From positions 62,001 through 126,000 of the forward strand of contig DAHXKG010000002.1 of the NCBI GenBank assembly GCA_027366525.1: a stretch of DNA of 64,000 bases, read 5' to 3'. Source of the DNA: a candidate division FCPU426 bacterium. Its GTDB lineage: Bacteria > Oederibacteriota > Muellerivitia > Muellerivitales > DAHXKG01. This document shows, one piece after another, positions 1 to 64,000 of this stretch (within the stretch, counting starts at the first letter, position 1; every line of letters starts with the position of its first letter). The translations under genes were made by a program, and so were the position numbers. The notes under the pieces are model-generated. The model had not been told where the DNA came from. It saw only the letters and a list, made by a program, of their open reading frames with translations, and ran no database searches.

Positions 1-1
1 C

Positions 2-640
2 GATTATGTATTCTCATCTTCATTTTATTTGATGACTCAAAGTTTAAGTAAAGATGTTTTGAAAATTCTATCTGATACCACAAACATAATTTGTAAAGGA
101 GAAATTTCAGAAATATTTCAAAGATTCAATACGGATTTAACGGAAAAAGAATATTTGGAGATTATTCAAGAAAAGACAGCTAGTTTGATGGCAGTTAGTT
201 GTCAAGCTGCAGCAATAATTTCAGGCGGTTCGCCTCAAATCGCAGAGGCTTTGTACCAGTTTGGATTGAATTTGGGAATTGCATTTCAAATCGTCGATGA
301 TCTATTGGATTTTTCGAGAGAAAAAGAGAAAGTTGGAAAACCAGTGATGAATGATTTGAAAGAAGGAAAATTAACTTTGCCGATGATCCATTGCTTAAAT
401 AATTCAACTAAGTCCGAACGGTCGCGATTAAAAAAAATTATTTTAAAAAAAATAAAAAATAAAGAAGATTTAAAATTTGTACTACGACTAGTCGAAAAGC
501 AGCAATCTATTTTGTATTCACGAAAATGTGCGCGTGATTTTGTAACCCAAGCTCAATCTGGTCTTCTACAACTTAATGCGAATTTTAAGCAAACCGAGCT
601 TTTTCATTTGTCGGATTTTCTTATTGGAAGAGACTTTTAA
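2..640 (+). CDS. Polyprenyl diphosphate synthase, C-terminal part (5' end outside window)
   Basis: Trans-prenyltransferase of the IspA/IspB/HepT family, which builds the isoprenoid side chain of quinones or the lipid carrier from isopentenyl diphosphate. The frame is open from base 2 and reads DYVFSSSF before the first possible start, matching the family's conserved GDYL region just after the first Asp-rich motif. The beginning is therefore missing and the TTG/ATG codons at 29 and 32 are internal. The second Asp-rich motif (FQIVDDLLDF) and the following KPVMNDLKEGKLTLP segment are present. It lies 125 bases upstream of nuoA, so a role in the menaquinone or ubiquinone tail is plausible, but chain length cannot be read from this part. 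Confidence 0.9.
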   Translation, partial: DYVFSSSFYLMTQSLSKDVLKILSDTTNIICKGEISEIFQRFNTDLTEKEYLEIIQEKTASLMAVSCQAAAIISGGSPQIAEALYQFGLNLGIAFQIVDDLLDFSREKEKVGKPVMNDLKEGKLTLPMIHCLNNSTKSERSRLKKIILKKIKNKEDLKFVLRLVEKQQSILYSRKCARDFVTQAQSGLLQLNANFKQTELFHLSDFLIGRDF

Positions 641-765
641 GTTTATGCTGTTGTAGTGATCTTGATCATAGAGCAATAAACAGATAAATCATATACTTGA
701 AACTTGATTTACTTTTATGATTTAATATAGGTATCTTTTCGAATGCAAAGTATTAGGAGTCAAAG

Positions 766-1140
766 ATGCTATTTAAATATGGTTACGTGCTTGCCTTTTT
801 GGTAGCGGGTGTTTTTTTTATTTTATTTGCATTTTTAACTAATTGGATCATCAGCCCAAATGGATTACTAGGTCAAAAATTTCATGAAAATCGATCCGTG
901 GATACTTATGAGTGTGGCGTGGACACGATCGGCACGGCTTGGGTTCGATTTAATGTTAGTTTTTATCTTTATGCGCTTTTGTTTGTGTTATTTGATGTTG
1001 AAACTGTTTTTTTATATCCATGGGCAGTTTCATTTAGAAAACTAGGTTTAGTAGGTTTTTCAGAAATGATTGTTTTTATTGGCATACTACTGGTGGGATT
1101 AGCATATGCTTGGAAAAAGGGAGTTCTTAAATGGGAATGA
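766..1140 (+). CDS. nuoA: NADH-quinone oxidoreductase subunit A
   Basis: Small membrane subunit of respiratory complex I, 124 residues with three predicted transmembrane helices. It sits at the junction of the membrane arm and the quinone module. The conserved loop between helices 1 and 2 contains [12 protein letters not shown], with the Cys typical of NuoA/ND3, and [12 protein letters not shown] follows. The ATG is preceded by AGGAG at about 753-757. It is the first gene of an 11-gene nuo operon, and its 3' end overlaps nuoB. Confidence 0.97.
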
Positions 1141-1667
1141 AAAGTTTAAACGAAAAAGAAATTAATGCAATGCAGCGAGAGAGTAAGATATCAAGTCTTT
1201 GGACTATTGAAAAAGCTGTTGAATATATTTTTAAGTGGGCAAGAAAAAACTCGTTATGGCCGTTACAGTTTGGAACCGCTTGCTGTGCACTTGAAATGAT
1301 GGCCACGGCAGGTGGTCGATATGATATGGCGAGATTTGGGGCTGAAGTTTTCCGCCCATCTCCACGTCAAGCTGACTTGTTAATTGCAGCAGGAACGATT
1401 ACCGAAAAAATGGGATATGCTTTAAAAAGACTTTATGAACAAATGCCTAAGCCAAGTTGGGTTATTGCGATGGGAAGTTGTACAATTGCAGGCGGACCGT
1501 ATTATTATGATTCTTATACAGTAGTTAAAGGAATTGATTCATTTATTCCAGTTGACGTTTATGTTCCAGGGTGTCCACCGCGGCCAGAATCTTTATTATA
1601 TGGTTTAATGGCGATTCAAAAGAAAATTGAAGATGAGCCTATTTTTTATCGTCGGAAAATTAGCTAA
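1131..1667 (+). CDS. nuoB: NADH-quinone oxidoreductase subunit B (cluster N2 subunit)
   Basis: Peripheral-arm subunit that holds the terminal 4Fe-4S cluster N2, which passes electrons to quinone. It has 178 residues. The cluster ligands are visible: the tandem Cys pair in [11 protein letters not shown], Cys in MGSCTIAGG and Cys in VPGCPPRPE. The start at 1131 overlaps the end of nuoA by 10 bases and is preceded by AAAAAGGGA. A second ATG at 1137, forming ATGA with the nuoA stop, is an equally possible start. Translation is probably coupled to nuoA. Confidence 0.97.
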
Positions 1668-1685
1668 AGTAACAGGGGCCTAACA

Positions 1686-2159
1686 TTGAATTGTGAAGAT
1701 TTAAAGAATAAGTTAGAAATGGATTTTAAAGAACAAGTTCATTCACTGAACATTACACCACAAAAAGAAGTAATTTTAACGGCACGTGATGAAAACTATT
1801 TAGATATTTGTCAATCCTTGTTTTCTAAACCTGAATATGATTTCAAGCACTTATCATGTTTGACAGCGGTTGATTATATAAAAGAAAACAAAATCACTGT
1901 TGTGTGTCATTTATGGTCCTATAGTCAAAAATGCCAATTAACAGTAAAACTTGAAACCAATCGTGAACAACCGCGGGTTCCTACGGTCGAAAAGATTTGG
2001 AAAAGTGCCAATTGGTTTGAACGAGAAGTTTTTGACCTTTATGGAGTGATATTTGAGGGACACTCGGATTTAAGAAGAATTATGATGCCAGATGATTATA
2101 AAAAATTTCCACTACGAAAGGATTTTGCTGATGACGGATTTATTGTTAAGCCAAATTGA
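1686..2159 (+). CDS. nuoC: NADH-quinone oxidoreductase subunit C
   Basis: Peripheral-arm 30-kDa-type subunit of complex I, 157 residues. The family signature is at the C terminus: REVFDLYGVIFEGHSDLRRI followed by the PLRKDF segment. The start is TTG at 1686, with AGGGGCC about 8-10 bases upstream; no in-frame ATG fits better. nuoC and nuoD are separate genes here, not fused as in E. coli, and overlap by 29 bases. Confidence 0.95.
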   Translation: MNCEDLKNKLEMDFKEQVHSLNITPQKEVILTARDENYLDICQSLFSKPEYDFKHLSCLTAVDYIKENKITVVCHLWSYSQKCQLTVKLETNREQPRVPTVEKIWKSANWFEREVFDLYGVIFEGHSDLRRIMMPDDYKKFPLRKDFADDGFIVKPN

Positions 2160-3276
2160 TATAAATTCGAATTCTCTAACGGAAACGGATGAATATATTG
2201 TCAATTTGGGTCCTCAACATCCGGCGACACACGGTGTATTGCGATTAGTAGTCAAGCTTGATGGAGAAGTGGTGAAAGAAACAATGCCGGTATTGGGCTA
2301 TTTACATCGGTCAATTGAAAAAATATGTGAAAATAGAACTTATCCCCAATGTATTACGTATACAGATCGCGTTGATTATGCATCAGCAATGAGTGCAAAT
2401 TTAGCCTATGCGATGGCGGCTGAAAAATTATTAAATATTGAAATTCCGCCGCGGGCTCAATGGCTTCGAATGATTTTTGTTGAATTGCAGAGAATTGCCA
2501 GTCATCTTCTTTGGCTTGGAGCATTTGCGGGAGATCTTGGGGCGTTTACTCCGTTTTTATATGGATTAAGAGAGAGAGAACGAGTTCTTGATTTATTTGA
2601 AATGACATGTGGACAACGCTTAACGTATAACTATATACGTATTGGTGGAGTCATGATTGATGTTTTACCTGAATTCGTGGAAAAATGTCGTTTGTTTTTA
2701 GATTACTTTTTTAAAAAAGTTGATGAATATGAGGAATTGCTTACTTATAATCCAATTTTTTTGGAAAGAACTAAAGGCGTTGGATTTATTACCCCTGAAG
2801 AAGCCATCAATTGGGGGCTTGCAGGACCTTCTTTACGCGGATCAGGTGTTTCTTGCGATATTCGGAAGCAACAACCATATCTATTTTATGATCAAATAGA
2901 TTTTAAAGAAGAAATTTCATATGGTGGAGATTGTTGGAGTCGGTATAAAGTTCGAATGAATGAGATGCGTCAATGTGTTTCAATTATTCGTCAATGTTTA
3001 GACCATATGGGACCTGGGGCAGTAGAAGCCAAGCTACCACCAGTATTAAAAGGGCCGAATGGGCAAGAAGCTTACTCTCGTATTGAGTCTTCTCGTGGTG
3101 AAATGGGGGTTTATTTAGTTGGAAATGGCACACCCAAGCCATGGAAATGTAAATTTCGTTGTGCGTCTTTTAATAACCTTTCGGTAATTGACAAGTTGAC
3201 GCGTGGATGGAAAGTCGCAGATATTATGGCTGTTTTAGGCAGTTTAGATATTATTATACCAGAAGTTGATCGCTAA
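2131..3276 (+). CDS. nuoD: NADH-quinone oxidoreductase subunit D (49-kDa subunit)
   Basis: Peripheral-arm subunit that forms the quinone-binding pocket with NuoB, 381 residues. Typical motifs are NLGPQHPATHGVLR near the N terminus, GYLHRSIEKICENRTY, and the C-terminal end IIIPEVDR. The frame opens further upstream at 2092, but the ATG at 2131 is preceded by GAAAGGA with 8-9 bases spacing and gives the usual family N terminus. It therefore overlaps nuoC by 29 bases, indicating translational coupling. Confidence 0.96.
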   Translation: MTDLLLSQIDINSNSLTETDEYIVNLGPQHPATHGVLRLVVKLDGEVVKETMPVLGYLHRSIEKICENRTYPQCITYTDRVDYASAMSANLAYAMAAEKLLNIEIPPRAQWLRMIFVELQRIASHLLWLGAFAGDLGAFTPFLYGLRERERVLDLFEMTCGQRLTYNYIRIGGVMIDVLPEFVEKCRLFLDYFFKKVDEYEELLTYNPIFLERTKGVGFITPEEAINWGLAGPSLRGSGVSCDIRKQQPYLFYDQIDFKEEISYGGDCWSRYKVRMNEMRQCVSIIRQCLDHMGPGAVEAKLPPVLKGPNGQEAYSRIESSRGEMGVYLVGNGTPKPWKCKFRCASFNNLSVIDKLTRGWKVADIMAVLGSLDIIIPEVDR

Positions 3277-3306
3277 TATACTAAATCTAAATGATTAAGG
3301 ATCATT

Positions 3307-4374
3307 ATGTCAGGTAGTTTGAAATTATTAAAGTTGATCAATGTAATACTTGAACATGTTTATAAATTTTTAGGTTTAACAAACCCAATCCCTGAGGTCA
3401 TAAATGCATTCATAACTGCCGCCATTTCATTTGCGGTAATTTCTGTTTTTGTCATGTTTTTAGTTTGGATGGAGAGAAAAGTTTCAGCACATATGCAAAG
3501 TCGGATTGGGCCCAATCGAGTAGGTCCATTTGGATTGCTTCAAACCTTGGCCGATGCAATTAAGTTAACAACTAAAGAAAATATGGAACCGCAAAAGCGT
3601 GATAAAATTCCATACTTTATAGCCCCAATAATAGCATTTGTTGCAACATTCATGGGCGTTGTTGTAATTCCCTTAGATAAAGGTGTCACAATTCAGAATC
3701 TAAATATTGGAGTTCTATATATTATCGCAATTACGAGTTTTACGGTAATCGGGATTTTAACGGCTGGCTGGAGTTCTAATAATAAATTCTCATTAATTGG
3801 TGGGTTTCGATCAGCAGCACAAATTATTAGTTATGAAATTCCATTAGTTCTTTCTTTAGTCCCGGTGATTATGATTACTGGAACATTGGATCTTCAAAAA
3901 ATTGTTGAATACCAGGCACATGCGGGCTATTGGTTTGTGGGACCGCAAATTATTGGATTTTTGGTTTTTCTCACCGCGTCAACAGCCGAATCGAATCGGG
4001 CACCTTTTGATATTCCCGAAGCCGAATCAGAATTAACTGGAGGGTTTCATACAGAATATTCTGGAATAAAATTTGCTATGTTTTTTTTGGGAGAATATAT
4101 TTCCATTATAATTGGTTCCTCTGTAGCAGTATCGGTTTTTTTAGGTGGATGGATAGCTCCAGCCTTTATGAATTTTTTACCTGTTCCAGGCTTTTTTTGG
4201 TTTGTGATTAAGGTTCTTTTGGTAATTTATTTAATTATGGCCTTCCGATGGACCTTCCCAAGATTACGCGTGGATCAATTGATGGATTTTGGATGGAAAA
4301 TTTTAATTCCGATTGCTATCTTGAATATTTTTTTAACTGGACTTTGGATTTTATGGTTTTCTAAAGGAGTGTAA
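3307..4374 (+). CDS. nuoH: NADH-quinone oxidoreductase subunit H
   Basis: Membrane-arm subunit at the base of the peripheral arm, contributing to the quinone chamber. It has 355 residues and about eight transmembrane helices. The ERKVSAHMQSRIGPNRVGP loop and the acidic loop ESNRAPFDIPEAESELTGGF are both intact; these are the most conserved parts of the family. AAGGAT precedes the ATG. Its stop codon abuts the nuoI ATG with no gap. Confidence 0.97.
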   Translation: MSGSLKLLKLINVILEHVYKFLGLTNPIPEVINAFITAAISFAVISVFVMFLVWMERKVSAHMQSRIGPNRVGPFGLLQTLADAIKLTTKENMEPQKRDKIPYFIAPIIAFVATFMGVVVIPLDKGVTIQNLNIGVLYIIAITSFTVIGILTAGWSSNNKFSLIGGFRSAAQIISYEIPLVLSLVPVIMITGTLDLQKIVEYQAHAGYWFVGPQIIGFLVFLTASTAESNRAPFDIPEAESELTGGFHTEYSGIKFAMFFLGEYISIIIGSSVAVSVFLGGWIAPAFMNFLPVPGFFWFVIKVLLVIYLIMAFRWTFPRLRVDQLMDFGWKILIPIAILNIFLTGLWILWFSKGV

Positions 4375-4875
4375 ATGAAAAAAATAGTCACTTATTTTAA
4401 AGATATTATTGTTGGTTTGGTAAATCTAATTTTAGGTATGTCGGTAACCATTAAATATTTTTTTAAAAAAACCAATACCCAGCAATATCCAGAAGAGAAA
4501 TTACCATTACCAGATAGAAGTCGAAGTTTAATTAAATTAATTTATGATCAAGAAAAAGAGGAGTTTAATTGTGTGGCATGCATGATGTGCCAAAAAGCAT
4601 GTCCCAATAATTGCATTAAACTCGAAGGTGCACGTATGCCGGATGGAAAACGAAAAATGATTAATTTTAAGTTAGACTTTTCTACGTGCATTTTTTGCGG
4701 GTACTGTGTAGAAGCCTGTGGGTTTGATGCTTTGACTTTCATCCCTGAGGATTATGAGAATTCTGTCTATCAGCGTGGAAGTTTGTTACATGATGAACAT
4801 GCTTTAAAATGGGTTAGGCCAACCGTGGCTTCAAATCCTCCAAGAGAGCTGAACCAATCAACACAGGTAATTTAA
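4375..4875 (+). CDS. nuoI: NADH-quinone oxidoreductase subunit I (2x 4Fe-4S)
   Basis: Ferredoxin-like peripheral-arm subunit carrying clusters N6a and N6b, 166 residues. Two ferredoxin motifs are seen, CVACMMCQKACP and CIFCGYCVEACG. The last Cys of the second is followed by Gly-Phe rather than the more common Pro. No NuoE, F or G is encoded nearby, so this subunit may be the electron entry side of the complex, receiving electrons from an unknown donor (inference). Confidence 0.95.
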   Translation: MKKIVTYFKDIIVGLVNLILGMSVTIKYFFKKTNTQQYPEEKLPLPDRSRSLIKLIYDQEKEEFNCVACMMCQKACPNNCIKLEGARMPDGKRKMINFKLDFSTCIFCGYCVEACGFDALTFIPEDYENSVYQRGSLLHDEHALKWVRPTVASNPPRELNQSTQVI

Positions 4876-4894
4876 CGTAAGGACTAAAATTATT

Positions 4895-5461
4895 ATGGAA
4901 CAATTTGTTTTTTGGTGTATCGCTATTTTCATTGTACTGAGTGCTTTTTTCGCGATGATTATGAAAAATATTTTTCATTGTGCTCTTTTATTAGCGGCGG
5001 CGCTATTTGGTGTTGCGGGTATATTTGTTTACTTGGGAGCGGAATTTTTAGCGCTCGTACAAGTTTTAATTTATGTTGGAGCGATAACGATTTTGATTAT
5101 TTTTGGAATTATGTTAACCCATAAAATGATGGATTCAAAAATCATCGTTATGAATAAACAAGTGGTCATGAGTGCAGTTATTACCGGGGTATTGGGCACA
5201 TTAATTATTTTAACAATTTACTCAACAGCTCATTGGATTTTACCTGCTTTGAAAAATTCAGAAAGCGGTTATTTAACACATTCGATTACCACCGCGTCCG
5301 TAACAAAAAATAAAAAGGTGGTAACGGATGTTTATACTCTGGGACCAGCCTTAATTAATCCAAAGAAGGGATTTGCTTTTGCATTTGAATTGGTTTCTAT
5401 TCTTTTGCTTTCAGTATTAATAGGGGCAACTGTTATTGCCCGAAAGGATCAAGAAGGATGA
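4895..5461 (+). CDS. nuoJ: NADH-quinone oxidoreductase subunit J
   Basis: Membrane-arm subunit, 188 residues, about five transmembrane helices. The conserved helix-3 region ALVQVLIYVGAITILIIFGIML is present. A polar stretch at about residues 125-155 separates helices 4 and 5. AAGGA lies about 10 bases before the ATG. The stop overlaps the nuoK start as ATGA. Confidence 0.95.
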   Translation: MEQFVFWCIAIFIVLSAFFAMIMKNIFHCALLLAAALFGVAGIFVYLGAEFLALVQVLIYVGAITILIIFGIMLTHKMMDSKIIVMNKQVVMSAVITGVLGTLIILTIYSTAHWILPALKNSESGYLTHSITTASVTKNKKVVTDVYTLGPALINPKKGFAFAFELVSILLLSVLIGATVIARKDQEG

Positions 5462-5766
5462 TACCAGTTCAGGATTTTTTATATTTAGCAGGATTGATTT
5501 TTTCGATAGGCGTTTTTGGGGTTCTATCTCGAAGAAATGCTATTTCGGTTCTAATGGGAATTGAACTTATGCTAAATGCAGTTAACATAAATCTTTTAGC
5601 TTTTGCAAAATTTTGGGGTTGGACCACTCTTAATGGACCTGTATTTGTCGTCTTTATCATAACCATTGCTGCAGGAGAAGCTGCTGTTGCTCTGGCCATC
5701 TTTATTTCCATTTATAGAAAATTCAAAGATATAAATGTTGATGAAATTAAATATTTAAATCACTAA
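5458..5766 (+). CDS. nuoK: NADH-quinone oxidoreductase subunit K
   Basis: Small membrane-arm subunit of the MrpC/NuoK type, 102 residues with three helices. The buried helix-2 Glu of the proton path is seen in LMGIELMLNAVNIN, and the second conserved Glu in AAGEAAVALAI. AAGGATG at the end of nuoJ supplies both the ribosome binding site and the start; the ATGA overlap with the nuoJ stop implies translational coupling. Confidence 0.96.
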   Translation: MIPVQDFLYLAGLIFSIGVFGVLSRRNAISVLMGIELMLNAVNINLLAFAKFWGWTTLNGPVFVVFIITIAAGEAAVALAIFISIYRKFKDINVDEIKYLNH

Positions 5767-5789
5767 TTCTTTCTCCATAGGGGGCGTGA

Positions 5790-7679
5790 ATGTTTTCAAT
5801 AGCATGGTGGATTCCTTTATTGCCAATTTTGAGTTTTATAACAATTGTGCTATTTACCAAAAAATCCAAGTTAATTTCTTCAGGTATTTCTATTTTAGTA
5901 ATGCTGACTTGTTTTATTTTTTCAATAATGATTTTTATTCGGTTTTTATCTCTCCCATTGAGCGCGCGTCCAATTAATTTTTCAGTGCCGTGGATGATTA
6001 TTTCATCGTTGCATCTTAATATAGGGATTTTAATTGATCCATTGAGTATTAATATGATTGTGTTGGTAACATTTATTTCTCTTTTAGTCCAAATATATTC
6101 ATTAGGGTATATGAAAAATGATCCACGATTTTCAGTTTATTTTTCATATCTATCGCTTTTTACAGCTTCAATGCTTGGCTTAGTACTCTCAAATAATTAT
6201 TTACAATTATTTATCTTCTGGGAATTGGTGGGATTATGTTCATATTTATTAATTGGGTTTTGGTATTTTAAACCCTCGGCTGCAACAGCTTGCAAAAAAG
6301 CATTTGTAGTGAATCGAATAGGTGATTTTGGATTTTTAATGGGAATTATTACTCTGGGATTAACGTTTCATGCATTTGATTTTCAAGCGGTTCATCAAAA
6401 AATAGCACTTGGACTAAATAATGGAGTTGGTTCCACAGCAGCCATTACATTAATTGCACTTTTGCTATTTTGTGGGGCGGTTGGAAAAAGTGCTCAATTT
6501 CCGTTACATGTTTGGCTTCCTGATGCGATGGAAGGTCCAACACCTATTTCTGCATTAATTCATGCAGCTACTATGGTGGCAGCTGGTGTCTTCATGATTG
6601 CTCGAACCTATCAAGTGTTTTCAGCGAGCACGGTGGCCATGACCACCGTCGCATATGTTGGTGGATTTACAGCCATTTTTGCAGCCACGATTGCATTGAC
6701 GCAAGATGATATTAAGCGAATTTTAGCTTATTCAACATTATCGCAACTGGGATATATGGTATTGGCTTTGGGAGTAGGTGGGTATACGGCAGGAATGTTT
6801 CATTTAACCTCACATGCATTTTTTAAAGCCCTATTATTTCTTGGTGCCGGAAGTGTTATCCATTCAATGGAAACAAACGATATTTGGAAAATGGGTGGGT
6901 TATTAAAAAAAATGAAAGTTACAGGTATTACTTTTTTAATAGCGGCATTATCAATTTCAGGAATACCACCCTTTTCGGGTTTCTGGTCTAAGGATGAGAT
7001 TTTTGACGCAATTCAATCAAGCCATGTTCAAGGGCATCAAATTTTATTGGGAATTGCCATTTTTACAGCATTTTTAACATCCTTGTATATGTTTCGATTA
7101 TTTTTTGTTGTTTTTTTGGGGAATGGACATCATGAAGAGGATTCTCATGAAAATCATGCAATTCATGAATCACCCTGGACCATGTTGGTGCCTATGATCA
7201 TACTTGCCTTTATGTCAATATTTTTTGGAATGATTAATGCACCACATTTAGGGTTGTATTCTAAATTTATTTATTATGGATCCCATCCTCAAAAAGCTCC
7301 ATTTAGCATTAAAATGGTTTTGATTTCATCTCTGGTGGCGACTTCGGGAATTATATTGGCCTCATTGTTTTACTGGCAAAAAGTTTTCTCAGCTAAAGCA
7401 GTTGCAAATGCCATTTCACCAATCTATACATTATTAAAAAATAAATATTATATTGATGAGTTCTATTCATTCTTGGCAAAATATTTCGTATTTGGTTTAG
7501 CGGCTCTCTGTGCTTGGTTTGATAAATATGTGGTAGATGGTGGGATGGTAGATGGAAGTGGCAAGCTGATTTGTGCATTTGGAAGAGGTCTTCGAAAAAT
7601 TGAAACAGGGAAAATCCAAAATTATGCGTTAGTTATTTTTGGAGCCATTGCAGTTATTTATTTAATAATGAGCTTTTAA
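5790..7679 (+). CDS. nuoL: NADH-quinone oxidoreductase subunit L (antiporter-like)
   Basis: Distal proton-pumping subunit, 629 residues. The Mrp-antiporter core holds ELVGLCSYLLIGFWY, with the key Glu, KSAQFPLHVWLPDAMEGPTP and DDIKRILAYSTLSQLGYM. The C-terminal hydrophobic part corresponds to the long lateral helix region of NuoL. AGGGGGC precedes the ATG. His-rich residues at about 446-455 lie in a loop and are common in NuoL. Confidence 0.96.
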   Translation: MFSIAWWIPLLPILSFITIVLFTKKSKLISSGISILVMLTCFIFSIMIFIRFLSLPLSARPINFSVPWMIISSLHLNIGILIDPLSINMIVLVTFISLLVQIYSLGYMKNDPRFSVYFSYLSLFTASMLGLVLSNNYLQLFIFWELVGLCSYLLIGFWYFKPSAATACKKAFVVNRIGDFGFLMGIITLGLTFHAFDFQAVHQKIALGLNNGVGSTAAITLIALLLFCGAVGKSAQFPLHVWLPDAMEGPTPISALIHAATMVAAGVFMIARTYQVFSASTVAMTTVAYVGGFTAIFAATIALTQDDIKRILAYSTLSQLGYMVLALGVGGYTAGMFHLTSHAFFKALLFLGAGSVIHSMETNDIWKMGGLLKKMKVTGITFLIAALSISGIPPFSGFWSKDEIFDAIQSSHVQGHQILLGIAIFTAFLTSLYMFRLFFVVFLGNGHHEEDSHENHAIHESPWTMLVPMIILAFMSIFFGMINAPHLGLYSKFIYYGSHPQKAPFSIKMVLISSLVATSGIILASLFYWQKVFSAKAVANAISPIYTLLKNKYYIDEFYSFLAKYFVFGLAALCAWFDKYVVDGGMVDGSGKLICAFGRGLRKIETGKIQNYALVIFGAIAVIYLIMSF

Positions 7680-7714
7680 ATTAAGTGCATTTTAAAATTA
7701 CTTTGGAGGATTAG

Positions 7715-9289
7715 ATGTTAGCAATTATTTTAACGATTCTTTTGTCTTTTATGTCCTCATACACCGTCCTCTCACGATGCATTGATTCTACAGGAACATT
7801 TCCAATATTAAGTTGGTTTATAATTATTCCATTTCTATCATCGTTGTTAGTGCTTGTTTTTGAAGAAAAATTTTCAAAATGGATTACGTTGATATTTGCA
7901 TCCATCGAATTGAGCGTGGCGATTGTTATTTTTCAAGCGTATGATCGCTTAAAGGGGGGATTCCAATTTGTTCAAGATATTCCTTGGTTAAAGAATTTTG
8001 GAATTCATTATCTTCTAGGAGTGGATGGCATCAGTGTCATGATGGTTATTCTTACATCATGTGTATATTTCTCAGGAGCCTTGGTTTCTTGGTCAATTCA
8101 AAATCGTATCAAAGAATATTTTGTGTTGTTTTCCTTACTTGTTGCAGGAGTGGCAGGGGCGTATGTGAGCTTGGATTTATTCTTTTTTTTCCTGTTTTAT
8201 GAATTTGCAGTTTTGCCAATGTATCTATTGGTAGGAATTTGGGGTTCAGGGAAAAAAGAATATGCAGCAATGAAACTAACATTATTATTACTGTTTGGCT
8301 CCGCATTTATGTTAGTTGGATTTTTAGCTATGTATTTTGGCTCGCATGTTCATTCATTCGATATTAGAGTACTTAGTCAAATTTCGCAGACTGCTTTTTC
8401 ACCAAAATTTCAAAATATTTGGTTTCCAATTCTCTTCTTGGGATTTGGAGTAATTTCGGCAATATTTCCGTTTCATACGTGGTCGCCAGATGGATATGGG
8501 TCCGCTCCCACCGCTGCTTCAATGCTTCATGCAGGTGTTTTAAAAACTTTAGGAGGATATAGCATCTTACGCGTTGCGGTAGCATGTATGCCGGAGGGAG
8601 CCAAACATTGGTTGCCTTGGTTGGCCATTTTAACTGTGATTAACATGATCTATGCGTCATTAGCGGCTATGAAACAAACTGATTTAAAATATGTGGCAGC
8701 GTATTCATCAGTCGCTCATTGTGGATATGTACTGTTTGGAATTTGCACATTACAAATATATGGATTAGATGGTGCTGTCATACAAATGTTTTCGCATGGC
8801 ATTGTTGCTGCATTGACATTTGCATCGATCGGTGTAATTTACGGACGTGCTCATACGCGAGAACTAAATAAATTAGGTGGACTTGCTGCAGTTTTACCAA
8901 TTATTGGAGGAATTTTTTTAGCTGGGAGTATGGCTAATCTAGGCTTACCTGGATTAAGTGGTTTTGTAGGCGAATTTTTGATTTTTCTAGGTGCGTTTAA
9001 GAGTGGGTTCCATGGTGGGTTTTCGATTTTTGAAATATTAGCTCCACTTGGACTTTTGGCAATTATATTAACTGCGATTTATGTTCTTCGAATTGTACAA
9101 ATTGTGTTATTTGGACCCGTAAAAGATGATCATTTTCATGAAATTAAAGATGGAAGTTTTGTAGAAATTCTTCCTCTCATGTTCCTTTTAATCGTAAGTT
9201 TAATTATTGGTGTTTATCCCAAGCCATTTATTGATTTAGTGAATGGACCAGTTTCTACATTGATTTCGCATGTGGGAGGGATTAATTGA
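7715..9289 (+). CDS. nuoM: NADH-quinone oxidoreductase subunit M (antiporter-like)
   Basis: Second antiporter-like proton-pumping subunit, 524 residues. Core motifs are FLFYEFAVLPMYLLVGIWG, with the conserved Glu, AIFPFHTWSPDGYGSAPTA, and DLKYVAAYSSVAHCGYVLFG. GGAGGA lies just ahead of the ATG. The 3' end overlaps nuoN as TTGA. Confidence 0.96.
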   Translation: MLAIILTILLSFMSSYTVLSRCIDSTGTFPILSWFIIIPFLSSLLVLVFEEKFSKWITLIFASIELSVAIVIFQAYDRLKGGFQFVQDIPWLKNFGIHYLLGVDGISVMMVILTSCVYFSGALVSWSIQNRIKEYFVLFSLLVAGVAGAYVSLDLFFFFLFYEFAVLPMYLLVGIWGSGKKEYAAMKLTLLLLFGSAFMLVGFLAMYFGSHVHSFDIRVLSQISQTAFSPKFQNIWFPILFLGFGVISAIFPFHTWSPDGYGSAPTAASMLHAGVLKTLGGYSILRVAVACMPEGAKHWLPWLAILTVINMIYASLAAMKQTDLKYVAAYSSVAHCGYVLFGICTLQIYGLDGAVIQMFSHGIVAALTFASIGVIYGRAHTRELNKLGGLAAVLPIIGGIFLAGSMANLGLPGLSGFVGEFLIFLGAFKSGFHGGFSIFEILAPLGLLAIILTAIYVLRIVQIVLFGPVKDDHFHEIKDGSFVEILPLMFLLIVSLIIGVYPKPFIDLVNGPVSTLISHVGGIN

Positions 9290-10728
9290 TTCGATATTCT
9301 GCATTTTTCCCGGAATTGGTTTTAGCAATAACTGCCATTTTGATTATTGGCTTAGATTTGATTTTTAAGAAAAGCAAAACTAAACAATCATTTTTAAATT
9401 GGGTTTCCTTTTCTGGCGTTCTTTTTTCGATTGCCATTGTTTGTTTTGATGGAAATATTTTGAGTACTTCCTTTCATCAATTCCTTGTGACCGATCCGTT
9501 AGCTGTTTTTGGGAAAATTATTATTTTAGTATCAGCATTGCTTACATTGCTAATGACATTTCGTTATTTCAAAAGCAATACTACAGAACATCAAGCCGAG
9601 TTTCTCGTGATAATTTTATTTGCAACAATTGGAGCATCGGCTTTGACCTCCGCACAAGAGATAATTACATTATATGTGGCACTGGAAACGCTTACTATTT
9701 CTAGTTATATACTTGCTGCATATATGAAACGCGATGCCGGTAGCAATGAAGCAGGCATGAAATATTTATTGTTAGGAGCGTTTTCATCAGCGGTCTTGCT
9801 TTTTGGTTTTTCTTATTTATATGGTGCGACAGCTACAACTAATATTTTGAAAATGAATGAAAGATTAATGACAGAGCCGTTAAATGCCTTAATTGTTTTA
9901 GGCATTATTTTTGTAATTGCAGGTTTGAGTTTTAAAATTTCCTTAGCGCCCTTTCATATGTGGACTCCAGATGTATACGAAGGCGCACCAACACCAGTAA
10001 CAGCTTATTTATCAGTTGCATCAAAAGCAGCCGGATTTATTGCTTTTATTAGAATATTTTTGGTTGCCCTTAATACTCCAGCGTTAGTCCATATTTGGGG
10101 TGGGTTGTTTGCGGTATTAGCAGCTTTGAGCATTGTAATAGGGAATCTTTCGGCCATCCCACAAAAAAATATTAAAAGAATGATGGCATATTCATCGGTT
10201 GCACAGGCTGGTTACATTATCATTGGATTGCTCGTTAATAATCAGCTAGGGCTGACAGCAATGTTATTTTATTTATTTGTTTATTTATTTGCTAACATGG
10301 GTGCATTTTTAGCTATTGTAATAGTTTCCTCCCAAATTAATAGTGAGCAAATTGATGATTTTTCTGGACTTTGGAAACGTTCACCACTAATTAGCATGGC
10401 CCTTCTAATTTTTATGCTTTCATTGGCAGGTGTTCCACCCTTTGCAGGCTTTACGGGGAAATGGTATTTGTTTGGTGCTGCAATTCAAAACGGATATCTA
10501 TGGTTAGGTTTGTTAGGCATGATTTTTAGTGTAATTTCATTATACTATTACTTGCAAATCGTACGTAGAACGCTTGTTTTGGATTCACCAGAAAACAAAC
10601 CGATCTCCATTAGTGTGATTGAAAAAACTGCTTTAATTATTTGTATGTTAGTGACAATAGTTTTAGGATTTTATGCGACTCCGCTTATGCATGTAATTCA
10701 CAGAACTGTAGGTTCCTTTATGAATTAA
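9286..10728 (+). CDS. nuoN: NADH-quinone oxidoreductase subunit N (antiporter-like)
   Basis: Third antiporter-like proton-pumping subunit, 480 residues, last gene of the nuo set. The core includes LYVALETLTISSYILAAY, KISLAPFHMWTPDVYEGAPTP and NIKRMMAYSSVAQAGYI. The start is TTG at 9286 overlapping the nuoM stop (TTGA), with GGGAGGG just upstream. The stop TAA shares its last A with the ATG of the next gene, tying the haem genes to the nuo operon. Confidence 0.96.
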   Translation: MIRYSAFFPELVLAITAILIIGLDLIFKKSKTKQSFLNWVSFSGVLFSIAIVCFDGNILSTSFHQFLVTDPLAVFGKIIILVSALLTLLMTFRYFKSNTTEHQAEFLVIILFATIGASALTSAQEIITLYVALETLTISSYILAAYMKRDAGSNEAGMKYLLLGAFSSAVLLFGFSYLYGATATTNILKMNERLMTEPLNALIVLGIIFVIAGLSFKISLAPFHMWTPDVYEGAPTPVTAYLSVASKAAGFIAFIRIFLVALNTPALVHIWGGLFAVLAALSIVIGNLSAIPQKNIKRMMAYSSVAQAGYIIIGLLVNNQLGLTAMLFYLFVYLFANMGAFLAIVIVSSQINSEQIDDFSGLWKRSPLISMALLIFMLSLAGVPPFAGFTGKWYLFGAAIQNGYLWLGLLGMIFSVISLYYYLQIVRRTLVLDSPENKPISISVIEKTALIICMLVTIVLGFYATPLMHVIHRTVGSFMN

Positions 10729-11399
10729 TGAAAAAATATTTTTCTTTTTTTCAAAAACCGGTTGTAAATTCGTTTCTACCCATATGTATTAAAGTACAAG
10801 AGTTTCAATGTCTTGTAGTTGGTGGAGGTAAAGTAGCAATAGCTCGAATTGAAAAACTATTATTAATGAAAGCAACTGTAACGATCATTTCTCCAACCAT
10901 CATTGCTAAAGGGAAAAAATTTTTGAATCATCCAAGTGTGGTATTTAAAAAAAGGAAATTTCGATATAATGATTTGAATTATTATAATTTGATTTTTACA
11001 TGTACAAATTCAATTCAAGTAAATTCACAGATTGAGCTTCGATCAAAAAAATTGGGACTTCTAATCAATCGGGCAGATCAAGGCGAAGGCAATTTTGTGC
11101 TACCAGCGTTCTTCAAAAAAGACCCTATTATGGTTTCGGTGATGACACATAAGATGTTACCTTCATTGTCAAAAGAAATTAAAAATTGGTTAGAGTTGCT
11201 TATTACAAATCAAATTATTAAAAAATCTAAATTATTGATAAAATTTAAGGAAAAATTAAAACAAGCCCCAATTCCCATGCTTCACTATGAAAAATATTTA
11301 CAGCAATGGTCTAAATGGATTTTAAATTCAAAAATAACACCGAAAATGTACGCTCACAAAATTCAAACTGGCATAAGGAATATTAAACAAAAAAGATGA
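10728..11399 (+). CDS. Precorrin-2 dehydrogenase / sirohydrochlorin ferrochelatase-like protein
   Basis: Member of the Met8p / CysG N-terminal / SirC family, which oxidises precorrin-2 to sirohydrochlorin with NAD and in some members also inserts iron. It has 223 residues. The N-terminal Rossmann fold shows LVVGGGKVAIARIEKLL, then ADQGEGNFVLPAFF, typical of the family. The frame opens upstream at 10641 inside nuoN, but the ATG at 10728, overlapping the nuoN stop, is the sensible start. Lying ahead of hemA and with a CobA-HemD fusion downstream, it completes a route from uroporphyrinogen III to sirohydrochlorin. Whether it also chelates iron cannot be judged. Confidence 0.88.
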   Translation: MKKYFSFFQKPVVNSFLPICIKVQEFQCLVVGGGKVAIARIEKLLLMKATVTIISPTIIAKGKKFLNHPSVVFKKRKFRYNDLNYYNLIFTCTNSIQVNSQIELRSKKLGLLINRADQGEGNFVLPAFFKKDPIMVSVMTHKMLPSLSKEIKNWLELLITNQIIKKSKLLIKFKEKLKQAPIPMLHYEKYLQQWSKWILNSKITPKMYAHKIQTGIRNIKQKR

Positions 11400-12217
11400 T
11401 CCAAGAAAATGTTTTTTTTTCACTAGCAGTTGCTTTGTATATTTTAGCAGCTATTCAATCCTTGTTATATTATAAAACGCTGGATTCACAACATGATTGG
11501 AATTCTACTCAACTTTTATGGAGTGGAATAATTCTTCATTTTTTGGCTATTTTTTTTCGCTGGAAATTAACCGGCTATGTTCCAGTGACTACATTTTATG
11601 AAATGCTTACAGTTCTTGCATTTTGCTTGGCATTAGTTTTAGGTTTGGCGCGTTTTAGAATCTCATTACCAATTCTCAATGTATTATTTATGCCATTAAT
11701 TCTTGTGTTTTCAATTGCAGCACTAGTTACGCCACATAAAGAACTAAAACCAATTTCTCCAGATCTGACCACACCCTTAATGGCGATACATGTTTTAGCT
11801 ACCTTGTTAGGATACTCATATTTTTCATTAGCTTCTGCTATTGGCGGAACCTATTGGATTCAAGAGAGAAAAATTAAAAAACATCAAGTGAATTTTAAAA
11901 ACGCTACTTTCCCTGCATTGGAAATTTTAGATCAGCGAACGACATATTATGTTGGTTTAGGACTGATTTTTTGGACAATTGGATTAGCTTTTGGTGTGTT
12001 TCAGGCGTTTAAAATATGGAAAGACCTACCAATAACTGATCCGAAAGTAGTTAGCGCATTTTTAGTATGGGTCATTTATGCTTCATTTTTTGTTATCCGA
12101 TGGGGATTTAAAGTTCGTGGAATTAAAATTTTAGTTCTAGTTATAACTGGTTATCTAGTTGCGTTGTTTACTTTTTTGGGGGTGCGATTGTTAATGGTTT
12201 CGCACCATTTTTTCTAA
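11396..12217 (+). CDS. hemX: HemX/CcsA-like cytochrome c assembly family membrane protein
   Basis: Integral membrane protein of 273 residues with about eight helices. It resembles the CcsA/HemX family through the stretch HVLATLLGYSYFSLASAIGG followed by the basic segment YWIQERKIKKH. The WWD-type haem-handling motif of true CcsA is not visible, so HemX is preferred. In Bacillus hemX sits in hemAXCDBL and affects glutamyl-tRNA reductase level; here it lies immediately before hemA, which supports that assignment. The start overlaps the previous stop (ATGA). A function in haem handling is inferred from family and position. Confidence 0.8.
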   Translation: MIQENVFFSLAVALYILAAIQSLLYYKTLDSQHDWNSTQLLWSGIILHFLAIFFRWKLTGYVPVTTFYEMLTVLAFCLALVLGLARFRISLPILNVLFMPLILVFSIAALVTPHKELKPISPDLTTPLMAIHVLATLLGYSYFSLASAIGGTYWIQERKIKKHQVNFKNATFPALEILDQRTTYYVGLGLIFWTIGLAFGVFQAFKIWKDLPITDPKVVSAFLVWVIYASFFVIRWGFKVRGIKILVLVITGYLVALFTFLGVRLLMVSHHFF

Positions 12218-12233
12218 TGCTTAAGGATTTTAA

Positions 12234-13541
12234 ATGAAGTTTATAGTATATGGTTTGAATCACATAACGGCACCCATTGAAATTAGAGAAAAATTCGCAT
12301 TATCCGATAGTGATATTTTAGAATTTTTTAAAAAAATTAAAAATAAAACTAGCGATATTGTGTTTTTATCAACATGTAATAGAGTGGAATTCTATTTTTT
12401 ATCATTTAAAAATGAAAAAGAAATAATCAAGGAATTAATCAATTACTTAAATCAATTTTATTCACTCAAGGACAGTGATATTAAAAAATATTTTTATTAC
12501 CATGAAGGTGAAGCCGCTTATTTACACTTGTTTCGAGTGGCGAGTTCGTTGGATTCAATGGTTATTGGAGAACCACAAATATTGGGTCAAGTCAGAAGTG
12601 CTTATCAACAGGCGGTTAACGCCAATATGGTTGGAAGTATATTGAATAATATTTTTTTACGAGCATTTGTAGCAGCTAAAAAAGTTAGAACACAAACTGA
12701 AATTTCACGTATGCCAATTAGTATTTCTAGTATCGTAGTTGATTTATCTAAACGAATATTTAGCTCACTTCAAGAAAAACAAGTGCTACTTTTTGGAGCA
12801 GGTGAAATGGGTGAACTGACAGCTAAATATTTATCTCTTGAAGGAGTAAAAAATCTGTGGATTGCTAATCGTACCTATGAAATCGCCAACTCGTTGGCAA
12901 AATCCCTTAATGGATTTCCCTTAACACTTGAAGAAGGATTGAGAAAAATAGGATCCATTGATATTATAGTTACCTCAATTTTAAATGAAAAACCATTTTT
13001 AACTCTCGAGAAAATTAAAGCATTATTTTTGAAACGTGATTTCAAGCCATTATTTATTATTGATATAGGTGTTCCTCGAAATGTAGATAGCATGGTTGGA
13101 AAACTTGCATCAGTTTATCTGTATAATATTGACGATCTTGCAAGTATCGCGAAAATTAATCATGGAATGCGTCAAAAATGGATAGTTGTGGCAGAGGAAA
13201 TACTAAATTTGGAAATTAAAAAATTAAATGTGTGGATAAATAATTTACAATTGGTCCCGACCATCAAGTCATTTTTCAAAAAATTTGATGACATAAGAGC
13301 AATGGAAGTAAGTAAATTTATCAAAAAGAATAATGAATTTTCTGAAAAAGAAATAAATAAAATTGATCATTTAACTCAAAATATAATTGCGAAATTGTTG
13401 CACAGCCCAACAGTCAATCTTAAAACGATTGAAACTGAATCTAAAAAAGAAAAATATATGGAAATACTGAGTGATATATTTAATTTGAATTATGAAATTA
13501 AAAATAATACGCATGATGAGCCTCAAGATGAGCAACAATAA
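12234..13541 (+). CDS. hemA: Glutamyl-tRNA reductase
   Basis: First enzyme of the C5 tetrapyrrole pathway, reducing glutamyl-tRNA(Glu) to glutamate-1-semialdehyde with NADPH; 435 residues. The catalytic Cys is residue 48 in STCNRVEFY. GEPQILGQVRSAY and the NADPH-binding GAGEMGELTAKYL follow, with a C-terminal helical dimerisation part. It overlaps hemC by 14 bases. hemL, its pathway partner, is the last biosynthetic gene of the same cluster. Confidence 0.97.
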   Translation: MKFIVYGLNHITAPIEIREKFALSDSDILEFFKKIKNKTSDIVFLSTCNRVEFYFLSFKNEKEIIKELINYLNQFYSLKDSDIKKYFYYHEGEAAYLHLFRVASSLDSMVIGEPQILGQVRSAYQQAVNANMVGSILNNIFLRAFVAAKKVRTQTEISRMPISISSIVVDLSKRIFSSLQEKQVLLFGAGEMGELTAKYLSLEGVKNLWIANRTYEIANSLAKSLNGFPLTLEEGLRKIGSIDIIVTSILNEKPFLTLEKIKALFLKRDFKPLFIIDIGVPRNVDSMVGKLASVYLYNIDDLASIAKINHGMRQKWIVVAEEILNLEIKKLNVWINNLQLVPTIKSFFKKFDDIRAMEVSKFIKKNNEFSEKEINKIDHLTQNIIAKLLHSPTVNLKTIETESKKEKYMEILSDIFNLNYEIKNNTHDEPQDEQQ

Positions 13542-14463
13542 TATTTTTTTAATCGGCACGAGGGGTAGCCGATTAGCATTGACACAAGCAGAGATGATTC
13601 GAAAGAAAATTTCGGAAGTTTTAAAATTAGAAACATGTGTTTTAAAAACGATTCAAACCCAAGGAGATAAAGCAACTCATGAAACCACACTTGTGGAGAA
13701 TAAAGTATTGTTGCCTGGGATATTTACCCGGGAATTGGACTCTGCCTTATTAGCTGGGAAAATTGATGCTGCAGTTCATAGTTTAAAAGATGTGCCCACG
13801 GAACTACCGATAAATATACAGTATGGTTTTTTTGATTTGCGCGAAGATCACCATGATGTTTTAATTTCAAAAAACAATTTGAGTCTTTTAAATTTACCCC
13901 GGTGTGCCAAAATTGGAACAAGTTCCCCTCGTAGAAAGGCTCAATTATTATCGCTTCGAAAAGATTTTCAAGTTTTCCATTTGCGTGGGAACATAGATAC
14001 CCGGTTACGTCAATTACAGAGCGAGAATGAACTAGATGGTATTGTAGTTGCTGCAGCTGGAATGAAAAGATTAAACTACCAACATCTTATTACGGAGTAT
14101 TTGGATGATGAACTTTTTATTCCATCACCTGCTCAAGGAACCCTATGCGTTTTATTAAAATCTGAAAATAGTGATATGAAACTACAATTTAAAAGCTTGA
14201 ATCATATGGAAACAGAACTATGTTCACTTGCAGAACGTTCATTTTTAAGTTCTTTAGGTGGGGGATGTAGAGCGCCCATTGGCGCTTTAGCAAAAATAAA
14301 AGACAATACAATATGTTTGAATGGAATGCTATTATCACTGGATGGGGCTCGAACTATTCACGAAACTATAGCTAGACCAATTACTGAAGCCAATCAAATT
14401 GGGTCAATTTTGGCATCGCAATTTTTTGAAAAAGGGGCCCAAGACTTATTAAATTATGAATAA
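13528..14463 (+). CDS. hemC: Hydroxymethylbilane synthase (porphobilinogen deaminase)
   Basis: Polymerises four porphobilinogens into hydroxymethylbilane; 311 residues. GTRGSRLALTQAEMI at the N terminus, HSLKDVPTELP, and the dipyrromethane cofactor Cys at about residue 247 in LGGGCRAPIGA are all intact. The frame opens at 13492, but the family N terminus fits the ATG at 13528, which lies inside the end of hemA. The upstream ribosome site is weak, so the start is chosen by homology and translational coupling. Confidence 0.96.
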   Translation: MSNNNIFLIGTRGSRLALTQAEMIRKKISEVLKLETCVLKTIQTQGDKATHETTLVENKVLLPGIFTRELDSALLAGKIDAAVHSLKDVPTELPINIQYGFFDLREDHHDVLISKNNLSLLNLPRCAKIGTSSPRRKAQLLSLRKDFQVFHLRGNIDTRLRQLQSENELDGIVVAAAGMKRLNYQHLITEYLDDELFIPSPAQGTLCVLLKSENSDMKLQFKSLNHMETELCSLAERSFLSSLGGGCRAPIGALAKIKDNTICLNGMLLSLDGARTIHETIARPITEANQIGSILASQFFEKGAQDLLNYE

Positions 14464-16027
14464 ATTTATGAATCCTAAGTTGAATAATAAAAAAACTGGA
14501 AAGGTTTTTTTAATTGGAGTGGGCCCGGGTGATATTGGTTTGCTAACATTACGTGGGAAATGGGCGCTGCAACAATCAGATATCATTATTTATGATTCAT
14601 TGATAAATTCAGAAATTCTTAATTTTGCACCCAAAAATTCAAAACTAATTTTTCGAGGATATCGTGGGGAAAACCATGCATTGTCGCAGCATCAATTAAA
14701 CTTCCTTTTAATCAAATATGCTAAAAAGGGATACTCGGTATCACGTTTAAAGGGAGGCGATCCATTCATTTTAGGGCGTGGCGGAGAAGAAGCAGAGTAC
14801 TTAAAAAAATTTGATATTCCCTTTGAAGTAATCCCGGGAGTCTCGTCGGTAGTGGGAGTACCGGCTTATGCCGGAATTCCTTTAACTCATCGTGATTATT
14901 CGGATTCATTTTTAGTGATTTCTGCCGTAAAGCGTTCCAGAGAATTTAATTCCGCGATTTTGTCAGAGAGTATTTTAAAGTATAAAGGAACCATTGTAAT
15001 ATTAATGGGATTTTATTTTTTGAAAGAAATCTGCGAAGGACTTATCCATATTGGCAAAAATTCCAAGACTCCCATAGCAGTTATACAAAATGGAACATTT
15101 GCATCTCAAAAAATCGTGATTGGTTCTCTAGAAGATATTTCTCAAAAAGTTAAAAACAATAAAATTCAACCACCCATTATTATTATTATTGGCGACGTGG
15201 TTCGTTTATCCGAAAAAATGAATTGGATAAAAAACAAACCGTTGTTTGGTAAAAGAATATTAATAACTCGGGATTCGAATCAGAATCAAGATATAAGGTT
15301 GAAATTGGTTCAATTAGGAGCAGAAGTTGTAGAAATTCCCATGATTGAAATTCTTCCTCTTCCCGTCAAAAAAGAATTCAATGAGATGATTCAACATATT
15401 CAGAAATACCCAATCATTATTTTTTCAAGTTCAAATGGAGTGGAGCTTTTTTTCGAAAAAATTTTAGAGAAAAAACAGGATGCTCGAGTTTTACATAACT
15501 CGAAAATCATTTGTGTTGGAACGGCAACTGAAAAAAGGCTAAAATCATTTGGGGTAATTGCAGATTGGATCCCTGAGAAATTCAATCAAAATGGAGTTTT
15601 GAAATATTTTGAAAATAATAATTTTAAAAATGATGAAATATTGATGATTGGCGCTAAAAATCATCGTGAAGATCTGGTGAAATCTCTTAATAAAATTAAA
15701 ATAAAAGTAAAATATTTTCCAATATATAAAACAAGTTTCCCTAGATCATCTGCTCCAAAAATAGAGATGCTCTTTAAAAGAAATGAGTCAATTGATTTGA
15801 TTGTGTTTTTTTCTCCATCGGCTGTTGAAGGATTTTTTTCTCATTTACCCCATGGGCGGTACCCGATTAAAAAAATAAAATTTGCGGTTGTTGGTCCTAC
15901 GACGTTAGAGAAGTTAAAGCAGTATACCAGTAATGTTCCTATTTGTTCTTTGACTGCTACTACAGATAGTTTAATTTACGAGATTCAAAAATATTTTAAT
16001 GAGTATAGTTTGAATTTTATAAAATAA
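14456..16027 (+). CDS. cobA-hemD: Uroporphyrinogen-III C-methyltransferase / uroporphyrinogen-III synthase fusion
   Basis: Two-domain enzyme of 523 residues. Residues about 14-245 are the SAM-dependent methyltransferase CobA: GVGPGDIGLLTLRG, SRLKGGDPFILGRGGEEAEYL and VIPGVSSVVGVPAYAGIPLTHR. It makes precorrin-2. Residues about 255-523 are a HemD-type synthase (two-lobed fold, GKRILITRD at its start) that cyclises hydroxymethylbilane to uroporphyrinogen III. HemD sequences are poorly conserved, so this half is assigned by order and length. The start at 14456 overlaps hemC by 8 bases; an ATG at 14468 is also possible. The fusion lets uroporphyrinogen III be made and methylated by one polypeptide. 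Confidence 0.93.
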   Translation: MNKFMNPKLNNKKTGKVFLIGVGPGDIGLLTLRGKWALQQSDIIIYDSLINSEILNFAPKNSKLIFRGYRGENHALSQHQLNFLLIKYAKKGYSVSRLKGGDPFILGRGGEEAEYLKKFDIPFEVIPGVSSVVGVPAYAGIPLTHRDYSDSFLVISAVKRSREFNSAILSESILKYKGTIVILMGFYFLKEICEGLIHIGKNSKTPIAVIQNGTFASQKIVIGSLEDISQKVKNNKIQPPIIIIIGDVVRLSEKMNWIKNKPLFGKRILITRDSNQNQDIRLKLVQLGAEVVEIPMIEILPLPVKKEFNEMIQHIQKYPIIIFSSSNGVELFFEKILEKKQDARVLHNSKIICVGTATEKRLKSFGVIADWIPEKFNQNGVLKYFENNNFKNDEILMIGAKNHREDLVKSLNKIKIKVKYFPIYKTSFPRSSAPKIEMLFKRNESIDLIVFFSPSAVEGFFSHLPHGRYPIKKIKFAVVGPTTLEKLKQYTSNVPICSLTATTDSLIYEIQKYFNEYSLNFIK

Positions 16028-16092
16028 ATGCTAGTATTTTAAGAGTATACGCTTCACTAACATTGAATTTTATTTAATATAAAGAGTTGATC

Positions 16093-17064
16093 ATGGCATT
16101 TCCAAAACAACGCATGCGCCGATTGCGTATAAATGCATTAATTAGAAATTTAGTTCAAGAAACACACCTTTCAACGAATGACTTTATTTTTCCATTATTT
16201 GTAGTTGAAAACCTAACTAAGATTGAAGAAATTCCATCAATGCCAGGAATATACCGATATGGATTAAAACATTTGGTAAAAGAAGCAATGACAGTATTTT
16301 CCATGGGAATTCCTGCCGTTTTGCTTTTTGGCATTCCAATGGAAAAAAATGATACCGCTTCATCGGCTTATGCCCAAAATGGAATTATTCAAAAAGCTAT
16401 ACGAATATTGAAAGCAGAAATTCCTGAATTAGTGGTTATTTCAGATGTTTGTGCATGTGAATATACGAGTCATGGTCATTGCGGTATTGTACGAGATTCA
16501 ATAATTCATAATGATTTAACATTGGAGCTAATTGAAAAAATTTCTATATCTCATGCAGAAGCAGGAGTCGATTTGGTTGCTCCATCAGGAATGATGGATG
16601 GAATGGTTCAGGCTATTAGGAACAAATTAGATTCAAATGGATATGAAAATCTGCCAATATTAAGCTATGCGGCTAAATTTGCTTCAACTTTTTATAATCC
16701 TTTTCGTCACGCAGCAGAATCTTCTCCTAAAATAGGTGATCGCAAATCCTACCAAATGAATATTGCTAATGTGAATGAGGCAATAAAAGAAATCCAATTG
16801 GATATTCAGGAAGGTGCGGATATTGTTATGATTAAGCCTGCTTTGTTATCGTTGGATGTAATTTATCGAGCAACGAAAAAATTCAATATTCCAATTTGGG
16901 CATATAATGTTTCGGGGGAATATGCAATGATTAAAGCAGCTCATCAAATGAAGTGGCTGAATGAAGATGTGAGTATGCTGGAAGTTTTATTATCAATTAA
17001 AAGAGCCGGTGCAAATAAGATTGTCACATATTGGGCTAAACAAGTAGCAAAACAACTCCGATGA
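16093..17064 (+). CDS. hemB: Delta-aminolevulinic acid dehydratase (porphobilinogen synthase)
   Basis: Condenses two 5-aminolevulinates into porphobilinogen; 323 residues from the ATG at 16093 (the TTG two codons earlier is less likely). Active-site lysines are K195 in YAAKFASTFYNPFR and K248 in MIKPALLSLDVI. The catalytic-zinc cysteines are C120, C122 and C130 in DVCACEYTSHGHC, so this is a zinc-dependent rather than Mg-only type. Its stop overlaps the hemL start as ATGA. Confidence 0.97.
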   Translation: MAFPKQRMRRLRINALIRNLVQETHLSTNDFIFPLFVVENLTKIEEIPSMPGIYRYGLKHLVKEAMTVFSMGIPAVLLFGIPMEKNDTASSAYAQNGIIQKAIRILKAEIPELVVISDVCACEYTSHGHCGIVRDSIIHNDLTLELIEKISISHAEAGVDLVAPSGMMDGMVQAIRNKLDSNGYENLPILSYAAKFASTFYNPFRHAAESSPKIGDRKSYQMNIANVNEAIKEIQLDIQEGADIVMIKPALLSLDVIYRATKKFNIPIWAYNVSGEYAMIKAAHQMKWLNEDVSMLEVLLSIKRAGANKIVTYWAKQVAKQLR

Positions 17065-18353
17065 ATTTAACAAAAAAATCCAAAAAATTTTTTGAAGAAG
17101 CACAACTCCACTTAGTAGGTGGAGTAAATAGTCCTGTACGGGCTTTTAAGAACGTTGATGGAAATCCTATTTTTTTTTCGCGTGGGAAAGGTGCATATTT
17201 ATTCGATGTGGATGGTAACCGGTTTATTGATTTAGTGAGCTCTTGGGGCCCATTGATTTTAGGCCATCTCAATCTGAGTGTAGTTAATAAAATTAAAAAA
17301 ACGTTACGACAGGGAATTACATTTGGTGCACCTTCCGTTTTAGAAATAGAATTGGCTAAGGAAATTAAAAAGAGTTTTAAATCAATTGAAAAGATAAGGT
17401 TTGTAAATTCTGGAACGGAAGCTACACTAAGTGCCATTCGGCTGGCACGTGCATATACACATAAAAAAAGAATCATAAAATTTGATGGATGTTACCATGG
17501 ACATTCCGATAGTTTGCTAATTGCAGCGGGAAGTGGTCCAGCTACGTTAGGGTTGCCAGATAGTCCTGGAGTTCCACCTGAAATTGCATCATTAACGACA
17601 AGTATTGGTTTTAATGATTTTGAAGCAGTTAAAAAAACATTTGAAACGATGAATGATATTGCGGCTGTAATTGTTGAACCCATTCCTGGAAATATGGGAG
17701 TGGTTATTCCACACCCTGCATTTCTTAAAAGTTTGCGCGAAATCACATCCCAGTATCAGGCTTTATTAATATTTGATGAAGTTATGACGGGGTTTAGAGT
17801 TTCTATGGGTGGTGCACAGGAAATTTATGAAATACAACCGGATTTAACTACGTTGGGAAAAATTATTGGTGGAGGTTTTCCTGTTGGTGCCTATGGTGGG
17901 AAAAGTGAAATTATGGATTTAGTTGCTCCAGTGGGGAACGTTTATCAAGCTGGAACACTTTCAGGGAATCCAATTGCGATGGCGGCAGGCTTAGCCACTT
18001 TAAAAGAATTAAAAAATAAAAATGTGCATAGTTACTTGAACAAACATCTAACCATTTTTGATAATAAAGTTCAAGAAAGTATAAAAAAAACAAAAATCAA
18101 TGCAGTTTTCCAACGCAGTGGTAGTATGGCGACTTTGTTTTTTAATTCTAATCCAGTTTTAAATTATGAGGATGCTAAACATTCTAATTTAACCCAATTT
18201 AAAAAATTTTTTTATAAAATGCTTGAGCGGGGAATTTATTTACCACCATCTCAATTTGAAGCATGGTTTTTTTCATTTGCGCTTACTGAGAAGCAAATGT
18301 CAAAAATTGCAAAGGCAATTGATGAAGTTTTAATTACTATGAGAGATGAATAA
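17061..18353 (+). CDS. hemL: Glutamate-1-semialdehyde 2,1-aminomutase
   Basis: PLP enzyme converting glutamate-1-semialdehyde to 5-aminolevulinate; 430 residues. GGVNSPVRAFKNV at the N terminus, SGTEATLSAIRLARA, DEVMTGFRVSMGGAQ and the PLP lysine at about residue 267 in TTLGKIIGGGFPVGAYGG are visible. ATGA overlap with hemB. With hemA it supplies 5-aminolevulinate; hemE and later haem genes are not in this window. Confidence 0.97.
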   Translation: MNLTKKSKKFFEEAQLHLVGGVNSPVRAFKNVDGNPIFFSRGKGAYLFDVDGNRFIDLVSSWGPLILGHLNLSVVNKIKKTLRQGITFGAPSVLEIELAKEIKKSFKSIEKIRFVNSGTEATLSAIRLARAYTHKKRIIKFDGCYHGHSDSLLIAAGSGPATLGLPDSPGVPPEIASLTTSIGFNDFEAVKKTFETMNDIAAVIVEPIPGNMGVVIPHPAFLKSLREITSQYQALLIFDEVMTGFRVSMGGAQEIYEIQPDLTTLGKIIGGGFPVGAYGGKSEIMDLVAPVGNVYQAGTLSGNPIAMAAGLATLKELKNKNVHSYLNKHLTIFDNKVQESIKKTKINAVFQRSGSMATLFFNSNPVLNYEDAKHSNLTQFKKFFYKMLERGIYLPPSQFEAWFFSFALTEKQMSKIAKAIDEVLITMRDE

Positions 18354-18365
18354 AAAATCAATTTT

Positions 18366-18791
18366 ATGGTAAAACGTTTCTTGAATTTTTTTTTATTAAC
18401 ACTTATATTTTTTTTACAAATGGTTATGGTTTCTTCTGGTTATGCTGAACAAACCATTTATTTAATAAAAAAGGGCTATACGAATCCATGCATTCATTAT
18501 GGAGTGCTACAAATGAAAGCTTTTTATAATGTGGGCATGATGGATTATAAAAAAAAGCGTTATCTAAAGGCTATTCGTTTTTTAAAAGAAGCATTAAAAA
18601 TTCATGATCCATATACTCCAAAGTATTATTATGGGCAAGCGGCTGCAATACTTGGAATCATTTATCAGAATTATTTTACAGTTCCCAGGCATAATCAGAT
18701 AGCAAATGCTTATTTTAAAAAAGCTTTAAGTTTTGATCCTAAAAACAAATGCGCTTTAAAACAAATGGATTTACTTACCATTAAAAAATAG
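18366..18791 (+). CDS. Small exported TPR-repeat protein, function unknown
   Basis: 141 residues. A hydrophobic signal sequence covers residues 1-26 (ending SSGYA before EQT). The rest is helical and resembles two tetratricopeptide units: about 50-80 (YKKKRYLKAIRFLKEALKI) and about 90-125 (ANAYFKKALSFDPKN). Two Cys flank the repeats. It follows hemL by 12 bases and is probably the last gene of the transcript. It overlaps the convergent ymdB by 11 bases. Likely periplasmic; no specific function can be assigned. Confidence 0.75.
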   Translation: MVKRFLNFFLLTLIFFLQMVMVSSGYAEQTIYLIKKGYTNPCIHYGVLQMKAFYNVGMMDYKKKRYLKAIRFLKEALKIHDPYTPKYYYGQAAAILGIIYQNYFTVPRHNQIANAYFKKALSFDPKNKCALKQMDLLTIKK

Positions 18792-19563
18792 TGCGACGTA
18801 TGCGTTCAATTCTAAAAGATTTTCCAGTTTCTTCATTGATAGAAATGGTTACTGCTTGAAATACATAGGGTGGCTCTTCAGCACCTTCAAATCTAGTTGG
18901 AGCGGCTGTTAAAAATCGTTGAATCACCATTTCTTTTTTTACTCCAATGACAGAATTGGTGCACCCAGTCATGCCGATATCGGTTAAATAGGCAGTTCCA
19001 CGCGGAAGAATTTCTTCATCGGCGGTCATGATATGAGTGTGCGTTCCAGTTACAGATGATACACGGCCATCAAGATACCAAGCTAGCGCTCTTTTTTCAC
19101 TGGTGGCTTCAGCATGCATATCAACAATAATAATTTTTGCCTTATTTTCGATTTCTTGAAGTATCGAATCAGCAGTTTTAAATGGGCAATCAATGGGATA
19201 CATAAAAACTCTACCCATTAAATTTATAACAGCGATGGGAATGTTTTTACAAGAATAAATTCCAAATCCAGTTCCCAAATTACCAGATGGATAGTTATGA
19301 GGACGTAATAACCGGGGATCCTTTCCTAGCACTTCTTTTACTTCCTTCTTAGCCCATATATGATTTCCACTGGTAACTACATTAATACCCATTGATAATA
19401 ATTCTTGAAAAGACTCTGGCTGGATACCAACTCCACCCGCAAGATTTTCACCATTAGCAACAATAAAATCGATGGAACATTCATTTTTTATCTGATTGAG
19501 GCAATTGCGGAGTACTTGACGTCCAGGTTTTCCGACAATATCTCCAATTATCAAGATATTCAT
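18781..19563 (-). CDS. ymdB: YmdB-family metallophosphoesterase
   Basis: Calcineurin-like phosphoesterase of the YmdB family, whose members hydrolyse 2',3'-cyclic nucleotides; 260 residues. Metal-binding motifs are GDIVGKPGR at the N terminus, NGEN, SGNHIW, DMHAEATSEK and GTHTHIMTAD. GAGGGG lies just before the ATG. It is the last gene of the 6S RNA - fau - ymdB group on this strand. In Bacillus ymdB follows rny; no rny is present here. Confidence 0.92.
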   Translation of the reverse strand: MNILIIGDIVGKPGRQVLRNCLNQIKNECSIDFIVANGENLAGGVGIQPESFQELLSMGINVVTSGNHIWAKKEVKEVLGKDPRLLRPHNYPSGNLGTGFGIYSCKNIPIAVINLMGRVFMYPIDCPFKTADSILQEIENKAKIIIVDMHAEATSEKRALAWYLDGRVSSVTGTHTHIMTADEEILPRGTAYLTDIGMTGCTNSVIGVKKEMVIQRFLTAAPTRFEGAEEPPYVFQAVTISINEETGKSFRIERIRRTIF

Positions 19564-19659
19564 TTTCCCCTCAATTTATTTCTTATGAAAGAAAGATTGT
19601 GAAACATGAGACATAATTGCTAAAGTATACATTATTTAAGATGAAAATACATATTGGTT

Positions 19660-20226
19660 TTAACAGTTGACTATTCTTTTTTCGCTAAGGATAAATTGAA
19701 TAGGAATATCATAGCTTAACACCGGGATTTCAGGAAAAATTTGAAAATCATAACAAACTCCATAAATTAAGCACTTTGGATTAAGCAAAGGTAATAGACG
19801 ATCATAAAATCCTTTTCCATGTCCCAAACGATTGCCGTTCAAATCAAAGGCTAAACCTGGAACTAATAGTATTTCAATATCATGAAGCATTTTTTTTCGT
19901 TTTGTCCTAGGTTCTAAAATATTAAATTTTCCTTTATCTAATAAACGTAGATCTTTGATATGGGAAAAAAATAAATTCGATTTTTCGATGAATGGTAAAA
20001 ATAATTTTTTTTTGGAATCTAATATTTTATAAAGTATGGGCTGAATTTGAATTTCCAATGGAGTTGGGTAAAAGGCAGCAATGTTTTTAAAGTGAATTGG
20101 GAAAATATTTTTTTCAAAATTTGAATATAATTTCTCAGAACTATTTTTTATAAAATGATTGGATAAACAAGCTAGCTTTTTTGAAATTTTTTTTCGGATT
20201 AAATTTTTTTTTTGGTTTATTTCCAT
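19660..20226 (-). CDS. fau: 5-formyltetrahydrofolate cyclo-ligase
   Basis: ATP-dependent enzyme converting 5-formyl-THF to 5,10-methenyl-THF; 188 residues. The family signature GHGKGFYDRLLP is near the C terminus, preceded by VPGLAFDLNGNRLG. The N terminus is Lys-rich (IRKKISKKL), as usual. It lies downstream of the 6S RNA on the same strand, the arrangement known from gammaproteobacteria (ssrS-ygfA). That supports both calls. Confidence 0.93.
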   Translation of the reverse strand: MEINQKKNLIRKKISKKLACLSNHFIKNSSEKLYSNFEKNIFPIHFKNIAAFYPTPLEIQIQPILYKILDSKKKLFLPFIEKSNLFFSHIKDLRLLDKGKFNILEPRTKRKKMLHDIEILLVPGLAFDLNGNRLGHGKGFYDRLLPLLNPKCLIYGVCYDFQIFPEIPVLSYDIPIQFILSEKRIVNC

Positions 20227-20240
20227 AATTATCTTTTAAT

Positions 20241-20260
20241 AACACAAGTATTTTTGTGTT
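20241..20260 (-). other. Stem-loop between 6S RNA and fau
   Basis: A 7-bp inverted repeat (AACACAA / TTGTGTT) with a 6-base loop sits 15 bases ahead of the fau start. No long T-run follows on the minus strand. It might be a leader structure or an RNA-processing site; function unknown. Confidence 0.3.
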
Positions 20261-20454
20261 TCAATTTTATATGTTTGACTAAAAGCAACAAGACGACTAA
20301 GTGCTAGAGGCATGAACATAATGATGAGTGAAATAAGAATTTTTTTGAGTTAGCAGACATTTAATTTTAAAATTTTTAAAACCAACCAAATGGATTCAAT
20401 TTATAGCTTTGCACAATTTATAAACTAAACGTGGTACGATTTCCATCGTTGTAT

Positions 20455-20640
20455 TCATTCTCCGCTTGTGTCGGTTGCTGCAGTACTTTTTTTGAGACCT
20501 GATATGATCAGGTGGGTACTTATCGCCAAGGTTCTTTTGAGTTCCAATTTGGAACTGCATCCCCATGTCGGTGCAAGCACCCGTTAATTTGTTTGTGGCT
20601 CAAAAATTTCCCACATCAATTGTCGAACACGGCAGAGAAC
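20455..20640 (-). ncRNA. ssrS: 6S RNA
   Basis: About 186 nt read on the minus strand. The 5' end (GTTCTCTGCCGTGTTCG) pairs with the 3' end (CGACACAAGCGGAGAAT) in a long, slightly interrupted closing stem. Internal 6S-like landmarks are TGAGCC on the 5' side of the central region and a stable hairpin ACCTGAT-CAT-ATCAGGT on the 3' side, at the place where E. coli 6S has its CCUUGAACC hairpin. A strong promoter lies directly upstream and fau directly downstream. 6S RNA binds the housekeeping RNA polymerase by mimicking an open promoter. The family call is by structure and synteny; a covariance-model search was not possible. Confidence 0.85.
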
Positions 20641-20648
20641 TATTTATT

Positions 20649-20676
20649 ATTTTATCTTTATTTGTAATCTTGTCAA
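20649..20676 (-). promoter_or_regulatory. Sigma-70-type promoter of 6S RNA
   Basis: On the minus strand: -35 TTGACA (20671-20676), 16-base spacer, -10 TAAAAT (20649-20654), then 8 bases to the first base of the predicted 6S RNA at 20640. The -35 is a perfect consensus. Confidence 0.75.
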
Positions 20677-20811
20677 TTATTTGTAGTAGCTACATTGGTT
20701 ATTGAAAATTTAATTTTTAAAATATATTTTATCAAGATTTATTTTATGTAAAATTGAGTACTATTTCTATACTATGTTTATGAATGCTGAATAATAAATT
20801 AAGGTTTGAAT

Positions 20812-21072
20812 GTGTTAAAAACAAAAATTAGCGTATACAATATGTCTGCTTTGACAATTAGTATGCTGATTTTAATTTCGCTTGCTCTTTTACCAATTAT
20901 AGTTTTAGTAGCCATTTTTATTTTAATTATCAGTGCAATGGTAAGGATAAAAAATATTTTAATTAATCACCATAGAAAAGCTGAAGAAGTAATTCAAAAA
21001 CCAGAACAGACCTTTTCAGATTTTCAGACAATTGATGTTTATTACGAAGCGCATGATGAACTCAAAAAATAA
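20812..21072 (+). CDS. Small membrane protein, function unknown
   Basis: About 86 residues. One long hydrophobic stretch (about residues 10-44, LTISMLILISLALLPIIVLVAIFILII) could form one or two helices; a basic then acidic cytoplasmic-type tail follows. GTG at 20812 is preferred because AAGG lies 7 bases upstream; the TTG at 20806 is too close to it. The gene ends 19 bases before the preferred glgP start, so the two are probably co-transcribed. I do not recognise the family. Confidence 0.6.
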   Translation: MLKTKISVYNMSALTISMLILISLALLPIIVLVAIFILIISAMVRIKNILINHHRKAEEVIQKPEQTFSDFQTIDVYYEAHDELKK

Positions 21073-21091
21073 AATTTTAAAGGGGACAACA

Positions 21092-23560
21092 TTGGCCGAA
21101 GCTGTACATAAATTTAAATCTTGTACGATGGACACGATTAAAGAAGGCGTTCAAAATCATTTGAAATATCGATTAGCTAAAGAAATGGTAACATCGACTA
21201 TTTATGATAATTATCTAAGTCTAGCATACACGATTCGAGACAGATTGGTTGATAATTGGTTAAAATCTCAGAAGAAATATCGTAGTGAAAAAGTAAGACG
21301 AGTATATTATCTATCCTTGGAATTCCTTATGGGTAGAACACTCGGTAATTCAATTATTAATTTAGGCCTTGAAAATGCAGTTACACAAGCGTTAGATGAT
21401 TTGGGAATGACACTAGAGGATTTGAGAGAAGCGGAGTTGGATGCTGGACTGGGCAATGGAGGGTTAGGAAGGCTAGCGGCATGTTTTATGGATTCTTTAG
21501 CTACATTAGAAATTCCAGCTTATGGATATGGAATTCGTTATGAATATGGAATTTTCCATCAAAAAATTATTCAAGGGAATCAAATTGAAGAGCCCGATGA
21601 ATGGCTTTCAAGAGAAAATCCATGGGAAATAGCACGTCCAGAATATAATTTCCGAGTTAAATTTGGTGGAAGAGTGGTTTCTAGAATTAATCATGCCGGA
21701 AGATTGATTTTTGACTGGATGGATACAGAAGATGTTTTAGCGACGGCATTTGATACTCCTATTCCTGGATATCAAAATAAAACAGTTAATAATTTAAGAT
21801 TATGGGCGGCTAAGGCGACTCAAGAATTTGATTTGGATTTTTTTAATCAAGGCAATTATTTTGCAGCAACTTCAAAAAAAACAGAAAGCGAGACAATATC
21901 TAAAGTATTGTATCCAAACGATAATAGCCCCGAAGGTCGGGTTTTGCGTTTGAAACAGCAATATTTTTTTGTTTCAGCATCAATTCAAGACATAATTCGT
22001 AGATTTTACAGAGAACATGATAATTTGAAGGAATTACCAAATTATGCTGTCATTCAACTAAATGATACGCATCCAACCATTGCTATTGTAGAACTATTAA
22101 GAATTCTTATTGATGATGAGTTTTTTGAATGGGATGACGCGTGGAATATTGTAAAAAAAGTTTTTGCTTATACGAATCATACTTTATTACCAGAAGCTTT
22201 GGAAAAATGGCCTGTTAACTTATTTAATCAATTATTTCCAAGGCATTTGCAATTGATTCAAGAAATCAATTCAAGATTTATAAAAGAAATTTCCAAACGG
22301 TTTCCCGCAGATATTGAAAGAATAAAAAGAGTGTCCATATTTGAAGAATCAATCGAACAACAAATTCGGATGGCTCATTTAGCCATTATTGGATCATTTT
22401 CTATTAATGGTGTTTCAGAGTTACACACGGAACTTTTAAAGAAAACAGTTGTTCCGGATTTTTATGATATATATCCAGAAAAATTTAATAATAAAACTAA
22501 TGGTATTACGCAACGACGGTGGTTAAAAAAATGCAATCCTTCTTTGTCACAACTAATTAGTTCTCATATTGGTAATGAGTGGATCAAAGACTTATATAAG
22601 TTAAAAAAGCTTGAGGGATTAATTGACAACAAGGAATTTATTAAAGAATGGATCGAAGTAAAACAAAAAAACAAGGAAAAACTTGCACAATTAATATTTA
22701 ATGAACAAAGCTTAACTATTTCAGTCAATTCAATGTTTGATGTTCAAGTTAAGCGAATTCATGAATATAAACGGCAACTTCTAAATATTTTGCATGCGAT
22801 CTCTTTGTATCAGAAAATTAAAGAAAATCCATCGGAGTCTTTTGTACCAAGAACTATTTTATTTGGTGGGAAAGCAGCTCCTGGATATCTAAAAGCAAAA
22901 TTGATTATACGATTTATATGTTCAGTTGCAGAAGTTATTAACAGTGATTCCGATGCGAAAAATAAATTGTCCATTGCTTTTTTACCTAATTATCGTGTCT
23001 CATTAGCTGAAAAAATAATACCGGCAACAGACTTATCAGAGCAAATTTCAACAGCGGGGAAAGAAGCCTCTGGAACAGGCAATATGAAATTTGCACTTAA
23101 TGGTGCATTAACAATTGGAACGCTAGATGGCGCAAATATAGAAATACAACGGGAAGTTGGAGAAAAAAATATCTTTATTTTTGGGTTAACGGCTGATGAA
23201 ATTTCAAAAATGAAAAAAATTGGATACAATCCACGCAGTTATTATGAAAAATCATCAAAATTAAAGAAAGTATTAAATTGGATTTCAAGTGGCTTTTTTT
23301 CTCCGGACAATCCGGACCTATTTAAACCAATTTCTCATTGGCTATTAGAAACCGATGAATACATGCTTTTGGCTGATTTTGATTCTTATTTAAAGTGCCA
23401 AGAACAGGTTTCGGCAATTTATACCGATCAAGTAAAATGGACGCAAATGGCGATTCGAAATGTGGCTAATATGGGGAAGTTTTCAAGTGATCGTGCGATT
23501 TCTGAGTACTGTAAGGATATTTGGAATATAAAACCAGTTTCGATCGAATCATCCAAGTAG
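21092..23560 (+). CDS. glgP: Glycogen/starch phosphorylase
   Basis: Releases glucose-1-phosphate from alpha-1,4-glucan; 822 residues from TTG at 21092. The frame opens earlier (ATGs at 21053 and 21056), but AAAGGGG at 21079-21085 sits 6 bases before this TTG, and the resulting length equals the usual ~815. Conserved parts are YLSLEFLMGRTLGN, ELDAGLGNGGLGRLAACF, NDTHPTIA and the PLP lysine at about residue 666 in EASGTGNMKFALNGAL. No other glycogen gene is nearby. Confidence 0.95.
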   Translation: MAEAVHKFKSCTMDTIKEGVQNHLKYRLAKEMVTSTIYDNYLSLAYTIRDRLVDNWLKSQKKYRSEKVRRVYYLSLEFLMGRTLGNSIINLGLENAVTQALDDLGMTLEDLREAELDAGLGNGGLGRLAACFMDSLATLEIPAYGYGIRYEYGIFHQKIIQGNQIEEPDEWLSRENPWEIARPEYNFRVKFGGRVVSRINHAGRLIFDWMDTEDVLATAFDTPIPGYQNKTVNNLRLWAAKATQEFDLDFFNQGNYFAATSKKTESETISKVLYPNDNSPEGRVLRLKQQYFFVSASIQDIIRRFYREHDNLKELPNYAVIQLNDTHPTIAIVELLRILIDDEFFEWDDAWNIVKKVFAYTNHTLLPEALEKWPVNLFNQLFPRHLQLIQEINSRFIKEISKRFPADIERIKRVSIFEESIEQQIRMAHLAIIGSFSINGVSELHTELLKKTVVPDFYDIYPEKFNNKTNGITQRRWLKKCNPSLSQLISSHIGNEWIKDLYKLKKLEGLIDNKEFIKEWIEVKQKNKEKLAQLIFNEQSLTISVNSMFDVQVKRIHEYKRQLLNILHAISLYQKIKENPSESFVPRTILFGGKAAPGYLKAKLIIRFICSVAEVINSDSDAKNKLSIAFLPNYRVSLAEKIIPATDLSEQISTAGKEASGTGNMKFALNGALTIGTLDGANIEIQREVGEKNIFIFGLTADEISKMKKIGYNPRSYYEKSSKLKKVLNWISSGFFSPDNPDLFKPISHWLLETDEYMLLADFDSYLKCQEQVSAIYTDQVKWTQMAIRNVANMGKFSSDRAISEYCKDIWNIKPVSIESSK

Positions 23561-23619
23561 TTTTTTTAGGTACAAGTTTTGTCGTAAAAATCAATTTACA
23601 CTCCATTTCCAGAATTTTT

Positions 23620-23672
23620 CAAATTGAAAAAAGAATATCAAGGAACCTTGAGAATCAATTTGCTTTTTTTTT
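23620..23672 (+). terminator. Candidate rho-independent terminator after glgP
   Basis: Nested inverted repeats: outer CAAATTG (23620-23626) with CAATTTG (23656-23662), and inner TCAAGG-AA-CCTTGA (23638-23651). After one C they are followed by nine T residues (23664-23672). The internal loop is asymmetric, so stability is moderate. Confidence 0.5.
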
Positions 23673-23739
23673 GACATGTTGAAATATTTAAATTTTCTTT
23701 TCTATTAAGCTTTTCAATTCATCTGTATTATTATTATTT

Positions 23740-25791
23740 GTGAATAAAAAAATGCACTTATTTGAAAAAAAACTAATTATTGGTATTTTTTATCATTTAA
23801 ATCAAAAGGGGCTGGAATTTCACGGCGAATTTTTAATGATTGGAAAGGAGAAATTCAAAACAACACCTTTGTATGGTCAATTTATTGTTGTTGAACTTGA
23901 TACAGAGCATGAAGCATTATTAGGTCGCATTATTTCATATGATCTTGAACCAATCGATATTAGATTTTTCAAAAAAATGAATAAAAAATCAAATGTGTTA
24001 TTAAAAGGAGAGACGATTTATAAAATTCACATTCGATTTTTAGGTATCTTAAGAGAAAATTTTGATTCGATTAGGTTTAGTGCATCATATCGAAAATTCC
24101 CCCGAGAAGGGAATCGAGTTTCTTTTCTTTCATATACTATTTTATATGAACTTTTAAACAATCCTAAATTCGGATCAGTTATTGGGCATTTTTCACTTGG
24201 AGAACATGTATTTAATTCTAAAATGTCAAATTTAATTTCCAATAAAAATATTCCAACAATTCCAGTGCGATTTTCGCTTGATCATTTGGTGTCCAAACGA
24301 TCGTTCATTTTTGCGAGGGCAGGTTTTGGGAAATCTAACTTAAATAAATTACTATTTAGTCAACTATATTTAAACACTCCTATGATTCAAACAAAAAATA
24401 ACCATAAATCACTAGTTGGAACAATTATTTTTGATTCAGATGGAGAATATTTTTGGCCGGATGTTAAAGGCAGGCCTGGATTATGTGATGTTCCACATCT
24501 TAGAGATCAATTGGTAATATTTACGCCGCGAGAATCTCCAAGTCAATTTTATGATTCATTTAAAGTAGGAGGTGTTAGGCTCGATATACGACGGTTAAAT
24601 CCAGCGGATGTCATTGCCATTGCTTTGGGTTTAGATAAGCAGAATCAACAAAATATTCGAAAGCTACGAGGATTAAACTTAAATGCATGGGAAGAATTAG
24701 TAAACTTAGTAGATTTAAATGGGCATATGACCTCACTCTCGGAAATTTGTAGAATTTTGCAATTAAATGAATCGCAACAAGAAATGGAGGCAATGGCTGC
24801 TAGGGCAAATATGACTGAAATTGTTAAGATGTTACATGAGAGATCAAGTCGATTAATGGATCTGTTAATTCAGGCTTTAACTGATGGCAAATTATGTATT
24901 ATTGATGTTTCCCAAATGCGCAGACAGCAAGCGCTTGTACTAGCAGGTTTAATTTTAAAAAAAATATTTGATAAAAATCAAAAGCAGTTTACATCAGCAA
25001 CATCAAAAATGATTCCAACAATTGCAGTGGTGGAAGAAGCTCAAACAATTTTAAATAAATCCTCAACATCCTTAGATCCATTTATTACCTGGGTAAAAGA
25101 AGGACGAAAATATGATTTAGGTATTTTTTTAATTACCCAACAGCCAGGTAGCATCCCTTCGGAAATTTTAAGCCAAGGAGACAACTGGTTTGTATTTCAT
25201 CTTTTATCAATGCTTGACTTAATAAGTGTCAAAAAAGCTAATTCAAATTTTGGTGAAGACATTTTAAGTTCGCTTTTAAATGAATCTATTCCTGGACAAG
25301 GATTTTTTTGGAGTTCTGCGAATCAAAATGCATTTCCAGTGCCAATTCGAATTTTGTCATTTGAAAATATGTATTCCGTTTTAGATCCGAATTATAATAA
25401 AGAGGCAATTATTACTTATGCGTATAAGAAAAGAAATAGTATTATTTCAAACATAAAAAAAGAAGGCATAGATTCTGAGGTGGTGTCTCAAAATAATGTT
25501 GAAAATCTTAATACACTTGATGATATTGAATATCAAGTAATCCAAAAATTATCTAAGGATGCATTGATAACAAATATCACTGAAGAGGGGATTCCTTGGG
25601 GAAGATTAAAAGCTTTTTTTTTAAATTATTTGCCTGAAACTTTTGAGGATCGCGATCAGCTTGCTTTTAATTTAGTTTCAAAAGGTTTAACATCAATTTT
25701 AGGTGATCAAAATATTGGATGGAAGACTTATTATCATTCTAAAAGAAAAACCACATATATCAAAGTCCTGAAAAAACTGGATGGAGTATAA
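23740..25791 (+). CDS. HerA/FtsK-type ATPase (DUF87-like), orphan
   Basis: 683 residues. The N terminus (about 30-130) looks like a HAS-barrel-type beta domain. A RecA-like ATPase follows, with Walker A ARAGFGKS (K198), a Walker B-like hydrophobic strand in LCIIDVSQM, and VVEEAQTIL. The sensor/Arg-finger-like stretch is EGRKYDLGIFLITQQPGSIP. This layout is that of HerA DNA translocases, which normally act with NurA nuclease in end resection; no nurA is visible here. A small C-terminal domain (about 590-683) might be a winged helix. The start is GTG at 23740 or ATG at 23752, neither with a good ribosome site. Confidence 0.8.
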   Translation: MNKKMHLFEKKLIIGIFYHLNQKGLEFHGEFLMIGKEKFKTTPLYGQFIVVELDTEHEALLGRIISYDLEPIDIRFFKKMNKKSNVLLKGETIYKIHIRFLGILRENFDSIRFSASYRKFPREGNRVSFLSYTILYELLNNPKFGSVIGHFSLGEHVFNSKMSNLISNKNIPTIPVRFSLDHLVSKRSFIFARAGFGKSNLNKLLFSQLYLNTPMIQTKNNHKSLVGTIIFDSDGEYFWPDVKGRPGLCDVPHLRDQLVIFTPRESPSQFYDSFKVGGVRLDIRRLNPADVIAIALGLDKQNQQNIRKLRGLNLNAWEELVNLVDLNGHMTSLSEICRILQLNESQQEMEAMAARANMTEIVKMLHERSSRLMDLLIQALTDGKLCIIDVSQMRRQQALVLAGLILKKIFDKNQKQFTSATSKMIPTIAVVEEAQTILNKSSTSLDPFITWVKEGRKYDLGIFLITQQPGSIPSEILSQGDNWFVFHLLSMLDLISVKKANSNFGEDILSSLLNESIPGQGFFWSSANQNAFPVPIRILSFENMYSVLDPNYNKEAIITYAYKKRNSIISNIKKEGIDSEVVSQNNVENLNTLDDIEYQVIQKLSKDALITNITEEGIPWGRLKAFFLNYLPETFEDRDQLAFNLVSKGLTSILGDQNIGWKTYYHSKRKTTYIKVLKKLDGV

Positions 25792-25892
25792 AATAAAAAA
25801 TTGAGAGTATCTCAGTGAATTAAAACCAATTAAAGAAATTAGAGTTTTTATAAAGACATATTAGCCAATATTAGACATGTTAAGTGGAAATC

Positions 25893-27077
25893 TTAAAGTA
25901 TACTTATTAACCCCGTTGAGAAAATCAGCAGTAAAAATCCCCAATAAAAAATTTTTTCCCATTGTTTAAGTGCATTTTTCCCCATGATTTTTTTGTTCGA
26001 GGATAAGCATCCCAGCATAATGGCGGGAGCAATTAGAACTAATATTTGTAATACCATAAGATTGAGTACAAGATTTATGAGATTTAAACAAACCATAGGT
26101 ATGATTACAGCTGGAATTGATTCTATCAGATAAATTTTAAACCAGTTTTTTCGATCCAATCCTAGTGAGTCGATTACACTCCAACTGCTACCCAGTGAAA
26201 TGACAATAAGAGCAAGAAAAGAGGAGGAAAGTAAACCTAAAGCAAAGACACTAGGAGCATATTTACCGGCAACTTCAGTGAATGCTTTGGATAAAAGATC
26301 AGGAGATGCAAATTGCAACATTGTCGTATGGATTCCAGTTGTTGCAATAACAATTAAAATCATCAAAATCTCTGAAACGATTGCTCCAATTCCAGTTTCA
26401 ACTCGAATAGCCCAAAGGTCGTTTGCCGTTGTTTTTTTTTCAGAAGTGGCGGATACTTGATAAAAGAGCATGAACGGCATAATTACGGCACCAATATTAG
26501 CTGCTAGTAAAAATATAAAATGTGGTGAACTTGAAAAATAAAATGGGGTAAACGCAATACCTTTTTTCGATGTAAGGAAGGCAGAAATACCGCAAAGGAA
26601 TACAAACAGAATTGAAACGATAAGCAAATACCACTCAATTTGGGTATATTTTTTTTTGTAGACAATAAAAATATGGATCATGAATGCAATTACAACGGAT
26701 ATGTAGGGGGCAATTCCTAAAATTTCGCCCGCAATTGCGATTCCAGAATATTCTGTTATGTAGCTAATGATATCGACTAATGCCATCGGCACAGAAGCCA
26801 AAACAGACATTTTTTTACCATAATTTTTGTGAATTAATTCACCAAGGCCTTGGTTGGTAACTGCACCGACGCGTCCGGCGACTTCTTGTATAAAATACAA
26901 TGGCAAGATGAGAATAATTAAAAACCACACGAGTTTAGTTCCAAAAGTAGCGCCACTTTCAGCCGCAGTAATAATGCTAGCGGCATCGACGTCGGCGATC
27001 ATTACCAACCATGCGGGGCCCCATAGGTTAAATAGTACGGATAGTTTAGAAATTAGTTTTTGTAGTTTATGTTTCAT
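25893..27077 (-). CDS. Nramp-family divalent metal transporter
   Basis: 394 residues, about eleven transmembrane helices. Helix 1 has ADVDAASIITAAESG where classical Nramp has DPGN; helix 6 has GAVIMPF where classical Nramp has ATVMPH, so the metal-coordinating Met is kept while Asn and His are lost. The D-x-D-A-x-S helix-1 variant is, from memory, typical of a broad bacterial subfamily annotated as Nramp-like. A Fur-type palindrome overlaps its promoter, which favours iron or manganese import over other substrates. Substrate not proven. Confidence 0.88.
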   Translation of the reverse strand: MKHKLQKLISKLSVLFNLWGPAWLVMIADVDAASIITAAESGATFGTKLVWFLIILILPLYFIQEVAGRVGAVTNQGLGELIHKNYGKKMSVLASVPMALVDIISYITEYSGIAIAGEILGIAPYISVVIAFMIHIFIVYKKKYTQIEWYLLIVSILFVFLCGISAFLTSKKGIAFTPFYFSSSPHFIFLLAANIGAVIMPFMLFYQVSATSEKKTTANDLWAIRVETGIGAIVSEILMILIVIATTGIHTTMLQFASPDLLSKAFTEVAGKYAPSVFALGLLSSSFLALIVISLGSSWSVIDSLGLDRKNWFKIYLIESIPAVIIPMVCLNLINLVLNLMVLQILVLIAPAIMLGCLSSNKKIMGKNALKQWEKIFYWGFLLLIFSTGLISIL

Positions 27078-27105
27078 GATTGGTTTATAAATTAATAATA
27101 ATGAA

Positions 27106-27124
27106 AATGATTATCATAATCATT
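27106..27124 (-). promoter_or_regulatory. Fur-family operator (perfect 9-1-9 palindrome)
   Basis: AATGATTATCATAATCATT is a perfect palindrome about one central C and closely matches the Fur-box core TGATAATnATTATCA. It covers the -10 hexamer of the Nramp promoter, so binding would repress. Fur is most likely; a manganese- or zinc-sensing Fur paralogue cannot be excluded. Confidence 0.8.
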
Positions 27125-27140
27125 AAATTAATATTGTCAA
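27113..27140 (-). promoter_or_regulatory. Promoter of the Nramp gene
   Basis: Minus strand: -35 TTGACA (27135-27140), 16-base spacer, -10 TATGAT (27113-27118). The Fur-type palindrome lies over the -10 and the expected start point, a standard repressor geometry. Confidence 0.65.
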
Positions 27141-27286
27141 TGCCAATACTGGGGAAAGGAATGCTATTCTTATGATTTTAAACATATATTTGAATTTGAA
27201 GAAGAATAGTTATGGATTAACTAACTTGCGAATGAACTAGATAATCTTTTATAAATTTATTATGAATTGATCGGTGCAAAGGCCAA

Positions 27287-27943
27287 TTAATCTAAGACTG
27301 CATCGATTTTTTTAAATAAAGGATGTAAGCGGTCTTGCAAAAGAGAGTCTAGATTCGATGAAGATGATTGTAATTGAAGCGATTCCATATTTTTTTTAAG
27401 GTTACTAATTTCCAATTGCAACTCAGATATATTTTTTTGAAGCTCAGATTCTGAGGCTACATGATCTGTATTTTTCTTTTCTAATTCAGTAATGGTTTTT
27501 GAAAGGAGTTCTTTATCATGAAGATCTGATTGGAGTTGGTTGATCTCCTCACGATATTTTTTTTCTACATCCTTAAAATCACTAGAGATTTTTTTAAAGC
27601 GATCTAATTCTTGTTGTAAAGATTGTATCTGGTTTTTTAAAAAATCTTGATTTTGATCATCATAGTCTTTGCGCTTTTTTAAATCAGCAACTGATTTTTC
27701 AGAATCTTCTAATTGTTTTTGTAAATTTGATTTATTTTTTTCTAATCGATAAAGTTCATCCGCAATATTTAAAGCGGTTAGAATAGCTACTTTGGTAGCT
27801 GGGACGGATGTTTTTTGGCTTATTTCATTCATCTTGGAATCAACATATTTGGCAAGATCTAGGATATAATCGGCATTCGCTTCACCTTTTAGCGTATATT
27901 CATTACCATAAATTTGAACTGTTACTGATTGTTTATCTAACAT
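27287..27943 (-). CDS. zapA: ZapA-like cell division protein with long coiled coil
   Basis: Residues 1-70 match ZapA, the FtsZ-ring-stabilising protein: VTVQIYGNEYTLKGEA, then YILDLAKYVDSKMNEI and KVAILTALNIADELYRL. Usual ZapA is about 90-110 residues; this one has 218, the extra ~130 being an almost uninterrupted charged coiled coil rich in Gln, Lys and Ser. It is third in the pheT / coiled-coil / zapA set. AAGG lies 5-8 bases before the ATG. Confidence 0.88.
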   Translation of the reverse strand: MLDKQSVTVQIYGNEYTLKGEANADYILDLAKYVDSKMNEISQKTSVPATKVAILTALNIADELYRLEKNKSNLQKQLEDSEKSVADLKKRKDYDDQNQDFLKNQIQSLQQELDRFKKISSDFKDVEKKYREEINQLQSDLHDKELLSKTITELEKKNTDHVASESELQKNISELQLEISNLKKNMESLQLQSSSSNLDSLLQDRLHPLFKKIDAVLD

Positions 27944-27952
27944 AAAAATACC

Positions 27953-28264
27953 TTATGAAAAGATTTCAGGTTGAAAATCGCTTTTTTCAATTTCATTGAG
28001 CAAATTTTCAATTTTTAAAATGTAATTTCTCATTTTTTGAATATCAGATAAAGCTTCTTCATATTGTTGTTTCATTTTATCATGAGATTCTTGATCGGAG
28101 GAGACTTGTTTTTGAAGTTGATTTTTTAACAAAAGATTTTCCTTCATTAATTGTCCATTGACAGTACGAAGCTGAATAATACTTTCCAATAGTTTTTGTA
28201 TACGAGTTTCTAATTGGGACCATTTTTCATCAATTGTAGTTGGAATAGTATCATCGAAGTGCAA
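27953..28264 (-). CDS. Small coiled-coil protein, ZapB-like
   Basis: 103 residues. Nearly all of it (about 15-95) is predicted coiled coil with leucine heptads (LETRIQKLLESIIQLRTVNG, then LMKENLLLKNQLQKQ). The start is TTG at 28264, overlapping the end of pheT by 14 bases, with AAAGGAG 10 bases upstream. Small coiled-coil ZapB-like proteins are often encoded next to zapA, so a divisome role is inferred; sequence alone does not prove it. Confidence 0.65.
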   Translation of the reverse strand: MHFDDTIPTTIDEKWSQLETRIQKLLESIIQLRTVNGQLMKENLLLKNQLQKQVSSDQESHDKMKQQYEEALSDIQKMRNYILKIENLLNEIEKSDFQPEIFS

Positions 28265-30668
28265 TGGAATATTTCTCCTTTAATTGAGCTATTATATCAG
28301 AAATATATTGATTTATTTCAAGATCAGTTAATGTTTTTTCATTATTTTGGAAGATTAATCGATAGGTTAAACTATTGCTATTCTGAGGAAGCGAAGGGTC
28401 TTTATATACATCAAATAAATGAATGCTTTTTAAATCCGGGCCGACTGTATTGAGCATTTCAAGTTCAATTACTTGATTATATATTGTGGAAGGAACAATA
28501 AAGCATAGATCTCGCCATGCAGAGGGGAACTTGGGGAAGGGATTAAAAAATACATCCTGTTTTATCCATTCCTCGAAGCAACTTAGATTAATTTCAATGC
28601 CTAAACAAGGCTCTACAATATTATATGGTTTCAAAAAATTTGAACTAATTAATCCTCCATGAATTAACTTTTGATTTTGAACTATAATTTCAAAGTTTTG
28701 ATGATTTTCAAAAAATGAATGCTCGGGCGAACAATTAAAATTCCAATGGGCTTGCATTGGAATTTGAGTTAAAATGTGATTTGCAAGTTCTTTGAGATCA
28801 AAGAAGTCCCATTTTTTTTCAAATGAATTCCAGCTTTTATTAAAGTGAGAACCATGCAATACAGCAGTTGCATATTTGGTTTCAATTGGAGCATTTTGTT
28901 CAAATGAAAATATCCGATTGATTTCATAAAGTCCGATATCAGGATTCTGATGAGAAATATTTAATGCTACATTTTTTATAAGGGAAGGTATTAAGGAAGT
29001 TCTTAAATATTTCTGATCATCGGCAATAGGATTAAGAAGTTTTATAGAGTTTTCAAAATAAGCAGATTCAAGAAAAGGGGAATTAATAGCTTCAGAAAGT
29101 CCAAAATGTTCAAAAAGGGTTCGAAGTTTTAAAACTACTTGGTGGGGGTAGTCACTGCGCATATAGGTTACTGGAATTTTTGGAAAAGCAATCGGAATGT
29201 TGTTATAACCATTAATTCGTGCGATTTCTTCGATAAGATCAATTTCATGCCCTAAATCGATTCGATAGCTTGGGGGTCTAACTTTTATAGAACCTGGCAA
29301 TACATCGTTATTCATAATCTTACATCCAATCCATGAAAGAATTTCGGTTTGTTTGTTAGGAGAAATTTCAATGCCTAAAAGCGAAACTGTTTTGAATGTA
29401 TTAAGTATAACCGGAGATTTGGATGAGGAATGACGAGAGCGATGAATAGCAGTCTGATACGATGAACTGTTTGATGTTTTTAAAATTAGATCTCGCGCAT
29501 ATTTTAATGCAGGAATAACCATGCGGGGGTCAACTCCACGTTCAAATCGATATGAAGCATCTGTTGAAATTTCAAGTTTTCTTGCTGCTTTTCTTATGAC
29601 GGATGGTTGAAACCAAGCTGATTCAAGAAGAACATCTTGAGTTTTGTCAGTAACTTGAGAATTAAATCCTCCCATAATTCCAGCTAATGCTATGGGGTGT
29701 TGATCATCTGCAATAACTAACATGCTCGAATTTAAACTAACGGATTGATTGTTGAGCAGTAAAATTGATTCCATGTTTTGAGCACTTCGAATATTTAAAG
29801 TTTTATTTTTTTTGTCGGAAGAAATTGTTTTAAAGTCAAATGCATGAAGAGGTTGACCAAATTCAAAAAGAATTAGATTGGTAATATCTACGATATTGTT
29901 AACCGAACGATGTCCGATTCTTTCGAGCCATTGTGATAACCAGAATGGTGACGGCGAAACTTTGACATTGGGAATTAAACAAGATGCATAGAGTGGGCAA
30001 ATCGAGGAATCCTGAACTTTGATTGTATAACTTGAGGGTGATGTAGAATTTAACCTAGAGTATTCTGGAAAGTTAGCTTCCAAGGGTGGTTTATATATAG
30101 AAGGCAATTGAATTGAGATTTTTAATAAACTTGAAATTTCTCGAGCAATTCCAAAATGACTTAAAAGATCAGGGCGGTTTGGAGTGATTTCGATTTCAAA
30201 AAGGATATCTGGGAGATTTAGATAGGTTAGAATGCTTTGACCAATTATAGCATCCGGTGGGAGTATAAAAATTCCATCAGAATTATTTGAAAATCCAAGT
30301 TCTTGTGCAGAACAAAGCATACCAAATGATTCAATGTTTCTAATTTTAGTTGATTGTATTATCTGATTATTAGGGAGTTTAGCACCAATTTTGGCAAGTG
30401 GTACTTTTTGGTGCGGCAAAATATTTTTGGCTCCACAAACAATTTGATATGTTTTTTCGCCATCGGTTACATGTGCAATCGATAACCGATCTGCATTGGG
30501 ATGCTTATTAATTGTTAAGATTTCAGAAATGACAACATCGTGAATTTTATCCCCAATAAGCTGAGTTTTTGAAATTTCAAGACCGGCTAACGATAATTTT
30601 TTAAAAATATCATCAGCGGTACATGGAATTTTAATATAATTCTGTATCCAATTGTAAGAAAGAAGCAT
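28251..30668 (-). CDS. pheT: Phenylalanyl-tRNA synthetase beta subunit
   Basis: 805 residues, full length. The N-terminal EMAP/tRNA-binding domain (about 40-150, NKHPNADRLSIAHVTDGEKTYQ..VCGA), the B3/B4 editing region, the B5 domain, the catalytic-like core and the C-terminal ferredoxin-fold anticodon-binding domain (from about 715, FPKFPSAWRDLCFIV) are all present in order. The alpha subunit gene pheS, usually directly upstream, is absent here: the upstream neighbour is the divergent prfB. Confidence 0.96.
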   Translation of the reverse strand: MLLSYNWIQNYIKIPCTADDIFKKLSLAGLEISKTQLIGDKIHDVVISEILTINKHPNADRLSIAHVTDGEKTYQIVCGAKNILPHQKVPLAKIGAKLPNNQIIQSTKIRNIESFGMLCSAQELGFSNNSDGIFILPPDAIIGQSILTYLNLPDILFEIEITPNRPDLLSHFGIAREISSLLKISIQLPSIYKPPLEANFPEYSRLNSTSPSSYTIKVQDSSICPLYASCLIPNVKVSPSPFWLSQWLERIGHRSVNNIVDITNLILFEFGQPLHAFDFKTISSDKKNKTLNIRSAQNMESILLLNNQSVSLNSSMLVIADDQHPIALAGIMGGFNSQVTDKTQDVLLESAWFQPSVIRKAARKLEISTDASYRFERGVDPRMVIPALKYARDLILKTSNSSSYQTAIHRSRHSSSKSPVILNTFKTVSLLGIEISPNKQTEILSWIGCKIMNNDVLPGSIKVRPPSYRIDLGHEIDLIEEIARINGYNNIPIAFPKIPVTYMRSDYPHQVVLKLRTLFEHFGLSEAINSPFLESAYFENSIKLLNPIADDQKYLRTSLIPSLIKNVALNISHQNPDIGLYEINRIFSFEQNAPIETKYATAVLHGSHFNKSWNSFEKKWDFFDLKELANHILTQIPMQAHWNFNCSPEHSFFENHQNFEIIVQNQKLIHGGLISSNFLKPYNIVEPCLGIEINLSCFEEWIKQDVFFNPFPKFPSAWRDLCFIVPSTIYNQVIELEMLNTVGPDLKSIHLFDVYKDPSLPQNSNSLTYRLIFQNNEKTLTDLEINQYISDIIAQLKEKYSIALR

Positions 30669-30702
30669 AGTTAACTTTAGTTGAATTTAATAATTAGTAA
30701 TA

Positions 30703-30730
30703 TTGACTGGTTTAAAGTTTAAATTATGAA
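30703..30730 (+). promoter_or_regulatory. Candidate promoter of prfB
   Basis: TTGACT (30703-30708), 16-base spacer, TATGAA (30725-30730), leaving a leader of about 120 bases. It overlaps the oppositely oriented candidate pheT promoter. Confidence 0.4.
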
Positions 30731-30744
30731 TTTCAAACTGTCAA
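30716..30744 (-). promoter_or_regulatory. Candidate promoter of pheT operon
   Basis: Minus strand: TTGACA (30739-30744), 17-base spacer, TAAACT (30716-30721), about 48 bases ahead of the pheT ATG. Perfect -35, fair -10. Confidence 0.45.
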
Positions 30745-30858
30745 TGTTATGTTATCAAGTCGTTGTTGGTATAGTTAAAAATAAACTGATTTTATTCATG
30801 ATTTTTATTACAATGCAGTTAAAATTCGATGTTTACATGGGAAGGCAGGTGATTTTTT

Positions 30859-31951
30859 TTGTCATTAGATCTCGATATGCGAGTACTTCAAAAAAAAATC
30901 ATGGAAGTGAGGGATCATCTTTGACCCGGATGGAATTTTAAAAAAAATTGAAGAACTAGAAAATCAAATCGTTCAGGAAAATTTTTGGAAAAATGCTCAA
31001 AAGGCACTAGAAATTACTTCAACTCTGTCTAAATTAAAAAATCAGGTTGAAATGTATAAAAAATTTGAAAGTCATTATCAAGAACTTTTGACCTATCATG
31101 AATTACTTACGGAACAGCATGATGATGGATTGCTGAAGGAACTTGAAAAAAGTTATCTTGAATTTGAATCAGATTTTAAAATACTAGAACTTGAGCATAA
31201 TTTTGTTGGTAAATACGATTTTAATAATGCGTATCTTTCGATCCATCCAGGAGCTGGTGGCACGGAAAGTCAAGATTGGGCATCAATTTTATTGAGGATG
31301 TATTTGCGCTGGATTGAAAAGCATGATTTCATGGTTGAGACACTCGACTATCAAGTAGCCGATGAAGCGGGAATAAAATCGGTAACTCTTTGGATTAAAG
31401 GACCATGGGCATATGGTTTTTTGAAAGTTGAAAAAGGTGTGCATCGGTTGGTGCGAATTTCACCATTTGATTCTAATAAACGAAGACACACTTCTTTTGC
31501 GTCCGTAGATGTAATGCCTGAGGTTGAAGAAGTTGAAGTTGAAATAAAAGAAGATGATATCAAATTAGATACTTTTCGGTCAGGCGGAAAAGGTGGTCAG
31601 AATGTTAATAAGGTAGAAACGGCGGTTCGCTTAACGCATATACCAACTGGTATTATAGTCGCTTGTCAAATGGAACGTTCACAATTAAAAAACAGAGAAA
31701 TTGCGATGAAAATGCTGAAATCCAAATTATTTCAACATTTTCAAAATTTGCATGATCAGGAAATTGATAAAATATCAGGCGAAAAAAAGAAAATTGAATG
31801 GGGAAGTCAAATTCGTTCTTATGTTTTTCAACCATATCAGCTTGTCAAAGACCATCGCACTAATGTTGAAATTGGTGATATTAATCGTGTAATTGATGGA
31901 GATTTGGATATGTTTATAGAGGAAGCTTTGAAAAAGAAGGTGTTTAACTGA
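30859..31951 (+). CDS. prfB: Peptide chain release factor 2, with programmed +1 frameshift
   Basis: Class I release factor recognising UGA/UAA. The first part is TTG at 30859 (AGGTGA 6 bases upstream) through CTT at 30919, ending at an in-frame TGA (30922-30924). After a +1 shift reading continues at GAC 30923 and runs to 31951, giving 363 residues, the usual RF2 length. The stop-codon-recognition SPF is in [12 protein letters not shown], and the peptidyl-hydrolysis GGQ is at about residues 245-247 in [14 protein letters not shown]. Low RF2 slows termination at TGA and favours the shift, an autoregulation known from E. coli and many bacteria. It is not a pseudogene. Confidence 0.95.
30910..30925 (+). 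promoter_or_regulatory. RF2 programmed frameshift site
   Basis: CTT-TGA-C (30919-30925) is the universal RF2 slippery/stop context. An AGGG element at 30910-30913 upstream resembles the internal Shine-Dalgarno-like stimulator, though the spacing to CTT (5 bases) is longer than the 3 bases in E. coli. The 0-frame ends here; the +1 frame codes for the rest of RF2. Confidence 0.9.
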
Positions 31952-32152
31952 GATGTTGAGTAAGATTGGTTGTGGGATATCAATAACTCGTATGTTTTTT
32001 TATAGTTTGACGGGAAGATGGTTAGTGACGCTATAGTTTATGAATGTACAAGCAGAAATTTTTTTAAAATAGTCAGTATGAAAATTTGGTGAAAATAAAT
32101 TTCTGAATTGACACGACAAACGGGATGCATATTTTGGTTGTTAGGAAAATTT

Positions 32153-34129
32153 ATGAATAGTTTAAATAAAATAAACATCAAATATTTTATAATTGCTTTG
32201 ATTTTGATGATGCTGAGTTCATTTTTTTATATAAAAATGATTCCGAATATTATTATTGGAAGTATATTGATTTTAAGTTCATTTGGAATGTTGGTGATTG
32301 CATTTCGTTCATCGAGCATGATTTCTTTAAACGAAAAAACCAACTATTCCCACTTTCAAAAAACGAATGGATCCCATTTTGAGATAGTTGTTCTATTATT
32401 AATTATGTGGACAGTACTATTTCATTTTTTTGAACTTCAAAATTTCTTTGCTGGATTTGTAATCATCGGTTGTCTGACCGGAATAGTCATTTTAGTAAAA
32501 CAAAATCAACGTCAAGAAAGTTTTAAAAATACGGAGAATCAATCTGACAAATGGTTTGTGGTTTTTTTATTAATTTTTTCATTTTTGATTCGATTTCCGT
32601 GGTTGCATCACAATTTTGCCGGGTTACAAATAGACGATGCCGATAATTTAATGGTGGCGCTAAATATCTTAAAAGGTCAACAAATTTCTCCGTTTGCACT
32701 TGCATGGTATTCTAATCCAGGCTTAATTTTCTTAATAATTGCTGGAGTTTGGAAAATTTTAGGTGCTAAGTTAATAATTGCCAGAGGAATTTCAGCTTTT
32801 GTCTCGATTTTAATGATTTGGTTGTTTTTTAAATGGTGCCGATTATATTTTAGCATCTGGCCATCATTTTTTACGGCATTTTTGCTGTCGGTTTCTTGGT
32901 GGAATCTTTTTTTTAGTTTTTCTGTTAGACATTTGATTTTTTTAGATTTATTTGAAATTGCCATTTTTTATTTTCTTGAAAAAGGTTTTCGTCAGAAAAA
33001 GGCAATTTATTTTGGGCTTTCAGGCTTATTTACAGCAAGTGCAATGTTAACATATTACTCTGGATGTTTAGTTCCTCCAATGGTTCTAGCAATAATATTG
33101 ATTAGTATTGTTTTACAAAGAAAAAAAATTTTTAAAGAATATTTTCCTTATTTTTTCTTAATGGCGTTTGCGTTTGTGTTGTTAATCGAGCCATATCTCT
33201 ATGTGATTATTGAACAACCCAGTAGTATTCTTTCCAGAGCAAATCAATTGAATATATTTAATATTGTGTTACAAACACATTACTTTTTATTGCCAATTAA
33301 AACCACTTTTTGGACAATTTATACTTTGTTTTTTCCAAATCATTTTATTGACCCTAATTTTGGCATACCCATGATTCCTTGTCTGGACATGGTTTCCGGT
33401 TTTTTGTGCTTTATTGGATTAATATTAGCAATTTTTTCAATTGATCAATGGATAAGCCTAGTATCCCTAATTGGATTTATTATTGGTGTTATTGCCAATT
33501 CATTAGCAGTACAAGGGCCTAATCCAGTTGTCCAATCATTTGCTGGGCTGCGATCATTTTTGATTTTGCCGTTTTTATTTTTAATGATTGGAATAGCATT
33601 AGAATGGATATATCAATGGTGGAGGACAAGTAATCTTAAAAAAAATTTTCGCAGAATTATTAAAATTGGTTGGACAATGCTATTAATTATTGTTTGCTAT
33701 GTAAATATAAATATTTATTTTTTTAAATTTCGGAATAGTGTAGGTGAATGGAATGCACTAGGGTTTAATCATATAGAAACAGCTTTGATATTTAAAAGAT
33801 ATTATCCGCATAATAATATTCTTGTAAGATGGGATTTAAATTCAAGCGTGGAGCAATTTTTGGATTTCCGTAATCATGTTAAGGTTAATATGATTAATAC
33901 GTTGAAATTACCCTTTGATTTTAAAACAACTAAAAAGCATGTGGTATTAATACTTCCCACTTATCAGTGGCCGCGTCGGCAGACGGAAATTAAAAAACTA
34001 TATCCGAAATCGCATTGGAAACTTTGGAAAAATAAGTTTGGACAACCATTTCTATATGCGATAACAATTCCCGGAGATGAAATCCAAGCAAGACAGATAG
34101 GTATTCAATGCAAGCGTATTTTACAATAA
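32153..34129 (+). CDS. GT-C glycosyltransferase, PMT/ArnT-like (copy 1)
   Basis: 658 residues with many transmembrane helices, resembling dolichyl-phosphate-mannose-type or ArnT-like transferases that use polyprenyl-phosphate sugars. The first periplasmic loop has HHNFAGLQIDDADNL; the acidic pair at the usual catalytic site is Asp-Asp here. Helices then include SWWNLFFSFSVRH and TTFWTIYTLFFPN. The ATG at 32153 is preceded by AGGAAA; the upstream TTG at 32108 lies in a possible -35 (TTGACA, 16 bases, TATTTT). It is a tandem paralogue of the next gene. Acceptor unknown. Confidence 0.8.
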   Translation: MNSLNKINIKYFIIALILMMLSSFFYIKMIPNIIIGSILILSSFGMLVIAFRSSSMISLNEKTNYSHFQKTNGSHFEIVVLLLIMWTVLFHFFELQNFFAGFVIIGCLTGIVILVKQNQRQESFKNTENQSDKWFVVFLLIFSFLIRFPWLHHNFAGLQIDDADNLMVALNILKGQQISPFALAWYSNPGLIFLIIAGVWKILGAKLIIARGISAFVSILMIWLFFKWCRLYFSIWPSFFTAFLLSVSWWNLFFSFSVRHLIFLDLFEIAIFYFLEKGFRQKKAIYFGLSGLFTASAMLTYYSGCLVPPMVLAIILISIVLQRKKIFKEYFPYFFLMAFAFVLLIEPYLYVIIEQPSSILSRANQLNIFNIVLQTHYFLLPIKTTFWTIYTLFFPNHFIDPNFGIPMIPCLDMVSGFLCFIGLILAIFSIDQWISLVSLIGFIIGVIANSLAVQGPNPVVQSFAGLRSFLILPFLFLMIGIALEWIYQWWRTSNLKKNFRRIIKIGWTMLLIIVCYVNINIYFFKFRNSVGEWNALGFNHIETALIFKRYYPHNNILVRWDLNSSVEQFLDFRNHVKVNMINTLKLPFDFKTTKKHVVLILPTYQWPRRQTEIKKLYPKSHWKLWKNKFGQPFLYAITIPGDEIQARQIGIQCKRILQ

Positions 34130-34206
34130 TGGAATATTGGTTCAGTGTGGATAAAAACAGGTCAAAATGATATAGTTTGTGAAATAAATGGAATGAAAGA
34201 TTATTT

Positions 34207-36162
34207 ATGATTAAATATCGATTTTTAGTACCAGGTTTGATTTTTGAAACGCTTGCTATTGTTTTTTTATCTGGAAATTTGCTGCAGATTTCCAATTGGA
34301 TTATAGGCGGGGCATGTTGGTTATTAACATTTTTCCTTTTGGTTAAAGCATTCTCTGAAGATACTTCAAAAGTACCGATAAAAGAATCCATCATTGGCAT
34401 ACCAATGGGAGGCGTTAAGAAAATAAAACCAGTTCGATTTGAGATTCTTTTTTTAATTTTAACGATATGGATTAGTACTTTTTTTTATTTTGAGAAACAG
34501 AATTGGCTTTTTGGAATAATTGGATTGGCATTATTTGTGATGCTAGTTGTACTTAGCAAAATGCGAACAGAAATTACTAAATCGCCGAATAGCAAAGATA
34601 AAAGTAATAAATACGAGAACTATTTACTGTGGTTTTTAATTATATTTTCGTCCCTGTTAAGATTCCCTTGGATTTATCACAACTTTGTAGGATTACAAGC
34701 CGATGAGGGGGCTTTGCTTTTAAACACATGGAGTATTATGAAAGGGAAGCTGCTTTCACCGTTTACAGTCATTTGGTCAAACAATCCCTCGTTTACATAT
34801 TTTATTTTAGCCCAATTTTTGCACATACTTGGTTTTAAGCTTGCAATGGCTCGAGCAGTTACTGCTCTGGTCGCAGTTTTAACAATCTGGGTTTTTTTTA
34901 AGTGGTGTAGATTCTATTTTGATGTGATGGCTTCATTCTTAGCAACATTTCTTTTTTCAATTTCGTGGTGGAATCTTTTCTTTAGCATGTCGCTTTTTCA
35001 TGCTATGTATACAAATCTCTTTGAAGTTTCAACATTCTATTTTTTAGAGAAAGGATTTAGAAGAAAAAAAGCAATTGATTTTGCACTATCCGGTCTTTTT
35101 ATAGCGGCAAGCGTTATGAGTTATATATCGGGCAGGCTGGTGCCAATAATGATATTAGTGGTTATTTTAAGTTTAATTGTTATTAATGGGAAAAAATTTT
35201 TACAGTCATATCTAAAGTATTTAGTGCTTTTGGCGTTATCCACATTATTGCTATTGGGGCCATTTTTAGTTTTGGTTTTTCATCAACCAAGCGTTTTTTT
35301 TGCAAGAAGTGAACAGCTAAATATTTTTAAGCTAATTTTAAAAACGAAAAATTTTTTGCTCCCTCTTAAAACTACGTTTTGGACAATTTATACGTTATTT
35401 TTTCCTAATGTCTTCGGTATTGATTGTCGCTTTGATTTGCCATTAAATCCCGGTTTAGATATAGTGACCGGTTTTTTTGGGTTTATGGGATTGATTTTAA
35501 CAATTCGATCGATTCGAAAAAACGAAAATATTATTTTCATTGTTGGTTTTTTGGCGGGAGTGATTGCAAACTCTTTTGCAATTGAGGGGCCCAATCCCAA
35601 TCCAGCTTTTTTTAAGGCTCTTCGGTGTTTTTTGATTTTGCCATTTTTGTTTTTAATGGTTGCAACGGCTTTCCAGTGGCTAATCCAATGGGAAAAAGAA
35701 CATAATTTTGGGAAAATTTATCACAATGCAATCAAGGGGATACTGATCGTGTTGTTGATAATTTCTTGTGTAATTAATTTTAATATTTATTTTTTTAAAT
35801 TCAGAAATTCAGAAATATCGTGGAGCGATCTTGGGTTTAATCATTTAAGAGCAGCTTCGATTTATAAAAAATACTATCCCCAAAATAAAGTCATAACATA
35901 TTGGGCTTTTGACTCAGTGGTTGAAAAAGTTATGAACGATTTTAATCATGTTAAAGTAACATCAGTGAATCACCTTCAATTACCGTTACATGTTTCAACG
36001 TCTAAAAATGTTGCCCTTGTTATTCCAAACGGTTTATGGATGAATCAGTTATCAAAAATAAGGCAACTATATCCAAGGGCAAAATGGAAGTATATAAAAA
36101 ATAGATTTGGGCAACAAGTTTTTTTCGTAATTACAATTCCACACGATGAACTTATTTCATAA
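34207..36162 (+). CDS. GT-C glycosyltransferase, PMT/ArnT-like (copy 2)
   Basis: 651 residues, polytopic, clearly homologous to the preceding gene along its whole length. Shared landmarks are FKWCRFYF, SWWNLFFS, FYFLEKGFRRKKAI, TTFWTIYTLFFPN and the C-terminal FGQQVFFVITIPHDE. The first-loop acidic motif is FVGLQADEGALL, i.e. the usual Asp-Glu, unlike copy 1. The pair probably arose by local duplication and then diverged. It may act on lipid A, lipoprotein or protein acceptors; not decidable here. Confidence 0.8.
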   Translation: MIKYRFLVPGLIFETLAIVFLSGNLLQISNWIIGGACWLLTFFLLVKAFSEDTSKVPIKESIIGIPMGGVKKIKPVRFEILFLILTIWISTFFYFEKQNWLFGIIGLALFVMLVVLSKMRTEITKSPNSKDKSNKYENYLLWFLIIFSSLLRFPWIYHNFVGLQADEGALLLNTWSIMKGKLLSPFTVIWSNNPSFTYFILAQFLHILGFKLAMARAVTALVAVLTIWVFFKWCRFYFDVMASFLATFLFSISWWNLFFSMSLFHAMYTNLFEVSTFYFLEKGFRRKKAIDFALSGLFIAASVMSYISGRLVPIMILVVILSLIVINGKKFLQSYLKYLVLLALSTLLLLGPFLVLVFHQPSVFFARSEQLNIFKLILKTKNFLLPLKTTFWTIYTLFFPNVFGIDCRFDLPLNPGLDIVTGFFGFMGLILTIRSIRKNENIIFIVGFLAGVIANSFAIEGPNPNPAFFKALRCFLILPFLFLMVATAFQWLIQWEKEHNFGKIYHNAIKGILIVLLIISCVINFNIYFFKFRNSEISWSDLGFNHLRAASIYKKYYPQNKVITYWAFDSVVEKVMNDFNHVKVTSVNHLQLPLHVSTSKNVALVIPNGLWMNQLSKIRQLYPRAKWKYIKNRFGQQVFFVITIPHDELIS

Positions 36163-36185
36163 CGGGATAGATAGCGGAGGGTTTT

Positions 36186-37694
36186 GTGACAGAGTTAAAT
36201 GATTTAATTCAAGCTAGATTTCAAAAATTAAATTTATTAAAGAATATGGGAATTAATCCTTTTCCATATTCTTTTCAGGTAACAGCCTATACGAGTGACA
36301 TTAAATCTAAATATAATTATTTAGAACAAGGTCAACATCTTGAAACAGAGATGGTTTCAATTGCTGGCCGAATTATGACGCTGCGCTTGCATGGCAAAAG
36401 CAGCTTTGCACATATCCAAGATGAAAATGGGCAAATTCAAATTTATATTAAATTGGATGAGGTGGGTGAGAAAGAATATGAATTATTTAAATTATTAGAG
36501 CTGGGCGATATTGTAGGAATTGAAGGGTTTCCGTTTAAAACGAGAACTGGGGAATTAACAATTCATGCTCGATCAGTTATGGCATTATGTAAGGCTTTGC
36601 ATCCACTGCCGGAAAAATGGCATGGGTTAACAGATGTTGAAATTAGATATCGTCATCGGTATGTAGATCTTATTGTAAATAAAAACGTAAAATCTGTATT
36701 TCAAATTCGATCCAGGGTTATTTCTGCAATACGTTATTTTTTGGATCAATTAGGGTATCTCGAAGTTGAGACACCAATGATGCATCCGATTCCAGGCGGG
36801 ACAACGGCTCGGCCTTTTTTGACGCACCATAATACTTTAAATATGCAACTTTATATGCGAATCGCTCCTGAATTGTATTTAAAAAAACTTTTGGTTGGAG
36901 GATTTGAAAAAGTTTATGAATTAGGTCGGAATTTTAGGAATGAAGGAATTAGTATAAAACACAATCCGGAATTTACAATGCTAGAAGCCTATGTTGCGTA
37001 TGGTGATATTGAAACTGTTATGAAGTTAACTGAAGCCATTTTGGTTGAATCTGCAAAAGTTATCGAAAAAAATTATGAAGGAAAGGATGAGATTGTAGTT
37101 TTAGAAAAACTTTTAAAACCGATTCCGCAACTGACGTTATTTTCAGCTTTGCAAAAATATACTGGCATTGATTATGCGCAATCATCGATTGACAATCTTC
37201 GTGAGCAATTGAAAATACATTCTATTCAAATCAAAGATGTTAATAAAATGTCTAAAGCTGAAATTGCATATTGTTTGTTTGAAGTATTGGTTGAACCCAA
37301 ATTAATTGATCCAGTTTTTATTACCGATTTTCCGATAGAGGTATCTCCTTTAGCCAAAGTGAAACGATCAGATCCTGCTTTAGCAGAGCGCTTTGAATTA
37401 TTTATTCAAGGGCGGGAAATCGCAAATGGGTTTTCTGAATTAAATGATCCGGTAGACCAAAGAGCTCGATTCGAAAAACAAGCAGCTCTTCGAGAAGCTG
37501 GAAATGATGAAGCAATGTTTCTTGATGAAGATTATATACTCGCTTTAACATATGGGATGCCTCCGGCTGGCGGAGTGGGTATAGGGATCGATCGATTGCT
37601 CATGATTTTAACAAACAGTCAATCTATTCGCGATGTTATTTTGTTCCCATTGTTACGTCCTCGAGAAGATGATGAAAAAATAAAATTTGAATAA
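36186..37694 (+). CDS. lysS: Lysyl-tRNA synthetase, class II
   Basis: 502 residues. The N-terminal OB-fold anticodon-binding domain (about 55-150, SIAGRIMTLRLHGKSSFAHIQD) is followed by the class II core: motif 2 FRNEGISIKHNPEFTMLE and motif 3 GIGIDRLLMILTN near the C terminus. The start is GTG at 36186 with GGAGGG 5 bases upstream. In many bacteria lysS follows prfB directly; here two glycosyltransferases lie between them. Confidence 0.97.
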   Translation: MTELNDLIQARFQKLNLLKNMGINPFPYSFQVTAYTSDIKSKYNYLEQGQHLETEMVSIAGRIMTLRLHGKSSFAHIQDENGQIQIYIKLDEVGEKEYELFKLLELGDIVGIEGFPFKTRTGELTIHARSVMALCKALHPLPEKWHGLTDVEIRYRHRYVDLIVNKNVKSVFQIRSRVISAIRYFLDQLGYLEVETPMMHPIPGGTTARPFLTHHNTLNMQLYMRIAPELYLKKLLVGGFEKVYELGRNFRNEGISIKHNPEFTMLEAYVAYGDIETVMKLTEAILVESAKVIEKNYEGKDEIVVLEKLLKPIPQLTLFSALQKYTGIDYAQSSIDNLREQLKIHSIQIKDVNKMSKAEIAYCLFEVLVEPKLIDPVFITDFPIEVSPLAKVKRSDPALAERFELFIQGREIANGFSELNDPVDQRARFEKQAALREAGNDEAMFLDEDYILALTYGMPPAGGVGIGIDRLLMILTNSQSIRDVILFPLLRPREDDEKIKFE

Positions 37695-37713
37695 ACTAAA
37701 TTAAGGTCAAATT

Positions 37714-38967
37714 TTGAAATCTCCATTTGAAATTTTTTTGGGATTAAGATATTTACGCTCGAAACGTCAAAGCGTAGCGATTTCTGTTTTGACGTTGCTT
37801 TCAATTATCGGAGTTGCGATTGGGGTAATGGCTCTGATCGTAGTTTTATCGGTAATGAATGGGTTTGATCAAGAATTACAATCTAAAATAGTTGGACTCA
37901 ATGCACATGTGATTGTATCTGGACGCAATAATAAGTCCATTCAACATTATCAATCATTGATTACTCGTATTAAAAAAATTCCAGACGTAAAATTTGTGGG
38001 GCCATATATTGAGAGTGAAGCTTTGGCTACGTCCAATCGTAGATCTCTTGGAATAATAATTTGGGGAATTGATCCCAATCACCCGAGAGCTATTGCCAAT
38101 TTAAATAAGTATTTATTTGAAACTCACGTTGTGAACTTAAATAAACCAAAAACCTTAGGCCGTTCACGAACGCAAAGAATTTTTTTAGGTAATGTTTTGG
38201 CACATAGGTTAGAAGTAAATGTAGGTGATGATGTTATATTATTTTTGCCCACACTTCAACCGACCCCGCTGGGCTTAATGCCCAAGGCAGTTAAATTTCA
38301 AGTAGTAGGTATTTTTAAAACAGGTATGTATGATTACGACGCAACTTTTTCATATGTTTCTCTTAAAAATGCGCAAAAAATGTATGGATTGGGCAAGGGG
38401 ATAACTGGAATTGCTATAAAGGTAAATAATATTAATCAAGCCCCATTGGTTGCTCGAGAAATTCGGAAAATATTTCATAATCGATATCAAGTGCAAGATT
38501 GGCAAATGATGAATCATAATCTATTGGAAGCTTTGCAAACTGAGAAATGGGTAATGGGAATTATTCTATCGCTCATTGTAGTGGTAGCGGCCCTCAATAT
38601 TATAAATCCGTTAACGATGATGGTAATTGAAAAAACTAAAGAAATAGGCATTTTAAAAGCCATGGGAGCTTCTAATTTTAGTATTACTATTATTTTTATT
38701 TTTGAAGGATTATTTATTGGGATTGTTGGTACGTTATTGGGGGCAGTATTAGGTTTTATCTTATGTGAAATTATTGCTAAAATACCTATTCCAATGCCAG
38801 GAGGAGGTGCCGTATATTATATCAATCGGCTGCCAGTCAAAGTTCAGCCCTTTTTGTCCTATTTTCTTATTCCTATTTTATCTATTATTTTATGTTTTTT
38901 AGCGACACTGTACCCCTCATGGCAAGCAGCAAAGCTTGAACCAATTGATGCGATTCGATATGAATAA
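37714..38967 (+). CDS. lolC: Lipoprotein-releasing ABC transporter permease LolC/LolE
   Basis: Inner-membrane permease that extracts lipoproteins for transfer to LolA; 417 residues. One N-terminal helix (about 23-48, preceded by LGLRYLRSKRQSVAI), a large periplasmic domain (about 50-270), then three helices with the FtsX-type motif KTKEIGILKAMGAS. The start is TTG at 37714 with AAGG 7 bases upstream. Only one permease gene is present, so it may form a homodimer with LolD, as in lineages with a single LolCE/LolF. Confidence 0.93.
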   Translation: MKSPFEIFLGLRYLRSKRQSVAISVLTLLSIIGVAIGVMALIVVLSVMNGFDQELQSKIVGLNAHVIVSGRNNKSIQHYQSLITRIKKIPDVKFVGPYIESEALATSNRRSLGIIIWGIDPNHPRAIANLNKYLFETHVVNLNKPKTLGRSRTQRIFLGNVLAHRLEVNVGDDVILFLPTLQPTPLGLMPKAVKFQVVGIFKTGMYDYDATFSYVSLKNAQKMYGLGKGITGIAIKVNNINQAPLVAREIRKIFHNRYQVQDWQMMNHNLLEALQTEKWVMGIILSLIVVVAALNIINPLTMMVIEKTKEIGILKAMGASNFSITIIFIFEGLFIGIVGTLLGAVLGFILCEIIAKIPIPMPGGGAVYYINRLPVKVQPFLSYFLIPILSIILCFLATLYPSWQAAKLEPIDAIRYE

Positions 38968-39017
38968 ATGTCCTTTGAAATAGGCTCATTCAAAATAATA
39001 TTATATTTATAGTGAAT

Positions 39018-39046
39018 TTGAAACCTTAAGATAAAATGATTAAAAT
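39018..39046 (+). promoter_or_regulatory. Candidate promoter of lolD-mcsA-mcsB-clpC
   Basis: TTGAAA (39018-39023), 17-base spacer, TAAAAT (39041-39046), with about 43 bases to the lolD ATG. No CtsR tandem heptads or CIRCE inverted repeat are visible between lolC and lolD. Confidence 0.5.
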
Positions 39047-39095
39047 ATGGATTTTTTAAATTAAAAACAATAAAATTTGTGAAAGATTTATCCAC

Positions 39096-39782
39096 ATGGA
39101 ATTGTTAAGAGTTGAAAATGTTTTTAAAAGTTATTATTTAAATAAACAAGAGATTCAAGCAGTAAAAGGAATTTCTTTTTCAATAGAAGCCGGTGATATA
39201 ATTGTAATTGTGGGATCTTCGGGTTCGGGCAAGAGTACGTTGCTAACTTTGTTGGGTGGATTGCTAAAACCTAGTCGAGGAAAGGTTTTATATAAGCAAC
39301 AATCTTTATATACGCTTTCAAATGGCCGGTTGTCAATAATTAGAAATCAAGTATTTGGTTTTGTTTTTCAATTTCATTATCTAATTTCTGAATTGACAGC
39401 TCGTGAGAATGTAATGTTACCTGCACGTATAGCCAGAAAAAAAATTAATGAAACGGTAAAAAGAGCGGAGGAATTGTTAGAACAAGTTGGAATGAAAGAT
39501 CGTATGAATCATAAGCCAGGAGAACTATCCGGTGGTGAGCAGCAACGCGTTGCAGTATGTCGTGCATTGATGAATCAACCAGAGGTAATTTTTGCGGATG
39601 AGCCAACAGGAAATTTAGATATTAAAACAGCAGAAGGGGTACATGATGTTTTATGGAATCTGTGCCAAAAAACAGGGACATCATTAGTAGTAGTTACTCA
39701 TTACGAACCATTAACTCAGCGTGCAGACCATGTTTTAACATTAAACGAAGGAATGGTAATCAAAAAAAGGAGTTTGAATTAA
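39096..39782 (+). CDS. lolD: Lipoprotein-releasing system ATP-binding protein
   Basis: ABC ATPase of the MacB/LolD group, 228 residues. Walker A GSSGSGKST, the Q-loop region VFQFHYLISELTARENVMLPA (typical LolD), signature LSGGEQQRVAVCRAL, Walker B VIFADEPTGNLD and a switch His in VVTHYEP. It partners LolC upstream, though 128 bases and a possible promoter separate them. The stop overlaps the mcsA ATG by one base. Confidence 0.95.
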   Translation: MELLRVENVFKSYYLNKQEIQAVKGISFSIEAGDIIVIVGSSGSGKSTLLTLLGGLLKPSRGKVLYKQQSLYTLSNGRLSIIRNQVFGFVFQFHYLISELTARENVMLPARIARKKINETVKRAEELLEQVGMKDRMNHKPGELSGGEQQRVAVCRALMNQPEVIFADEPTGNLDIKTAEGVHDVLWNLCQKTGTSLVVVTHYEPLTQRADHVLTLNEGMVIKKRSLN

Positions 39783-40354
39783 TGCTTTGTCAGAAATGTC
39801 ATCAAAGACCTGCCACAGTTTTCCTTTCCCAAACTGTTGGGCAAGAAACTTCGCAGGCACATTTATGCGAGGAATGTGCTCAAGAACAAAATCAGTTTTA
39901 TTCTGAATTTTTCCCATTTAATCCATTTGCGGAAGTTACTAATTTTATTAATGGTTTATTAGTTTTTGATCAGGAACAACCCAATGCTCCAGATATGAAT
40001 TTTGAAAAAAATGAGTTTGAAACAACCGAAAAACAGTTGCAGTGTCCTCATTGTGGATATCAGTGGGTAACATTTAGACAAAATGGCCGATTAGGATGTC
40101 CAAAGTGTTATGAAGCATTCAGCCGATATTTAGAACCACTAATATCGAGTATTCATGGAAATGTTCAATATCCTGAAGAAAATCCGATGGATGAATCTAA
40201 AAGTGTTAAAGACAAGAAAGAAGATAGTGCGGAAGATACACCACTTAAGCAATTAAGGACCAGTTTACAAAAAGCAATTCAACAAGAAAACTTTGAAGAG
40301 GCTGCAAAAATTAGAGATGAAATAAAAAAACAAGGATCGCAACATGGCTTTTGA
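39782..40354 (+). CDS. mcsA: McsA, activator of protein arginine kinase
   Basis: Zinc-binding partner of McsB; 190 residues. Four CxxC pairs in two groups are seen: CQKC (3-6) with CEEC, and CPHC with CPKC. A C-terminal UVR-like helix hairpin, LRTSLQKAIQQENFEEAAKIRDEI, completes the family layout. The frame is open far upstream inside lolD, but the N-terminal MLCQKCHQRPA at 39782 is the canonical start. It overlaps mcsB by 11 bases. Confidence 0.93.
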   Translation: MLCQKCHQRPATVFLSQTVGQETSQAHLCEECAQEQNQFYSEFFPFNPFAEVTNFINGLLVFDQEQPNAPDMNFEKNEFETTEKQLQCPHCGYQWVTFRQNGRLGCPKCYEAFSRYLEPLISSIHGNVQYPEENPMDESKSVKDKKEDSAEDTPLKQLRTSLQKAIQQENFEEAAKIRDEIKKQGSQHGF

Positions 40355-41405
40355 AGAGCTTTTTATTCCTGAGAATAATTGGTTTTTTCAAAAAGGGAAC
40401 AAAGAAGAAGTGGTTGTTTCAAGTAAAATCCGACTTGCAAGAAATTTAAATGAAAAAAAATTCCCAAATCATGCAAGCGCGAATGAACAATTGGAGATTA
40501 TAAAAATTATTACGGATACACTGAAGTTGTGCCCGGAATTTGAAAAATTAAATTTAATCTCCCTACAAGATATTTCTTCATTGGATCGCCAATTTTTAAC
40601 GGAGCATCAATTGATTTCAGCAGAACATGCGGGAAGCTTGGGAAATCGAGCAGTGGGTTTTCAATCTCAGGAAGGAATTAGTTTTCTCATAAATGAAGAA
40701 GATCATTTGCGACTTCAAATTTTTGATACGGGATTAAATCTTAAAAAAGCATTTAATCGTTTACTTCGAATTCAAAATGAGTTGGAGAGCAAAGTGGTTT
40801 TTGCTAAAGATGCTCGTTGGGGGTATTTAACCGCTTGTCCAACTAATTTAGGCTTGGGAATGAAGGCAAGTATTTTGGTTCATTTGCCAGCTTTAGTTTA
40901 TACTAACCGTATTTCACAGGTCTTGCAAAGTATCGCTCAGGTTGGTTTATTAATTCATGGACTCCAAGGCGAAACGACTCAGATTGCAGGTTCGTTTTTT
41001 CAAATTTCGAATCAATCATCTTTAGGCAAACGGGCTTCAGAAATTCTTGCATTAGTTGATCGGATGGCACACCAATTGGTCGATGTGGAATTGCAAACAC
41101 AGCAAACACTATTGAAACAAGAAGGAATTAAAATTCAAGATCGAATTTGTCGAGCTTTTGGAATGCTTAAAAATGCGAAAATGCTATCGATGGAAGAAGC
41201 GCTCGATGGAATTTCGGCATTGAGGTTTGGTGTTTCACAAAAAATATTGAACGGATTAGACTTGCCAAAAATCAATACACTTCTCATTTTAATGCAATCA
41301 GCACATTTAATTAAAAAACAAAATCGTGAAATGAGTGAAGATGAGCTTTCAATTCAAAGAGCGGATTTAGTGCGTAGTTACTTAAAAGAAGTGGAAGTTT
41401 TATAA
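40344..41405 (+). CDS. mcsB: Protein arginine kinase McsB
   Basis: Phosphagen-kinase-like enzyme that phosphorylates arginines on proteins, marking them for ClpC-ClpP; 353 residues. Visible motifs: SSKIRLARNLNEKKFP, LINEEDHLRLQIF (the NEEDH active-site segment) and RWGYLTACPTNLGLG with the reactive Cys. Order and overlap with mcsA and clpC follow the Firmicute operon, but the ctsR repressor gene that heads it there is missing. Presence in a cell with LPS and outer-membrane genes is noteworthy. Confidence 0.95.
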   Translation: MAFEELFIPENNWFFQKGNKEEVVVSSKIRLARNLNEKKFPNHASANEQLEIIKIITDTLKLCPEFEKLNLISLQDISSLDRQFLTEHQLISAEHAGSLGNRAVGFQSQEGISFLINEEDHLRLQIFDTGLNLKKAFNRLLRIQNELESKVVFAKDARWGYLTACPTNLGLGMKASILVHLPALVYTNRISQVLQSIAQVGLLIHGLQGETTQIAGSFFQISNQSSLGKRASEILALVDRMAHQLVDVELQTQQTLLKQEGIKIQDRICRAFGMLKNAKMLSMEEALDGISALRFGVSQKILNGLDLPKINTLLILMQSAHLIKKQNREMSEDELSIQRADLVRSYLKEVEVL

Positions 41406-41435
41406 ACATATTAATTTAATGATTGGAGTGCTTTC

Positions 41436-43886
41436 ATGTTTGAAAGATTTACAGAACGCGCAAAAAAAGTAATTAATCCTTTATCTAAAGAGGAATCACG
41501 GCGCCTTAATCATAACTTTATTGGAACAGAACACTTATTGTTGGGATTAATACGCGAAGGAGGAGGAGTTGCTGTTGCGGTTTTAGAATCATTAGGAATT
41601 GACCTTGAAAGCATTCGCATCGAAGTAGAAAATATTACTTCTCCGTCATCGGATACGCTGACAATTGGCGATCCCCAATTTACTCCCTCAGCCAAAAAAG
41701 TTTTGGAGCTAGCAGCGGAGGAATCGCAAAAATTAGGACATAATTATATTGGTACGGAACATCTTTTATTAGGGTTAATTCAAGAAGGGGAGGGAGTTGC
41801 AGCGCGTGCACTTGAAAATTTAGGTATCGTTTATGAAAAGGCACGCGATATGGTGATAAATCTTCTAGGTGGAACATTTCCAAAATTTTCCAAACAAGTG
41901 AAAAAGTCAAAAACGCCTGCATTGGACGCATTTGGGAGAGATTTAACACAAATGGCTCGTGATTTAAAATTAGATCCAGTCATTGGTCGGGAAGATGAAA
42001 TTGAGAGAGTGGTTCAAATTTTATCTCGACGAACCAAAAATAATCCTGTACTTATTGGAGAGCCTGGTGTTGGGAAAACTGCAATTGCCGAAGGATTGGC
42101 ACAACGAATCAAAGAAGGTAATGTGCCTGAAACTTTGTCAGATAAACGAATTGTTACATTGGATTTAGCAGCCTTGGTAGCAGGGACTAAATATCGTGGT
42201 GAATTTGAAGAACGTTTAAAAGCAGTTATTAATGAAATACGGCAGACACAAAAAGTAATATTATTCATTGATGAATTACACACCTTGGTTGGCGCGGGGG
42301 CGGCTGAAGGAGCCATTGATGCATCAAATATGCTAAAGCCCGCCTTGGCTCGAGGCGAACTTCAATGTATTGGCGCTACAACATTAAACGAATATCGAAA
42401 ATACATTGAAAAAGATGGTGCATTGGAAAGACGATTTCAAATGATCATGGTAGATGAGCCGAGTGTTGAAGAAACGATAGAGATCATTAAAGGTCTTCGG
42501 GATCGATACGAAGCACATCATCGCGTGCGAATTACCGATGATGCTATTGTTGCTGCTGCCCAACTTTCTCATCGCTTTATTTCTGGAAGATTTTTACCTG
42601 ATAAAGCAATTGATTTAATTGATGAAGCAGGCTCGAGAACTCGATTGCGAGTTACCACGATGCCACTTGCAATTCGTAATTTAGAAAAAGAAATCGAAAA
42701 AATCAAACAAGAAAAAGAAGCGGCCATTAAAACACAAGAATTTGAACGTGCAGCAGACTTAAGAGATAAAATTAAAAAAATGCGCCAAAAATTACAAGAT
42801 GAAAAAGAAAAATGGGAAAGTAAAAAATCCAAGGAAGAGGCAATTGTGGGATGGGAAGATATTGCTTATGTAGCCTCTAAATGGACTGGTATCCCAATGA
42901 TTAAATTAGAGGAAAAGGAGTCTGAAAAGCTTTTAAGAATGGAAGAAGAATTGCATAAGCGTGTTGTGGGACAAGATGAAGCCATCCAAGCCATTTCAAA
43001 AGCCATTCGAAGAAGTCGGGCGGGTATCTCGAATCCTAAGAAACCGATTGGTAGTTTTATGTTCTTAGGGCCAACCGGAGTCGGAAAAACAGAATTAGCC
43101 AGATCCTTAGCCAGTTTTCTTTTTGATGATGAAGATGCTTTAATACGATTTGATATGAGTGAATATATGGAAAAATTCAATGTATCGCGATTGGCGGGAG
43201 CGCCTCCAGGGTATGTAGGACATGATGAAGGAGGACAATTAACTGAGCGAGTTCGTCGGAAACCTTACAGCGTTGTTTTATTTGATGAGATTGAAAAAGC
43301 TCATCCAGAAGTATTTAATTTAATGCTGCAAATTCTTGAAGATGGCCGCTTGACAGATAATTTAGGTCGGGTTGTTGATTTTAAGAACACGGTTGTAATT
43401 ATGACGAGTAATTTAGGTGCTCGTGAAATAGGGGTTGAAAAAAATTTAGGATTCCAATATGCCGATGAAACAATTTCATTTGGAAGTATAAAAAACAAAA
43501 TACAATCAGAAGTTAAAAAATTATTCAATCCTGAATTTTTAAATAGAGTTGATGAAATTATTATATTTCATCCCCTCGAGAAAGGACAAATTGAAAAAAT
43601 TATTGATCTTCTTTTAGAAGATGTACAAATGCGATTAAAAGATAAAAAAGTGACTTTAATATTAGACGCAACAGCAAGAGATTTTTTAATTGAGAAAGGA
43701 TATGATCGAGTTTATGGAGCACGTCAAATGAAACGAGTTATTCAAAAATATATTGAAGATGCATTAGCTGAAGAAATTCTAAAAGGGTTAATAAAAAATG
43801 ACGAACAGATCGTCATTTATGCTAAAAATGATAAATTTGAATTCAAGTCCCAGGCTCCCACTTCAGCCGCTATTACATTGAGTTAA
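41436..43886 (+). CDS. clpC: ATP-dependent Clp protease ATPase ClpC
   Basis: AAA+ unfoldase working with ClpP; 816 residues. Two Clp-N repeats (about 1-145, with [11 protein letters not shown] twice), AAA-1 with Walker A GEPGVGKT (K214), a mid-region UVR domain (about 430-465, [15 protein letters not shown]) that marks ClpC rather than ClpB or ClpA, then AAA-2 with GPTGVGKTE (K551) and a C-terminal D2-small domain. Last of the mcsA-mcsB-clpC set and 10 bases ahead of tamB. McsA/McsB act as its adaptor and tag writer. Confidence 0.97.
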
Positions 43887-43896
43887 AGGGGATTGG

Positions 43897-46800
43897 GTGT
43901 TTAAAAAGCCACATTTTAAGTGGCTCCTCGTAAGCATTTTTGTTCTGACTGGAGCATTTTGGGTTACTGGAAAGTACATACAAAAAAAAATTTTGAATTC
44001 TCAAATCAAACTTTTTGTTGAAAAACAACTTTCGAGTGCCGTATTTTCTCCTGTAACCATTCAAAAAATCAATGTAACTTTAACTGGAAACATTGTATTT
44101 AAAGCTGTTGCTTTTTCTAAATCGTTTGAAAAAATTCAAACGGCTGTTACCATTCCTGAAGTCATAGTTCATTTAAACTTAATAAATTGGATTTTTCGAA
44201 AACAACCCATTCAACAATGTATTGAAAAAATTTTTTTTATGAATCCACAAATATCAGCGACTTGGGTTGAGAAAAAGTCGAATGATAATCGAAGGTTAAT
44301 CTCGGATCAAATATCCAATAAAACCAATAAAAATTTTATAACTTCATTAAGCTCGCGGTTAATTCAAAAAAGTTTAAAACAATTTTCCAAACCATCGTCA
44401 ATAATTCAAGCCGCGCAACACACTACAAACAATCAGTTAGCCCTATTTCAAAACATTGAAATCATTGGTGGGATTTTAAAGGTTTATTATGATCGACACT
44501 ATTTTCACTTAGCAAATAATGATAGTTTTATTGCTCCGCTGAATGGACATCAGTTACTGTATGTACTCAATTTTAAGCCAACTGCAACGATTACATCTCA
44601 AAGTAGCTTGATTATTAGCGGACATATTCACTTAAATCGCCAAGAAACCAAGGGACAAATTGCATTAACTAATTGGCCAATTCAAAATTTAGCTCCTTTA
44701 TTCCAGTCATGGGGTCATGTTAATTTCTATAAGGGGAGCATTGCCACGCGGGCTCCGTTTTCAATAGAAAGAGAAAATAATAGATTCATTGAAAAGTTTA
44801 ACGCTAAGCTTTTTTTAAAAAATATTGCGATGAGAGTTGGTAAAACCAATGTTGTCATATCCCATGGATCCGGCTGTGTTAATGTAAGTCCGCAACTTTT
44901 TAGAATTGAATCACCATTAGTATTTGAAACTGGTAAAAGTATTTGGAAACTATCTGGAATTATTCCCATGGATCACCAGCCGTTATCGCTTCAACTCCAA
45001 AGTTCAAACGTGGAATTACCTGCAGTAATTCCAAAATTAAAAAATCTAAATTTACAAGGACAAGGTTCAGCATTAATTAATATCAATGGATCATGGCATC
45101 ATCCCCAAATGACTGCGAGTGTAGGATTTAAGCAATTACAGGTAGGTCATTTATCAATAGAGGCAATAAAAGCGATCATTCAGTATAAAGATGATTTATG
45201 CCACGTTGAAAGTGTTCAAGGCACTTTTTATCACGGGGCGATTACTGGATCCGGAGTAATTAATTTAAAACATCAAAATTCCACACCCATTGAGGCCAAT
45301 CTCGCGATACAGAATACGAACATTCACCCATTAATAAAAATTTTTTCAACATATCATCCAATTTATGGAATGACTAATGCTCACCTATCTATTTCTGGGA
45401 CGTTTCAACATCCGTGTGTTTTTTTTAAAAACAAATGGATAATTTTTAAAAATGCTTCTCAAAAAAAAATAAATTATGTTGTGGATACTACGCTCGAATT
45501 TGCGAACCAATATGCAGAATCTTCCATAAATATTCCGAATTTTTTAATTGCACATGGGATATTCAAACTTTCTAAAAACGAATGGCGACTTCAGCGTTTT
45601 TTATGCCATTTTCCGCATTCGTCAAATAAGATTTTTGCCCAAGGCGAGTTGCCTTGGAATTCAAAAGGTAAATTGAAATTTAAGATTCAAGGGGAGCACA
45701 TTTCATTTCAAAAAATACCGTTTATGCGGGATCAATTCAAAACTGTTCAAGGGAATATTGATTTTAAAATTCAAATGAAGGGAACTTTTAAAAATCCACG
45801 GGTCAGAATAAATATTGATGCCCCTGATATCTTTCTTGATAAAAATTTCAATGAGCCATTAATGGCTAGGATGAATTGGACTCCATACAATTTAATCTTT
45901 AAAAAATTTAATTTTGGCAATGTTTTAAAAGTTAGCGGTACTTTAGGTTTGCAAAAAAAATCTGCGAATAATATTAAAATTCAATCAACAAAATTTCCAA
46001 TATCACTATTAACCGAAATTGTTGGACTTGAATCACTCCCCAAATCTTTTCATGGATTTTTAAGTGGACAAATTTATTTAGAAGGAACATCCGGAAATCC
46101 AGTCATTGTTGGAAATGGGAGTATACAAAAATTTCAATTTAAATCTTGGCACGCTAATAAAATTCAAGCCAATATTTCACTTCAAAAAAACATTGTAAAA
46201 ATTATTCAATTTGATGCAATTCAAAATCAAGGGGTTATGCATATTCATGGAAATTTAAATTTGAATAGCAAAAAATGGGATATTCATCTTACTTCTAAAA
46301 AATTTGAAGTTCTCAATTTTCCACGAATAAGTGGTAAATTTATATGTTCATCATTATTTAAACATCATTGGTGGAATACGCTGGAGGGATCTGTAGCTTC
46401 CAAGCACTTTGAAATTTATATTAAAAATAAGCAATATGATTTTAATCAGTTGAAATCGGCCTTGAAAATTAAAAACAAATCAATGCAGTGGCATTTTTCT
46501 CTTGGGAGTCAAATTTCTGGTTTTTTGGCTTTTATGAAAAAATCGCAAGTCAGCGGTAAAATTTGGATCAATAGTGTCCCTTGGTCTCAAATGCCGATTT
46601 TATCTTTAATTTGCCCTCGAAATTTGAAAATTGCCGGAATTTTTTCTGGTCAATTTGAAATTAAGCCAAGTACATGGAATAACTTAAGAATATTGGGAAA
46701 TTGCTTTATTTTGGATGGATGGATTCAACAATATAAATTTGATCGTATTGTTTTAAATTTGGATGGGAATTTCAAAAAAATAAATGCGAATTTGTTGCTG

Positions 46801-49764
46801 GATCAGGGGATGGCACATTATAAATTGACAGGAACAATACAATCACCAGTAAATTTCTGGAATAGCAATAATCAAATTACTTTGAATGGTCCCATTCAAA
46901 ATTTAAAATTTAAAGATTTTTTAAGATTGCTTCAATTAAATTCAGTGATAAAAAATCATAAAATTTCTGGACGCGTCAATGGAAACGTAATGGTTACGGG
47001 TTCCCTGCAGCATCCCATTTTAAGTTTTAAGATACTCGGAAGTCAGCTGCAGTGGGATCAGTTATGGATTCCGCAAATGATGTTGGGGATTACATTCCAG
47101 AAAAATTCTCTTTGGTTTAATCAAGGGGTGGTGCATCTATCAAAAGGGAAAATAGTTATTCAAAATGGTCTTTTCCATTTTGTTAATTCACATTTATTAA
47201 ACGTTAAATTAGGATGTGTCTTAAAAAATATATCAGTATCTATTTTAAATATTAACAAACATTTTTTTATAGATGGACTTTTAGAATTAAACCCAGCTTT
47301 TCAAAAACCAATTTTTGCTGGGAAAATTTCAGTGGTTGTTTCTAAAGCCTCAAAACATCAAAAACCCAAAACATTTGTTTTAAATGTTGCACTTCAAAAA
47401 AATCAATTGGATTTAAAGAAAGTAAATAATAAAAAGGTTCAGCTCATTGGATCCATTGATTTTCATAGTAATAATGCTATCGAGTTTAAAAAAATCCAAT
47501 TGATTAATTCGCCGAGTATTTTTGAGATTAATGGCAATTTGTCTTTCAATGGGATGAACCACTTGTCCTCGAATGCTAAAAACGTTGATATTAAACAAAT
47601 TGGGAATTGGATTTTCAAAAAATTCCCTCTTTCAGGAGAAGCGAATTATCGTTTGTTATTATCAGGAACATTAACGCATCCAATTTTAGACACTTCTTTT
47701 TTAGTTACCGGCGGGAAAATACAAAATCTACCATTTGATATATTTAGCGGCTATTTAAGATCCAAAAGTAACATTCTTTATGTTGGGGACAAATTGTCGC
47801 CGATAGAAATTGATGAATTTAAAAACTATGCATTGAAAATTTATGGAACGATCCCTTTTGCACTTTCAAAAATTGGACTCAAAAAAATTCGCAACCAAAA
47901 AATGAATTTATTATTTAATATGCCACATGGAAATTTGAAATTATTACTTTTAACCAATGTTGTTAAGCAAGCTTTGGGGCCAGCTAATTTTTTTATGCAT
48001 GTCAGCGGGCCTTTAGATGATCCAATTGTTAATGCAAATTTTTCAGTTAACCATGGAATGATTGTTCCTGCAATGATGGCCAAATCGATTACGAATATTA
48101 ATGGACGGATCTATGTTGTAAACAATAAGGTGGTGATTCATGATTTAAATGGGACGATCGGATCAGGGGTTGTTTTTATTTCTACACCTAATTTGTCAAA
48201 TACTCGAATGCACTTGGAAAATTTTATTCCAAAATATTATGATTTACAGATTAGAACAGTTACGAAACGTGGATTATTACTGAGTGTGCCAACCATTATG
48301 AAAAAAAATAATTGGGGTACGATTAAACTATATGGATTAACTCCAGCAACACCTCTTTTGGTTATAGGGCCATCTGAAAAACCCAGGGTTGTTGGCACGA
48401 TTTATCTTCAGAGCGGGCATTATACATACCCCCCGTTAACAGTCTTAAATGCCAATGGACACCAAATCACTTATAAGCAATTATCGGATGTAAATTTTAT
48501 GATTACGATTAAAGCAGGATCAAATGCGTGGTATTCAAATGAATTTAATACGAATTATTTAGAATTAAAGGTTAATCCTGGATCAGAAATATTTTTAAAA
48601 GGAAGAGATGCAGATTCAACCGCTTTAAAGCGTGGGATACAATGTTCAGGTGCAGCCAATTCGTATAATGGATATCTTGAATATCTTGGGCATACCTTCC
48701 AAGTACAAGAAGCACATCTTTTTATACCACTTGGTGCTATGCCAATTTTAAGTGGTCAAGCTACTGACATGATTCATAATGTTGATATTGTAACGCAAGC
48801 GGGTGTCCAGCAAACCAACGTAACCGTTTGGGTGCATTTTCATGGATCAATTGGAAAAGTTGTTTTTAATTTAAGCTCAAATCCTCGATTTGCCCCGATA
48901 AATGATGAAGGAAAAAACAAACAGTTATTACTTTCATATCTTCTTTTTGGACGCGATATGACAGGTTATACTGAGCAAGACTTAAAAGAAACTTATCAAC
49001 AAAATGTTAGTGGGGCCATTGGAGACGCCGTACTACAAGCTTTGGATCGAATTGCCTCAAATGCAATTTCTCGAACTGCCAATAATCTTACCCAAGGATT
49101 AGGTGGGATTAATGTAAATGTTCAGTCACAGTTATTACAAAGAACTATTCCAGGATCAACGAATCCAACCACTGCGGTCCCTATTATTCCTGAAGCAAAT
49201 GGGTTAACCACACCAGCAATGACGTCATTGATTAATGTACAATTAAGTAAATATATTGACCCCAATTTGGCGATTGTTACGGATATTGGAGTTGCGAAAG
49301 GGTACAATAATAACAATACTCTTGTAACCAGCCTATTTGGACTTAATTATAATATAACTAAGCATTTGTATTTTGATGGGAGAGCTGGTACTAATGCACA
49401 AGGACAAGAAGAGGAAAATATCGGGTTCGAATTTTCGGCTCCTATTCCAAATTTCAAATCAAGAAATCCGCATGACAAAACTCGACCACAAATTGTTTCG
49501 TTTGATGTCTATCCACTAGGACTGGGAGAAATCGAGGTCCATTGGATTACTGATAAAATTACCGTAGGTACCGTGCGCGTCTATAATACGTCGGGGCTGC
49601 TGATAAAATTACTTAGAGATGATAAAAATTACCAGTATAATCATACCGTTGATATCCAAAATTTACCTTCTAACGAAGAATATAAAGTTCAGTTAGATAT
49701 CAGTGATTTAAATAAAAATAAAGTCGTTAGTCCATTTAAAAAAGTTTTACTTCCGGCATTGTAA
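43897..49764 (+). CDS. tamB: TamB/AsmA-like translocation and assembly protein with C-terminal FnIII-like domain
   Basis: 1955 residues; GTG start with AAAGGGG 7 bases upstream. Residues about 8-25 form an N-terminal inner-membrane anchor. A very long beta-taco region with repeating beta strands spans the periplasm, and the conserved TamB C-terminal (DUF490) domain is at about 1400-1860, including RDADSTALKRGIQCSG and NPRFAPINDEGKNKQLLLSYLLFGRD. TamB proteins move phospholipid or assist outer-membrane protein insertion together with an Omp85 protein, encoded next. Unusual: about 95 extra residues after residue 1860 resemble a fibronectin type III or phosphatase-N domain (GEIEVHWITDKITVGTVRVY). 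It is also longer than typical TamB (about 1250-1500). Confidence 0.9.
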   Translation: MFKKPHFKWLLVSIFVLTGAFWVTGKYIQKKILNSQIKLFVEKQLSSAVFSPVTIQKINVTLTGNIVFKAVAFSKSFEKIQTAVTIPEVIVHLNLINWIFRKQPIQQCIEKIFFMNPQISATWVEKKSNDNRRLISDQISNKTNKNFITSLSSRLIQKSLKQFSKPSSIIQAAQHTTNNQLALFQNIEIIGGILKVYYDRHYFHLANNDSFIAPLNGHQLLYVLNFKPTATITSQSSLIISGHIHLNRQETKGQIALTNWPIQNLAPLFQSWGHVNFYKGSIATRAPFSIERENNRFIEKFNAKLFLKNIAMRVGKTNVVISHGSGCVNVSPQLFRIESPLVFETGKSIWKLSGIIPMDHQPLSLQLQSSNVELPAVIPKLKNLNLQGQGSALININGSWHHPQMTASVGFKQLQVGHLSIEAIKAIIQYKDDLCHVESVQGTFYHGAITGSGVINLKHQNSTPIEANLAIQNTNIHPLIKIFSTYHPIYGMTNAHLSISGTFQHPCVFFKNKWIIFKNASQKKINYVVDTTLEFANQYAESSINIPNFLIAHGIFKLSKNEWRLQRFLCHFPHSSNKIFAQGELPWNSKGKLKFKIQGEHISFQKIPFMRDQFKTVQGNIDFKIQMKGTFKNPRVRINIDAPDIFLDKNFNEPLMARMNWTPYNLIFKKFNFGNVLKVSGTLGLQKKSANNIKIQSTKFPISLLTEIVGLESLPKSFHGFLSGQIYLEGTSGNPVIVGNGSIQKFQFKSWHANKIQANISLQKNIVKIIQFDAIQNQGVMHIHGNLNLNSKKWDIHLTSKKFEVLNFPRISGKFICSSLFKHHWWNTLEGSVASKHFEIYIKNKQYDFNQLKSALKIKNKSMQWHFSLGSQISGFLAFMKKSQVSGKIWINSVPWSQMPILSLICPRNLKIAGIFSGQFEIKPSTWNNLRILGNCFILDGWIQQYKFDRIVLNLDGNFKKINANLLLDQGMAHYKLTGTIQSPVNFWNSNNQITLNGPIQNLKFKDFLRLLQLNSVIKNHKISGRVNGNVMVTGSLQHPILSFKILGSQLQWDQLWIPQMMLGITFQKNSLWFNQGVVHLSKGKIVIQNGLFHFVNSHLLNVKLGCVLKNISVSILNINKHFFIDGLLELNPAFQKPIFAGKISVVVSKASKHQKPKTFVLNVALQKNQLDLKKVNNKKVQLIGSIDFHSNNAIEFKKIQLINSPSIFEINGNLSFNGMNHLSSNAKNVDIKQIGNWIFKKFPLSGEANYRLLLSGTLTHPILDTSFLVTGGKIQNLPFDIFSGYLRSKSNILYVGDKLSPIEIDEFKNYALKIYGTIPFALSKIGLKKIRNQKMNLLFNMPHGNLKLLLLTNVVKQALGPANFFMHVSGPLDDPIVNANFSVNHGMIVPAMMAKSITNINGRIYVVNNKVVIHDLNGTIGSGVVFISTPNLSNTRMHLENFIPKYYDLQIRTVTKRGLLLSVPTIMKKNNWGTIKLYGLTPATPLLVIGPSEKPRVVGTIYLQSGHYTYPPLTVLNANGHQITYKQLSDVNFMITIKAGSNAWYSNEFNTNYLELKVNPGSEIFLKGRDADSTALKRGIQCSGAANSYNGYLEYLGHTFQVQEAHLFIPLGAMPILSGQATDMIHNVDIVTQAGVQQTNVTVWVHFHGSIGKVVFNLSSNPRFAPINDEGKNKQLLLSYLLFGRDMTGYTEQDLKETYQQNVSGAIGDAVLQALDRIASNAISRTANNLTQGLGGINVNVQSQLLQRTIPGSTNPTTAVPIIPEANGLTTPAMTSLINVQLSKYIDPNLAIVTDIGVAKGYNNNNTLVTSLFGLNYNITKHLYFDGRAGTNAQGQEEENIGFEFSAPIPNFKSRNPHDKTRPQIVSFDVYPLGLGEIEVHWITDKITVGTVRVYNTSGLLIKLLRDDKNYQYNHTVDIQNLPSNEEYKVQLDISDLNKNKVVSPFKKVLLPAL

Positions 49765-49887
49765 GCGGAGCTTAGTGCCATGAAACTTTTTTTGAAATTT
49801 ATCGTCTAATTTTACATATTTTACTATTCTTTAAGCCTCAAATTTGGTATAACATCACGACTTACAGTAACTAAACTAGGGGAATCA

Positions 49888-52242
49888 GTGACGGATCGCC
49901 AGCGCGGAATATATTTTAAGTTTTTTTGTTTAGGCTTCTTGTTTTTTGCTCCCTTAGCAAGCCAAGCAGCGACGCTTTCCACGGCTACATCAGCTCATCC
50001 ACCGACGATTGCACGAATTCAAGTTGTAGGAAACCATTTTGTACCATCGGTGGTTATTTTAAACCAACTCGAAGAAAAAGTGGGGCAGGCCTTTTCCCTA
50101 CGAAAAGTCCGAATGGACATTCGACATCTATTTTCAACAGGAAATTTTAAAAATATTCAAGTTTATGCAGAGCCATGGATGAATCACAATGAAATTGTTT
50201 TAAAGTATATTGTAACAGAGCGCCCTCGAATTTCTTCAATAACATTTTCTGGAAATAAAAAATGGTCAGCACACCAACTTTTATCTACACTTAAATCAAT
50301 TTCGAATGAGCCTACAGGCATCATTAAATTATCTTCTAAACACAATAATTTGAAGTCGCAGTTAAAAACTAATTTTTATTTGGACCAGCCTTTGGATCCA
50401 GCCGCAATTCTACAATATGTCTTTGCAATAAAACAAAAATACCACAATGCTGGGTATAATGGTATACAAGTTCATGTTCAAAAAAAACTTAATACCTCAA
50501 CCAATACTGTTCAACTTATTTTTAAAATTAATGAAGGCAATATTATTCGAGTAGGGGCAATAAAATTAATCGGTGTTAATCACTTTAGCTTTGATAAAAT
50601 TCTAAGTCAAATGAAGAAGTTGCACAAAGGGCAAATATTTAAATCGAACATGTTGGCAAAAGATTTAAATCGAATTGAAACATTTTACCATGATCATGGA
50701 TATCTGCATGCAGTTATATTACATCATCAACTTGAATATCAGCATGATTTAGTGAATATCTCAATTACGGTATATGAAGGTACGCAGTATCATCTCGGAG
50801 AAATTTCAATTTTCGGAAATACTCTCTTTAGTGATTCTAAAATCGAGAAAGCCTTTGGTATTAAATCGGGCGCACTTTTAAAAAAGAATTTGTTGCAACA
50901 AGGCGTGCGGAATATCCAAAAACTTTATGCAAATCAGGGTTATATTTTTTCCGTGGTTCAAAAGAAACTAACATTTAATAAAACTTTGAAAATTACCAAC
51001 GTGAAGTTAAATATTTCAGAAGGTCAGATTGCTTATGTTCAAGCAATTAAAATTGTAGGAAATTATAAAACGAAAGACTTTGTGATTCGACGAGAAATTG
51101 TTCTTAAACCAGGAGAAAAATTTATTGCTTCTAAAGTTAGAGAATCAATTGAAAATATTTATAATTTGGGATTTTTTTCATCGGTAACTCCTGAAGTGGT
51201 TCCTGGAAGTACACCTGGAAATGAAATATTAATTTTCCGAGTTCAAGAACGTAAGACTGGATCCATTAGTGTTGGAGGTGGCTATAGTTCAGTAGAGCAA
51301 TTAGTTGGAGATGTTTCATTTACCGAAGCAGATTTTAGAGGTATGGGACAAAATTTATCAATTTCCGGAACTTTTGGTGCATTAGAAGTAAGTTATAGTC
51401 TTTCATTCCAAGAACCATGGTTATTTAATACACCCACTTCATTTGGATTTAGTTTGTTTAACACAACAAATATTTTACTTAATTATTATACAGAAAAAAG
51501 TGAGGGCGGTTCAATTTCCCTGGGGCGGAAATTAAGTCGATACTGGACTTGGAATAATACCTATTTAGCTGAAAAAGTAATCATTAATAGTGTTCAACCA
51601 CCTTACAATAGTCCATCGGATCCTCAATACATCCCAAATAGCGTCCAAACAACCAGCAGTTTAACAACACAGCTGACATATGATAGTCGAAATAATTACT
51701 TTTATCCAACCCGAGGGTGGGTAGATGCTATTTCTCTGGAGGGGGCAGGTGGTCCCTTGGGATTACAAACTAATTTTTATGAAATTACGCTTAATGTAAG
51801 CCATTTTATATCAATCTATGGCCCTCTGGTTTTTGCACAACATTTAGAGGGTGGACTTGCCGGGGGATATAGTTGGGCTGGAAGTTATACACAAGTTCCA
51901 ATTTATGACAAGTTTTATTGTGGAGGAGCAGACTCTGTTCGAGGATATGACGATATGTCCATTGGACCAGCTAATGGAGGTGATGTACTCTTTGTTTCGA
52001 ACACGGAACTGCATTTCCCCATCGCCGGGCCGTTGAAAGGGGTATTGTTTTTTGATGCAGGGGATGCATGGGCTCACTTCTATGATGTTACCAATACCAT
52101 TCAATGTGGCGCAGGTCCAGGAGTTCGTTTAACGATTCCAGGCACGATCATGGTTATTCGGTTGGATTATGGATGGGGGATTGATTCAACGATAGCTCCC
52201 AAGGGTGGAAGGCTTGATTTTAGTTTGGGGAATCTATTTTAA
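49888..52242 (+). CDS. bamA: Outer membrane protein assembly factor BamA (Omp85)
   Basis: 784 residues; GTG start with TAGGGGA upstream. The signal peptide is about 1-27 (LASQAA). Five POTRA units can be counted: about 38-105, 106-215, 218-297, 299-377, 380-450. The C-terminal barrel contains GGADSVRGYDD (the VRGF/Y loop-6 motif) and ends in Phe, as a beta-signal. Five POTRAs favour BamA over TamA (three), though the adjacent tamB leaves a shared role open. Inserts beta-barrel proteins into the outer membrane. Confidence 0.94.
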   Translation: MTDRQRGIYFKFFCLGFLFFAPLASQAATLSTATSAHPPTIARIQVVGNHFVPSVVILNQLEEKVGQAFSLRKVRMDIRHLFSTGNFKNIQVYAEPWMNHNEIVLKYIVTERPRISSITFSGNKKWSAHQLLSTLKSISNEPTGIIKLSSKHNNLKSQLKTNFYLDQPLDPAAILQYVFAIKQKYHNAGYNGIQVHVQKKLNTSTNTVQLIFKINEGNIIRVGAIKLIGVNHFSFDKILSQMKKLHKGQIFKSNMLAKDLNRIETFYHDHGYLHAVILHHQLEYQHDLVNISITVYEGTQYHLGEISIFGNTLFSDSKIEKAFGIKSGALLKKNLLQQGVRNIQKLYANQGYIFSVVQKKLTFNKTLKITNVKLNISEGQIAYVQAIKIVGNYKTKDFVIRREIVLKPGEKFIASKVRESIENIYNLGFFSSVTPEVVPGSTPGNEILIFRVQERKTGSISVGGGYSSVEQLVGDVSFTEADFRGMGQNLSISGTFGALEVSYSLSFQEPWLFNTPTSFGFSLFNTTNILLNYYTEKSEGGSISLGRKLSRYWTWNNTYLAEKVIINSVQPPYNSPSDPQYIPNSVQTTSSLTTQLTYDSRNNYFYPTRGWVDAISLEGAGGPLGLQTNFYEITLNVSHFISIYGPLVFAQHLEGGLAGGYSWAGSYTQVPIYDKFYCGGADSVRGYDDMSIGPANGGDVLFVSNTELHFPIAGPLKGVLFFDAGDAWAHFYDVTNTIQCGAGPGVRLTIPGTIMVIRLDYGWGIDSTIAPKGGRLDFSLGNLF

Positions 52243-52250
52243 AATTACCA

Positions 52251-53018
52251 ATGATACGGGTACTCGCAACAAATGATGATGGAATTCAAGCCAAAGGATT
52301 AAAAGCATTAGTTGATTCCTTAAAATCTGTTGCAGAACTAGCTGTGGTTGCTCCAGCGACACAAGCTTCGGCAACTGCTCACTCCATTTCTCTTCATAAG
52401 ACAATTAAGGTTCAAAAAGTTGCATGGAAAAATCACCCACTTTCTTTTAGTGTTCAAAGTACGCCGGTTGATTGTGTAAGATTAGCTGTTTTAAAACTGC
52501 TTCCTTGGCGTCCTGATTTTATTATTTCTGGAATTAACCAAGGAGCTAATTATGGTTCCTTGATTTTTTATTCGGGTACGGTGGCGGCAGCGATTGAAGG
52601 AGCGATATTGGGAATTCCTTCGATAGCAATTTCACTTGCATCATTTAAATATCAAAATTATTCTGCCAGTTCATATTTTATTTCAAAATTTTTAACGAAC
52701 CTAATCAAAAAAAAATCGACATCGAATGCTGTTTATAATATTAATGTTCCGCCTGTTTCTAAAAATAAAATTCATGGCATTGCCGTAACTCATCAGGGAA
52801 AGTTCCGGTATGTCGACGACATGCAACCGCATGCAGTATTGAAAAATCATTTTCAATATGTTATTAATAGTCCGTTTAGTCCTATGCATGAACACAAAAA
52901 TTCAGATGTTGAAATGGTTCGAAAAAATTTCATTTCTGTCACGCCACTTGAAATTAATTTAACAAATTTCAAATTGATTCGTGAAACCCAAAAAAAATTA
53001 TCTGAGATTGATTTTTAA
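52251..53018 (+). CDS. surE: 5'-nucleotidase / exopolyphosphatase SurE
   Basis: Metal-dependent nucleoside 5'-monophosphate phosphatase, 255 residues. N-terminal LATNDDGIQAKGLKAL with the metal-binding Asp pair, VVAPATQASATAHSISL, SGINQGANYGSLIFYSGTVAAAIEG. Starts 8 bases after bamA. Confidence 0.95.
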   Translation: MIRVLATNDDGIQAKGLKALVDSLKSVAELAVVAPATQASATAHSISLHKTIKVQKVAWKNHPLSFSVQSTPVDCVRLAVLKLLPWRPDFIISGINQGANYGSLIFYSGTVAAAIEGAILGIPSIAISLASFKYQNYSASSYFISKFLTNLIKKKSTSNAVYNINVPPVSKNKIHGIAVTHQGKFRYVDDMQPHAVLKNHFQYVINSPFSPMHEHKNSDVEMVRKNFISVTPLEINLTNFKLIRETQKKLSEIDF

Positions 53019-53053
53019 ATAGGATGTTCAGAGTCATGGAATCGGAGTCGAAG

Positions 53054-53281
53054 ATGTACAGTGAAGAAGAAGTTCGGGATGTTTTAGAAAATATAAAGTC
53101 GATGGTACTATTAGAGGGTGGGTATATAGAGTTTTTGGGCATGGATGCGGAAGGAATTGTTCGGTTAAAGATTCAAGGAGCGTGTGAAACTTGTCCGAGT
53201 GCAAGTGTTGAACTTAAAAGGGATATTGAACGAATGCTTTGTGAACAAATTCCTGAGATTCAAAAAATAATTGCAGTTTAA
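53054..53281 (+). CDS. NifU C-terminal-domain Fe-S scaffold-like protein
   Basis: 75 residues, essentially one NifU C-terminal domain, which carries or transfers Fe-S clusters. EEVRDVLENIKSMVLLEGGYIEF and the cluster-binding CxxC in GACETCPSASVELK are visible. ATGs at 53024 and 53036 are in frame, but GGAG 6 bases before 53054 and the family N terminus favour 53054. It may help mature the many Fe-S clusters of complex I. Confidence 0.9.
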   Translation: MYSEEEVRDVLENIKSMVLLEGGYIEFLGMDAEGIVRLKIQGACETCPSASVELKRDIERMLCEQIPEIQKIIAV

Positions 53282-53323
53282 ATGCCAAGTCACTTAGTTT
53301 TAAAAATGAATTTTTTGAAATAG

Positions 53324-54409
53324 TTACCGATTACGTTCAATGAGTTGCCAAATTCCTAGTCCAGTGAAAGCTAAATCGGGAAACCAGGCGGCTAAAAAGG
53401 GAGTCACGATGCCGGAATCTCCCAAAGCTTGTCCCACTTGAATAAGTCCAACATAAGTAAAGCCCACCAGCAAACAAATTCCAAAACTGGTTGTAACCCC
53501 ACTGTATTTCCCAAGATTCCAGCCCCAGGGGATTCCAAGTAGGATTAAGATGGTACACGAAAAGGGAAAAGAAATTTTCAAGTACAATTCCACTAATTCT
53601 TTATGGTAATCCGAGCCGCGCATTTGAAGTTGGTGAATATAAGCTAACAGTTGTGTGAAATTCAATTCCGTCGAGGTCACGCGTTTTTTGAAAAAATTAG
53701 AGGGTTTCTCAGGCAAATCAACAATTTTTTTATAAAATGGGATGGCATGAATTTCTGAGCCGTTATTTTTAAATGTTCGGAAATATCCGTTATAAAAAAT
53801 CCACTGATCATTCTTGTATTTTGCGGATTGGGCATCGATTCGATAGTTTAGGGTAATGCCGCGTTTAAAACCTAGAATCAAAATATTGGAAAGGGTATTC
53901 GTAAAAGGATTAAAGGTCCCGATGTGATATAAATCATCGTGAGTATCTCGAAAATATAAATTGTGTCGGATCGAAGGTAATGGAGTTACTTTTTTTTCAA
54001 TCTCATATCGTTTAATATGATCCGCGAGTTTTAATGTTTGGGGAACAAACGTTTCATTTAAAAAAATACAAAATCCCGTAAAAAGCAAACCCATTAAAAT
54101 CAATGGACGCGCGATTAAAAAAATGCTAATGCCATTGGCGCGCATAGCAATTAATTCACTTCCCTTGCTGAGATGACTAAGTGCAAACAGGACGGCCATC
54201 AGTCCGGCAATCGGGGCAGTTTCAAGAAGCAAAAAAGGGGTTTGGAGTAAAAAGTATTTGGTAATAATCCATAAACTGGGTTTGTAATCCGTAATTAAAT
54301 AGATTTGATTGAAAATTTGAACAATTAAGATAATCACGGCAAAACTAATCAATGAAAGAAAAAGAGGAGCTAAAAATTCATTGATAATATATTTCGAAAA
54401 AATTTTCAT
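53324..54409 (-). CDS. lptG: LPS export system permease LptG
   Basis: 361 residues with the YjgP/YjgQ layout: three N-terminal helices, a periplasmic beta-jellyroll (about 135-255) and three C-terminal helices. SKGSELIAMRANGISIF in the coupling-helix region is typical. It is second in the pair lptF-lptG and forms the LptB2FG permease that extracts LPS from the inner membrane. lptB is not in the window. Assignment as G rather than F rests on order. Confidence 0.9.
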   Translation of the reverse strand: MKIFSKYIINEFLAPLFLSLISFAVIILIVQIFNQIYLITDYKPSLWIITKYFLLQTPFLLLETAPIAGLMAVLFALSHLSKGSELIAMRANGISIFLIARPLILMGLLFTGFCIFLNETFVPQTLKLADHIKRYEIEKKVTPLPSIRHNLYFRDTHDDLYHIGTFNPFTNTLSNILILGFKRGITLNYRIDAQSAKYKNDQWIFYNGYFRTFKNNGSEIHAIPFYKKIVDLPEKPSNFFKKRVTSTELNFTQLLAYIHQLQMRGSDYHKELVELYLKISFPFSCTILILLGIPWGWNLGKYSGVTTSFGICLLVGFTYVGLIQVGQALGDSGIVTPFLAAWFPDLAFTGLGIWQLIERNR

Positions 54410-54447
54410 AATTTTTTTCTTTGCAATTATTAATGGTCAACAAGTGA

Positions 54448-55590
54448 TCAAATTGATGTCTTTTTTTTGTATGATAAAAACGTTAAAATTTCTCGTTCTT
54501 TTACAGTGAAATAATATAATACACTGCCCAGCACTAAAAAACAAATATTTGGAATCCATAAACCAATAGCCGGCGACAATAAATTTCGCTCACACATCAG
54601 TTCACTGATCATGAATAAGATGTAGTAAATAAAAATAAAAAAAATCCCCAAAATGAAACTCAGGAAACCCTTTTTCCGTAGCCAAATTGCCATGGGAGCG
54701 CAAAACCAGGTTACAGCAAGACAGGCAAACGGTAACGAGAGCCGTTTTTGAAATTCAATTTCTAAACGGTTTTTTTCTTGCGCATGTTGGGTGTGTTGGA
54801 TTTTATGCCACAATTCAAAAAAGTTCATTTCTTTAGGTCCTTTTTTGATGGCAGACATATTTTTAAATTGATTTTCTAAGGTGAGATTAATAATATAATT
54901 TTTGAAATAAACTCGATTGTATATTTGAAAAAATTTATCGCTGGTCCAAGTGCTAACACCATTTTTGAGATCCAGCGAAACTTGAAGGTTTTTCTTGTCG
55001 GTAATTAATTTACCACTTTTGGCAAGCGTGACTTGTAGTGGCGATTTTGAATCCGATTTTAAAAAAACTTCAACATTGCGCAAAATGCCTTGATCATTAA
55101 TTTGACTGATGTAAAATTGGTATCCTGAAAAAGTATTAATGATTTCTTTTTCCTTTAAGGCAACATTAATTTGATTCTCGACGATTTTAAAATATCTTTT
55201 TTTAAAAGCAAAATTGGACTCGGGAAGGATTTGATGGTTGAAATAGACTAATCCTAACGTAAGAATAAGACTAAAAACTAGTGCAGGACCAATGATTTGA
55301 AACGGATGCACGCCACTGCTTTTAAGCGCTAAAACTTCGAGATCGGAGCTCAATCTTCCTAGTGCTAAGAGGGTTGAAATTAAAATGGCCATAGGGATTG
55401 TGGTTGACAAGAAAAAGGGAATTAAATTTAAGTAAAGCAATAGGGCATCCCAAAAAGGCACCCCTTTATTTAAAATTAAATCAAGCCAAGTAAAGATTTT
55501 GTTGAGTAGAAAAAGCGAAGTGATAACCGCTAAACTAAGCAAAAATAAGGGAATAATTTCTTTAAAGACATATCGATGAATGATTTTCAA
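54448..55590 (-). CDS. lptF: LPS export system permease LptF
   Basis: 380 residues, same layout as its neighbour: N-terminal helices, LSSDLEVLALKSSGVHPFQI coupling segment, periplasmic domain (about 135-270), C-terminal helices with WLRKKGFLSFILGIFFIFIYYI. The start is TTG at 55590 with AAGGA 8 bases upstream. It lies 38 bases ahead of lptG. The two together indicate LPS or a related glycolipid in the outer leaflet. Confidence 0.9.
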   Translation of the reverse strand: MKIIHRYVFKEIIPLFLLSLAVITSLFLLNKIFTWLDLILNKGVPFWDALLLYLNLIPFFLSTTIPMAILISTLLALGRLSSDLEVLALKSSGVHPFQIIGPALVFSLILTLGLVYFNHQILPESNFAFKKRYFKIVENQINVALKEKEIINTFSGYQFYISQINDQGILRNVEVFLKSDSKSPLQVTLAKSGKLITDKKNLQVSLDLKNGVSTWTSDKFFQIYNRVYFKNYIINLTLENQFKNMSAIKKGPKEMNFFELWHKIQHTQHAQEKNRLEIEFQKRLSLPFACLAVTWFCAPMAIWLRKKGFLSFILGIFFIFIYYILFMISELMCERNLLSPAIGLWIPNICFLVLGSVLYYFTVKEREILTFLSYKKKTSI

Positions 55591-55642
55591 TCAAAATCCT
55601 TGAAAGGGCGTTATAACGTTTAAAAATATCGGAAGTTTACTT

Positions 55643-55672
55643 ATAATACAAGCTTTATTAATAAATATACAA
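55643..55672 (-). promoter_or_regulatory. Candidate promoter of lptF-lptG
   Basis: Minus strand: TTGTAT (55667-55672), 18-base spacer, TATTAT (55643-55648), about 53 bases before the lptF start. Only modest matches. On the plus strand the same intergenic region has a perfect TATAAT (55748-55753) ahead of the SprA-like gene, but no good -35. Confidence 0.3.
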
Positions 55673-55784
55673 GTATGAACTTGAATTCTACCACGATTTA
55701 ATTTAAACAAAATACATATTGTTACAGTTTTAAGAATTGAGACTAGTTATAATATTTTAAGCTTGATTAGAATGGATAAGTGAC

Positions 55785-58700
55785 GTGGCTGGAAGGAATA
55801 AATTGTTAATTGATATTTTCCAATTCAGCAAAAAATTTTTTTTTTTGTTTATTGTTTTATTAATTGCTATAGTGTCAAAGTATGCACATGGTCAAAATCT
55901 AGCACCAAGTTTAACGAATCCCTCTCTAGCTCCAGCGCTTTCTTCAAATATTAAAACGATTTTGCAAGCTCCTGAAACGATCAAAACGGTAGTGACACCT
56001 CAAGGCAATACGCTGACCGTTCGGTCTCGAAAATTTTTACTTCCGCCGGGGCATATTTTTTTAAGAAATCTGCCTATCGGGATATATGTTTCTTGGCACC
56101 CCCCCCGGCATGAAAAAAAGATTTCTTATAACGTTTACCGTACTACGATTCCTGGAGCGGATTATCGACGCATCAATGCGCAGCCCGTTACACAAAACTT
56201 TTTTTTGGATGGTGCGCACAGCTTACATCCGCCGCAGAATCATCAAATTTATTTTTATGCGATCGAATCGGTGAATAAGCAAGGTCATGAAAGTGGTTTA
56301 TCGTATGAAATGGTTATTAAAACTCGAAATTTACATTTATCGCGTGCTATTTCACCGGCGATGTTGGCGCGGATGATTTCAAATTCCAACTGGAAAGCAC
56401 CGCATGAAAGCTTGAATTTATTAAATCTTCCTGCTAATGGAGCGATTAATTTGAGCCTTCCAGAAGAAAGTAAACTTTCTATACAAGGCTATAAAAAAAT
56501 ATCGACCCAAATTAATTGGCAAAAATATTACGTCAGCGCTATTAATGGAGTCTCGCCCAACAATACTACAACCAATGTGGACCAAGAGTTGGTACTCAAC
56601 TTAAATGGTGAAATAGGCAAAAATGTGGATGTTCATGTCAATTACAGCGATGTTAACCGCACCGGAACACTCTCGTCTAGTAATCAGCAAATTTCGTTGG
56701 CGTATCATGGTAATCCCAATAGTGCAATTCAAGAAGTGGCGTTTGGCGACTTAACAATGGGGTTCGAAAATACACAATTTGCCGGATTTAACCAGCAATT
56801 ATTCGGTTTAAAAGCTAAAGCGAAAGCTGGACCATTGCATGTAAAAGCTTTTTTTGCCCAAACTACGGGTCAAGTGGCCACACAAACATTTACGGGGAAT
56901 TTGGTCCAACAATCGGTGACCATACTCGATACAAGTTATGTTCAAGGAAAGTATTATCTTATTACCAAACAATTCATTTCTGGGCCTGTTGCCGGAGAAA
57001 ATTATGCATTACCCGAGAACGGGAGTGAGCAAATTTATGTCAGTTCCGGTAATTCAGTAAGCATCACGGGAGGCAGTAACTATATTGGAACGTTTCAACA
57101 TTATTTACCGGGCGTTGACTATACCATTAATTATTCAACTGGTGTCATTACTTTTTCACAGCCCATTCAACCCAATCAGGAAGTTGCAGTGGGTTTTATT
57201 CAAAAAAATGGAACTCCCGTAGGACTGACCCCGACGGGACAGATTAATTTAGATCCCGCTACATTAAATGTTCCAAGCGATGGCATTATTACGAATGCGG
57301 CACATTTGCTTAAACAAAATACGAATCCGGCAGAAGTCAGTCCGTTATATTTAATGAATTACTATTTCTTAGGAACGGCCCCAATTATTCCACCATTAGA
57401 AGATCCTAATTTTATTTTTCAAATTATTAATCAAGGGACCAATGCCGTAGTGGAAAGCAATACTACCCCCAATCCACGATGGACATTTCAAATTAATACG
57501 AATTTGAATTTATTAATTATTGATGATACCACCAATACGGTTTATCCGGAGCGTCCCTTTGCGAATCCAGATGGGGGCACGAGTTCAGGTGATGTTTATA
57601 GTCAAACCACCACTCCCAATAGTCTTTATCGGATCTATATGCAGTACGAAACACAAGTGAACTTTTTTCAATTGAATCAAATTAATATTATCCCATATAG
57701 TGAAGCGGTTTTTTTGGATGGCCGACGATTAATACGAAATGTTGATTATTATATTGACTATACCACCGGGCTTTTGAGTTTTGCTAACCCATCAATGATT
57801 CAACCCAATAGTCAAATTGTGGTAACATATGAATATTCGCCATTTGGATCATCCGCTCAAAGTAATATTTTTGGAGCCCAACTGCAATTGGATTTAACCC
57901 AAAATTTAAAAGTCGGTTCAACAGTATTATATAATTCTGGAACTCAACCGACGGAAATCCCTCAAATTGGTTCAACGCCGAATTCATTAAGCCTGCTGGA
58001 TGCGAATTTAAGTTATAACCTATTTCCCAAGGATTATTTTTCAATAACACGACTTATTCCAGGGTTGGGACGTTGGAAACCTCCCATTAAAACTCAAATC
58101 ACGGCAGAAATTGCTCAAAGTCAATTTTCGCCTAACACGTATAGTATGGATGGCGAATCGGGTGTGGCAATGATTGATTCCATGCAAGGCATTGATACAA
58201 CCGTTGGACCATCGATTGATCCCAATCCATGGATTGTTTCATCAGCTCCTTTGCCAGTGCCGTTTTTAAATGAGGTTAACTATTATGCGGGCCCTGGGGC
58301 TTCAAACAATCGCATTCGATTTCGTAACGGACCTGAAATTTTTGGAGAAAATCTTCCAAATCAAAATGGAGGCGAGCTCTATTCCATTACAGGGAATCCA
58401 TCAGATGCGGTACCAACTTTACAATTTCCATATGCGGATCTTACGAATCAGCGATGGGGAGGTTTGAGGCAAGTGTTATCGCCAACCGGCATGGACATTT
58501 CAAGCTCTAAATATTTGGAGGCTTGGGTTTATAATGATGGTGTGAATAAATGGATTATGTTTGATTTTGGAATTATTTCAGAAGATTCAACGGGAACGGG
58601 AAATTTTTATTATCCGGCAACGCCGCAGGTGCCCTATCAGAATACAGGAATTCCGACGTATTATTTTACCAATCCCAACACCCCCACGACGGGTCCTGCC

Positions 58701-61427
58701 GATGAAACTGGAGCAACTCAAGAAGGTCGTAATGATGGAATTTATGATACCGAAGATATTAATGGAAATAATGAACTCGATACCACGAATTCATATTTTG
58801 AGTTTGGAATCGAAGCGAGTTGGAAAGGATGGCAATTAATAAAAATTCCAATCAATTTCTCATCGCCAGCAGAAACGGCCACGACTTCCACTGGCATTAA
58901 TTATTTCTTTTATCCAGTCAATTCACCCAGCCCACAGAATGTTCAAGCGGTTCGAATTTGGGTTACCGGGACGTCTTCCACTCCAGCGAGCGGAATGTTT
59001 TTATTGCAGTCAGTCGAATTAGTGTATAACCAGTGGCAGTTAGAAGTCGGGGCGACCGCGGCAAGTCAAGGTGCTCAAATCAATCCCAATAAGTTTAATG
59101 TTTCAACAATTGATCAAGAAGATGACCCTAGTTATTCACCAGATTTGAATTTTATTACGATTCAGCCCACGCAAAATCAAAACACCGTGGATACCACACA
59201 ACAGGCTTTGAAAATTGATTATCAACTATCCTCCGAGGATTATTATCCAACGGGAGATGTAGGTGGACATCCGATTTATATGGCCACAAGATTTTTTGGA
59301 ACCCCAATGGATTTTACAAATTATTTGTACCTTGCCTTGGATCTTCAGGCTAAAAATTTCAGACCGGGGGATATTCTGTTTATTCGACTGCAAAATGATG
59401 CAAGCGATTATTTCCAATATAATTTTCCGATTACAAGTGCGGATCTGAATACCTGGCAGACGCTATCGACGCCGATAGATGGGAGTGGAGGGAATCGCGA
59501 TCAAGTGGGTCAACCATTTTTAAATCAAATTACTCAAATTAGTATTGGAGTGCTTTCACCCAGCCAACCTGACGGAATTACCGATGAGTTGTGGTTGACA
59601 AATTTACGAGTTTATGGATCCAACAATCGGATTGGGGGAGCGCAACGATTAGATACCACGTCAATCGTGGGGAATAATTTTATGACCGTGAACACCCGAT
59701 ACCAAGAAGAAGATGCGGGATTCTCAGAAATGGATCAAACGAGCACGCGTTTTCAGGAAACCAAAGATATTGGATTCGATCTTTCCTCCTCGGGGATTAA
59801 ATTGTTTTCTCAACCTGTTTTTACGGATATCTCGTTTAGTAGTGATCAACGCCTTACGCCAGATAGTTTAAAAAACAATCCTTTTTATGAAAATTTAAGT
59901 AATTATAGTAGTTCAAGTTTAATTGGAAAAATCAGTTATAATGGACTAACGCTTCCAATTGGGCTAGGACAGATATCGAATATCCAAATATCCGGCACGA
60001 CCGATACGCAAGCAAATACATATTTGCCATCGTATGCAAGTCAACTAGGAGTGCAAGGGAATAATGATCAAGGTGAAACAAGTTATTCATGGACCGGGAC
60101 GTACCATGCACCACCGGTATTTTTGGGATTGCCTCTAGGAATGAACCAAGTGATTGAGGGTTATTCATATAGTCGCGATTTTGAAAATTTTAATAATCCG
60201 GAATATTATAATTATATGCGACAAACGACCATTCAATCCTATGCTTGGACGAATTCAACTCCCATTTTTAAAAATTTAACCATTACTCCCGGGTACACGT
60301 GGTCCTTAACGGAGGCACAAGGGAATACCAATTTTGCCGGCCAAGCGGGATTTGTGAATAATTATGTGATTTTCCAAAAACAAATGCAGCCCACCTTGGG
60401 CGTTATTTTTCAAGCTATTCCAGGCGTTGTTTATTCTGGGAACTATACGGGACTGAATAATCAAAATTATGCACAAACGCCCGAGAGCCAATATACGATT
60501 TCAAATTCCTTGAATAATACGTTAACCTTTTCACCCGGCGTGTGGCTCCCGTTTTTTCAAAAAATTGGATTATCCGGTAGTTTTGAACGGTCCGATAGTT
60601 CCAATGCGTCCATTTTGAATTTTTCCAGTTTAGCGCCGTTGCAATTTTCACAAGCCTGGGGCTTTAACACTCCTAATAATTTTGCGTATACCGATAATCG
60701 GACGATTTCCGATCAGGCTTCCTTGAATGCGAATCCGTTATCGGTTTTAAGCTTACAATCCAATGTATCTTGGAATAATCAAATAAGTGTTTTATCACCA
60801 GGCGCCGCTCCGGTTCAACAATTAGGAGAAACGGTGGGAATTAGCAGTATTTGGAATCAAGCCATTGTCCATTTTCCAATACTCAATTTTGAAATTGATT
60901 TATTGCAATTACAATATACCTTGAATACGTCAACACAATATGACGCATCCTTTCCGCCCCAAATTGTTAATCAAACGGTTTCAGATGGCTATGGCATTAC
61001 AGTGCCATACGACATCAATCACCATGAAGCTCAGGGACGAATTTTGTATCAATTAACCGAGGGATATGCTTTAAACCGAGGTATCATCACAACGACGCAG
61101 GATTATCAAACGACTCTTGAATATGATCAAAATTTTTCGGGCACCAAAATTATTGGGATCCCGTTTACGAATTTGCATATTGAATTGGTTAATGCGATTG
61201 AAATGCAGATCCTGCTTTCAACCAATTTTTCTAGAGGCCAATCGTCATATTTTTATGATGAAGTATATTCCGATACGTACACAGCCAATCTCAATTTAAA
61301 CTATGATGTGATCAGTAATATTTTATTTGGGCTTCAATTAGCTCGAACTGAATATTTAAACTTTTTAATTCCAACAGAAAGCTATAATCTTTATCAAGCG
61401 ACCATTTCAATTGAGGCAAAATTTTAA
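55785..61427 (+). CDS. SprA-like giant outer-membrane protein (type IX translocon family)
   Basis: 1880 residues, GTG start with GGA about 10 bases upstream, signal peptide about 1-37 (ending HGQN). A fibronectin type III-like domain lies at about 85-182. Then a segment closely follows the SprA N-terminal pattern: LPEESKLSIQGYKKISTQ, ELVLNLNGEIGKNVDVHVNYSD, NSAIQEVAFGDLTMGF, then QQLFGLKAKAKAGPLHVKAF. A repeated unit of the form PGVDYTINYSTGVITFSQPI occurs twice. At about 981-1000 comes the SprA-type acidic stretch DGIYDTEDINGNNELDT. The C-terminal third looks like beta-barrel strands and ends in Phe. In Bacteroidota SprA is the ~2400-residue type IX secretion translocon; this is shorter. Family call from sequence memory; transport role inferred. 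Confidence 0.8.
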   Translation: MAGRNKLLIDIFQFSKKFFFLFIVLLIAIVSKYAHGQNLAPSLTNPSLAPALSSNIKTILQAPETIKTVVTPQGNTLTVRSRKFLLPPGHIFLRNLPIGIYVSWHPPRHEKKISYNVYRTTIPGADYRRINAQPVTQNFFLDGAHSLHPPQNHQIYFYAIESVNKQGHESGLSYEMVIKTRNLHLSRAISPAMLARMISNSNWKAPHESLNLLNLPANGAINLSLPEESKLSIQGYKKISTQINWQKYYVSAINGVSPNNTTTNVDQELVLNLNGEIGKNVDVHVNYSDVNRTGTLSSSNQQISLAYHGNPNSAIQEVAFGDLTMGFENTQFAGFNQQLFGLKAKAKAGPLHVKAFFAQTTGQVATQTFTGNLVQQSVTILDTSYVQGKYYLITKQFISGPVAGENYALPENGSEQIYVSSGNSVSITGGSNYIGTFQHYLPGVDYTINYSTGVITFSQPIQPNQEVAVGFIQKNGTPVGLTPTGQINLDPATLNVPSDGIITNAAHLLKQNTNPAEVSPLYLMNYYFLGTAPIIPPLEDPNFIFQIINQGTNAVVESNTTPNPRWTFQINTNLNLLIIDDTTNTVYPERPFANPDGGTSSGDVYSQTTTPNSLYRIYMQYETQVNFFQLNQINIIPYSEAVFLDGRRLIRNVDYYIDYTTGLLSFANPSMIQPNSQIVVTYEYSPFGSSAQSNIFGAQLQLDLTQNLKVGSTVLYNSGTQPTEIPQIGSTPNSLSLLDANLSYNLFPKDYFSITRLIPGLGRWKPPIKTQITAEIAQSQFSPNTYSMDGESGVAMIDSMQGIDTTVGPSIDPNPWIVSSAPLPVPFLNEVNYYAGPGASNNRIRFRNGPEIFGENLPNQNGGELYSITGNPSDAVPTLQFPYADLTNQRWGGLRQVLSPTGMDISSSKYLEAWVYNDGVNKWIMFDFGIISEDSTGTGNFYYPATPQVPYQNTGIPTYYFTNPNTPTTGPADETGATQEGRNDGIYDTEDINGNNELDTTNSYFEFGIEASWKGWQLIKIPINFSSPAETATTSTGINYFFYPVNSPSPQNVQAVRIWVTGTSSTPASGMFLLQSVELVYNQWQLEVGATAASQGAQINPNKFNVSTIDQEDDPSYSPDLNFITIQPTQNQNTVDTTQQALKIDYQLSSEDYYPTGDVGGHPIYMATRFFGTPMDFTNYLYLALDLQAKNFRPGDILFIRLQNDASDYFQYNFPITSADLNTWQTLSTPIDGSGGNRDQVGQPFLNQITQISIGVLSPSQPDGITDELWLTNLRVYGSNNRIGGAQRLDTTSIVGNNFMTVNTRYQEEDAGFSEMDQTSTRFQETKDIGFDLSSSGIKLFSQPVFTDISFSSDQRLTPDSLKNNPFYENLSNYSSSSLIGKISYNGLTLPIGLGQISNIQISGTTDTQANTYLPSYASQLGVQGNNDQGETSYSWTGTYHAPPVFLGLPLGMNQVIEGYSYSRDFENFNNPEYYNYMRQTTIQSYAWTNSTPIFKNLTITPGYTWSLTEAQGNTNFAGQAGFVNNYVIFQKQMQPTLGVIFQAIPGVVYSGNYTGLNNQNYAQTPESQYTISNSLNNTLTFSPGVWLPFFQKIGLSGSFERSDSSNASILNFSSLAPLQFSQAWGFNTPNNFAYTDNRTISDQASLNANPLSVLSLQSNVSWNNQISVLSPGAAPVQQLGETVGISSIWNQAIVHFPILNFEIDLLQLQYTLNTSTQYDASFPPQIVNQTVSDGYGITVPYDINHHEAQGRILYQLTEGYALNRGIITTTQDYQTTLEYDQNFSGTKIIGIPFTNLHIELVNAIEMQILLSTNFSRGQSSYFYDEVYSDTYTANLNLNYDVISNILFGLQLARTEYLNFLIPTESYNLYQATISIEAKF

Positions 61428-61428
61428 A

Positions 61429-64000
61429 ATGAATAATTTAAATAGGGGAGCCAAAATTAGTCGAGTGGATAAGCATTGCTTCCAAATTTGGATTGCTGGA
61501 ATTTTCATTGGGATGGGATTTATTTTACCTTGGAAAGCGTACGCTCAATGGCCATCCGCTCCATCGGGCTTGACGGTTGTAGCTCCTTATAATGGGCAAG
61601 TCAATCTTATGTGGACCCCCTTGCCGGCCGCAACGGCGTATGGGGTCAGTAAAACATTAGTGGATCTAAGTCCGACGGAGACCCCAACCCCTTCTCCAAC
61701 CGGGACATGGAATCCCACACCGACCGATACCTCCACCCCGATTTTAAGCAGTAGCTATCAGGATTTTCAGGTCACAAATGGACGGACTTATTTATACCAA
61801 GTTTGGGGTTTGAATTTGGCAACCCCAGGTACGCCAAGTGCGATTACCGTGTCCCCCTATAGTGCTCCGCAATCTATTTCCACCGTCACGATTTCTCATC
61901 AATATTCTAATGCTTTAGAGCTTTCGTGGAATGTGCCCTTATCAACATATCCAATCCAGTATTATAATATTTACCGATCGGCCTTAATTCTATCACCTAC
62001 ACCAACATTAGCCGGGGGGAGTACAGCAACTCCGACAGCAACTCCCACAGGCACTTGGGCCACATCGACGCCGACCGATACGCCTACGATTTCACTTACC
62101 CCGATCCCTGCAGCGGAAGTTTTAACGCAAAATCCAACGCCGATTGCTACCGCATTGACTACTTCCTTCATTGATCAGACTGCAACGTCTTTGAATGCCG
62201 CAGCGGTTTATTATCTAGTACAAGCAGTTGATAGTCAGGGTAATTTGGGAGCAACCCCGCTCTGGTCCACGATTCCTGCCTTACCAGAAAATTTAGCTCC
62301 TGCAATCCCAAATCTGTCGACGACGATTGCAAGCCAATATGGATATGGAGTTAACTTATTTTGGCCGAGTCCGTTGTCTAGTGAAGGCGTGGAATACTAT
62401 CAAATTTATCGAAATGCAACTCCAATTGCGACCTTAGTGCCAACGCCATCCGTGCCCACCCAAAATTATATGGATAGTCAAGTTCCATTTGCGCCAGGCC
62501 CGGGTATCAATGTCAACTATCAAATAGAAGCAGTTAATGTGTATGGATCAACAACATCCAATTTGGCTTCAACGAGTATTTATCAAGCTTCAATGTACGG
62601 CAATATTCAAGTTACACCGAATGCCACTACACAAGCAGTCACCATTAGCTGGAGTTCAGCTCAACCGGGGTCGTATGGTTTAGCAGGATACCAGATTTAT
62701 AAAAGTCAAAATGGATTGCCAGTTCTTACAGAAACACCCATTGTTTCAGGAAGTCCTACGGCCACGGCGACGGTTACGCCCATTGCCACACTAGCAATTC
62801 CTCCAACCAGCACGCCCAGTGCGAGTCCGGTTTATGTTGATTATCCAGTCACGGATGCCAATGGGTGGACATATTGGGTTCAACCGTACGATAGCTTAGG
62901 GCTAGGCGGAGTGATGGCATATGCTACTCCGGTGTCGTTAAATTTAGCTCCAACTCCAGTGGCCACCGTGGTTGCATCAGGTCCGATAGGTAATAATGAA
63001 ATGAGTGTTTCATGGACGTGGAATAATCCAGGATTTTATTCCACTCCAGCTCCAAGTGCCTATGTAATTTATCGTAATTTGGTCAACACGCCAACGCCTC
63101 AGGCGATTGCAACAGTTGTTTATCCACAAAATACATATCTCGATGACGTGACTCAAGCCATGGCAGGTACACCCGTGGCTTATCAAGTAGCTGTGGTGGA
63201 TGCACTGGGGAATACCTCAAATTTATCAAGTCTTTCAAATGAAGTTTTTGCTCAGGCCTTGCAGGTTCCATCGGCACCCGAAAGTATTCAAATCAGTCAA
63301 TCAAATTCAAATTTAATTTTTTCATGGTTATTAAATCCATCGTCCGATGAAGTCGATACATATCAGGTTTTTGGATCGGCTTGGGCTACCATGACAATTA
63401 CTCCAACTCCCTTAGCCACCATTATTCCATCATCCTCAATGCAATTTATCCAAGCGAATGTCACGCCGGATACGATTACTCCAGAATATTTATTAGCCCA
63501 CAATAGTCAAGGCTTTAGTACTCCGGCGACTCTCGCGGGTATTTTATTAAATCCGTATCAGGTAAGCGCTAGTATTGCTACACCGACTCCCGAAGTGAAT
63601 GTTTCGTGGACAATTCAGATCACACCGATTGCTACACCTCCCATTACCAGTTTTGAAATATTGAGATCAACAACGAGTGGAGCCAATTTTGTTCCGATTG
63701 CTACCGTTCCTGTTTCTGAAAACAGTTTTATAGATACGACTGCTCAGGCGGGTGTTTCTAATTATTATCGCGTGATTGCCCAAAGCGCTTTTGCCGGAAC
63801 TACTTTCTTGGCCACCAGTGCAATATATCCTACCATAACGCCCATTCCTGAAGCTGCAATGCTGACTTGGCCGACTGTTCCACAGGGATTGACTGCCAAT
63901 GCGGGGGAAACTGAAACGACGCTTTCATGGTTACCCGATTTAAGTGGAAATCAAGTTCAGGATTATCAAATCTATCAGGACGGAAGTCCGACGCCGATTG
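61429..64000 (+). CDS. Multi-fibronectin type III surface/secreted protein with Thr-Pro-rich insertions (3' end outside window)
   Basis: ATG one base after the SprA-like stop; open to the window end (857 codons), so incomplete. Signal peptide about 1-40 (FILPWKAYAQ). About eight tandem FnIII modules follow, each with a Trp strand (ELSWN, NLFWP, TISWS) and a YxIYR-like strand. In several modules a Thr/Pro/Ala/Ser-rich tract (PTPTDTSTP, TPTATPTGTW, TATATVTPIAT) is inserted just after that strand; others have only TPIAT-like remnants. Likely exported and surface-exposed. The C-terminal anchor or type IX signal, if any, lies beyond the window. Base composition is visibly more GC-rich where the tracts occur. 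Confidence 0.85.
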   Translation, partial: MNNLNRGAKISRVDKHCFQIWIAGIFIGMGFILPWKAYAQWPSAPSGLTVVAPYNGQVNLMWTPLPAATAYGVSKTLVDLSPTETPTPSPTGTWNPTPTDTSTPILSSSYQDFQVTNGRTYLYQVWGLNLATPGTPSAITVSPYSAPQSISTVTISHQYSNALELSWNVPLSTYPIQYYNIYRSALILSPTPTLAGGSTATPTATPTGTWATSTPTDTPTISLTPIPAAEVLTQNPTPIATALTTSFIDQTATSLNAAAVYYLVQAVDSQGNLGATPLWSTIPALPENLAPAIPNLSTTIASQYGYGVNLFWPSPLSSEGVEYYQIYRNATPIATLVPTPSVPTQNYMDSQVPFAPGPGINVNYQIEAVNVYGSTTSNLASTSIYQASMYGNIQVTPNATTQAVTISWSSAQPGSYGLAGYQIYKSQNGLPVLTETPIVSGSPTATATVTPIATLAIPPTSTPSASPVYVDYPVTDANGWTYWVQPYDSLGLGGVMAYATPVSLNLAPTPVATVVASGPIGNNEMSVSWTWNNPGFYSTPAPSAYVIYRNLVNTPTPQAIATVVYPQNTYLDDVTQAMAGTPVAYQVAVVDALGNTSNLSSLSNEVFAQALQVPSAPESIQISQSNSNLIFSWLLNPSSDEVDTYQVFGSAWATMTITPTPLATIIPSSSMQFIQANVTPDTITPEYLLAHNSQGFSTPATLAGILLNPYQVSASIATPTPEVNVSWTIQITPIATPPITSFEILRSTTSGANFVPIATVPVSENSFIDTTAQAGVSNYYRVIAQSAFAGTTFLATSAIYPTITPIPEAAMLTWPTVPQGLTANAGETETTLSWLPDLSGNQVQDYQIYQDGSPTPI

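Follow-up and report, generated by a model that had tools for sequence, protein, structure and literature searches.

Does the minus strand of the window, as we call the whole 64-kb stretch of DNA analyzed here, encode a 6S RNA, and what does the gene order around it tell about its history? A well-formed 6S RNA had been proposed at this locus in the initial annotation, and a search with the Rfam 6S RNA family RF00013 had been named as a check. This search was run and revealed a match at 20641..20455 on the minus strand that covers the full length of the model (positions 1-187) with 64.7 bits, compared to a curated cut-off (gathering score) of 46.4 bits, and with an E-value of 1.6e-10 calculated for the whole window. 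RF00013 was the sole Rfam family over cut-off within the window, and a search of the whole 2.02-Mb genome returned this single 6S match. The bounds of the match serve as predicted ends of the 6S RNA gene (ssrS, 20455..20641, minus strand, 187 nt). The 187-nt RNA folds with -60.2 kcal/mol, compared to -43.2 +/- 4.0 kcal/mol for shuffled sequences (n = 200), which gives a z-score of -4.24; none of the 200 shuffles equalled the 6S RNA. Together with covariation across the order and a conserved promoter (see below), the match bears out the proposal. The locus is almost certainly the minus-strand 6S RNA gene of this genome, read from a sigma-70-type promoter, and its expression would be expected from family membership.

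The RNA is predicted to form the standard 6S rod, in which a closing stem, a central bubble and a terminal stem-loop are accompanied by a hairpin on the bubble's 3' side, all on the minus strand. The long closing stem that had been anticipated is present: its 5' strand (20599..20640) ends in TTTTTGAG, which is paired with CTCAAAAA, and its 3' strand lies at 20457..20496; fold and covariation agree on both. The 5' strand of the central bubble (20583..20598, CCACAAACAAATTAAC) is unpaired in the predicted fold, and the expected TGAGCC element was located at 20602..20597. The predicted terminal stem-loop (20514..20582) includes an apical hairpin (20556..20540). A further hairpin had been noted in the 3' half of the central region, and indeed ACCTGAT-CAT-ATCAGGT is predicted to fold there (20513..20497). 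In the alignment of the order, this hairpin (helix 7) has 100 % of its cells paired and three of its six pairs changed on both sides.

Two extra small hairpins had also been suspected, and here the outcome was divided. GTTCC..GGAAC is identical to the apical hairpin, and its five pairs have probabilities of 0.999 to 1.0. GGTGC-TT-GCACC, an alternative pairing that competes with the terminal stem, was rejected from the fold (pair probability 0.0 for 5/5 pairs). It remains unused because, in the terminal stem, GGGTGC has GTACCC as its partner, and it was also absent from two folds of the window's RNA that were constrained to represent the state bound by product RNA. Length, closing stem, central bubble with its 3'-side hairpin, TGAGCC element, terminal stem-loop, sigma-70-type promoter and the presence of a single match in the genome are all shared with the 6S/SsrS family (RF00013), and no feature marks the window's RNA off as a separate class. 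The locus is a well-formed, ordinary 6S RNA, a new representative of a known family from a lineage that has been sampled poorly.

A 6S match was obtained in all eight other genomes of the order that were searched; in five of these it stayed under the gathering score of 46.4 bits (44.6, 44, 43.4, 43, and 39.6 bits). When the nine sequences of the order were aligned, 17 of the 51 consensus pairs showed double changes that keep the pairing. Furthermore, 96.5 % of the cells were paired and none of 500 shuffles reached any of five measures, a test that related sequences can pass without any structure. Sliding the partners by 1 to 3 columns reduced the pairing from 96.5 % to 38-52 %, a control biased in favor of the consensus structure, which was drawn from the same alignment. 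The motif GAGCCACAAA in the 5' strand of the bubble, the putative template region, is identical in all nine 6S sequences. Folding of single sequences recovered the closing stem in eight of nine cases (13 to 16 pairs), G002 being the one that lacks it. Covariation support for the pairs of the apical hairpin (helix 6) was not found in the alignment, because the window's own hairpin is offset there. The apical hairpin of the window reads AGTTCCA-AAT-TGGAACT, compared to CTTCTTCGGAAG in the eight sister sequences.

The 6S gene carries its own predicted sigma-70-type promoter at the 5' end, identified at the level of motifs. The perfect -35 element and the good -10 element noted initially are both in place just upstream of the gene on the minus strand: TTGACA (20671..20676) and TAAAAT (20649..20654) are separated by a 16-nt spacer and match the consensus in 11 of 12 positions. 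Promoter-like sites are not rare in the AT-rich stretch around 6S (six observed versus a mean of 3.4 in shuffles); the case for this promoter is carried by its conservation in relatives. In the upstream alignment of the nine genomes of the order, TTGACA is identical in eight (G002 has TTTTCA) and TANAATA is found in all nine.

According to the accessible parts of three papers (PMC8414754, PMC4227106, PMC9130861), 6S RNA sequesters the RNA polymerase holoenzyme and is freed by the synthesis of a product RNA. For the window's 6S RNA we infer polymerase binding, product RNA and release from the family. Its rod would imitate an open promoter, bind the polymerase that carries the primary sigma factor and keep it blocked when nutrients are exhausted. 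During recovery, the polymerase would copy the 5' strand of the bubble from 20595 (plus or minus a base or two) into a short product RNA of about GUGGCUCAAAAAUUU, and this synthesis would open the GAG/CUC pairs, so that the polymerase would be released. The putative template (20595..20612, minus strand) was placed by analogy with what the available text of PMC8414754 describes; if synthesis starts opposite C47 of the RNA (20595), the product would be 5'-GUGGCUCAAAAAUUUCCC. An adenine adjoins the putative start upstream, as the same part of PMC8414754 reports for other 6S RNAs. The GG of the product would fall at positions 3/4, whereas positions 4/5 or 5/6 are given there; a start one base upstream (a U) would shift it to 4/5, and the predicted start is therefore uncertain by a base or two.

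Binding of the product RNA was modelled crudely, by forcing 14 or 18 template nucleotides to be unpaired in a refold. In this model the window's RNA lost the GAG/CUC pairs, kept all others (55/55 with 14 nt, 53/53 with 18 nt) and gained no new pair. Large refolding was predicted in four of the nine sequences with 14 nt (G002, G003, G004, G007) and in five with 18 nt (the same four and G008). Since the window's RNA keeps all its other pairs, release via wide refolding is not supported for it in this crude model. On the protein side, the window's genome encodes three proteins with sigma region 1.2 (PF00140), and a 628-residue frame with this region is likely the primary sigma factor. The sigma-factor family PF04546 had no match in this genome, a search that was positive in just two of 14 controls.

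How widespread is 6S RNA around this lineage? Among the 59 genomes searched, the window's own included, 43 had a 6S match at E <= 0.001. This first genome search found 6S in 38 of the 45 genomes of the phylum and in all nine of the order, five of which scored under the gathering cut-off. Among the genomes searched, the window's is the sole member of its family. A model built from the nine sequences, which recovered the positive control G001, was run on the seven phylum genomes without a match and found one more (G012, 57.7 bits with the Rfam model), so that the tally rose to 39 of 45. Outside the phylum, a direct Rfam scan detected a 6S RNA of 62.4 bits between zapA and fau in G055 (L064:969..1153) that both whole-genome searches had overlooked. 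The tallies are therefore lower bounds, and misses of the nine-sequence model are no evidence of absence. When this model was applied to 18 chosen loci (of 68), 15 matched at E <= 1; L021, L061 and L063 were unmatched up to that threshold. A scan with the neighboring glycogen phosphorylase, which may not cover the window's own record, gave 13 loci; the best three share 53-55 % identity and carry the labels Candidatus Melainabacteria, 'bacterium' and Proteobacteria. In the genomes of the best five of these loci, 6S was found in three, one of them over the gathering score. The zapA-fau gap of G013, a member of the phylum, contained no 6S RNA by either Rfam or the nine-sequence model. An inverted repeat of about 67 nt (L063:1055..1121) lies in this gap, where some other genomes carry 6S; both of its strands show a weak resemblance to a microRNA model, with scores far under the cut-off.

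The gene downstream of the window's 6S RNA had been named as fau, and this was confirmed: fau (5-formyltetrahydrofolate cyclo-ligase; 19660..20226, minus strand; PF01812, E 2.2e-35) is the next gene, on the same strand and 228 nt away. The conserved neighborhood includes a gene for a ymdB-like phosphoesterase (18781..19563, minus strand; PF13277, E 2.4e-106). About 6.6 kb upstream of 6S lies zapA (27287..27943, minus strand; PF05164, E 6.7e-18), with glgP on the opposite strand and other genes in between. A simple scan of 20200..20830 revealed no terminator on the minus strand between 6S and fau, and the fold of the 228-nt spacer is not better than expected by chance (z -0.35). Since only these 228 nt separate 6S and fau, rarA is certainly absent at the 6S locus. 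A model of the rarA C-terminal domain gave no candidate in the window's genome (97.5 % complete), and a protein search for rarA returned one weak match only (G000:C22:103970-104446, window 41970..42446), which falls inside a frame at 41436..43886 that we take for clpC. Hence, rarA is likely missing from the whole genome, the assembly of which is incomplete.

Other frames of the window were observed alongside. Between 6S and glgP, 20806..21072 (plus strand) holds an 88-residue frame with a hydrophobic first half and no Pfam match. A 107-residue frame of similar build and ending occupies the same place in L033 (5271..5594), so that the 88-residue frame may be a real gene for a small membrane protein. 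A very large predicted protein of 1880 residues is encoded at 55785..61427 (plus strand), adjoined by opposite-strand frames that we take to be lptF/lptG. Frames at 39653..43886 (plus strand) presumably represent mcsA, mcsB (arginine kinase) and clpC, in a succession well known from Firmicutes. The window also holds frames that look bamA- and tamB-like.

In the sister family (f2), the order of genes is 6S, rarA, fau and ymdB, with glgP divergent. All eight genomes of f2 have rarA after 6S on the same strand. Six have fau after rarA, although in G003 the match to fau starts only at profile position 48; in the other two, G007 has a fau fragment at a contig end and the contig of G008 stops inside rarA. 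The ymdB gene follows in all six whose contigs reach that far, and glgP is divergent on the other side of 6S in seven of eight; in the eighth, G004, the contig does not extend far enough. Beyond glgP, zapA lies within 4 kb of 6S in G001 and G006; it is about 20 kb off on the same contig in G002, on a separate contig in four genomes and was not found in G007.

Across the phylum, the rarA C-terminal domain model matched in 42 of 45 genomes; besides the window's genome, G043 (82 % complete) and G044 (61 % complete) were unmatched. In 18 of the 38 phylum genomes with 6S in the first search, namely all eight of f2 and ten in f4, f5, and f12, this domain starts at a distance of 0.8 to 1.1 kb from 6S, downstream and on the same strand. 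In another 19, compared by hand and many with short contigs, the 6S contig carries neither the listed rarA nor any listed fau. The one remaining genome is the window's. A block of rarA then fau was found in f2 only; of the ten genomes of f4, f5, and f12, nine have fau on a different contig and one yielded no fau. The 6S-rarA linkage looks old in the phylum, and its extension by fau is seen only in the window's order. Beyond the phylum, L061, taken from the genome of a Kiritimatiellales record, also has rarA after 6S, and zapA-6S-fau occurs in G049, G055, and G058 (at this place, the zapA match of G058 is weak, E 4.6e-4). G045 has zapA before a 6S match that scores below the gathering score.

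These data bear on two other readings of the locus. An RNA upstream of fau on the same strand, 228 nt apart, could be a cis-acting leader of fau, such as a riboswitch-like element, instead of a separate regulatory RNA. In the sister family, however, the RNA precedes rarA and not fau directly, so that it is retained although its downstream neighbor varies. Throughout the phylum, rarA is the next gene in 18 of 38 genomes and 19 others lack a listed rarA or fau on the contig, and the spacer toward fau has no unusual fold. We therefore regard a fau leader as extremely improbable. The RNA could also be an Ms1-like RNA, which would bind core RNA polymerase without sigma, and not a true 6S RNA; Ms1 is described as structurally related to 6S RNA in the part of PMC9130861 available, which places it in Actinobacteria. 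The full-length RF00013 match in a window with no other Rfam family over cut-off and the identity of GAGCCACAAA in the template region of all nine sequences speak against it and make this reading very unlikely, if slightly less so than a leader. A true 6S RNA with its own promoter is the reading that we retain.

The two linkages of this 6S RNA gene are each already published separately, as far as the accessible portions of the papers go. The order zapA-ssrS then fau is given for many gamma- and some beta-proteobacteria (PMC7641849, available text), and ygfA (fau) beside 6S for alpha- and gamma-proteobacteria and some beta-, delta-proteobacteria or Firmicutes (PMC9130861, available text). Likewise, rarA adjoins 6S, upstream, in nearly all lactic acid bacteria (PMC8414754, same limit). 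As in Proteobacteria, the window has 6S directly before fau and zapA upstream on the same strand, but its zapA is about 6.6 kb away with the oppositely oriented glgP in between, and the sister family has rarA inserted between 6S and fau. As in lactic acid bacteria, rarA is next to 6S in the window's relatives; in contrast, it lies downstream on the same strand in the 18 of 38 phylum genomes, and the window's own genome has no detectable rarA. We found no published description of 6S-rarA-fau as one block in the accessible parts of the papers compared, and since the main survey of 6S RNA across bacteria (Wehner et al., 2014) lay outside the comparison, we make no claim that the block is unreported.

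Because the 6S-rarA linkage looks old in the phylum, a loss of rarA in the window's lineage is favored over a gain in f2. The ancestor of the order might have carried a block of 6S, rarA, fau and ymdB with zapA further upstream, from which rarA was later lost in the window's lineage; for this full scenario we see the chances as evenly balanced. If it is true, the ancestral block would unite two linkages known from different groups, that with fau from Proteobacteria and that with rarA from Firmicutes, and the proteobacteria-like 6S-fau look of the window would have arisen through loss of rarA. With this analysis, an uncultured lineage gains a well-supported 6S RNA, which belongs to a family that is common in this phylum (39/45); beyond lineage and gene order, the biology of 6S RNA is unchanged. 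The neighborhood is the mildly new part, with the apparent loss of rarA as a small evolutionary point, and the comparison of gene orders offers a small, testable history of why the neighbor of 6S is fau in some bacteria and rarA in others.

What the first reader, a model, noticed from the sequence alone, without database searches (positions are those of the whole stretch)
55785..61427. SprA-like giant barrel outside an obviously Bacteroidota context
The N-terminal third reproduces the SprA pattern (IQGYKKI, QELVLNLNGEIGKNVDVHVNYSD, IQEVAFGDLTMGF, QLFGLKAKAKAGPLHV). The middle has the DGIYDTEDINGNNELDT-type stretch and the last residue is Phe. SprA is the outer-membrane translocon of the type IX secretion system. 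Here the protein is shorter (1880 versus about 2400 residues), begins with a FnIII-like domain and lies beside lptFG and a candidate exported cargo. No porV, gldKLMN or porU is in the window. It could be a reduced type IX system or a related export channel with a different job.
Basis: partly seen in the sequence, partly recalled or inferred. Interest (0 to 1): 0.85.

Follow-up and report, generated by a model that had tools for sequence, protein, structure and literature searches.

The report
Type IX translocon in Goldbacteria relatives
This gene encodes a giant outer-membrane export channel (SprA) of a type IX-like secretion system that a whole candidate bacterial phylum outside the Bacteroidota group appears to use to send cellulases and other enzymes to the cell surface, although the usual motor and cargo-cleaving sortase could not be found.

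Summary
The 1880-aa protein at 55785-61427 scores 242.5 bits with the SprA model (cut-off 200). Its family profile finds F. johnsoniae SprA in the PDB (E=4e-51), and both AlphaFold halves match SprA structures first (E=8e-41, 1e-23). The C-terminal model shows a large barrel. The genome belongs to the FCPU426/Goldiibacteriota/Firestonebacteria phylum, not Bacteroidota. SprA is found in 40 of 45 species by HMM, with fragments in up to three more. PorV-family shuttles and C-terminal type IX sorting domains (CTDs) occur in 45 of 45. The own genome has 7 PorV-family and about 15 CTD proteins, including several glycoside hydrolases and a subtilase. CTD genes sit directly upstream of PorV genes 28 times in four genomes (0.3 expected). 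All 39 CTDs examined end the protein and carry the loop motif; 30 have lysine at -6. A PorU-type sortase is absent from the own genome; GldL, GldM and GldN were not detected, but no positive control was available. Best reading: a SprA-PorV-CTD export system, a variant of type IX secretion with an N-terminal FnIII domain, dedicated shuttles and an unknown power source. The held literature confines type IX to the FCB superphylum.

The parts
55785..61427 (+). SprA/Sov-family outer-membrane translocon, 1880 aa
   Evidence: TIGR04189 242.5 bits, cut-off 200; PDB profile match to 6h3i SprA E=3.8e-51; fold matches to SprA E=8e-41 and 1e-23
55785..55892 (+). Sec signal peptide (about aa 1-36, ...FFFLFIVLLIAIVSKYAHG|QN); start codon GTG, an in-frame TTG at 55803 is an alternative
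   Evidence: read from the sequence; cleavage site inferred
56049..56324 (+). N-terminal FnIII domain (about aa 89-180), ahead of the first region that matches SprA
   Evidence: FnIII chains hit by the A1 profile in its N-terminal part; model strands and Foldseek matches to FnIII domains
56463..56975 (+). SprA N-terminal conserved block (profile 95-260), predicted first barrel strands
   Evidence: TIGR04189 stretch 75.6 bits; family profile aligns here to 6h3i residues 148-336
57606..58253 (+). SprA central block (profile 576-789)
   Evidence: TIGR04189 stretch 93.2 bits
58713..59453 (+). SprA block (profile 1077-1337)
   Evidence: TIGR04189 stretch 44.4 bits
59583..61424 (+). C-terminal part of the barrel, 26 long strands (aa 1267-1880), ends in the conserved Phe
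   Evidence: AlphaFold model, mean pLDDT 78; F1880 nearly invariant
61411..64000 (+). Downstream FnIII-repeat protein (1495 aa in all; runs past the window end) with a C-terminal CTD-like domain ending ...NYQSINKIAVIK
   Evidence: full ORF in L053:7412-11899; C-terminus matches PorZ, PorU and T9SS M6i C-termini, best 8e-9 among family members, and also FlgD; such a gene follows SprA directly in 10 of the 17 loci where the next gene is visible
54448..55590 (-). LptF/LptG-type permease, divergent from SprA (conserved neighbour, not part of the translocon)
53324..54409 (-). second LptF/LptG-type permease
   Evidence: translation, by inspection
49888..52242 (+). BamA, the likely inserter of the barrel (role inferred)
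   Evidence: TIGR03303 465.5 bits

Best explanation
The protein is the outer-membrane translocon of a type IX-like secretion system. Proposed steps: (1) Cargo proteins cross the inner membrane by Sec. (2) Their C-terminal Ig-like CTD enters the SprA pore and binds loops of a PorV-family barrel docked at SprA's lateral gate. (3) The PorV-cargo complex leaves sideways to the cell surface. In this lineage one or a few general PorV proteins would serve orphan cargos (mostly glycoside hydrolases), while other cargos have a dedicated PorV-type shuttle encoded immediately downstream. With no PorU-type sortase in this genome, cargo CTDs would probably stay on and hold the cargo to its shuttle at the surface. 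SHOWN by computation: SprA identity, a large barrel fold, PorV-family and CTD proteins genome- and phylum-wide, their tandem gene pairing, cargo identity. INFERRED: the transport cycle (from F. johnsoniae), general versus dedicated shuttles, surface retention, the role of the N-terminal FnIII domain. UNKNOWN: what supplies energy for release.
For: SprA: TIGR04189 over the curated cut-off for this protein and four relatives; PDB profile hit to SprA E=3.8e-51, the other hits being FnIII-type chains; the top four Foldseek hits for each half are the four SprA structures, far ahead of the next hit. Barrel: 26 long strands in the last 614 residues. Retention: 40/45 species by HMM including 24/25 good-quality genomes; the other good-quality genome carries a 90%-identical fragment. 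PorV family 45/45, CTD 45/45; own genome 7 and about 15. 28 CTD->PorV tandem pairs in four genomes against 0.28 expected, gaps 92-253 bp. 39/39 examined CTDs lie within 20 aa of the C-terminus, K at -6 in 30/39, loop motif with conserved Gly in 39/39; a highly conserved type A CTD lysine contacts PorV in RemZ (PMC10994853), and the C-terminal and loop motifs are needed for secretion in P. gingivalis (PMC11285876). Cargos: GH5 x2, GH8, GH44/39-like, GH116+malectin, subtilase. The cellulolytic habit of Goldbacteria is published (PMC7031533).
Against: No experiment exists in this phylum. GldL, GldM and GldN were not detected, and in F. johnsoniae substrates stay trapped on SprA without the motor (PMC10994853), so an energy source must exist that was not identified. 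The CTD domain is also FlgD-Ig-like, so single CTD hits could be generic Ig domains. The PorV family also includes proteins without a proven shuttle role. Two incomplete genomes (65% and 84%) gave only FnIII matches in the SprA search.
Confidence: 0.85

Rival explanations
1. A complete type IX system with a diverged GldLM/PorKN-type motor and ring that Bacteroidota-trained models miss; nothing but distance separates it from the canonical system.
For: The GldM and GldN models rang nowhere, including controls, so absence is not proven. Weak sub-threshold GldL matches occur in three genomes. The translocon and CTD features look functional, and the known mechanism needs energy for release (PMC10994853).
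Against: SprA and PorV models of the same origin ring clearly in the same genomes, so all three motor/ring parts would have had to diverge more. No motor-like gene was seen in the SprA neighbourhoods; the 545-aa membrane protein before SprA in several families is chemoreceptor-like.
Confidence: 0.35
2. A motor-replaced type IX system: energy comes from an ExbBD-TonB type motor, for instance the own-genome operon encoding a 977-aa TPR protein, a 585-aa protein of no family, ExbB, ExbD and TonB.
For: The operon exists at contig C22 about 187-194 kb. TPR scaffolding plus a proton-driven motor resembles SprE/PorW plus PorLM in outline.
Against: TPR/ExbBD/TonB operons are common in bacteria and usually serve TonB-dependent uptake (general knowledge). 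The TPR protein has no visible lipobox. No genetic link to sprA was found, and conservation across the phylum was not tested.
Confidence: 0.15
3. A SprA-derived channel with a different job, such as lipid or glycan transport linked to lptFG, with CTD/PorV proteins unrelated to it.
For: lptF/lptG-type genes lie divergently next to sprA in many relatives.
Against: The gene directly downstream of sprA encodes a CTD-like protein in 10 of 17 loci. CTD and PorV genes are paired and phylum-wide. Only one SprA locus is found in the own genome. Neighbours other than the CTD protein vary between families.
Confidence: 0.05
4. Contamination or recent transfer of a Bacteroidota gene into one assembly.
For: The genome is a 33-contig draft assembly.
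Against: The gene sits on a 273-kb contig with housekeeping genes and is present across the phylum with shared neighbours (lptF/lptG-type, comF-like, gapA, pgk) at 24-47% identity.
Confidence: 0.01

Closest known systems
SprA (Flavobacterium johnsoniae) / Sov (Porphyromonas gingivalis), type IX translocon, TIGR04189, PDB 6h3i/8gl8
   Same: Same family by HMM over the cut-off, by PDB profile match over chain residues 148-1577, and by fold in both halves; large barrel, conserved blocks in the same order.
   Different: 1880 aa instead of about 2400. One FnIII domain here (more in some relatives) precedes the first matched block; profile positions before 95 (before 63 in any listed relative) were not matched. 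In F. johnsoniae the SprA N-terminus is the SkpA-binding region (PMC10994853).
PorV/PorQ family (NF033709) and type IX type A CTD (TIGR04183)
   Same: Seven PorV-family proteins, most over the curated cut-off, and about 15 C-terminal CTD proteins in the own genome, with the conserved loop and C-terminal lysine.
   Different: Many PorV paralogues (up to about 40 per genome) and CTD->PorV tandem gene pairs. In F. johnsoniae a single PorV serves all type A cargos and pairing is known for type B CTDs with PorP/SprF shuttles (PMC12618676).
Canonical type IX secretion system of Bacteroidota/FCB (PorKLMN/GldKLMN, PorU)
   Same: Translocon, shuttle family and cargo signal are shared.
   Different: No C25 sortase in the own genome and in 41 of 45 held genomes; no GldM or GldN match and no GldL match over cut-off in 45 genomes (no positive control); host phylum outside the FCB group to which published statements confine T9SS.
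Poribacteria SprA homologue (L102, L103)
   Same: Full-length homologue (hhalign probability 100%, 1525 columns; TIGR04189 150 bits).
   Different: Different phylum and below the SprA curated cut-off; its wider system was not examined.

Membership tests
SprA/Sov translocon family (TIGR04189) | Score above the curated equivalog cut-off of 200 bits | tested here: met
   242.5 bits; four relatives 202-264 bits
SprA/Sov translocon family (TIGR04189) | Giant single-chain outer-membrane barrel (36 strands in F. johnsoniae SprA) | tested here: met
   26 long strands in aa 1267-1880, 4 more in about 694-782 and about 6 near the N-terminus, roughly 36, counted by eye from two separately folded halves; SprA structures are the top Foldseek hits. 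The exact closed barrel was not modelled.
SprA/Sov translocon family (TIGR04189) | SkpA-binding N-terminal region | tested here: inconclusive
   Profile positions before 95 were not matched and an FnIII domain lies there; binding itself not testable
Type IX secretion system | PorV-type shuttle | tested here: met
   NF033709 in 45/45 genomes, 7 in the own genome; family membership only, shuttle function not tested
Type IX secretion system | Cargo with C-terminal Ig-like CTD | tested here: met
   TIGR04183 in 45/45, about 15 in own genome; all 39 examined are C-terminal
Type IX secretion system | PorU C25-family sortase | tested here: not met
   PF01364: none in the own genome, 4 of 45 in the phylum
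Type IX secretion system | GldL/GldM (PorL/PorM) proton-driven motor | tested here: inconclusive
   GldL none over cut-off, GldM 0/45; no positive-control genome available
Type IX secretion system | GldN/PorN ring component | tested here: inconclusive
   TIGR03523 0/45; no positive control
Type IX secretion system | GldK/PorK, SprE/PorW, PorE, PorT, SkpA, translocon PPI | not tested
Type IX secretion system | CTD-dependent transport across the outer membrane | not testable with these tools
   Needs experiment

The most novel reading that the evidence does not exclude
A phylum-wide type IX-like export system outside the FCB superphylum that works without the GldLM rotary motor and without PorU. 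Each type A-like cargo either uses a general PorV or its own PorV-type shuttle encoded next door, and release from SprA is driven by another energy source or by folding and shuttle binding alone. It would show that the SprA-PorV-CTD module is the ancient, self-sufficient core and that the motor, gliding and sortase are later additions.
Probability: 0.4. Interest if true: 0.85.

Novelty: new variant of a known kind. Interest (0 to 1): 0.68.

Why it matters
Published reviews and surveys in the held library confine type IX secretion to Bacteroidota or the FCB superphylum, one stating that its genes are absent from other phyla (PMC11285876, PMC4793230, PMC8754138). A candidate phylum with a retained SprA, PorV-family shuttles and CTD cargos widens that range. 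It offers a natural test of which parts are essential, above all the motor. It also gives a concrete, testable answer to how the cellulose-degrading Goldbacteria may bring their cellulases to the surface.

Tried and rejected
Direct phmmer of the single protein against the PDB found nothing; the family profile was needed. Pfam alone gives only spurious weak hits for this protein. The 'phage tail tube' hits are far below cut-off and ignored. The 545-aa and 220-aa genes before sprA in several families were considered as motor parts: the longer is chemoreceptor-like, the shorter a small membrane-anchored protein with no sign of a motor, and neither was seen beside sprA in the own lineage. The MotA_ExbB hits in the own genome are one in a flagellar operon and two TolQ/ExbB-type operons. 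Three of the five apparent SprA absences are explained wholly (G040) or probably (G018, G021) by fragmentary assembly. A first regular-expression attempt to collect CTD tails missed most of them and was replaced by coordinates. A Poribacteria control for GldM could not be run.

Full report
WHAT IS THERE. The ORF at 55785-61427 (+) is real: GTG start, 1880 residues, a Sec-type signal peptide, terminal Phe. NCBIfam's equivalog model for the type IX translocon, TIGR04189, scores 242.5 bits against a cut-off of 200, E=6.4e-72. Searched stretch by stretch in the genome, the match covers profile positions 95-260, 576-789, 897-959, 1077-1337 and 1394-1489 in order, and it is the only such locus in the 2.02-Mb, 97.5% complete genome. 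Pfam and a single-sequence PDB search do not see it. A 19-member family profile does: F. johnsoniae SprA (6h3i, 6h3j and others) at E=3.8e-51 over chain residues 148-1577, the other hits being FnIII-type chains aligned to the N-terminal part.

STRUCTURE. AlphaFold2 of residues 681-1880 with 23 homologues gave mean pLDDT 78 and pTM 0.51, with 26 long strands from residue 1267 to the end and four more near 694-782. Foldseek against the PDB puts the four SprA structures first (best E=8.3e-41; the first unrelated hit is 1.7e-6). Residues 70-800 gave mean pLDDT 70; the FnIII domain at about 89-180 is well predicted, a linker at about 200-300 is not, and about six early strands follow. Foldseek again puts SprA first (1.4e-23), with FnIII domains after it. 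TM-scores are modest because each query is half of a giant barrel and the relative positions of inserts are uncertain. The strand total of roughly 36 is counted from two separate models and should be read as 'SprA-sized', not exact.

WHOSE GENOME. Named relatives found by the one genome-collection scan are titled mostly candidate division FCPU426, Candidatus Goldiibacteriota and Candidatus Firestonebacteria; one is labelled Coatesbacteria and two are Poribacteria outliers. NCBI taxonomy keeps FCPU426 and Goldiibacteriota as phyla of uncertain place. The Goldbacteria paper places that group beside Firestonebacteria and Elusimicrobia and equates FCPU426 with it (PMC7031533). The closest named relatives of this protein are FCPU426 assemblies at 41-42% identity. 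This is not a Bacteroidota genome.

PHYLUM-WIDE RETENTION. Of 45 species genomes held for the phylum, 40 ring with the SprA model, 24 of 25 among good-quality genomes. The remaining good-quality genome, G040, carries a 254-aa fragment 90% identical to its relative's SprA, and two more (G018, G021) have weak C-terminal matches; only G012 and G025, 84% and 65% complete, gave FnIII matches alone. Neighbours recur: divergent lptF/lptG-type genes, then sprA, then an FnIII/CTD protein or a comF-like gene, then gapA and pgk. This looks old and mostly vertical, inferred from synteny.

THE REST OF THE EXPORT MODULE. The PorV/PorQ family model rings over its cut-off in 45 of 45 genomes, with 7 matches in the own genome, one of them 1.2 kb before the window. 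The CTD model Por_Secre_tail rings over cut-off in 45 of 45, with about 15 proteins in the own genome. Because this domain resembles FlgD-Ig, I looked for independent support. (a) All 39 CTDs examined end within 20 residues of the protein's C-terminus and 30 have lysine at position -6. (b) All 39 carry the strand 3-strand 4 loop motif with its glycine, by a permissive pattern. Both regions are needed for secretion in P. gingivalis (PMC11285876), and a highly conserved CTD lysine contacts PorV in the trapped F. johnsoniae translocon (PMC10994853); that the two lysines are equivalent is my inference. (c) In four genomes, 28 CTD genes are followed on the same strand by a PorV gene, CTD match end to PorV match start 92-253 bp, where 0.28 would be expected. 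Point (c) ties CTD and PorV together functionally.

CARGO. In the own genome CTD-tailed or CTD-like proteins include two GH5 cellulase-type enzymes, a GH8, a GH44/39-like enzyme, a GH116 with malectin, a subtilase with its own PorV-type partner, and large surface-type proteins. Goldbacteria cellulases have been shown active in vitro (PMC7031533); that paper mentions secretion only in a reference title. The protein directly downstream of sprA is a 1495-aa FnIII-repeat protein with a C-terminal domain matching the C-termini of PorZ (best 8e-9 among relatives) and PorU, which keep their CTDs in P. gingivalis. It may therefore be a translocon-associated surface protein rather than ordinary cargo; this is inference.

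WHAT IS MISSING. The sortase family of PorU is absent from the own genome and present in only 4 of 45. GldL gives no match over cut-off; GldM and GldN give none at all. The tool warns that nothing rang anywhere for the last two, so absence is not shown; I could not obtain a control genome. The own genome has one flagellar MotA and two TolQ/ExbB-type operons; one of these follows a 977-aa TPR protein and ends in TonB. I list it as a candidate power source only.

MECHANISM. In F. johnsoniae the CTD binds PorV loops inside the SprA pore and energy is needed to pull the PorV-cargo complex out through a lateral opening (PMC10994853). The parts needed for loading are present here. The two differences of interest are the lack of a detected motor and the dedicated PorV-type shuttle beside many type A-like cargos. 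In F. johnsoniae one PorV serves all type A cargos, and such pairing is described for type B CTDs with PorP/SprF shuttles (PMC12618676). Without PorU, cargo probably stays attached through its CTD.

NOVELTY. The papers held describe type IX as specific to Bacteroidota or the FCB superphylum, one saying its genes are absent from other phyla. No held paper links FCPU426 or Goldbacteria with type IX secretion except through a reference list. Automatic annotation may already label such proteins 'T9SS', and most subscription papers and all preprints are outside the library, so 'unreported' is only 'not found here'. I file the protein as a member of the SprA family, and the system as a new variant of type IX rather than a canonical member, because PorU was tested and not found and the motor test is inconclusive.

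Noticed in passing
L102:9338-15751 and L103:9350-15772 (Poribacteria): A full-length SprA homologue also exists in Poribacteria (hhalign 100%, 1525 columns; 150 bits with TIGR04189 for L102), so SprA reaches further than this phylum.
   Followed up: partly
G000 contig C22 about 187-194 kb (L181:4214-10747): An operon encoding a 977-aa TPR protein, a 585-aa protein matching no Pfam family, ExbB, ExbD and TonB; a possible alternative energiser, function unknown.
   Followed up: partly
L048, L049, L050, L051, L052: In several families a 220-aa membrane-anchored protein, and in most a 545-aa chemoreceptor-like protein, lie between a glycosyltransferase and sprA.
   Followed up: partly
window 55785-61427, within the modelled part aa 681-1880: Foldseek finds CBM11-like jelly-roll folds within SprA (ranks 33 and 50, TM 0.60-0.62 normalised to CBM11); position not resolved.
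   Followed up: no
G022, G019, G014 and others: Some PorV-family matches lie in open frames of 550-800 residues, so PorV barrels may be fused to other domains.
   Followed up: no
L168:16655-17638, L172:3-866, L175:3-788: CTD proteins with long threonine-proline repeats break at contig ends in this draft genome.
   Followed up: no
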